The translations under genes and the position numbers were made by a program. Positions 1 to 34,301 of a stretch of 34,301 nt of DNA are shown here, piece after piece. The DNA is from Richelia intracellularis (GTDB lineage: Bacteria; Cyanobacteriota; Cyanobacteriia; Cyanobacteriales; Nostocaceae), in NCBI GenBank assembly GCA_000613065.1, contig CBZS010000647.1, positions 1-34,301 of the forward strand, given 5' to 3'. The notes beneath the pieces are model-generated. The model searched no databases and was not told where the DNA came from. It worked only from the letters and a program-made list of their open reading frames with translations. How positions within the stretch are numbered: the first letter of the stretch is position 1; each line of letters begins with the position of its first letter.

Positions 1-2
1 TA

Positions 3-860
3 CGTACCAGATTATTAAAAAATCCCCGTGCTGCACAAATTTTATCTCAACTAAAATGGTTTCAGGAGAGACGACTGCAAATACACGCACAAGTTGTAGT
101 GTGTCCTGGTATTAATGATGGTAAACACTTAGAGCAAACCATCCGAGATTTAGCATCATTCCATACAAATGAAATACCTGCGGTTGCTTCTGTGGCAGTG
201 GTACCAGTGGGTTTAACCAGGTTTCGTCCCCAAGAGGATGCATTAATCCCTGTAACTAGAGAAAAAGGGTTAGAAGTAATTGACCAAGTGCAAACGCTAC
301 AGCAAGAATTTCGCCGAAAATTAGGTTCTACTTGCGTTTGGCTGGCAGATGAATGGTTTTTAATCGCAGGTGAAGATCTACCATGCGAATCTGAATATGA
401 AGATTATCCCCAAATAGATAATGGTGTGGGTTCCATTCGCTTATTTATCAAGCAATTTATGGAAGTTAGCGACCGCTTACTCCCACAGCAAGTTCCACCC
501 CGAAAATTGACTTGGGTAGTTGGCAATGCTGTGGAGAAGGTTTTTCAGCCCATAGTGGAACGGTTGAATCAAGTTTCTGGCTTAGATGTAAAGATGCACG
601 CTTTATCAAGTGATTATTGGGGGCAAAATATAACTGTTACGGGTTTGCTCACTGGTCATGATTTAATTACTAAGTTACAAGGGAATAATTTAGGAGAAGG
701 AATCATACTACCATCAGTGATGCTCAAACATGGAGAGTTGGTACTTTTAGATGATACCAATGTTGAAGAAGTGTCACGCCAGTTGCATACACCAATATTT
801 CCAGTTGCAGGGGTAGAAGAATTGGTGAAAACTTGTATTTATCCCTTAAAAATAAAATAA
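3..860 (+). CDS. TIGR03279/DUF512 cyanobacterial FeS-type oxidoreductase, 3' part
   Basis: The reading frame is open from the left edge, so the 5' end of the gene lies outside the window; about 285 C-terminal residues are visible. They match the cyanobacterial family TIGR03279 (putative FeS-containing oxidoreductase, DUF512), with the run VCPGINDG followed by a hydrophobic stretch ending in VVPVGLTRFR. Family members have an N-terminal PDZ-like segment and a Cys-containing radical-SAM-like core; only the DUF512 half is visible here. The biochemical role of the family is unproven. The first ATG inside the window is internal and should not be used as a start, because in-frame codons before it continue the family sequence. 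The frame ends in TAA with no lesion, so the gene is probably intact. In related cyanobacteria I would expect a glycoside-hydrolase-like gene downstream, and its broken remnant follows here. Confidence 0.8.
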   Translation, partial: RTRLLKNPRAAQILSQLKWFQERRLQIHAQVVVCPGINDGKHLEQTIRDLASFHTNEIPAVASVAVVPVGLTRFRPQEDALIPVTREKGLEVIDQVQTLQQEFRRKLGSTCVWLADEWFLIAGEDLPCESEYEDYPQIDNGVGSIRLFIKQFMEVSDRLLPQQVPPRKLTWVVGNAVEKVFQPIVERLNQVSGLDVKMHALSSDYWGQNITVTGLLTGHDLITKLQGNNLGEGIILPSVMLKHGELVLLDDTNVEEVSRQLHTPIFPVAGVEELVKTCIYPLKIK

Positions 861-1063
861 ATATCAATTACAAAATTTGTTTATAGATTTTTCTTTGGTA
901 CGGCAAAAACATTAAAAACTTTTGTGTCTATTTTTTAGCAGCAAAAGTCAGAAAATAAAATCTTTCATAATTGACACATCAAAATGACTGACACATTTAG
1001 GAGATAATAGTGATCAGCCAGAAAATTAAGTGTAAAAGTCAAATAACGAAACTTGGAAAAACA

Positions 1064-1128
1064 GGGCTATTAATTGGTAAGTTACAGTTGTTCATAGGGC
1101 TATTAATTGGTAAGTTACAGTTGTTCAT
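1064..1128 (+). repeat. 33-bp in-frame tandem duplication
   Basis: A 33-base unit beginning GGGCTATTAATTGGTAAG is present twice in direct succession (1064-1096 and 1097-1128, differing only at the last base). It adds 11 codons (LLIGKLQLF type) to the signal-peptide region of the broken hydrolase gene. Being a multiple of three, it did not itself break the frame. Its near-perfect identity points to a recent slippage event. Confidence 0.9.
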
Positions 1129-3322
1129 GCTGAGTTTTTGTCATCTTTTACCAGCATCAGCCAGAGAAACGAAACCAGTATTAAGCATCATTCAAACTCC
1201 TGAAAACACCCAGCAATGGCAAGGAATTAGTAAACGTTTACAAGCTGCTGGAGTGAAATATTGTGTTATTCCCCTGAATGCAATTAATAGTATGGCCGAT
1301 TGGGGCGATCGCAATATTGTATTTCTACCCAATGTGGAAACTTTAAGACCAAGTCAAGCCATCGCTTTAGAAGCATGGATGAGTAAAGGGGTAAGGGTAA
1401 TTGCTAGTGGTCCGACGGCTAGCTTATCTTCCCCTGGAGTCAGGGAATTAATGCAGTCTTTATTAGGTGGTTATTGGGGATTTAGTTTAGAACAGCCCCA
1501 AAACATAGCGCGAGCAGAGGTGAAAACACAGCAGTGGGCAAATGATAGGGGTTTATTTGGTAAAGTTAGCGGGGGTGTAATTATTCCTAATAAAGTTACA
1601 GGTGCAGCCGCCGTAGTTTGGAACTCCCAAAATAAAGCTCCGGTAGTTGCAACAGAACGCTCGACATTTTTAGGATAGCGATGGGGGTGGATAAGCTAGC
1701 ACCGGTGGATTTGGATACTGCTTGGTTACAAGCTACTCTCAAACGGAATGAAATTGGGGGTCGAAGTTTTCCCAGGAGAGTTGCTGGTGCTAATAATAAA
1801 TATTCTCAGCAGTTAGCAACTTTAGCTACTTCATCAAAGCCAAGCTCTAATCTAGAGAAACGGCAACCTAGGGTTGATAAAATTACTGATACGAATAGCA
1901 AAAAAAAGTAACTTACCACTATCTTCAAAACGTAGGCGTAGCATATCACCAAAAAGAACAGCCGTAGCCCCTATCTCTGCATCTAAATCCCCATATAAAT
2001 CGGATCAAGCGATCGATAAATTACAAGAAAGGGTAGGTTTGGATGTAATTCCTAATTCTCGAGCCCCCATTAGTTCTAAAGAATTATTTACCCTGCAATG
2101 GGAACTTAAAAATTTGATTGGCAGGGTAGAAAGTGCCCACCTACCAGCTTTAGCGAATAACTCTGCTGGAATCGCTGGAGATATCGGCAATAACCCCATA
2201 TATGCCAAGGCACAGCCAGTCAGGTTTGCATCGGTGAAAACCGAATTTATGTCATCCAACACTCAAAAGTCTTTATTCTGGGCAAAACAAGTAGCTAATA
2301 ATTTACCTCAATTAGTTGCCCGCAGACAGCATGCTCAAGCGCGACGACAGTGGGTTAAGGCAAAAATATCCCTACTCAGGAAATTTCCCCTAGATAAACG
2401 ATTAGCACAGCCAGAAATTCGGGCAATGTGGTTAGATCGGGGAACCATCGTCAAAGCGAAAAGTCAACAAGGATTAGCTAAGGTTTTTGATCGCATGGCT
2501 GAATCCGGGATTAACACCGTATTTTTTGAAACAGTTAATTCCAGTTACACCATTTATCCCAGTAAAGTTGCTAAGTTGCTCCCCAACAAAATCCACTAGT
2601 ACGTGCCTGGGACCCCCTAGCATCGGCTGTCAAACTGGGTAAAGCTAGGAGTATGGAAGTACACGCTTGGGTTTGGGTATTTGGCGCAGGTAATAGCAAA
2701 CAGAATGAATTACTGAATCTCCCTACAAGTTATCCAGGACCAGTACTTGCATTAAATCCCACTTGGGCAAACTGCGATCAGAAAGGTAATATTACCCCAT
2801 TAGGTCAAACTAAGCCATTTTTTGACCATGGCAACCCCCAAGTACAGAAGTATCTCCTTAATTTATATGAAGAGATTGTCACTCGGTATCAAGTGCATGG
2901 GTTGCAGTTAGATTACATTCGCTATCCTTTCCAAGATCCAGCCAGGGGAAGGGTATAGGGTTATGGAGCTGCATCTAGGTCTAAATTTAGACAATTAACA
3001 GGGCTAGATACGATTAATATTAGACCTAGGCAAAGGCAGATGTGGCAAAAATGGACAAAATTTCGTACTCAGCAAGTAGATAATTTTGTAGCTCAAGTTT
3101 CAGAAAGATTACGTAATAAACGTCCAAACCTGATTATCTCCGTCGCTGTGTTTCCCCTACCAAAAAAAGAGAGGATTTAAAAGCTGCAACAGGATTGGGA
3201 AGTGTGGGCAAAACGGGGTGATGTAGATATGATTGTCCCCATGACCTATGCTTTAGATACCATTGGTTTTCAGCGATTAGCTAAAGCTTGGGTAGCTGCA
3301 AGTAGATTAGGCTCTAGTTTCT

Positions 3323-3413
3323 GGCGTTGCATAAGTGCGGGATGAATTAGCATTTGAAACCATTGAGAAATCGTTAAAAATTTAGTAAAATCATGCAGCA
3401 TTTATGCAACGCC
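3323..3413 (+). repeat. 91-bp MITE, copy 1, with 8-bp target duplication
   Basis: The element starts GGCGTTGCATAA and ends TTATGCAACGCC, a perfect 12-bp terminal inverted repeat. It is flanked on both sides by TAGTTTCT (3315-3322 and 3414-3421), an 8-bp target-site duplication. Removing the element and one duplicate joins GSSF to LVPGIS in a single frame of the hydrolase gene, so this is a true insertion. Two other 91-bp copies lie at 21086 and 24211 in the opposite orientation. No coding capacity. Confidence 0.93.
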
Positions 3414-3752
3414 TAGTTTCTTAGTACCAGGAATTAGCCTACTTCCCTTGCCTACCTTGGGGGCGGTGGATCAAATCCAGTTGGTGAGAGATTTACCAGT
3501 CAATGGTTATGCCTTGTTTCCTACAGAGAACCTACACGGTGAGTTACAACAAGTTATTATCAGTACTCAAGGAATAGCTAATAACAAAAAAGAACCCATT
3601 GCTTATCGTCAGCCATTTGCTACCGCATCTATCCGCTATGCTAATTTCCAGAAAGAATGGCAATTGGTAGAACAAAAGCAAAAATAAAATGTATCTGCGA
3701 ATAAATTGTCAGATTTTAAAGCGAAAGCAAAGAGCCTAGAGAGTATTTTGAA

Positions 3753-3809
3753 TAAGTTAGCAGCAGAGCCGAAACTATATAGTCTTGCTTCGGCTCTGCT
3801 GCTAACTTA
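3753..3809. repeat. Perfect 21-bp inverted repeat (hairpin)
   Basis: TAAGTTAGCAGCAGAGCCGAA at 3753-3773 (one more base precedes the 20-base core) is exactly complementary to 3789-3809, with a 15-base loop that contains the palindrome ACTATATAGT. It lies 66 bases after the stop of the broken hydrolase gene. No T run follows, so it is not a typical intrinsic terminator. It could be a transcription end, a small structured RNA or a palindromic repeat element. Confidence 0.8.
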
Positions 3810-4226
3810 GCTCGTTTTCAGTCTTTATTTGGGATATGCATGCAAGACCATTCACAGAATAACCCCTATCAAGTTAGGGTATGGGAAAATCGCCTAATTG
3901 CCATAGATAAACTGTTGCATTATGGCGAAAGGGTAGAATTCCGTAGATAACGTGTGTGTTTATTGTTCCCAAGTAAAGCGATTAGTCTCATCGATGTTTG
4001 CGTACTGGACTTGATTGCTTAGAAAAATCTTGCTAGCGAAAATAAGTAAAATTTCGGTATCATACACCAATGAATGAAAAGAGGTATGGAATTTCTATGT
4101 CAAGCCCCAGTTTTAAGGAAATTATCCTGATAAGAAAGTGGTCAGTTTACATCTGAAATGTCGAGAATAGGCAAAAATTGACTCACATTTTGATAAAATC
4201 CGCAATCATACGTGGTTTAAAACATT

Positions 4227-4259
4227 GATTCAAGGATAAATGTTATTTATCCTTGAATC
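4227..4259. repeat. Perfect 14-bp hairpin inside a longer imperfect inverted repeat
   Basis: GATTCAAGGATAAA (4227-4240) pairs with TTTATCCTTGAATC (4246-4259) around a 5-base loop. Outside it, TCCGCAATCATACG upstream and CGTATGCGGA downstream also pair apart from a 4-base bulge. The whole structure covers about 4197-4270. It lies roughly 190 bases upstream of the rbp start and could be a terminator for an unseen transcript or a mobile palindrome. Confidence 0.7.
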
Positions 4260-4457
4260 GTATGCGGATACCATAAATATTACTAAAATTTCTATAAGTT
4301 TTATGCCAATAATTGATTATTGTGTAATAATAGGATTCGAGATTTAATTCGGCGACTGCGTTTGTTTTCAGTATTGATAGGTATTTCTCCTTTTGGTATT
4401 CCACAGACTATCTCCGAAATCTACATCTCTACAAAACTATGATTTTGGAGAAAATAC

Positions 4458-4745
4458 ATGTCCATTTATATAGGTAATCTTTCCTACGAGGTTACGGAAG
4501 AAGATTTAAGATCTGTATTCGCAGAATACGGCTCTGTAAAGAGAGTTCAGGTTCCCACTGATCGTGAAACAGGTCGTATGCGCGGATTTGCCTTTGTAGA
4601 AATGGATAGTGAAGATGAAGAAGCCGCAGCCATTGGAGCACTAGATGGTGCTGAATGGATGGGGCGTGACTTAAAAGTAAATAAAGCTAAACCCAGAGAA
4701 AATAGAAACTTTAATTCTAACCGCAGGAACAACCGCGGCTATTAA
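4458..4745 (+). CDS. rbp: RRM-type RNA-binding protein (cyanobacterial Rbp)
   Basis: A 95-residue protein with one complete RNA-recognition motif. RNP2 is IYIGNL at residues 3-8 and RNP1 is RGFAFVEM at about residues 42-49. A short Asn/Arg/Gly-rich tail, ending NNRGY, follows. This is the size and layout of cyanobacterial Rbp proteins, which bind RNA and in known cases respond to cold or act in mRNA localisation. GGAG lies 8-9 bases before the ATG and fixes the start. It stands alone, with a clear terminator about 90 bases downstream. It appears intact, in contrast with its neighbours. In this family the 5' leader often carries cold regulation; the AT-rich leader here is compatible with that, but nothing in the sequence proves it. 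The exact paralogue number cannot be assigned. Confidence 0.93.
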   Translation: MSIYIGNLSYEVTEEDLRSVFAEYGSVKRVQVPTDRETGRMRGFAFVEMDSEDEEAAAIGALDGAEWMGRDLKVNKAKPRENRNFNSNRRNNRGY

Positions 4746-4832
4746 GTTTTTACATAACATATAGTAGTGATGAGTTTTGCCTAAATCTATAAGTTTATTC
4801 GTCTAAGCACTTCCTACAATTTTATTATTAAT

Positions 4833-4868
4833 TAGCTTCAGTATTAGTACTGAAGCTATACTTTTATA
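4833..4868 (+). terminator. Intrinsic terminator after rbp
   Basis: An 11-bp perfect stem, TAGCTTCAGTA (4833-4843) with TACTGAAGCTA (4848-4858), closes a TTAG loop and is followed by TACTTTTAT. It is the first such structure after the rbp stop codon. Confidence 0.72.
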
Positions 4869-5223
4869 ACTGAATTCTGCTGAATGACTTTACAGTCTTT
4901 TATTTGTGACGTAATTTAATAGCCTGGGGGCAAGCATTCACTAGTATGAACTTCAAGCACAAATTATATTGAATTCATGAAAATAGCCATAGTAGTGTCG
5001 AGAAAAATTGCATTATGATAAAGCTCCTGAAAATATAGACTCCTGATTAGTCAATTTTTATTATTCGCATATGACACTCTATTGTGTACTCAGCTTATTT
5101 CATAATATTTATATTTGCACTTAATATATAGTAAATACTCCATTCTTATAAACTCTTATTTGATGATCAAGTTAAAAATTTTGACTGTTAATACAACGGA
5201 ATAAATGTACTAAAAATTATTAC
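4869..5223. other. AT-rich spacer with no recognisable gene
   Basis: About 355 AT-rich bases between the rbp terminator and the left inverted repeat of the IS5-type element. No open frame with family resemblance, no RNA gene and no clear repeat is visible. Confidence 0.5.
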
Positions 5224-6473
5224 GGGCACCTCGATTAATCAAGTCTTAGGTAATCTGAGGGGCTTCGAAGAACTACAAGAAAGTGAAGTTGGGCCAAAAA
5301 TAGCTCAACCGGAACTATTTATAGTTGAAATCTGGCTCAGTAGAGCCAATTTAGAACCAATTATCCCACAGCTTTAGGATTTTTATTCTCCCAAAATCCA
5401 TAACGTTTGAAGTTGTAGACTAAATTATTCACTCCAATAGTCGCCTTGACTGACTCCTTACCAATGGAACCCATTAACTTGCTTCCCATTTCATTAACCC
5501 AGTGACCAAAAACCTGTTTCACCTTAGCTTTGACTTGAGAACGCTCTCGATAATCTTCTTTTTGTTTTGCAGTCAATGGATGATTGTGGTAGGCTCGTTC
5601 ATGAATGTGACTGAGGAATTGTAAAATCTGTAGAATCCATTCAATAGATTCACTACGATAGGCAGTATCTGCCCAAACCTCTTCCCCCTGGTTTTGCTCA
5701 TCCAACAGTGCCCCTAACACTTGGGAATCATGCACTGAGGCATCCGTGACTTGATAGCGACGAATAAAACCATACTCCACATCGATACTGATGTGGTTTT
5801 TATAACCAAAGGAACTCTGACCATTCTTTTTTCTCCAGGGATCATCTGTATCCTTCTAGGACAAGCGTTGATACTTTTGCTGCCAACTTTCGGGAATTTC
5901 TTCTAGGGCAAGTTTTTGCTTCTCTTCCTTAGTATTATGCTGCTTGGGAACTGGAATCAATGTGCCATCTACTATTTGACCCTCCTTAGCTTGGTAGCCT
6001 TGATGTCTCAGGTCGTTATCAAATTGCTCAAACAGTTCTTTAATAAGACCCTGCTGCTTCAACTGCTGCCGAAAGAACCAAACTGTAGTTGCATCTGGTA
6101 CTGGTTCTGCTAGCCCCAAGCCCAAAAATATCATGAACGATAGTCGGTTATTGACCTGGTAGTCCAGTTCTTCATCACTGATGTAGTACAGTTGTTGCAG
6201 CACAAGCATTTTGAAGATGACTATTGCATCTATGGGCTTTCGCCCAGCATTATTTTTTCTAGCCTTGTCATGCACTTGTTCTAAAATCGGACGAAATTAT
6301 GACCACGGCATGGTCTCGTCTAACTTCATCAACAGGGTCTTCTTGCTTTCTAACTTCTGGTATCCCTGTTCAAGTTCCCCGACTGTTTTTTATTCCATGG
6401 CGATTCAACCCCAGCTTCTGCTCTCCCTATACTCTCATCTCGCGAGCTACTTGCTCCATTTCTCGAGGTGCCC
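5224..6473 (-). mobile_element. IS5-family element (IS5 subgroup type), copy 1, inactive
   Basis: The left end GGGCACCTCGA (5224-5234) is the inverse of TCGAGGTGCCC (ending 6473), giving an element of about 1250 bp with the transposase on the minus strand. A second copy, aligned over its full length, lies at 25147-26408, so both boundaries are supported by comparison. I see no clear target duplication. The transposase is broken (see the pseudogene entry). Confidence 0.8.
5361..6398 (-). pseudogene. IS5-family DDE transposase (copy 1), two nonsense codons
   Basis: Read on the minus strand the protein has the IS5 pattern: an N-terminal DUF772-like part (LDETMPW, then KPIDAIVIFKMLVLQQLY, PDATTVWFFRQQL) and the DDE domain (VDGTLIPVP, FGYKNHISIDVEY, VTDASVHDSQ, VWADTAYRS). 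The C-terminus NLVYNFKRYGF is intact. An in-frame TAA at 6297-6299 replaces the expected Glu codon of WSEFRPILEQ. A TAG near 5858 replaces the Glu codon that copy 2 still has in SEKDTD. The extreme N-terminus near 6380-6398 is also out of frame. The protein cannot be made as one chain. Confidence 0.85.
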
Positions 6474-6597
6474 TATTCTAACTAACCCCGGACATATAGC
6501 CGACAATGATACCCTTTTTGTCGGAACTATCCGTACAACTTTCCGTTTTTAGACAATATGAATTTTCGGTCAGAAAGAAGGAAATCTACTCTGACTA

Positions 6598-7417
6598 TAT
6601 CCCACTAATATCGTTTTGTTAATCCAAATATGGATTGTTGCAAGAGACAAAAAAGCATCAAAGCAAGCTGAAATTCTTTCCCATCTGACAACAAGACGAC
6701 GATATTTTTTTTAACCATGGGAAACAACGTTCTTGTTGAAAACGTGGGACGGAAATTTTAATGGGTCTGCCCTTGTTCTTCTTCGTCTTCCAAACCCCCT
6801 TGGGCCATTGGGGCCTAATACCACGTCAACGTAAAGCAGCGCGCTTATCCTTAGAATCGTAGCCTTTGTCAGCAGCAACCACTTTCAGGGGTTTACGGGG
6901 TCTACCGCGTTTGTTGGTCTTAACCTTTACACTGTCTAGAAGTGTTATCACCTGATCTGTTTCACTACCATTGGCAGGTGTGGTGGGATTGGATAAAGGC
7001 ATTCCTGAGCCTTCAGTAAGATTGTGTATTAAAATACCCTTTCCTTCTCCACCGTAAGCAACACCATTACCACCGCCCTTTACAGGGGTAAAAATACCCG
7101 TCCACCACGGCATAACTCCAGTTGATTAACCCTTTCTCTTGTCCAATTCCCAATATTCGTGCTTGTAAAGTCTCTAACCTATCGTCCAACTGCCAACGTT
7201 TGAGCCATCGATGTGCAGAGCTGTTTGATGCCCATATTTATCCTTTTGGAACGTCACACCAAGGACACCCTGTTCTCAATATATACAGTAAGGTATTGAG
7301 TACATAACGAAATGAAGAATGTGGCATTCCTCGTTCGCGTTTTTCTGGCGGTTTCGGAAAAATATCCTCAAACAAAGACCACTCCAAATTACTCAGTCCT
7401 TCAAAACGTCCAGCCAT
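6598..7417 (-). pseudogene. IS5-family (IS1031-like) transposase remnant
   Basis: The minus strand reads MAGRFEGLSNLEWSLFEDIF from 7417, then the family run SSFRYVLNTLLYILRTGCPW, SAHRWLKRWQLD and ARILGIGQEKGLINW. The middle part is GMPLSNPTTPANGSETDQV with VVAADKGYDSKDKRAALR, and the C-terminal part is VWKTKKNKGRPIKISVPRFQ. Lesions include a stop after CDVPKG, a frameshift near 7100, a TAA after RAALR at about 6825, and a frameshift after CFPWLKK. The order and content of the family are complete, so this is decay in place and not truncation. Confidence 0.82.
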
Positions 7418-7478
7418 CAGATGATATAACCCCTCTTACTCAACAGGCATATTATCACCTTCTGTTTTTAGTGGGATA
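6598..7478 (-). mobile_element. IS5-family, IS1031-like element, inactive
   Basis: Short inverted ends TATCCCACTAA (6598-6608) and TTAGTGGGATA (7468-7478) bracket an 881-bp segment with a degraded minus-strand transposase. The size suits the IS1031 subgroup. The ends come from this copy alone, so the boundaries are approximate. Confidence 0.65.
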
Positions 7479-7772
7479 ATATGCCTATTTTTTTGTGATT
7501 TTTTCGAGTGTAAAATGTCCATACAACATCTGTGATAATACTTTCTTCTTTACTGTGGTAGGGAAAACAGCTTGGAGAGAGGCTCCACATTAAAATCAAA
7601 GCAGAGCCTCCCGCCATAGTTAGCAAAGTAGAACGCCAAAGTAGAACTTTGACACGATAATTACAATCACACAGATGATAAAAGTAATTTTTATTGGGAC
7701 TACCTCTTGCCTTTTCGTATAGCGAGTTAAAATACTGGCAGAAGAAAATTCAGTAACAATTTTTAGTCTGTA

Positions 7773-8366
7773 ATGACTCATTCTCAGGATATTGCAACCT
7801 TAGCTCAGTGGATGGCAGCGGATTTCAGCAATCAACAACAAGCTTTTGACAATCCTCCTTTATTTGCTCATATTCGAGTATGCATTCGTCCCCTACCTTG
7901 GGACTTTTTATCTGGGGTCAGTTTATTTCTAGAACAAGCTTATGACTATATGTTGACTCGGCCTTATCGTTTGCGAGTGATGAAGCTTATTCCCACAAAT
8001 GAAAATATAGTTATCGAACACTATACCCTCAAATCAGAGGAAAAATTTTATGGCGCATCCCGCGATAAGGAACGCCTAAAAAGTATCACCACCGATGACT
8101 TAGAAAAAATGCCAGGATGTAACATGATTGTGGAATGGACTGGTAGTAGTTTTAAGGGAAGCGTGGAACCTGGTAAGGAATGTATTGTAGTCCGTGATGG
8201 GAAAAAAACCTATCTTGATAATGAATTTGAAATTGATGCAGAAAAATTTCTCAGCTTAGATAGGGGAAGAGACATGGAAACAGATTTACACGCTTGGGGT
8301 TCTATTGCTGGGGAATTTCATTTTTCATGTTGTGAGAGTTTTGCCCATGAGGTTGAGATTAAGTAA
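7773..8366 (+). CDS. cpcT: Phycobiliprotein lyase of the CpcT/CpeT family
   Basis: A 197-residue protein, the usual length for T-type lyases. These attach phycocyanobilin to the second cysteine (Cys-153 type) of beta-phycocyanin and related subunits in the cytosol during phycobilisome assembly. Family marks are LAQWMAADFSNQQQAF at residues 10-25, the RPLPW segment, SLFLEQAYDYMLTRPYRLRV at about 50-69, and the C-terminal half with MIVEWTGSSFKGSVEPGKEC and the Trp-Gly-Ser-containing end. The ATG start agrees with family N-termini. No lesion is visible, so the gene is probably functional. It stands alone between a dead IS and the broken crtH. The exact chromophore and subunit choice (CpcT against CpeT) cannot be proved from sequence; no phycoerythrin genes are visible, and CpcT is the likelier reading. 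Confidence 0.88.
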   Translation: MTHSQDIATLAQWMAADFSNQQQAFDNPPLFAHIRVCIRPLPWDFLSGVSLFLEQAYDYMLTRPYRLRVMKLIPTNENIVIEHYTLKSEEKFYGASRDKERLKSITTDDLEKMPGCNMIVEWTGSSFKGSVEPGKECIVVRDGKKTYLDNEFEIDAEKFLSLDRGRDMETDLHAWGSIAGEFHFSCCESFAHEVEIK

Positions 8367-8645
8367 ACTACTCAATGCTCTAGGGACACTAAGATAGGGA
8401 GATTACTTTAGTATTTTTAGCATTTAAAGCAAACAATAGTTGACATATATTCTCAATTTATTCTATAGTTTTCTCAGTGTTCTCCTCTCTTTAAGGATCG
8501 GCAGACGGGATCAGTCAGCACTTGCAGGCTTGTCCCTCTTTTTTTTGTCAAATTTTTGGGGTGAAATACATCTAAAATCTAAAATTAATTAACTGAGGGC
8601 AACCGATAAATGTTAACTGTTAACTGGTAACAGAATTATGGCTCC

Positions 8646-9272
8646 ATGCAGCAAATACCTCATCCAGCAAAAGCAAAAGTTAGTCAAAAGTTAGATGCGA
8701 TCATAATTGCTTCGGGAATTGGTGCGTTAGTCACAGCAAGTCAGCTAGCAGCAAAAGGTGCCAAGGTATTGGTATTGGAAAGATACTTGATTCCTGGTGG
8801 AAGTGCTGGCAGTTTTGAGCGTCAAGGCTATCGTTTTGATGTGGGGGAATCAATGATATTTGGGTTTGGTAGCCAGGTTACTACCAACCTTCTTACTCGT
8901 GCTTTACAGGGTGTGAATATGACCTTGGAAACTATACCTGATTCGGTACAAATTCACTACCATGTTCCCAATGGTTTAGATCTAAAAGTTGATAGCAACT
9001 ACGATCAATTTATGCAAAATATAACTAAGTATTTTCCCCATGAGAAGCAAGGAATACATCGCTTTTATGATGAGTGTTGGCGAGTATTTAACTGTCTCAA
9101 TAGCATAGAATTGTTGTCTCTGGAAGAACCCGAGTATTTCTTTCGAGTATTTTTACAAAACCCCTTGTCTTGGCTGGGTTTAGCGAAATATTTACGTTCC
9201 AATGTGGGGGATATAGCCAAACGCGACATTAAACCCGGATTTCTCACCAAGATTGAAAAAAGAGGGGTCTAA
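8646..9272 (+). pseudogene. crtH: Carotenoid cis-trans isomerase CrtH, 5' fragment
   Basis: The first 196 or so residues (to KRDIK at 9233) match the N-terminal FAD-binding part of CrtH/CrtISO. That enzyme isomerises poly-cis carotenes to all-trans lycopene after zeta-carotene desaturation. Visible motifs are VLVLERYLIPGGSAGSFERQ, GYRFDVGESMIFGFG and the SWLGLAKYLRSNVGDIAKR region. A full protein is about 500 residues. Here it is cut at 9234 by an IS1380-type element, and the frame runs only 12 codons into it. The dinucleotide-binding motif, GSGIGG in relatives, reads ASGIGA (residues 22-27), so two of its glycines are already lost. The tail of the gene survives at 11313-11420. About 200 internal residues are missing from the window. 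Confidence 0.9.
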
Positions 9273-9666
9273 AACTGGCAATATGTATGTATATTGCAAA
9301 ATAATCTCAGCAGTTTAAAGGATGACCCCAAATAAAAATCATCAGATACCGGAACAGTTTGTATTTGGACAGGTAAAGTCATCTCCAGTTGTAGTCAATT
9401 TAAAAGGAGAGCCTGTAACATCGGATGCAGAGTTAACATTAATTGCGGAACTAGACAGAAAAAGAGAAATAACATCACGATTTGCAAGATGTTTCAAAGA
9501 TTACCGAGACCCCAATAAAGTTTTATATCCAGTTCATAACTTAATTGCACAAAGCAAAGGATATATATATGGCTTAATCATTGGGTATGAAGAAATAAAA
9601 AATGATCATGAAATTCTACGTCACGATCCAATATTCGCACTTGCGGTAGGAAAGCTTATTCACTTA

Positions 9667-10587
9667 GAGGATGTTTTAAAAGTCGAAGTGAGTTACAAAT
9701 CATGCAAGTCCCCTGACCATGATACGTATCATTGCAATATAAATTAAAGTCTCAGAAGTTTCAGGTAACCTTTGATAGTCCTTACTTAATCTTCTACACC
9801 AATTGAGCCACCCGAAAGTTAGTTCTACAACCCAACGTTTTAGTAAAAGGGTAAAACCCTTGTTTCCTAAGGGTCTGAGAACCACTTCCACAATCCAACG
9901 AAAAACATCGATTATCCAGTGGGCAAAATCTTACCCCCGATATCCTCCATCCATCCAGATAGTGTGCAGTCTTTTAACTTTATCTTTCATCTGATAAACC
10001 TGCCAGAACGTGCACGTTTAGTTTAGCCCCTGCACGTTCTGGCACACTTGCAGAAGTAACCAAGACTCGCAAAACTAGCCCTAACAAGTCAACCGTAATA
10101 AATAGCTTACGTCCATGTATTTGTTTTCCTGCCTCGAAACCAACATTCGTACAAATCATGGTTGCGGTTTCAACTGATTGACTATCAAAGCCTACTTCCC
10201 ATGGACTTTGTTCTCGACTGGCTGCTACCCGAACCCATTGATATAGTTTGTCATGAACCAGAAGCCAAGTACGGTCTTTGCCCCATCTTCTGAAATAGCC
10301 ATAGACTGTAGACCAAGGTGGTAAATCTCCTGGTAATGCCCGTCATGTTCATCCTTGACACAGTACGTATAAAATCGCGTTTACTACTGGGTACATACAT
10401 GTTGTTGTACGTGGACGACCACCTGGTTTTGCCTCTGGTAACAGCTGTGGGATTAACTCCCACTGTTCCCACGTTAAATTGCTAGGATAATTCTTAGTCA
10501 TTTGCTCACGGGGTGCTGTTTTCTATAATTCTCAGCATATGCCTTGTGAGCTTTTTTATGATACCTCCCACCTTTTAAAACATCCTC
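9667..10587 (-). mobile_element. 920-bp IS5-family element, copy 1, inserted in IS1380
   Basis: The ends are GAGGATGTTTTAAAAG (9667) and CTTTTAAAACATCCTC (ending 10587), a perfect 16-bp inverted repeat. TTA flanks both sides (9664-9666 and 10588-10590), a 3-bp target duplication. Comparison with the uninterrupted IS1380 copy 2 around 22712 confirms the site. Two further copies, at 19232 and 32060, also have TTA flanks. Confidence 0.93.
9700..10501 (-). pseudogene. IS5-family (DUF4096-type) transposase of the 920-bp IS, copy 1
   Basis: Minus strand. The C-terminal piece [20 protein letters not shown] is in one frame at 9700-9891. The start near 10501 corresponds to MTKNYPSN in copy 2. The middle is spread over several frames with stops. 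Comparison with the other two copies shows the same gene order and confirms this is a dead transposase. Confidence 0.8.
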
Positions 10588-11070
10588 TTAGAACAAGAAT
10601 TAACGACTTTGGCGGGGAAAATCACCTTAAATCGTCTCGAACATTGTCCAGAAGACGTATCTTCAATAAAAAATAGTCGGTATTATCGTATTGACTATGA
10701 TGCTAAGGCGATAAAAACACTTTTAGTTGAGCTATTTTTAGAATCTTATCATCAGCCACCGCGACAGATAATAAATTTAGATGTGACGGATGATTTAGTT
10801 CATGCTCATCAAGAAGAAACATTCTTTAATCCGTATTACAAAGGATATTGTTATGATCCCCTTTATATTTTTTGTGGTAAACATTTACTTGCTGCAAAAC
10901 TTCGTGCATCCAACTTAGACCCGGCAGCATCGGGGTTAGAAGAATTACAAAGAGTAATAAAAATAATACGCTGTCTATGGAAAAAGGTGAAAATTATTAT
11001 CCGTGGGGATAGTCCTTATTCCAGAGAAGAGATAATGGCTTGGTTTGAAGATGAAACTGATATAGCGCTC

Positions 11071-11312
11071 TCTGATTTAAGTATATTTAAATTTGAATGT
11101 ATTTTATATATCTTTTCTATACTCGGTTTTTACTTCGTAGTCCTTGTCATCTGCAAGGAATTTGAGAATGTGGCAATTAATCTGAAGTTCCACCGGAGCA
11201 TATGTACTAAACAGACCTTAAAGCTTTAACCTTTAAAAGCTTGAGGGTTTTTACAGAAAAGACATGTACCCATGTAATTAAACATTTACTTAATATTCTG
11301 AGGGAAGAAAAT
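11071..11312. other. Junction between IS1380 remnant and crtH tail, unassigned
   Basis: About 240 bases without a recognisable product. The IS1380 frame continues to 11229 but no longer resembles a transposase. AAGCTTTAACCTTTAAAAGCTT near 11221 is an imperfect palindrome. The region probably holds heavily altered IS or crtH sequence after a deletion. Confidence 0.4.
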
Positions 11313-11420
11313 TGTGCAGGTGATAGTACATTTCACGGACAGGGGTTAAATGCGGTGGCGTTTTCCGGGTTTGCCTGTGCCCATAGGATTCGTGTCGATT
11401 TAGGGCTCGATAGAGGATAA
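11313..11420 (+). pseudogene. crtH: CrtH C-terminal tail
   Basis: This stretch reads [19 protein letters not shown], then [16 protein letters not shown] and TAA. It is the conserved C-terminal FAD-contact end of CrtH/CrtISO ([19 protein letters not shown] type in relatives). It has the same strand and order as the 5' fragment that ends at 9233. The two pieces are therefore the halves of one gene separated by the IS1380/IS5 nest. Confidence 0.85.
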
Positions 11421-11756
11421 ACTCCCATAAATTAATGATACCTTCGCCAAATAATTCTTAGTGTAATTGAAATAAAACTTATATTTTTCCAGCTATGAAC
11501 TTGACAAATACGAGAAATCAGCAGTGTTAACTAAAGATGGATAGGGGGAAATTGACGCATTATTATAGTTAATACACTAAAATACTTCTAACAATCATTT
11601 ACAACTCTTAAAATTATGAGGTCTAGATTAATGATTGGAGATTCTATATATGTGCTCACCATATCGAATTGGTTTTCTAGGTAAACATTTCATTTACTAG
11701 GGTTTACAACGAAACATTGAGAGAAACAGGCTTCGTCAATTGATGCATATGCTGCT
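11421..11756. other. Spacer upstream of the DUF502 gene
   Basis: 336 AT-rich bases with no recognisable gene, RNA or repeat. The promoter of the DUF502 gene should lie here, but no clear -10/-35 pair can be defended. Confidence 0.4.
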
Positions 11757-12539
11757 ATGAATACCAATAATAGAAATTTTGATAGCCGAAAACAGGAGAA
11801 CGGGGGGTTGGCATTTCATCGCTGGAAACAAGACTTAAAAAATGACTTGATTGCTGGCTTATTAGTAATTATTCCTCTAGCTACTACAATCTGGCTGACA
11901 ATCACGATCGCTATATGGGTGATTAATTTTCTGACTCAAATTCCCAAACAGCTGAATCCTTTTGATGGGATGCACCCAATTTTAGTTAACTTACTCAACT
12001 TAGTTGTGGGATTCGCAGTTCCCCTATTGAGTATTTTGATTATTGGCTTAATGGCTAGGAATATTGCTGGTCGTTGGTTGTTAGATGTAGGTGAGCGAAT
12101 ATTACAAGCGATTCCCCTAGCAGGGCAAGTTTACAAAACCCTCAAACAATTACTGGAAACCTTGCTTAAAGACTCTAATAATAAATTCCGGCGGGTAGTT
12201 TTGTTAGAGTATCCCAGGCATGGTATATGGTCGATCGCTTTTGTCACAGGTTCCATCAGTTCCGAGATCAAAGCCAAATTATCTGGTTCCATGGTGAGTG
12301 TGTTTATTCCTACCACCCCCAATCCAACAACTGGATGGTATGCAGTAGTGCCAGAAAATGAGGTGGTAAACCTATCCATGTCCATCGAAGATGCTCTCAA
12401 AATAGTGGTTTCTGGCGGTATTGTAGCTCCCAATAGCACCCTCTCACCTTTGGCAATGAGTCAAGAATACGCTGTGGAAATACCTACATTGGAAGTTAAG
12501 CGAAAAACTATGCCTATCGAAGAAGGAAAAGGGTTTTAA
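11757..12539 (+). CDS. DUF502 family membrane protein
   Basis: A 260-residue protein with two hydrophobic segments: LIAGLLVIIPLATTIWLTI at about residues 31-49 and VGFAVPLLSILIIGLMARN at about 83-101. The soluble DUF502 domain follows, with PLAGQVYKTLKQLLETL and VSVFIPTTPNPTTGWYAVV, the latter the family hallmark. The function of DUF502 is not established. It is widespread in cyanobacteria and also found in plants. It lies 170 bases upstream of nusB on the same strand and may be co-transcribed with it. A weak hairpin at 12564-12597 (CTGGTTCAAT with ATTGAACCCAG, one bulged base) lies between them. The frame is intact and of normal length. Confidence 0.88.
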   Translation: MNTNNRNFDSRKQENGGLAFHRWKQDLKNDLIAGLLVIIPLATTIWLTITIAIWVINFLTQIPKQLNPFDGMHPILVNLLNLVVGFAVPLLSILIIGLMARNIAGRWLLDVGERILQAIPLAGQVYKTLKQLLETLLKDSNNKFRRVVLLEYPRHGIWSIAFVTGSISSEIKAKLSGSMVSVFIPTTPNPTTGWYAVVPENEVVNLSMSIEDALKIVVSGGIVAPNSTLSPLAMSQEYAVEIPTLEVKRKTMPIEEGKGF

Positions 12540-12711
12540 AGTCTTATCTATATGCTTTTTCCCTGGTTCAATGAAGTATTTAGATATTGAACCCAGCTTT
12601 GAGAATACATCAAAAATCTAAGTAATTGCGCCAATTTATCCCTAAATGCATTAATATCAATTTTTGACTCTGGCAATCTTAGTATCCTCTCACCCTCAAC
12701 TTCATACCCTT

Positions 12712-13341
12712 ATGCAACCCCGTAAACCCAGGCAAATCGCCCGTGAATTAGCACTTTTAAGCCTCTCTCAAATACCTGCAAATCCTAAGAAACTTACAGC
12801 AGAAGAATTGCCAAAATTGGTACTAGCGGCAGTTCGGACTTTAACATCTGAGGTGCAAGAAACATTAGATCATGCTACTGCTGAACTGCAACGTAGTAAC
12901 GCCCGTCTGTTAAGCAGTCAAACTCGTGCTATTGATCTAAATACTTCCAGAGGTATGTTGCAAGAAGCTGTTATCTATACTCAAACAGCAATTAATGAAT
13001 TAGGTGCAGCTGTAGAATTTCCAGAGCTAATTCAGTTAGCTAATCAAGATAAGGAAGTGGGCAGATATGCGGTTGAAATTATCCGCACTATTAATGAACA
13101 GCGAACAACTATAGATGAAAAGATAGCCTCAGCTTTAGTAGATTGGCAAGTTAACCGTCTAGCACAAATAGACCGAGATATTTTACGGATCGCCGTAGTA
13201 GAAATGATGTTTCTTGATACCCCTGATAAAGTGGCAATTAATGAAGCTGTGGAATTAGCTAAACGCTACAGTGGGGATGATGGACATCGCTTTATCAATG
13301 GAGTTTTGCGCCGGGTTACGGAACAGGAACAGGCAGTATAA
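12712..13341 (+). CDS. nusB: Transcription antitermination protein NusB
   Basis: A 209-residue protein. The RNA-binding N-terminus is [19 protein letters not shown] and the C-terminal NusB fold contains [20 protein letters not shown], then [19 protein letters not shown] and FINGVLRRV. NusB binds NusE (S10) and boxA RNA to promote rRNA antitermination. The frame is open from a TTG at 12664, but I chose the ATG at 12712 because family members begin within a few residues of [13 protein letters not shown] long middle insert (about residues 60-120) is usual for cyanobacterial NusB. ftsY follows after 182 bases on the same strand, an order I believe is common in Nostocales. Confidence 0.95.
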
Positions 13342-13523
13342 GCATAAAATATGATTAAAATATGATTCAGTACTAGGGAATCTAGATGAATGCTAAGTTG
13401 TGAGTTGAGCGTTGGGAGGACTCAGTTTTTTAACCCCAAGGTGGAGTTAAAGGAGTGATTCAACTCATAACTAAACCGCTCCTCATTTGTTAACTGATAA
13501 AACAACTCATAAATTTAGCTGCA

Positions 13524-15128
13524 ATGGCTTTTAATTGGTTTAACCGTCAAAATAAAGATTCTGCTACTAATACTGATGCAGAATTAAAGGAAAAAGATAC
13601 TCCTGCTGTAAGTGAATCTGCTTCCGAAATTGAAGAATCTTCTAGCACCACAACTACACCAGAAATATCAACAGACTTATTGGCATTTGCCAAAGCAGCT
13701 TATAAAAATATTCAAGAGAAACAAGAACCTCAGCTCACAACGGATGAGGTACAGGACGAGCCATCTTCCCCCGCAACTGAAGAAGCAGATGCAGAAGAAT
13801 TAACAGTTGAATCTACAACACATACCCAGGAATCAATCGAAGTAGCTCAGAGCCCCCAAGAGATTGTGAGTACAGAAGCGGTGGAGTCAACTTTAGTCGA
13901 ACCTAAGACTCCTTCTGCAAGTATTAATAGTGAAGATGAAACTCAAGCAACCAGCCAAGAAGAGGCAGAACCAACCCCTACAAACCTATCTTTCCTAGAA
14001 AGAGCTGCTGCCGAACGTGGGGCGAAGCAAGAAAGATTAATTGCCAGTGCCATCGAAATAAAAGAGCCAGAGAAACCACAAACCAGTGAAAGTGTTCCAA
14101 CAGAAGAAATTCCTCTCATAGACTTTGATGATGGGTTTATTTGGTCTACAGAAGTACTAGCAGCTCAAGGAAGACGGGCAGATGATATTTCCATAGAAGA
14201 AATTACTTGGCTCAAACGACTCCGTCAAGGCTTAGATAAAACCCGTCGTAACATTGTTAACCAGTTAAAATCTATTGTAGGCCAAGGTCCCCTCAATCAA
14301 GCCGCAGTGGACGAAATTGAGGCTGCTCTGTTGCAAGCTGATGTAGGGGTGGAAGCCACAGATCATATTATCGATGCTCTCCAGCAAAAATTAAAAGAAC
14401 AAGCACTACCACCGGAAGAAGGGATCGCTTATCTAAAGAAAATCCTCCGGGACATGCTCAATAAACCCTTGGAAGAATCGGGTAACTATTCTTTATCCTT
14501 AAAAAGAGACAGTCTCAATATTTGGTTAATGACTGGGGTAAATGGTGCAGGAAAAACTACCACCATTGGTAAATTAGCTCATCTTGCCCAAAAATCTGGT
14601 TATAACTGTTTGATTGGAGCCGCTGATACCTTTCGAGCTGCAGCGGTGGAACAAGTCAAGATATGGGGAGTGAGAAGTGGTGTCGAAGTAATCGCTAACC
14701 CTGGTAAAAATACTGATCCAGCAGCCGTGGTATTTGACGCGATCGCTGCTGCGGAATCACGCTGTACGGAATTACTTTTAGTTGATACTGCTGGGCGCTT
14801 ACAAAACAAGAAAAATCTTATGGAGGAACTCAGCAAAGTCCGCCGAATTATTAATAAAAAAGCCCCTGATGCCAAAGTAGAATCTTTATTAGTACTAGAT
14901 GCTACCCTGGGGCAAAATGGTTTGCGACAAGCAGAAGTGTTTTCACAAGCTGCTCAGTTAAGTGGCGTAGTCTTAACAAAATTGGATAGTACTGCTCGAG
15001 GGGGAGTCGCCCTAGCCGTAGTGCAACAACTGGGTTTACCAATTCGCTTTATTGGTGCGGGGGAAGGTATTGAGGATTTACGCCCATTCTCCAGCTATGA
15101 GTTTGTTGAAGCTCTTTTGAGTGGTTAA
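13524..15128 (+). CDS. ftsY: Signal recognition particle receptor FtsY
   Basis: A 534-residue SRP GTPase that docks ribosome-SRP complexes at the membrane. Residues 1 to about 225 form an acidic Glu/Thr/Ser-rich A domain. The N domain (EEITWLKRLRQGLDKTRRN) and G domain follow. The P-loop is GVNGAGKTTT at residues 338-347, the FtsY-specific DTFRAAAVEQ follows, DTAGR is at 421-425, TKLD at 485-488, and the C-terminal GEGIEDLRPFS completes the family pattern. The short N-terminal MAFNWFNRQ start also suits FtsY. The acidic extension is poorly conserved but usual in cyanobacteria. No lesion is visible; the gene is certainly intact. Confidence 0.97.
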   Translation: MAFNWFNRQNKDSATNTDAELKEKDTPAVSESASEIEESSSTTTTPEISTDLLAFAKAAYKNIQEKQEPQLTTDEVQDEPSSPATEEADAEELTVESTTHTQESIEVAQSPQEIVSTEAVESTLVEPKTPSASINSEDETQATSQEEAEPTPTNLSFLERAAAERGAKQERLIASAIEIKEPEKPQTSESVPTEEIPLIDFDDGFIWSTEVLAAQGRRADDISIEEITWLKRLRQGLDKTRRNIVNQLKSIVGQGPLNQAAVDEIEAALLQADVGVEATDHIIDALQQKLKEQALPPEEGIAYLKKILRDMLNKPLEESGNYSLSLKRDSLNIWLMTGVNGAGKTTTIGKLAHLAQKSGYNCLIGAADTFRAAAVEQVKIWGVRSGVEVIANPGKNTDPAAVVFDAIAAAESRCTELLLVDTAGRLQNKKNLMEELSKVRRIINKKAPDAKVESLLVLDATLGQNGLRQAEVFSQAAQLSGVVLTKLDSTARGGVALAVVQQLGLPIRFIGAGEGIEDLRPFSSYEFVEALLSG

Positions 15129-16159
15129 TTAACTCAGATGAAGGAGGGATAACATGATGCTATTTCAATTTTAAGGATTTATTTGTATCCCCCTGTATCT
15201 CGGTCCCACAGTTCTGTCAAGCACTATAAAAGTCTATGGCTAACAAAAATAAGTTGGCAAAATGATTAATTTCTCCCATTTATAACAACTAAGCTTTGCT
15301 AAGATTTCACTCCGGTAGTATTTTCTCTGGTTCAATTCAACATAACCCAAAAATCGTATTGATAAACATTGAGTTAACCGAGGGAAGCTTACTTAAAGCT
15401 AAGACCTTAACTTTACAGAGGAGAAGTGAAATAAAACCAAATCTAAGCCAATTTTGTATTTCAGCCTTTACTCAAAGATATTGCGTTATACTATTTTTTA
15501 TGAAGTCGCATATAAATAGTAAGAATATATAAGCTTTTAACCCCATGAATTATGTGCAGTATCACATGAAAATGGTATTATGTGTACTAATCATTCATGG
15601 CGAAATAATTAGCTTGGGTCATTTCTCATGTAAGGAGAATTAAAACACGTATCATCAACTAGATTATGTGTATTTAGCATCAAGGAGTTATACCCCTCAC
15701 ATACAATTTACCTCATAGGTAAAACCCCTAAAGCGATTATGTGACAAGAGTTTTATGCACATCTTGACAAAGCATCTCCCTATGTAGTAATTTTGCTGCC
15801 TAAAGATATATAATTTCGTAATTGAGTTAATCAAATTACGAAATTATATTTGTGAGCTCTGACTTTTTATGTATATTAAGGCTCAAAAGCCTGTAAAGCG
15901 AGCAATTTAGCTTACGTTAATTGCTGTTAAATCAACCGAATTGACATCCTACTAACCTAAATGTGAATCAGAATTTTTGGTGAATCAATTCTTCCTAATC
16001 ACATTCAACAGAGGAAATGGCCAGATCTTTTTTAGAAAAGATTACGTCTTTCCACACTTGCAAAATAAATAAACTTGTCCCAGTATTGTTTAGCTATCTT
16101 CTCCATTCAGGGTTGATTAGCCATCTTCCTAGTTAGCGATATTAAGAGCAAAAATACCA
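15129..16159. other. 1-kb non-coding gap between ftsY and the GAF-PP2C gene
   Basis: A 1031-base AT-rich stretch. A frame of 78 codons at 15296-15532 has no family resemblance or good start and I take it as chance. Two inverted repeats are visible: CCATGAAT/ATTCATGG at 15543-15550 and 15593-15600, with further TATGTG/CACAT pairings between, and the 15-bp hairpin at 15809-15848. The gap could hold a small RNA or a long 5' leader for the phosphatase gene, or be a decayed gene. Confidence 0.5.
15809..15848. repeat. Perfect 15-bp hairpin
   Basis: TATAATTTCGTAATT (15809-15823) pairs exactly with AATTACGAAATTATA (15834-15848) across a 10-base loop. It is followed by TTTG rather than a long T run. 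It may end a small transcript within the gap. Confidence 0.7.
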
Positions 16160-17560
16160 GTGCCAGTGTCCCAAGTGCCATCTCAACCCACTGATAGCAA
16201 TAGTAACGGTACTAATGATGTGACTCCCATTGTCGCACTCAAAGAGTTGGTGGCGCGACTACACCGGGAACAGAATAAAATCCAGGACTTGCTGAGCTCC
16301 TTAGGATTTGCCTTAAGAAGTTTTAATAATTTAAATCAATTCCTAGAACTAATCCCGCTCATGGCTACTAGGGTAACAGACGCAGATGGTAGTGCCCTAT
16401 TTCTCTACAAACCTAATGGCCAAGTAAGATTAGAACAATTACATTGGCAAGACAGTCGTCAAAGGAAAAATATTCGGAAAGCTTTAGAAACTGCCAGCAG
16501 TAAGATTAAGTTTTTGCCCAATAGTAATAATACTCCTAGCTCTAACTCTACTGGTATTCTATATGACCAGATGCATCATTACTTGGGACCAGATATGCAA
16601 ATATTTGGGACTGCGATTTTAGTTAAGCACCACGAAAGAGGTTGGCTTTATGTCTTAAGTAGCGATCCCGATTACAGTTGGACTGAGACGCGACAAAAGC
16701 TAGTACGTTTAGTGGCAGATCAAACTGCAGTCGCCATTGAGAATGATGAATTAGCTGTAGAGTTACGAAAGAAAGAACGCTTAGATCAAGAATTAGAGAT
16801 TGGAGCCGAAATTCAACGGCGATTATTACCGCGTCAATGCCCTTCAATTCCAAGTATTACCATTGCAGCCCGTTGTAAGCCAGCTAATCGGGTAGGTGGA
16901 GACTATTATGATTTTATTCCTACCAATCACAATCAGATGCAATCTACCCTTTCTAGGAATGGGGATAGGGAACGATGGGCATTGGTGATTGGAGACGTTA
17001 TGGGCAAAGGAGTCCCAGCAGGACTTATTATGACTATGATGCGGGGTATGTTAAGAGGTGAGGTCTTACACAGTCATACCCCCGCCAGAATTCTGCAAAA
17101 TCTTAATCGAGTCATGTATGCGGATTTGGAAAACTCCCATCGTTTTGTGACTCTCTTTTATTCCGAGTATGATCCTCAGAGCCGAACCTTATACTATAGC
17201 AATGCGGCTCACAATCCGCCTCTATGGTGGCATGCTAGTACTAAAACAGTTAGCCGTTTGGATACCTTGGGGATGCTGATTGGTTTAGATGTGCAAAGCC
17301 AATACGAGGATGCTCAGGCGCATTTAGAACCAGGAGATACAATTATCTATTATACAGATGGATTAACAGATGCGGCGGCGGCAGGCGGCGCCCGCTTTGA
17401 TGAAGAAAATTTGATTTCCCACTTTAGTGTTGCCTGTAGGTACTGTAGTAGTCCCCAGGAAATTTTAGATTATTTGTTCGACCAAGTTCATGAGTTTATC
17501 GGTGCAGATAAGCAAAATACTGATGATATGACGTTGGTTGTTTTACAAGTTAAGTCCTAA
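16160..17560 (+). CDS. GAF domain-containing SpoIIE/PP2C-type protein phosphatase
   Basis: A 466-residue protein. Residues about 25-200 form a GAF-like sensor (LIPLMATRVTDADGSALFLY, then VADQTAVAIENDELAVELR). A short linker, QELEIGAEIQRRLLPRQCP, is typical of RsbU-like proteins. The phosphatase follows with GGDYYDFIP, IGDVMGKGVPAGLIM, NAAHNPPLWW, YYTDGLTDA and TDDMTLVVL; these carry the metal-binding Asp residues. Such enzymes remove phosphate from Ser/Thr of STAS anti-sigma antagonists. It starts at GTG (16160) with only a weak ribosome site; a second GTG lies two codons later. It is convergent with radA, 116 bases apart. Its target and the ligand of the GAF domain are not evident. Confidence 0.92.
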   Translation: MPVSQVPSQPTDSNSNGTNDVTPIVALKELVARLHREQNKIQDLLSSLGFALRSFNNLNQFLELIPLMATRVTDADGSALFLYKPNGQVRLEQLHWQDSRQRKNIRKALETASSKIKFLPNSNNTPSSNSTGILYDQMHHYLGPDMQIFGTAILVKHHERGWLYVLSSDPDYSWTETRQKLVRLVADQTAVAIENDELAVELRKKERLDQELEIGAEIQRRLLPRQCPSIPSITIAARCKPANRVGGDYYDFIPTNHNQMQSTLSRNGDRERWALVIGDVMGKGVPAGLIMTMMRGMLRGEVLHSHTPARILQNLNRVMYADLENSHRFVTLFYSEYDPQSRTLYYSNAAHNPPLWWHASTKTVSRLDTLGMLIGLDVQSQYEDAQAHLEPGDTIIYYTDGLTDAAAAGGARFDEENLISHFSVACRYCSSPQEILDYLFDQVHEFIGADKQNTDDMTLVVLQVKS

Positions 17561-17676
17561 GGTAGGTATTGCGGACTACCACAAGAAATTCATGCATCCA
17601 TTTTTCTCGAACTCTCGTGCCAAGGCTCTACCTCCAGTTCTGTTTTCCTTCTCATAGTCAAGGGACAAGTCGTTAA

Positions 17677-19206
17677 TCAATCATCCATTGCTAAATCTTC
17701 ATTTGTTAATGTTTGTTGGGGAATAGCAGCAATAATGGCATCAATAACCTTGGATACTGGTAAAATTTCAATACTAAGATCGGGGTATTTTTGTCCTTTA
17801 GGGACAATCGCTCGCTTAAATCCCAGTTTAGCCGCTTCTTTTAACCTTAATTCCATCTGGGATACAGAACGCACCTGTCCTCCTAATCCTACTTCCCCGA
17901 TTAGTATCGTACCAGGATCGACAATGCGATCGCGGAAACTTGCTACCACCGCAATTGCTACCCCCAAATCTACTGCTGGTTCTTCTACATTTAATCCCCC
18001 AGCAGAAGCAACGTAGGAATCCAATTTAGACATGGGTATGCCTACCCGCTTTTCTAATACCGCTAAAATTTGTACCAACCGGCTGTAATCGACCCCAGTG
18101 GTTGAGCGTCGAGGAGAAGGATAACTCGTAGGGCTCACTAAAGCCTGTAACTCTACCACAATGGGACGAGTCCCTTCACAGGCTACTACAATTGCTGTCC
18201 CCGGTGCGGGATCGTCACGGTTGCCTAAGAACAATTCACTGGGATTAGGTACTTCCCTTAACCCATGCTCCACCATTTCGAAAATACCAATTTCATGGGT
18301 AGCTCCAAAACGATTTTTAACTGTCCGTAATAACCGATGGGAAGCAAAGCGATCGCCTTCAAAATACAACACTGTATCTACTAAGTGTTCTAATACTTTT
18401 GGTCCTGCGATCGCTCCCTCTTTAGTTACGTGTCCCACAATCAACATGGTAATGTCTTCATGCTTTGCCACCTTCATCAAAGCAGCAGTACATTCCCTTA
18501 CCTGGGCAACAGAACCGGGAGCAGAAGTAAGATTCGGGAAGAAAATTGTTTGAATACTATCAATTACCGTCAAATTTGGTCGTAGAGATTCCATCTCCTT
18601 TAAAATTTCTTCCAAATTTGTTTCTGGTAACACATACAAACTGGACTCATGGGGAGTGATAGCTGTGGATTTTTCTGAAGATACCACAGCAGTTGATGAG
18701 TGGTGACTATTATTACCATTACTTTCCTCTGGGAAGGGCTCCGAGACCCCTAACCGAGATGCCCTTAATTTGATCTGCTGTCCCGACTCTTCTCCGGAAA
18801 CATACAGAATCCGATAACTCTGTGCTAGTTGATTTGATACCTGCAAGAGTAAAGTAGATTTACCAATACCGGGATCGCCACCAATTAACACCATGGAACC
18901 GGGAACCACCCCACCTCCCAAAACCCGATCCAATTCCCCATAGCCGGAAGTCCAACGCAATAATTGGCGATCGCTAATTTGGTCAAACCTGACTGCTGCC
19001 CTGGGTTTAGCAGGTTTGTTATTAGATTTTTTCCCATGGGATGATTGCCAACCACTTACGATCCCACTGGGTAAATCAGTTGCTGAGTGAATAATCATCT
19101 GTTCTTCTAGACTGTTGTAAGTGCCACAAGAGGGACACTTACCAAACCATTGAGGGGATTCTGCACCACATTCATTACAAACGTAATATGTTTTTGGCTT
19201 TGCCAT
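17677..19206 (-). CDS. radA: DNA repair protein RadA (Sms)
   Basis: A 509-residue RecA-like helicase that helps process recombination intermediates. It has an N-terminal C4 zinc finger (CNECGAESPQWFGKCPSCG, residues 9-27), Walker A GGDPGIGKST, the hallmark KNRFG in LLRTVKNRFGATHE, and a C-terminal Lon-like domain with VASAGGLNVEEPAVDLGVA. A low-complexity Ser/His/Asn-rich insert (around NGNNSHHSSTAVVSSEKS) sits in the ATPase domain; variable inserts there are plausible in cyanobacteria, and the flanking sequence is intact. The gene is divergent from rpaB, but an IS now begins only 25 bases before its ATG, so its original promoter has been moved about 0.9 kb away. Several HIP1 octamers lie within it. 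Confidence 0.96.
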   Translation of the reverse strand: MAKPKTYYVCNECGAESPQWFGKCPSCGTYNSLEEQMIIHSATDLPSGIVSGWQSSHGKKSNNKPAKPRAAVRFDQISDRQLLRWTSGYGELDRVLGGGVVPGSMVLIGGDPGIGKSTLLLQVSNQLAQSYRILYVSGEESGQQIKLRASRLGVSEPFPEESNGNNSHHSSTAVVSSEKSTAITPHESSLYVLPETNLEEILKEMESLRPNLTVIDSIQTIFFPNLTSAPGSVAQVRECTAALMKVAKHEDITMLIVGHVTKEGAIAGPKVLEHLVDTVLYFEGDRFASHRLLRTVKNRFGATHEIGIFEMVEHGLREVPNPSELFLGNRDDPAPGTAIVVACEGTRPIVVELQALVSPTSYPSPRRSTTGVDYSRLVQILAVLEKRVGIPMSKLDSYVASAGGLNVEEPAVDLGVAIAVVASFRDRIVDPGTILIGEVGLGGQVRSVSQMELRLKEAAKLGFKRAIVPKGQKYPDLSIEILPVSKVIDAIIAAIPQQTLTNEDLAMDD

Positions 19207-19231
19207 TCTTAAATCTTATTAAATATTCTTA

Positions 19232-20149
19232 GAGGATGTTTTAAAAGTCGAAGTGAGTTACAAATCATGTAAGTAGCCTGACCATGATACGTATCATTGC
19301 AATATAGATTAAAATCTCAGAAGTTTCAGGTAGCCTTTCATAGTCCTTACTTAATCTTCTACACCAATTGAGCCACCCGAAAGTTCGTTGTACAACCCAA
19401 GGTTTTGGTAAAAGGGTAAAAACCTTCTTTTCTAAGGGTTTGAGAACCACTTCCACAATCCAACGAAAAACATCGATTATCCAGTGGGCAAAATCTTACC
19501 CCCGATATCCTCCATCCATCCAGATAGTGTGCAGTCTTTTAACTTTATCTTTCATCTGATAAACCTGCCATAACGTGCACGTTTAGTTTAGCCCCTGCAG
19601 GTTCTGGCACACTTGCAGAAGTAACCAAGACTCGCAAAACTAGCCCTAACAAGTCAACCGTAATAAATTGCTTACGTCCATGTATTTGTTTTCCTGGGTC
19701 GAAACCAACATCCGTATAAATCATGGTTGCGGTTTCAACTCATTGGCTATCAAACGCTGCTTCCTATGGACTTGGTTCTCGACTGGCTGCTACCCGAACC
19801 CATTGATATAGTTTGTCATGAACCAGAAGCCAAGTACGGTCTTTGCCCCATCTTCTGAAATAGCCATAGAGTGTAGACCAAAGTGGTAAATCTCCTGGTA
19901 ATGCCCGCCATGTACATCCTTGACACAGTAGGTATAAAATCGCGTTTACTACTACGTACAGACCTCTTGTACGTGGACGACAACCTAGTTTTGCCTCTGG
20001 AAACAGCTCTGGGATTAACTCCCACTGTTCCCATGTTAAATTGCTAGGATAATTCTTAGTCATTTGCTCACGGGGTGCTGTTTTCTATAATTCTCAGCAT
20101 ATGCCTTGTGAGCTTTTTTATGATACATCCCACCTTTTAAAACATCCTC
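19232..20149 (-). mobile_element. 920-bp IS5-family element, copy 2, between radA and rpaB
   Basis: The ends are GAGGATGTTTTAAAAG and its inverse at 20149, with TTA duplicated at 19229-19231 and 20150-20152. The length is 918 bp. It sits in the divergent radA-rpaB promoter region, 25 bases before radA and 148 before rpaB. Its transposase is broken. Confidence 0.93.
19265..20063 (-). pseudogene. IS5-family transposase of the 920-bp IS, copy 2
   Basis: The best-preserved of the three copies. It reads MTKNYPSNLTWEQWELIPEL from 20063, then CQGCTWRALPGDLPLWSTLY and YFRRWGKDRTWLLVHDKLYQW. A Trp codon (TGG in copy 3) is TAG after SREPSP at 19764-19766. Further on there is another stop after AAFDSQ and frame changes. 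The C-terminus [20 protein letters not shown] is intact at 19265-19456. The family has an N-terminal DUF4096 domain and a DDE domain. Not functional. Confidence 0.84.
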
Positions 20150-20280
20150 TTAATTGTTCCTTAATTTTTACCAGTTGTAAAAGTCTAATAATAGTAGTAG
20201 TTGTGGCGTTTTTTCAATGTATTAATGGAATGATATCTTAATATTATGATATTAAAAATTTATCATGAAAAATTTTAGTT

Positions 20281-20286
20281 AAGGAG
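20281..20286 (+). promoter_or_regulatory. Ribosome binding site of rpaB
   Basis: AAGGAG lies 2 bases before a TTG at 20289 and 11 bases before a TTG at 20298. Only the second gives a workable spacing and the family N-terminus, so it decides the start. No ATG is available in frame. Confidence 0.65.
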
Positions 20287-20297
20287 CATTGAGAAAT

Positions 20298-21026
20298 TTG
20301 GAAAGTCATAAAGAAAAAATTTTGGTGGTAGATGACGAAGCTAGTATTCGCCGCATTTTAGAAACACGTCTATCTATGATTGGTTACGATGTGGTTACCG
20401 CCGGAGATGGAGAAGAAGCTTTAGATACATTCCATGAAGCCTGCCCTGATTTAGTGGTTCTGGATGTAATGATGCCCAAGCTAGATGGTTATGGAGTTTG
20501 TCAAGAACTGCGTAAGGAATCTGATGTTCCCATTATTATGCTTACTGCTTTAGGTGACGTTGCTGATCGCATTACTGGTTTAGAATTAGGTGCAGATGAT
20601 TATGTAGTCAAGCCATTTTCTCCTAAGGAATTAGAAGCACGAATTCGCTCAGTATTAAGACGGGTTGACAAGATCGGAGCTTCTGGCATCCCTAGTTCTG
20701 GTGTGATTCACATTGCCAACATCAAAATTGATACCAACAAACGCCAAGTCTACAAAGGTGAAGAGCGTATTCGGCTGACTGGTATGGAATTTAGTTTACT
20801 AGAATTGCTAGTCAGTCGTTCGGGAGAAGCTTTTTCTCGCTCTGAAATCTTACAAGAAGTATGGGGTTATACTCCAGAACGCCACGTAGATACTCGTGTG
20901 GTGGATGTGCACATATCTCGATTAAGAGCCAAGTTAGAAGACGATCCTAGTAACCCAGAATTAATTCTGACAGCTAGGGGTACAGGTTATCTTTTCCAAC
21001 GCATCCTTGAACCGGGAGAGGAGTAA
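20298..21026 (+). CDS. rpaB: OmpR-type response regulator RpaB
   Basis: A 242-residue response regulator, near-identical in type to cyanobacterial RpaB. RpaB binds HLR1 sites and controls high-light, photosystem and phycobilisome-coupling genes. The receiver domain has acidic DDE at the N-terminus, phospho-acceptor Asp56 in VVLDVMMPKLDGYG and Lys105 in YVVKPFSPKELEAR. The winged-helix DNA-binding domain has RLTGMEFSLLELLVSRSGE and VWGYTPERHVDTRVVDVHIS, and the protein ends GTGYLFQRILEPGEE. The start is TTG at 20298, giving an (L/M)ESHKEKIL N-terminus like relatives; a longer TTG start at 20289 is possible but lies too close to the ribosome site. The cognate kinase in other cyanobacteria is NblS (Hik33), not seen here. 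The frame is intact despite the IS upstream. Confidence 0.95.
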   Translation: MESHKEKILVVDDEASIRRILETRLSMIGYDVVTAGDGEEALDTFHEACPDLVVLDVMMPKLDGYGVCQELRKESDVPIIMLTALGDVADRITGLELGADDYVVKPFSPKELEARIRSVLRRVDKIGASGIPSSGVIHIANIKIDTNKRQVYKGEERIRLTGMEFSLLELLVSRSGEAFSRSEILQEVWGYTPERHVDTRVVDVHISRLRAKLEDDPSNPELILTARGTGYLFQRILEPGEE

Positions 21027-21085
21027 AAAAACAGAGTGAGCAGAGGGAGCAGCGGGATAGATATTAATTTTCAATTCCTAATTGT

Positions 21086-21176
21086 GGCGTTGCATAATAG
21101 AGGGATTATTTCACGAAATTTTCAACGATTTCTCAATGGTTTCAAACGCTAATTCATCCCGCACTTATGCAACGCC
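21086..21176 (-). repeat. 91-bp MITE, copy 2
   Basis: Bounded by GGCGTTGCATAA and TTATGCAACGCC, exactly 91 bp, in the opposite orientation to copy 1. The core TTTCTCAATGGTTTCAAA is shared with the other copies. No 8-bp duplication is seen here, though ATTCCTAATT occurs on both sides a few bases out. It lies between the rpaB stop and the CCB2 start. Confidence 0.9.
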
Positions 21177-21214
21177 TCTTGATTCCTAATTCATATAGAT
21201 AAACACCTCCAAAT

Positions 21215-21856
21215 ATGGCACAACCCGATCCCAATCAAGTTCTACGCCGTTTACCCATAGTAGTTGGTAGCTTAGGTGCCTCACTTTTGCTAATTAATCG
21301 CTTGTTAACATCAGAGCTCACTAATTCCCAAGCACGAGGAGACGTATTGGGTGTGGTGCTGAGTACAGTATTAATTTTGACAGGATTAATTTGGCAGCAA
21401 GTACAGCCTAAAACTCCTGAGGCGGTAGAACTTATTGGTGAAGAAGGTTTTGAAATCGCTCCAGAATTACCGCAGGCAGTAAAAACAGAACTAGCTTGGG
21501 CTTCCCATTTGTTACTCACGAATACAGTGACGCGATCGCTTTTGGTACTATTTCAAGGTCAAGTTTTGTTACGTCGCGGTATTCTGGGGGCTAAATCTGA
21601 GGTGAAACCAGGAACCATATTAAATCGGGTACTCAAAACCCAAAAACCTGTTTATTTAGTGGATTTAAAAGTTTATCCTGGTCGAGTAGAGTTTGATTAT
21701 CTACCATTTAATACACAAGGAATAATTTGTCAACCAATTGGTGAACAAGGTGTATTGATTTTAGGGGCAAATGCACCCCGTAGTTATACGAAACAAGACG
21801 AAAGATGGATTTCTGGAATAGCTGACAAATTAGCCGTTAGCCTCAATATTAACTAA
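21215..21856 (+). CDS. ccb2: Cofactor assembly of complex C subunit B (CCB2/CCB4-type)
   Basis: A 213-residue protein with two N-terminal hydrophobic segments (LPIVVGSLGASLLLINRLL and GDVLGVVLSTVLILTGLIW). The soluble part contains VELIGEEGFEIAPELP, SLLVLFQGQVLLRRGILG and QGIICQPIGEQGVLILGANA. This is the cyanobacterial and plastid CCB2/CCB4 family, which helps attach haem c-n to cytochrome b6 of the cytochrome b6f complex in the thylakoid membrane. The gene is intact, ending ADKLAVSLNIN. It lies on the rpaB strand. A degraded second copy of its last 70 or so bases lies 2.5 kb downstream (24349-24429). Choosing between CCB2 and CCB4 orthologues is uncertain. Confidence 0.85.
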   Translation: MAQPDPNQVLRRLPIVVGSLGASLLLINRLLTSELTNSQARGDVLGVVLSTVLILTGLIWQQVQPKTPEAVELIGEEGFEIAPELPQAVKTELAWASHLLLTNTVTRSLLVLFQGQVLLRRGILGAKSEVKPGTILNRVLKTQKPVYLVDLKVYPGRVEFDYLPFNTQGIICQPIGEQGVLILGANAPRSYTKQDERWISGIADKLAVSLNIN

Positions 21857-22028
21857 ATCGATACAATAACAACAAACTATGTGAAATAAATCCTCTCCAG
21901 ACTATAAGTAATAAGCTATGTAATTGGCTAAGTTGGTTCTGGGCCTAAACTAATTTAGGTTTAACCCCATCAATGCAATGCCTTTTTCTATTATCTATAC
22001 CTATAAAATGGGCTTCTTAGCTATGTTG
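21857..22028. other. Short spacer, no gene seen
   Basis: 172 bases between CCB2 and the LamG remnant. CCTAAACTAATTTAGG at about 21944 is a palindrome of 16 bases. Nothing else can be supported. Confidence 0.4.
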
Positions 22029-22288
22029 TTAACCGTTAAGGGAAAAATCAGAACCAGCCAAAAAATTATGCTCTACTTCTGTAGGGTCAAAAGCCTGATT
22101 CTAAATAGCGATCAGGTCTAATGTTCCTAACCAAGGACGACTACCATCCAATTTATTGCCTAAGGCAAAATAATAAATTTCATCCCAATTAGATAAATTT
22201 CCATCAATTTTTTCACTAGCTACTAATTGATTATCAATATAGAGGAAAGCATCCCCATCATTCTCCCTGGTGTAGACTACATGTGTAA
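22029..22288 (-). pseudogene. LamG/concanavalin A-like domain protein, C-terminal remnant
   Basis: The minus strand reads VVYTRENDGDAFLYIDNQLV, then WDEIYYFALGNKLDGSRPWL, GTLDLIAI, a TAG, and NQAFDPTEVEHNF. This is the end of a LamG-like jelly-roll domain, where relatives have Tyr at the TAG position in the AIYNRAL-type motif. The N-terminal side is cut at 22289 by the IS1380 element. The parent was probably a surface or secreted adhesion or sugar-binding protein; this is family-level inference only. Confidence 0.72.
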
Positions 22289-22939
22289 CCCAGATTTCTC
22301 ACCAAGATTGAAAAAATAGGGGTCTAAAACTGCCAAAATGTATGTATATTGCAAAAGAATCTCAGCAGTTTAAAGGATGACCCCAAATAAAAATCATTCT
22401 ATAGCGGAACAGTTTGTATTTGGACAGGTAAAGTCATGTCCAGTTGTAGTCAATTTCAAGGGAGAGCCTGTAACATCGGATGCAGGGTTAAGATTAATTG
22501 CGGAACTAGACAAAAAAAGAGAAATAACATCACGATTTGCAAGATGTTTCAAAGATTACCGAGACCCCAATAAAGTTTTATATCCAGTTCATAACTTAAT
22601 TGCACAAAGGATATATATATGGCTTAATCATGGGGTCTGAAGACATAATAAATGATCATGAAATTCTACGTCACGATCCAATATTCCCACTTGCGGTAGG
22701 AAAGGTTATTAACTCAGAACAAGAATTAACGACTTTGGCGGGGAAAAGCACCTTAAATCGTCTCGAACATTGTCCAGAAGACGTATCTTCAAGAGAAAAT
22801 AGTCGGTATCATCGTATTGACTATGATGCTAATGCGATAGAAACACTTTTAGTTGAGCTATTTTTAGAATCTTATCATCAGCCACAGCGACAGATAATAA
22901 TAGATTTAGATGTGACGGATCATTTATACCATTTTAAGA
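22289..22939 (+). mobile_element. IS1380-family element, copy 2, truncated by IS630
   Basis: The left end CCCAGATTTCTCACCAAG and about 640 bp match copy 1 closely. Copy 2 stops at about 22926-22939, where the IS630 element begins. It is not interrupted by the 920-bp IS, and so shows the ancestral sequence around that insertion site. Confidence 0.8.
22377..22930 (+). pseudogene. IS1380-family transposase, 5' part, frameshifted
   Basis: Same protein as in copy 1: PVVVNFKGEPVTSDAGLRL and KREITSRFARCFKDYRDPN up to NLIAQ. A TA-repeat expansion (GGATATATATATGGC) then shifts the frame. It continues in the second frame with NDHEILRHDPIFPLAVGKV, NRLEHCPEDVSS and QRQIIIDLDVTDH. The catalytic C-terminal half is missing. 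Dead. Confidence 0.83.
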
Positions 22940-24026
22940 TGAAGCTGCATAGAAAAGAGCTTCTAAAATAAAGTTGTAAGAGGAGATTAATATTACCTGC
23001 TCAAATGTAAGTTGCTCGAACAATTGTTGTATGCGCTCACGTAAATCTTGCAAAGAAGAGAAAAGTTCGTTTTTGAGAGGTTTTTTGAGAAAGTGCCAAA
23101 GCCTTTCGATTCGATTAAGTTGAGGGCAATGAGGTGGTTGAAGCAGGGGAATAATATTTTCTCGCCAATTAATTCTACAACTTGTATGAGCAGGAACTTG
23201 GTCAATTTGTAAAATTGGATCATCTTCACCTAACTGCTGAGATAGCCAATCTAAAAACTTTTGAAAACAGTCACCGTTGAGTTTGGGGTACTCCTGTTGG
23301 AAATGTTTTCCTATTAATGGTTCAATTGCACCATAAATCCAAAAATTTTCCCTTTCCCATTTAACGTCAACAGTTGGCTTTACTCCAGAAGCAGTAATCA
23401 CTTTTCTTGTGAGGCTTTTCAATCCAACCCTAGTTTCATCCTGACACAAATAATGAACGCACTTCCCCTGTGCTAGATGTTTTTCTAAACAATTGAGAAT
23501 GATTCCGAGTTTTTTTTTTACTCAGATACCAGCTTTTCATCCTGTTTGTAGCTTTGAGGACGTAGTAATTTTAGTTTTGCTCCCAATCCATATCGAACCA
23601 ATGCATAAACCGTTCCATACTCAATATCAAGTCCATGCTCTTTTTTCAACGATTCTACTATCCCACCATAGCTACTAAACCCTTTTCCTGTTTTGAACTC
23701 CTGTATGATTGCTGCGTTCGCATCATCATTGATTTTTCATCATTGATTTTTCATCATTGATTTTTCGTTTTGCTCTTGCCGCTTTCTTGATTTCTAATAA
23801 GCCAGACAGACCACCAGTTCTATACTTCTGCAACCATCTTGTCACTCTTGAAGTATCTCTAGCCAAGGGTTTCCCGATTTATTGCTGCTCCTTTACTTGT
23901 CCACTCGGCATTGAGCCACCACAACATCTGTAGTTTTTCTTTCTGCTGTCTCAACCTGCCTGTCTGTAGCAGTTTTTTTAGTTCCTCTTCGCTCTGCGTG
24001 TTCTCAATCTTAAATGGGCGGCTCAT
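22934..24026 (-). pseudogene. IS630-family transposase, frameshifted
   Basis: From 24026 on the minus strand it reads MSRPFKIENTQSEEELKKLL and QMLWWLNAEWTSKGAAINRE. A one-base frameshift near 23870 leads to SRVTRWLQKYRTGGLSGLLE and KAARAKRKI. Three copies of a 14-bp repeat then shift the frame again. The DDE domain is in one piece at 22934-23449, with CQDETRVGLKSLTR, IDQVPAHTS and PHCPQLNRIERLW. The second Asp motif reads IDQ where relatives usually have LDN. The end runs past the inverted repeat into flanking DNA. Dead as a single product. Confidence 0.85.
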
Positions 24027-24075
24027 GAGTATTTAAACCCTTCAAGTTTGCTTGGTTCTATTATATGCAGCTTCA
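22940..24075 (-). mobile_element. IS630-family element, inactive
   Basis: Inverted ends TGAAGCTGCATA (22940-22951) and TATGCAGCTTCA (24064-24075) bracket 1136 bp. It has truncated the IS1380 copy on its left. The TA target duplication expected for the family is not clean (TA follows on the right only). Confidence 0.78.
23724..23765. repeat. Three tandem copies of a 14-bp unit
   Basis: CATCATTGATTTTT is repeated three times without change. The two extra units (28 bp) shift the frame of the IS630 transposase. Too short and too few for a CRISPR array. Confidence 0.9.
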
Positions 24076-24210
24076 TATTTAATTGTGATTAATCGGTAGG
24101 TGTTTCTACAAAAGTGAGATAATGCTAATTTCTTTACCTTCTGTATCACTGTAATCACCTACAATATGCTGCCCGTAGTAAGGCTACAGTCAGGCTATAC
24201 TTAGAATTGT
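24076..24210. other. Unassigned short segment between IS630 and MITE 3
   Basis: 135 bases. The minus strand reads YYGQHIVGDYSDTEGKEISI between stops; I do not recognise it. It might be a piece of the gene broken by these insertions. Confidence 0.35.
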
Positions 24211-24301
24211 GGCGTTGCATAAGTGCGGGATAATTTAACTAAATTTTCAACGATTTCTCAATGGATTCAAACGCTAATTCATACCGCACTTATGCAACGC
24301 C
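24211..24301 (-). repeat. 91-bp MITE, copy 3
   Basis: The best terminal repeats of the three copies: GGCGTTGCATAAGTGCGG at the left and its inverse (18 bp) at the right. Flanks AGAATTGT (24203-24210) and ACAATTGT (24302-24309) differ at one of eight bases, fitting an 8-bp target duplication. Confidence 0.9.
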
Positions 24302-24348
24302 ACAATTGTTAGTGAGAATAAGGTTTGAGCTGAAGTTTCCAACCGCAT

Positions 24349-24429
24349 TTGTATAAAATAAGACGAAAGACGGATTTTTGGAATAGCTAATAAATTAGCT
24401 GTTACCCTCAATGTAGTAGGTAATAGTTG
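24349..24429 (+). pseudogene. Degraded repeat of the CCB2 3' end
   Basis: In frame it reads DERRIFGIANKLAVTLN, then VVGNS and TGA, preceded by a stop. The intact gene ends DERWISGIADKLAVSLN. About 65 bases match with mainly transition differences. The TGA overlaps the region just before the DUF456 start. It marks a duplication or an insertion boundary rather than a gene. Confidence 0.8.
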
Positions 24430-24435
24430 AACAAG

Positions 24436-24948
24436 ATGCAGATTCTTTATTGGTTACTTATTGCTTTGATGGTTTTGGGTATTGTTGGTTCGTTTATTCC
24501 TGCACTACCTGGAGCAAGTTTAATTTTAATTGCTATCATTATTTGGGGGCTTGTCAAAGGCTCATTTGCTGCAATTAGCATTCCGTTAATTGTCGCCTCG
24601 ATCGTCTTACTATTAAGTATAGGAGTAGATTTTTTAGCTGGTTACTTGGGCGCAAAAAAAGCGGGTGCTAGTAAATGGGGGCAAATAGGGGCTTTTGTCG
24701 GATTAGTTTTAGGTTTTTTTGGACTTTTGCCAGCTTTACCATTTGGTGGTCCTTTGGTAGGAATGTTATTTGGACCTCTGATTGGAGCTATAGTTGCGGA
24801 ATATATTTATGGCCGTAATTTGTGGGTAGCATTTAAGGCTGGTGTAGGGATTATTGTTGGTACTATTATTGGTAATTTAATTCAAGGGTTATTAGCGTTC
24901 GCTGCTGTTGTTTTATTTTTATTTACTACTTGGTCACAAGTATTTTGA
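24436..24948 (+). CDS. DUF456 family membrane protein
   Basis: A 170-residue hydrophobic protein with about four to five membrane segments. It starts MQILYWLLIALMVLGIVG and has the family signature PALPGASLILIAI near the N-terminus. A Gly-rich stretch, GYLGAKKAGASKWGQIGAFV at about residues 70-89, and PFGGPLVGMLFGPLIGAIVA follow. The function is unknown. I chose the ATG at 24436 over the TTG at 24427, because the TTG overlaps the stop of the CCB2 repeat and the ATG gives the usual N-terminus. In the ancestor the gene probably lay next to CCB2. The frame is intact. Confidence 0.88.
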   Translation: MQILYWLLIALMVLGIVGSFIPALPGASLILIAIIIWGLVKGSFAAISIPLIVASIVLLLSIGVDFLAGYLGAKKAGASKWGQIGAFVGLVLGFFGLLPALPFGGPLVGMLFGPLIGAIVAEYIYGRNLWVAFKAGVGIIVGTIIGNLIQGLLAFAAVVLFLFTTWSQVF

Positions 24949-25146
24949 TCTTAGTGTGTATGGTTCAGAATACAGTCAATGAAACTGGCATCATAGCCAA
25001 CTCACGAAAATATCCATGCATATACACGGGCACTGCGGCTTATTCCCAAATGGGTGTAAAAATCAGCAAATAGACTGATAGTACAAGAGAATGATAAACC
25101 CTATAAGGAGAAAAGTACAATAAGTTTTCATACAGTTAATACCACT
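24949..25146. other. Spacer between DUF456 and IS5-type copy 2, no gene seen
   Basis: 198 bases with no recognisable gene or repeat. Confidence 0.4.
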
Positions 25147-26408
25147 GGGCTCCTCGATTAATCAAGTCTTAGGTTATCTCAGGGGGTTCGAAGAACTACA
25201 ATAAAGTGAAGTTGGGCAAAAAATAGCTCAACCGGAAGGAACCATTTCTAGTTGAAATCTGACTAAATAGAGCCAATTTAGACGCTATTATCCCACAGCT
25301 TTAGGATTTTTATTCTCCCAAAATCCATAACGTTTAAAGTTGTACACTAAATTCTTCACTCCAATAGTTGCTTTGACTGACTGCTTACCAATGGAACCCA
25401 TTAACTTGCCTCCCATTTCATTAACCCAGTGACCAAAAACGTGTTCGACCTTAGGTCTGACTTGAGAACGCTCTGGATTATCTTCTTTGTGTTTTGCAGT
25501 CAATGGATGATTGCCGTAGGCTCGTTCATGAATGTGACTGAGGAATTGTAAAATCTGTAGAATCCATTCAATAGATTCACTACCATAGCCAGTATCTGCC
25601 CAAACCTCTTCTCCCTGCTTTTGGTCATCCAACAGTGCCCCTAACATTTGACAATCATGCACTGAGGCATCCGTTAGTTGATACCGACGAATAAAAACGT
25701 ACTCCACATCAGTATCGATGTGGTTTTTATAACCAAAGGAACTCTGACCATTCTTTTTTGTCCAGGGAGCATCGGTATCCTTCTCGGACAAGCGATGAGG
25801 CTTTTGCTGCCAACTTTCGGGAATTTCTCATTAGGCAAGTTTTGGCTTCTCTTCCTTAGTATTATGCTCCTTGGGAACTGGAATCAGTGTGGCATCTACT
25901 ATTTGACCCCCCTTAGCTTGTTAGCCTTGGTCTCTCAGGTCGCTATCAAATTAATTGCTCAAACAGTTCTTCAATAAGACCCTGCTGCTTCAACTGCTGC
26001 CGAAATAACCAAACTGTAGTTGCATCTGGTACTGGTTCTGCTAGCCCCAAGCCCAAAAATCTCATGAACGATAGTCGGTCATTGAGCTGGTACTCCAGTT
26101 CTTCATCACTCATGTTATGTTGTACAGTTGTTGCAGCACAAGCATTTTGAACATGACTATTGCATCTATGGACTTTCGCCCAGCATTATTTTTTCTGGGC
26201 TTATCATGCACTTGTTCTAAAATCGGACGAATTTATGACCACGGCAGCGTCTCGTCTAACTTCATCAACAGGGTCTTCTTGCTTTCTAACTTCTGGTCTC
26301 GCTGTTCAAGTTCCCCGACTTTTTTTATTCCATGGCGATTCAACCCCAGGTTCTGCTCTCCCTATACTCTCATCTCGCGAGCTACTTGCTCAATTTTTCG
26401 AGGTGCCC
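25147..26408 (-). mobile_element. IS5-family element (IS5 subgroup type), copy 2, inactive
   Basis: The left end GGGCTCCTCGA (one change from copy 1) and right end TCGAGGTGCCC bound 1262 bp aligned with copy 1 over the whole length. The different outer flanks (DUF456 side here, rbp side there) confirm the boundaries. No clear target duplication. Confidence 0.8.
25288..26330 (-). pseudogene. IS5-family DDE transposase (copy 2), degraded
   Basis: The C-terminal DDE part (25288-25791) is in one frame: SEKDTDAPWTKKNGQSSFGY, NHIDTDVEYVFIRRYQLTDA, VWADTGYGSESIEWILQ and NLVYNFKRYGF. The N-terminal part is broken by frameshifts near 25830 and 25955, a 5-base insertion near 26115 and a TAA at 26233-26235. 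That TAA is at the same codon as the stop in copy 1, suggesting an inherited lesion. Dead. Confidence 0.83.
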
Positions 26409-27189
26409 TATTGTTGTTGCTCTAGAAGGCAATAATATTTGTACGAATTATACTGTGAAATATAAGCTAGCACTAGCAATAAAAATGATTAAAAAGAATG
26501 TGAGTATGCTCGTTCTATATTTCATAATTAGAGCTGTTAAAGCAAAGCCAAAAGGTATAAAAATATTATTGATCTAATATTTTAGAACTGTAGGATGACG
26601 GAATGCACGAGACAAGTCTGTCATATCTTAAATTAAATTAGGTGAAGGATAAAAAAAAAAGAATGTCGCTAAAATAACAAAAGAGATACTATGAATAACA
26701 AAAAAAGGTACATTTTTGTTCAAACATCTATATAGTTACTGTGTTGAAAATTTTATGATTTTTTTTGTTGATTCATAGAATTATCGATTTTATTTAAGCA
26801 TGATAAATTAATTATATTGATAATAAATAAATAATATATTTTTTTTTTTGCCTGCCAATTAATATTATGCAAACATATAATTAAACTCTAAATCAAATTT
26901 TGAACTTTATATATACAGAGTTACGGATACTTGTACTACCATGTTGAAGTTTAAATTTACAGATACGTATATATTAAGATTCGAAAAATAAAGATCTTTC
27001 TTGAGGTACTTTATTGTTTCTTTATCAAATATTGATAGCAAATTCAAGAAAAGCCTGGAATGGTTCGAAATCCATTCAAGGTAGATCAGATAAATTAGAT
27101 AATATTTGCTGGAAAATAATTTAAAGAATTCGCTGATTAGATACCATTAGCCTTGCTATATAATACTAGGCAAACGTAATAGTGAGGAA
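26409..27189. other. Very AT-rich gap with no recognisable gene
   Basis: 781 bases with long A and T runs (for example near 26650 and 26840). Short open frames exist but start inside the IS end or lack family resemblance. The last 60 bases precede the next gene, with GAGGAA just before its GTG. Possibly decayed DNA or a promoter-rich spacer. Confidence 0.5.
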
Positions 27190-27927
27190 GTGAAAGCTGT
27201 GCGTGATGACTTAGAGGGGTTAGAGATTACTCTACAAGAATTAAGATATCTCACCAATTTACCTGTTAAATATGAATTACCAAGAATCACGAAACGTTTT
27301 CAAACAATATTTAGGCGTTGGATTACCAAGTTTCAAGGCTCAGAGAGTCCCACAGCGATCTTCTTAGGGTTGTCTTCATGTATTATTATTTATTTGCTGT
27401 TTGAAATATTTGTTAGTTTTTTGGCAATTTGGTTGCCTTTACCACCAATACCATCTTGGATATTACTCATATTATCTGCTGGATTTTTGATTTATGGGGC
27501 TCAGTGCAGTTTATATTTGCTTTGGCGCCAAAGCAAATATATTGTACATACGAGCATGACAGCTTCCTTAGAAATTTTATTAAACGATGTTGATAGATAT
27601 AATGCTGTGATTAAAGCTATAGAGATTAATGATCAAATAGAAGCAGCAGGTAATCAGGAGGTAATGATCAAAGATAGGGGGAGAGTGCTTGCAGCTTTAC
27701 AAATGGCAAGGGTAGATTTAGTCAGAGCATTAAAAACAGAGAAAATATTTCGGGAAAATAAAAAATTTATTATTAGCAACAGTGATTTATTTACAGAAAA
27801 TCTGACGCATTTAACCGCAGCATATGTGGCAGAAAAAGCGACAGAACATGGAAGATTATTAAATGAAGCTTTACAGATTGCTATCGAGGTTCAATACGAA
27901 ATGAGAAAACTGCAAAGCCAACCGTAA
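27190..27927 (+). CDS. Hypothetical two-helix membrane protein
   Basis: A 245-residue protein that I do not recognise. It starts at GTG with GAGGAA directly upstream. The N-terminal 60 residues are soluble and basic (KRFQTIFRRWITKF). Two membrane segments follow: AIFLGLSSCIIIYLLFEIFV with FLAIWL, and IPSWILLILSAGFLIYGAQ. The remaining 120 residues are charged and probably helical or coiled (AIEINDQIEAAGNQEVMIKD, RVDLVRALKTEKIFRENKK). The frame is intact and its base composition resembles its neighbours, so it is likely a real cyanobacterial gene. It is 187 bases upstream of the DUF1350 gene on the same strand. No catalytic motif is visible. Confidence 0.75.
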   Translation: MKAVRDDLEGLEITLQELRYLTNLPVKYELPRITKRFQTIFRRWITKFQGSESPTAIFLGLSSCIIIYLLFEIFVSFLAIWLPLPPIPSWILLILSAGFLIYGAQCSLYLLWRQSKYIVHTSMTASLEILLNDVDRYNAVIKAIEINDQIEAAGNQEVMIKDRGRVLAALQMARVDLVRALKTEKIFRENKKFIISNSDLFTENLTHLTAAYVAEKATEHGRLLNEALQIAIEVQYEMRKLQSQP

Positions 27928-28114
27928 GAGCTTTTATTTGAATAGAAAATTAATCCCTTCTACTTCCTTCTTCCTGACTTTTGCCTTTTCCGAAAGGCTG
28001 ATAATTTTGGAGTTTACCTTGTTCCCTAACTCCTAATTTTGGGTATATACAACTTGCAATTAGGATAAGATAAACACTATACATTCAAGCTCAGAGCTAA
28101 CCATTATCAGGAAA

Positions 28115-28906
28115 ATGAGCAATATTCATTGGCAAGAAATATCGGGTAATTGGGTGGTTGTACCCCGTAATCCCATCGGTATTATCCACTTTTTGGGTGG
28201 AGCTTTTGTTGGTTCTGCACCCCATATTACCTATCGCTTGCTATTGGAATATCTAGCAGCTAAGGGTTTTATAGTCATTGCTACTTCATTCTTTAATACT
28301 TTAGACCATATTGCGAGCGCAAAACAAGTTTTACTCAACTTCGATAGGGCTTTACTACGTTTAGAGGAAAAATCTGCCCTTGGTAATGCTTACTTACCAA
28401 TTTATGGCATTGGACATAGTATGGGGTGCAAACTCCACTTACTCATTGGTAGCCTTTATCCAGTAACCCGAGCAGGTAATATCCTCATCTCCTTCAATAA
28501 CTATGCAGCAAGCGATGCTATCCCCTTAGTAGAGCAGTTAAACTCTAGCTTGAATATTGAATTTACTCCCACTCCCAAGGAAACAAACCAACTTGTTGAA
28601 ACAAATTATAATATTCGCCGCAACTTATTGATACAATTTACTAACGATACTATTGACCAATCAACAAGTTTAAGAGAAATTTTACTACAACGGTTTCCGG
28701 GCATGGTGACAGCGCAAACTCTACAAGGAAATCATCTCACACCCATTGCTCAAGATGTGAGTTGGAAACCAGGTAAGGAATTTAATCCTTTAGATGCTAT
28801 TGGACAGTGGTTTAAGCAAGAAGTATATCGAGATTTCAACCAGTTAAAATCTACTATAGTTTTATGGCTGAATCCCGTAGCAGGATTCACTATAAAGGAT
28901 ATATAA
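28115..28906 (+). CDS. DUF1350 family alpha/beta-hydrolase-like protein
   Basis: A 263-residue protein with the DUF1350 pattern of cyanobacteria and plastids. It opens with WQEISGNWVVVPRNPIGIIH and FLGGAFVGSAPHITYRLLLE. The nucleophile-elbow motif GHSMG is at residues 100-104, with Ser102 as presumed nucleophile. LQGNHLTPIAQD near residue 210 carries a His in the position expected for a catalytic triad. The reaction and substrate are unknown for the family. There is no signal peptide. It is followed after 65 bases by the receiver-PP2C gene on the same strand and may share its transcript. No lesion is visible. Confidence 0.88.
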   Translation: MSNIHWQEISGNWVVVPRNPIGIIHFLGGAFVGSAPHITYRLLLEYLAAKGFIVIATSFFNTLDHIASAKQVLLNFDRALLRLEEKSALGNAYLPIYGIGHSMGCKLHLLIGSLYPVTRAGNILISFNNYAASDAIPLVEQLNSSLNIEFTPTPKETNQLVETNYNIRRNLLIQFTNDTIDQSTSLREILLQRFPGMVTAQTLQGNHLTPIAQDVSWKPGKEFNPLDAIGQWFKQEVYRDFNQLKSTIVLWLNPVAGFTIKDI

Positions 28907-28971
28907 AAACCGATCAAATATGTTCTCTACAAATATTAGAGATGGTTTTTTAATAAAATTTATCTGATTGT

Positions 28972-30108
28972 ATGTTTAAAATTCTAATTATTGATGATGA
29001 TATAGCAGTACAGATATTACTGAAACGAATGCTGGAAAAAGAAGGCTATGAAGTAATTGCTGTGAGTAATGGAAAAGATGGGATAGAAAAGGCAATTGCT
29101 TGTCCACCAGCAATGATTATTTCTGATTGGATGATGCCAGGATTAACTGGTATCGATGTTTGTCGTTATATTAAAAATTTTCCTGAACTATCTACTACAT
29201 TTTTTATTCTATTAACATCATTAGATTCTATTGCCGATCGCGTTAAGGGATTGGATGCTGGAGCAGATGATTTTATTACTAAACCCATCGAAAAAAACGA
29301 GTTAACGGCAAGAGTTAGAGCAGGATTGCGCTTACATCAATTAAGTCAAGATTTACAAAACCAGAAAAAACTTTTGGAGACAGAACTAGCAGAAGCTGCG
29401 GAATATGTCATGTCTTTATTGCCAACACCAATGACATCTCCATTACATATTGATTTTCGATTTATTCCCTCTCGACAATTGGGTGGCGATTGTTTTGATT
29501 ATTACTGGTTAGATTCAGAATATTTAGCCATTTATCTTTTGGATACAGCTGGGCATGGATTAAGAGCTACTCTTCTATCTATTTCTGTGCTCAATCTATT
29601 GCGAACACGGGCACTGAGAGGTTTAAATTACTATCAGCCTAGTCAGGTTTTAACAGCCTTAAACGAGGCTTTTCCTATGAATTATCAGAATGATAAATAC
29701 TTTACCATTTGGTATGGTGTTTATCATTTTTCTCAACAGAAGTTAACTTATGCTAGTGCAGGTCATCCTCCGGCAATATTAGTTTCTGAGGCTGGAAATC
29801 ATTGCCCTACTGTACATAGACTAAGGACTCCTGGAATGCCTATTGGTATGTTTTCGGGAGCAAAATATACTGATGCAACCTGTAGAATTGAAAAAAATAG
29901 TAACTTATATATTTTTAGTGATGGAGCCTATGAAATTACTAAGGCTGATGGAGATATTTGGGGTTTAGATGCTTTTATTCAAACCCTGATAACTGTTTCT
30001 AAAAATTCTAATTCCCAATTGGAACAGATAATAAAATTATTAATTCATTCCCATTTAGAACCATCCTTTGAAGATGATTTATCTATCTTAAGAATGCAGT
30101 TCTATTGA
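28972..30108 (+). CDS. Response regulator with SpoIIE/PP2C phosphatase output (RsbU-like)
   Basis: A 378-residue protein. Residues 1-120 form a receiver with acidic DDD near the N-terminus, phospho-acceptor Asp52 in IISDWMMPG and Lys104 in FITKPIEKNE. A coiled linker (QDLQNQKKLLETELAEAAEY) leads to the PP2C domain with LGGDCFDYY, LDTAGHGLRATLLS, SAGHPPAIL, FSDGAYEI and EDDLSIL, which supply the metal-binding Asp residues. Phosphorylation of the receiver probably switches the phosphatase, whose usual substrate is a phosphorylated STAS protein. A STAS gene lies convergently at its 3' end with a 7-base overlap, a strong hint of the substrate. The kinase is not in the window. Confidence 0.93.
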   Translation: MFKILIIDDDIAVQILLKRMLEKEGYEVIAVSNGKDGIEKAIACPPAMIISDWMMPGLTGIDVCRYIKNFPELSTTFFILLTSLDSIADRVKGLDAGADDFITKPIEKNELTARVRAGLRLHQLSQDLQNQKKLLETELAEAAEYVMSLLPTPMTSPLHIDFRFIPSRQLGGDCFDYYWLDSEYLAIYLLDTAGHGLRATLLSISVLNLLRTRALRGLNYYQPSQVLTALNEAFPMNYQNDKYFTIWYGVYHFSQQKLTYASAGHPPAILVSEAGNHCPTVHRLRTPGMPIGMFSGAKYTDATCRIEKNSNLYIFSDGAYEITKADGDIWGLDAFIQTLITVSKNSNSQLEQIIKLLIHSHLEPSFEDDLSILRMQFY

Positions 30109-30434
30109 CTACGAGAAAGTAGGGATTGATTGAATTCTTCTTGGTTGAGAAATACGGTGAAAATTTTATCCATTCCAGTGAGTTCAAATAGGATTCTAAT
30201 TTGCTCATTTACCGAGCAAATTAATAATTGACTATCAACTGCTCGTAAGGATTTAAAAGCTAATACCAAAGAGCCTAATCCCGAACTATCCATAAAAGTG
30301 ATATTTTGTAAATCCACTAATACTACCTTAGCTCCACTATTCATAAACTCAGTTATCTGTGTTCGCAACTCTTGTGATGTAGTTGCATCTAGAATTCCAT
30401 TTGGTTTGAGAATTTGAATTTGATTGTTATCCAT
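30102..30434 (-). CDS. STAS domain anti-sigma factor antagonist
   Basis: A 110-residue single STAS domain protein of the SpoIIAA/RsbV type. It has VVLVDLQNITFMDSSGLGSL at about residues 37-56; the Ser of DSSGLG is the usual phosphorylation site. In known systems the unphosphorylated form binds the anti-sigma kinase and frees the sigma factor, and a PP2C enzyme removes the phosphate. Its stop codon lies inside the 3' end of the convergent receiver-PP2C gene. No anti-sigma kinase or sigma factor gene is visible nearby. Intact and of normal length. Confidence 0.93.
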   Translation of the reverse strand: MDNNQIQILKPNGILDATTSQELRTQITEFMNSGAKVVLVDLQNITFMDSSGLGSLVLAFKSLRAVDSQLLICSVNEQIRILFELTGMDKIFTVFLNQEEFNQSLLSRSQ

Positions 30435-30968
30435 GAATATTATTTACAATGATTTTATCAACTTTGACCCAAAACAATTCTCATCTTTCGTAAAAATTTT
30501 GGCCACAAATAATTATTAACTTTAAATAAATTTACAGTTTATGGTCAAAGATTTATCCAATAGGATATCGAAATAATACTCCTAATGCAACACAGTGCTA
30601 TATCAGGGTAAGCGCATCTAATTTTGTAGTGAAAATTACAGATTATTGTACATAATTCTGGGGCATCTCTTGATTGTCAAGTGCGAACGCCAACCCCCTT
30701 TGGGGGGGTATTGGAGGGGCATCGCCAAAAAAAAGTTGACGCAACTGGGGAACCCTTCCCTAGATTCCGTGGTGCCAGGTAGGGGCATTAAGACCTTGAG
30801 TAAGCCCAATAAACACTCATACCCCCACCTGGCACTCACCTACGCCACCCAATCTTCCCCAGTTGCTGGAACACTCGTGGGGCACAAAAATGGAGATTTA
30901 AGTATTAAAGAAGTTAAGTCGTATGCTAAGGACGCAAAGGGTCTATCTTAACTGAAAGGCTTAGTCTA
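30435..30968. other. Spacer with nested inverted repeats
   Basis: About 530 bases between the STAS start and the ISAs1 transposase. A frame at 30646-30951 exists, but it runs through the inverted repeats listed separately and has no resemblance I know, although its end (VAGTLVGHKNGDLSIKEVKS) looks somewhat protein-like. A small GC-rich hairpin, CCAACCCCC/GGGGG..TTGG, is at 30690-30714. Confidence 0.45.
30741..30866. repeat. Large nested inverted repeat
   Basis: The outer arms GCAACTGGGGAA (30741-30752) and TTCCCCAGTTGC (30855-30866) are perfect. The inner arms GTGCCAGGTAGGGG (30772-30785) and CCCCCACCTGGCAC (30822-30835) pair at 13 of 14 bases. Together they can form one long hairpin of 126 bases. 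It is more GC-rich than its surroundings. It could be a structured RNA or a small palindromic mobile element. Confidence 0.75.
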
Positions 30969-32059
30969 ATGGTCTCTCTGACAAGAAGGCTTGCGCCTAC
31001 GGGTTTCAAATCTTCAAAACCAAAGATTAAAAGCTCAAAAAATTTGAGTATAGCCCATGCCACTGCATTGACAGAAAAAATGTTATTAGTTTTGAGTGAG
31101 ATAGAAGACCCACCTGTGGAAAGAACCCGTGTCGATTTATTAACAGATATTTTAATCATTGGAATACTATCATTGATTGGAGGAGGTAAGGGATGGGAGA
31201 ACATGAAAATGATAGATTGAGTAAATACGACTGGTTGAAGCAGTTTTTAGCTTTACCAGAGGACATCCCAAGTGGACATACCTTTGGACGGGTGTTTGAA
31301 CCCATTAACCCAAAAGTATTTGAGCGATGCTTTCGACATTGGGTAGAATCAATAGTTGAAGCCCCAGGAGCACAGGTAATTCCCATTGATGGTAAGACCC
31401 TCAAAGGTTCCTATGATAGAGAACAGGGTAAATCAGCGTTACATCTAGTTAGTGCATGTTCGATTTATCTTCTTGTTTTACTTGTCCTAAAACAAGACGA
31501 TAAATCGAATGAAATTACAGCAATCCCTGCATTATTGGAATTATTAGACATGGCTGGATGTATTATTACCATTGATCCCATGGGTACGCAAACAGCAATT
31601 GCATCCTAAATATTTAATGCAAAAGCAGATTATGTTTTAGGACTCAAAGGTAATCATCCTACACTTTACGGACAAGTGAAAAATGGGTTTGAGCAACAGT
31701 TATCTCAAGGCTTTAAAGGTATTATCCATAGTTATGATAAACGGGTAGAGAAAGGTCATCATCCTACTGAAAAACGTCAAATTTGGTGTGTTCCTATTTC
31801 TCAACAGCAAACTTTGCATAACCAAGACAATTGGGTTGGTCTTAAATGGGTTGTCATGGTTGTGCGGATACCACATCTTTGGAATCAAACAACCCGTGAA
31901 GATCAGTTTTATCTAACTAGTTTAAATTGTGATCCTCGTAACTTAGGACAAGTGATTCGTCTTCATTGAGGAGTGGGAAATGGGTTGCATTGGACTTTAG
32001 ATGTCACTTTTTATGAAAATGCTTGTCGTGTCCGTACTGGTCATGCTCCACAAAACTTA

Positions 32060-32984
32060 GAGGATGTTTTTAAAGGTGGGAGGTATCATAAAAAAGCTCA
32101 CAAGGCATATGCTGAGAATTATAGAAAACAGCACCCCGTGAGCAAATGACTAAGAATTATCCTAGCAATTTAACGTGGGAACAGTGGGAGTTAATCACAC
32201 AGCTGTTTCCAGAGGCAAAACCAGGTGGTCGTCCACGTACAACAACATGTATGTACCCAGTAGTAAACGCGATTTTATACGTACTGTGTCAAGGATGAAC
32301 ATGGTGGGCATTACCAGGAGATTTACCACCTTGGTCTACAGTCTATGGCTATTTATTTCAGAAGATGGGGCAAAGACCGTACTTGGCTTCAGGTTCATGA
32401 CAAACTATATCAATGGATTCGGGTAGGAGCCAGTCGAGAACCAAGTCCATGGGAAGCAGCCTTTGATAGCCAATCAGTTGAAACCGCAACCATGATTTGT
32501 ACGAATGTTGGTTTCGAGGCAGGAAAACAAATACATGGACGTAAGGGATTTATTACGGTTGACTTGTTAGGGCTAGTTTTGCGAGTCTTGGTTACTTCTG
32601 CAAGTGTGCCAGAACCTGCAGGGGCTAAACTAAACGTGCACCTTCTGGCAGGTTTATCAGATGAAAGATAAAGTTAAAAGACTGCACACTATCTGAGTGG
32701 ATGGAGGATATCGGGGGTCAGATTTTGCCCACTGGATAATCGATGTTTTTCGTTGTATTGTGGAAGTGGTTCTCAGACCCTTAGAAAACAAGGGTTTTAC
32801 CCTTTTACCAAAACCTTGGGTTGTATAACTAACTTTCGGGTGGCTCAATTGGTGTAGAAGATTAAGTAAGGACTATGAAAGGCTACCTGAAACTTCTGAG
32901 ACTTTAATTTATATTGCAATGATACGTATCATGGTCAGGGGACTTGCATGATTTGTAACTTACTTCGACTTTTAAAACATCCTC
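32060..32984 (+). mobile_element. 920-bp IS5-family element, copy 3, inserted in ISAs1
   Basis: The left end is GAGGATGTTTTTAAAGG and the right end is CTTTTAAAACATCCTC, with TTA at 32057-32059 and 32985-32987. It is 925 bp and in the opposite orientation to copies 1 and 2. Removing it with one TTA joins QNL to ALL in frame in the ISAs1 transposase. Confidence 0.93.
32146..32951 (+). pseudogene. IS5-family transposase of the 920-bp IS, copy 3
   Basis: It begins at ATG 32146 with MTKNYPSNLTWEQWELITQL. A Cys codon has become TGA after VLCQG at about 32297, and a frameshift lies near 32350. The frame then reads FRRWGKDRTWLQVHDKLYQW, REPSPWEAAFDSQSVETATM and QIHGRKGFITVDLLGLVLRV up to a stop after GLSDER. 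The C-terminal piece, with one more stop after KPWVV, is [20 protein letters not shown] and ends at TGA 32949-32951. Confidence 0.83.
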
Positions 32985-33330
32985 TTAGCACTTCTGGGGC
33001 GAATAGCTTTTAATGCTTTAAACCTAGAGCAATCTTTGAAACGTAGTAATCGCCAAAAATCTAATGGAGCTGCTATGGATAATAATTATATGCTGACTGT
33101 TCTTACTGCTTGTTTATCCCAACATGATGATGAGACCTCTCAACCCGCTTGTCAATAGAATTTGGGTGCGACTCTTTTGGTAGTAGGGAGTATGATATAA
33201 GAAGAATAAATTACAAGTCAACCACAGTAGTATTTACAGCCAATAATCTACTTGATGGAATTGGCTTGTAAAAAGTGAAAAAACAGGAACAGTTCCACAC
33301 CCTATGCAAGGATCTACATAAAATCAAGGT

Positions 33331-33727
33331 ATGTTTTGGTCACAAGCACGAGAACTATTTGAACAGATAGTTAGTTGGTTAGACTCAGACAGCATTTGTG
33401 GGTTAGAACATTCCTTGATAGAGAGTAAGTTACTTGAGAATGGATACGAATTATTGAGACGGTTGTTACAAACAAAGATATTTTGATAAACGCAGTCAAT
33501 ATGAAATAGAGGGAGAGTGTGCAGGCACAGACTCACTAAACAGAACACACAAGAAAAAATTGTCGCGGAAATTGACCACATTATTTGGCACAGTAATCGC
33601 CAATAGAATAAGTTATGGAGGAAGAAAGATAAATACGCTATTTACTTTGGATGGGGAGTTTTATCTACCAGCACAGCAATATTCTCATGGACTAAGGTGA
33701 TTTTTGAAAAAGAAATTACTAGCTAAA
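33331..33727 (+). pseudogene. ISKra4-family transposase, N-terminal fragment
   Basis: It reads MFWSQARELFEQIVSWLDSD, SICGLEHSLIESKLLENGYE and LLRRLLQ. After a frameshift at about 33485 come DKRSQYEIEGECAGTD, RTHKKKLSRKLTTLFGTVIA and LDGEFYLPAQQYSHGLR, then a stop. This is the ISKra4 N-terminal pattern. The rest is missing, replaced by the ISAzo13 remnant on the other strand. The 170 bases before it hold no gene that I can recognise. Confidence 0.78.
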
Positions 33728-34301
33728 GCGGTTGAATCAAGATATCCCATTTGGGCAACAGTGGATTTCGCTGTAATCTAGACTCCACTTGTTTCATAGC
33801 TTTATTTGTTAGAGAAATCCCTTTTTGGTAAACAGTTTTACTTAAACTCAAGATAGGATATGAGCCTTTCCAACTCATACTCGAAGCCTAGGAAAGCATG
33901 ACTTTAACATCAACAAGCTTCGCTCGCCCCATTCCAATGCTGATAAAGAATACCCCAACAACCCTCTATGGGATTGTATTTACTATGCGAAGGAGGATAG
34001 TAAAGCAATTGAATTGGTATATTTAGGAGATCAACAAACTCAACCATCCTTTTTAAAAATTGAGTTCTTATTCCACTACTTTCCGGACCATTATCAACTT
34101 TCATTTGTATCAGTTCGGTATCCTGCTTTTGTTATGGTGTCATTGTCTTCCACCATTGAATTAGAGTATCAACAATAAAATCCCTGGTTTTATAAGAAGA
34201 ACTACCAAAGTTAATATAGAATAATTACCCACTATCTTCATCAAGAATCCCACAGGGAGTATATTTTTCTGTGGATCCCATATCATGATCCTCAGCTTGA
34301 T
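33728..34301 (-). pseudogene. ISAzo13-family transposase remnant, runs off the window
   Basis: The minus strand reads DMGSTEKYTPCGILDEDSG, NFGSSSYKTRDFIVDTLIQW, then VDNGPESSGIRTQFLKRMVE and LLYYPPSHSKYNPIEGCWGI. It ends with SSMSWKGSYPILSLSKTVYQ and KAMKQVESRLQRNPLLPKWD. This is the ISAzo13 pattern with the second catalytic Asp in VDNGPE and the Glu in NPIEGCWG. Stops lie near 34209, 34133 and 33900. The N-terminal half is outside the window. Confidence 0.8.

Follow-up and report, generated by a model that had tools for sequence, protein, structure and literature searches.

A 91-bp MITE family with 8-bp target duplications and an IS1-family element with matching ends in Richelia intracellularis

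The 91-bp repeats of Richelia intracellularis are very probably MITEs that were mobilised in trans by an IS1-family transposase, the MITE and an IS1-family element of about 755 bp having spread at about the same time. The MITE is a non-autonomous element; its terminal inverted repeats of about 23 bp consist of two blocks, GGCGTTGC and GGGATGA, which flank 7 to 8 variable bases. An IS1-family transposase would produce the 8-bp target duplications as it moved the MITE in trans, and both elements would have multiplied in the genome in the same period. Most likely, the MITEs were moved by an IS1-type element whose copies examined all carry the same disabling mutation; the helper transposase, which probably acted in trans, would then come from a copy that has since been lost or is absent from the draft assembly.

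On the usual view, a bacterium that becomes a symbiont sees its mobile DNA first multiply and later die out, and here a hitchhiker and its likely partner are both numerous enough for dating. Since the copies of the partner share one nonsense mutation, it becomes directly testable whether a non-autonomous element can outrun and outlive its transposase. The stem "transpos" is absent from the main text, as far as it is available, of two papers on diatom symbionts (PMC12596568, PMC12903740). The 91-bp family also offers a searchable entry for the annotation of Nostocales genomes, and repeats of this kind can split genes and break assemblies.

The 91-bp copies in the window and across the genome

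The window, which is the whole stretch of 34,301 nucleotides that was analysed, contains three copies of exactly 91 bp, each starting at both ends with GGCGTTGCATAA. Copy 1 (3323 to 3413, minus strand relative to the family consensus) lies within a host pseudogene. Direct reading and joining of the flanks reveal a perfect 8-bp target duplication, TAGTTTCT, to its left (3315 to 3322, plus strand) and right (3414 to 3421, plus strand). Copy 2 (21086 to 21176, plus strand) is without a target duplication, its flanks matching at 1 of 8 positions, and its left end bears ATAATAGAGGGAT, a block that the IS1-family element of this genome also has at its left end. Copy 3 (24211 to 24301, plus strand) is flanked by AGAATTGT (24203 to 24210, plus strand) and ACAATTGT (24302 to 24309, plus strand), which were read directly and match at 7 of 8 positions. 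The inverted arms of 26 bases are 85% complementary in copy 1 and 81% in copy 2; in copy 3, a 39-base pair that runs through both ends is 87% complementary. Direct reading thus bears out an earlier sequence-only reading of this DNA, which had described three copies of exactly 91 bp with common termini and had named duplications for copies 1 and 3 only.

The insertion site of copy 1 is empty in relatives. When the flanks of copy 1 were joined and the host-gene stretch from 3101 to 3640 (plus strand) was compared with relatives, 38 loci were fetched and 37 gave a hit; in all 37, the protein match runs across the join, and any gap lies more than five residues away from it. The best named match to the interrupted protein, with 65% in the best segment, is from Calothrix rhizosoleniae SC01. 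The sequence-only reading had also held that removal of copy 1 repairs the host frame. The ungapped crossing of the junction agrees with this in part, but the insertion adds 91 + 8 = 99 bp, or 33 codons, and so brings stops (copy 1 has stops in all three forward frames) and no frameshift. The host gene is broken regardless, because a further in-frame stop lies upstream in its frame, and copy 1 is not its sole lesion.

The window also contains long repeats in pairs or triples of about 91 to 98% identity (5224 to 6477 with 25147 to 26412; 9663 to 10591, 19228 to 20155 and 32054 to 32988). These overlap transposase-like and mostly short frames, and the window is dense in apparent decayed insertion sequences.

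A search of the window's own draft genome (5,488,377 bases in 857 contigs) yielded hundreds of further copies. Searched for at 91-bp spacing and with no more than one mismatch, the 8 + 8 terminal bases occur at 453 places, a number that is somewhat too high because some contigs are redundant; the reversed pattern occurs at none. A 41-base interior pattern with at most three mismatches was found at 576 places (control, 0), and exact 12-base ATAA ends on both sides, with spacing free within limits, at 77. A composite transposon formed by two MITEs 1762 bp apart, on contigs C160 and C281, was considered and rejected: the 2927 bp compared show no difference between the two contigs, and the two-MITE unit therefore reflects redundancy or a larger duplication.

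Copy length and duplications were examined in a sample of 400,180 bases, made up of 20 stretches of ten contigs and the window, with 80 to 102 bp allowed; the sample is non-random, being drawn from long contigs already returned by MITE or IS1 searches. Although length was left free within these bounds, 44 of the 45 copies are 91 bp long. Perfect 8-bp duplications flank 17 of the 45 and duplications with at most one mismatch flank 27, compared with 0.41 and 0.68 for shuffled flanks; the other 18, window copy 2 among them, have no 8-bp duplication within one mismatch. Of the other lengths, there is a single perfect duplication of 9 bp and none at 5 to 7 or 10 to 12 bp. A set of 116 distinct own copies gives a similar picture, with perfect 8-bp duplications in 48 and at most one mismatch in 72 (null, 0.50 and 1.13). 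Copies are depleted in long frames: once the flanks are joined, 12 of 45 sites lie in a frame of 150 codons or more, as against 58% of 2000 random positions. Short length, terminal inverted repeats, multiple copies and target-site duplications are thus all present, and the proposal of a MITE family that makes 8-bp duplications is well supported by the 453 places and by the 27 of 45 duplications.

The arms of the copies vary. In the 400-kb sample, 22 copies are mixed, 13 and 6 are symmetric, 2 carry an IS block and 1 is unassignable. Among the 116 own copies, a set in which symmetric ends are over-represented, its first query having been a symmetric copy, 11 private changes match between the two arms, compared with a permuted mean of 1.28 and a maximum of 7 in 2000 permutations. 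Matched arms are read here as one arm having served as the template for the other, as can happen when replication passes through a hairpin, the alternative being selection on the hairpin. It is very improbable that the copies are a structured RNA or a regulatory repeat of the REP/ERIC kind maintained by hairpin selection and not by mobility. The arms of some copies do pair perfectly, and the excess of arm-matching changes would fit such selection; however, arm-to-arm copying accounts for the matched arms without selection, and insertion is shown by the 8-bp duplications, by the empty site and by one MITE that lies within an IS1 copy (discussed below). Furthermore, Rfam gave no match in the window, and RNAalifold paired only the terminal repeats in an alignment of 40 relatives and returned no structure for 104 distinct own sequences. 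A structured RNA was rejected on the Rfam result and on the alignment of the relatives.

An IS1-family element with the same ends

The sequence-only reading had called for a search for a full insertion sequence with the same termini, and the genome does contain one, an IS1-family element of about 755 bp with end blocks and 8-bp duplications like those of the MITE. PF03400 (IS1 DDE) matches 53 places in the genome, 52 of them over the cut-off and some of them fragments. None of the listed IS1-family matches lies on the window's contig (C647), as expected from the earlier statement that the window holds no parent element. When 30 IS1 loci were fetched, 20 gave a copy inside a 740 to 765 bp filter (range 749 to 762 bp). 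Perfect 8-bp duplications flank 6 of these 20 and at least 7 of 8 positions match in 10, the other 10 being without an 8-bp duplication within one mismatch. The typical ends of the element are GGCGTTGCATAATAGAGGGATGAATTGAGG and GGCGTTGCATATTTGCGGGATGAATCAACC, and its blocks, typically ATAATAGA on the left and ATATTTGC on the right, are set within ends built like those of the MITE.

In size, in its imperfect inverted repeats and in its transposase, which combines a Zn-ribbon with the IS1 DDE domain, the element resembles the IS1 family. E. coli IS1 changes frame at a run of A followed by C, and a similar change, a −1 shift between two frames, is predicted from the sequence of the present element: a run of 8 to 9 A followed by C is found in 6 of 8 copies inspected. 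An IS1-type transposase and a size near 0.75 kb, with two putative frames that meet at the A-run, thus place the element in the family. Some relatives' IS1-family elements have one fused frame. The duplications of E. coli IS1 are mostly 9 bp, whereas 8 bp dominates in the elements of this genome.

The MITE has the partner's end blocks and its 8-bp duplication but carries no gene. As far as the two were compared, only the ends are shared, and thus the MITE is not a simple deletion product of the element. Within the genome, each kind of element can bear end blocks of the other: the left block of the IS is present in window copy 2, and a MITE-type block in the IS copies L073 and L098. In locus L090, a MITE is nested in an IS1 copy, and each has its own perfect 8-bp duplication; in L073, a MITE occupies the same IS site, and the IS end beyond it is missing. 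At two other loci (L082, 1393 to 1441; L098, 1088 to 1136), half a MITE ending after its 48th base adjoins an IS1 copy. The IS1 copies of these two loci are oppositely oriented, and the other half of the MITE is missing beyond the IS.

No intact IS1 copy was found in the genome assembly. Intact relatives of the element are present in other genomes. The MITE shares its ends with an IS1-family element of its own genome, with an intact transposase found only in relatives elsewhere. In relatives, a perfect 8-bp duplication surrounds an element with such ends at 11 of 29 loci, a count that depends on boundaries picked by a score favouring duplications. One intact relative is 98.7% identical to a gene on a Cylindrospermopsis curvispora plasmid that is annotated "IS1 family transposase".

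The transposases of two intact relatives bounded by these ends indicate which family is concerned. They score 267 and 254 bits with the NCBIfam IS1 equivalog NF033558 (cut-off 100) and 93 bits with PF03400 (cut-off 24.1), compared with 32 and 23 bits with the IS6 profile (cut-off 125) and, in one of the two, 25 bits with the ISL3 profile (cut-off 180). The elements that share the MITE's ends are therefore IS1-family and not IS6 or ISL3. The sequence-only reading had preferred an IS6-type parent with ISL3 as the alternative, and 8-bp duplications are indeed compatible with IS6 and with ISL3 according to the available text of PMC7986276 and PMC11448079, respectively. However, with transposases far above the IS1 cut-off and far below those of the other two families, and with a few longer duplications also present (a perfect 9 bp in 1 of the 116 own copies, a perfect 10 bp in 1 of 40 relatives), it is extremely improbable that the repeats are MITEs of an IS6-family or ISL3-family element, and this parentage was rejected on the transposase profiles of the two relatives.

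The shared TAG codon and the timing of the spread

All 37 distinct IS1 copies with a readable codon context have an in-frame TAG, which is codon 59 when counted in the L056 frame. (The count comes from 39 rows less L218, which is a MITE, and L008, which repeats L090. Matches on contigs C114, C153, C430, C471 and C573 reach the codon without TAG, each ending in a shifted frame, and in each case a second row that overlaps it there shows TAG.) Tyrosine occupies this codon in relatives such as L220, L226 and L233. As every readable copy shares the nonsense codon, the working transposase would come from a copy that the genome has since lost or that the draft does not include; an intact copy may lie inside an assembly gap. 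Like the MITE, the amber IS1 element would then have been amplified by a transposase acting in trans. In an IS1 element of another lineage (L231, genome G006), TAG stands at the same tyrosine codon, by coincidence or as a hot spot.

Alternatively, the TAG might be read through, for example by a suppressor tRNA, in which case IS1 would be active now or would have been formerly, and the MITE may still move. In favour of this, all 37 copies that could be read share the TAG while the copies multiplied, it is the sole stop in 13 of the 32 longest N-terminal matches, and the relative in G006 has it at the same codon. Against it, the other 19 of the 32 contain further stops, and substitutions by codon position are 68/68/37 before the A-run and 68/57/55 after it; this lack of a third-position excess is as expected under neutral decay. 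A single, non-exhaustive pattern search for a tRNA with a CTA anticodon gave 16 hits (reversed control, 28), none of them so called by ARAGORN. Readthrough is thus very improbable, and a transposase acting in trans is preferred.

Divergence from the consensus is similar for the two elements. The mean distance is 2.88% for 20 IS1 copies and 2.87% for the MITE interior (44 copies) over 42 of 45 columns, a comparison that is not like for like since three polymorphic columns were dropped for the MITE and none for IS1; with all 45 columns kept, the MITE figure is 5.05%. Between the two sides of the target duplication, 6.7% of sites differ; this figure comes from the 30 sampled copies that have no more than two mismatches, and the cut makes it too low. 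These clocks are compatible with one joint burst of IS1 and MITE, without proving one; the burst would now be over.

Known MITEs and relatives in other genomes

Nezha, a MITE reportedly hosted by Anabaena variabilis and Nostoc PCC 7120, can be likened to the present element by description only, not by sequence. It too is a cyanobacterial MITE, according to the available text of PMC10969869. Anabaena sp. 90, also of the Nostocales, has 147 complete or partial MITEs of 77 to 541 bp, 15 of them within disrupted frames; the accessible part of that report (PMC3542288) calls them type II and describes them as without evident similarity to the inverted repeats of the strain's own insertion sequences, whereas here an IS1-family element with matching ends exists. 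A 187-nt ISL3-linked MITE of Microcystis PCC 7806 has 8-nt direct repeats and, like the present MITE, a partner IS that shares its ends; it differs in those ends (GGCTCTTCG), in the IS family and in its 31 to 33 identical copies (PMC11448079, in the portion available). Within the accessible text of literature on cyanobacterial MITEs and IS1-family MITEs, including these three papers, there is no account of the 91-bp element; subscription papers fall mostly outside this scope, and an earlier description is possible. A literature search for four end sequences of the element returned no paper.

In a family sample of 192 genomes, 77 have the 91-bp pattern, one of them the own genome. Each of the other 76 holds 1 to 6 places, and some of the singletons are chance matches, as the reversed control matches one place in each of 12 genomes. 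The pattern is absent from the one other genome of the same genus in this sample. Forty relatives, hand-picked and thus non-random (G046, G081, G099 and G120, which looked unrelated, and G125 and G171, with another repeat type, were omitted), have a pairwise identity of about 79%. Perfect 8-bp duplications flank 17 of the 40 and duplications with at most one mismatch 21 (null, 0.42 and 0.99). Their usual form is asymmetric, with TGAATCATGGG at one end and ATAAATGCGGG at the other. Two relatives (L260, 139 to 253; L288, 1489 to 1603) have direct repeats of 10 bp, gttaattcca and ttaaaactct, and not of 8 bp.

An order-wide sample of 195 genomes gave matches in 27, of which 23 lie outside the family, and the reversed control matches in 13 genomes. 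Twenty of the elements were fetched. In 7 of them, from 5 genomes of 4 other families, the interior is shared more closely than in any of 2000 shuffles; L313 and L324 reached 1 in 2000, and 11 failed. The scores of these 7 are all lower than that of the weakest of the 40 family members, and a duplication within one mismatch flanks only 1 of them. Since the family and order searches fixed the length at 91 bp, they do not show that the full length is conserved in other genomes.

The element is also carried by 15 plasmid records from heterocystous cyanobacteria, nine of them predicted to be conjugative. The match spans in query and record are equal in length in 13 of the 15, some covering the query only partly. 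Carriage by phages was considered and rejected, as there was no match in phage records or, with one exact pattern, in viral_contigs.

A broader history is possible but rather unlikely. The MITE may be an ancient non-autonomous element whose interior and ends are under selection across several cyanobacterial families, normally at few copies per genome and partly on conjugative plasmids. It might then have exploded about a hundredfold in one diatom symbiont by way of an IS1 lineage that was itself already non-autonomous, as the shared amber codon would suggest, both parasites losing their engine together.

Elements of 91 bp with the same ends and an interior of CTTTGCG-type repeats, which represent another cargo, are present in G125, G171 and G214 (L314, 151 to 241).
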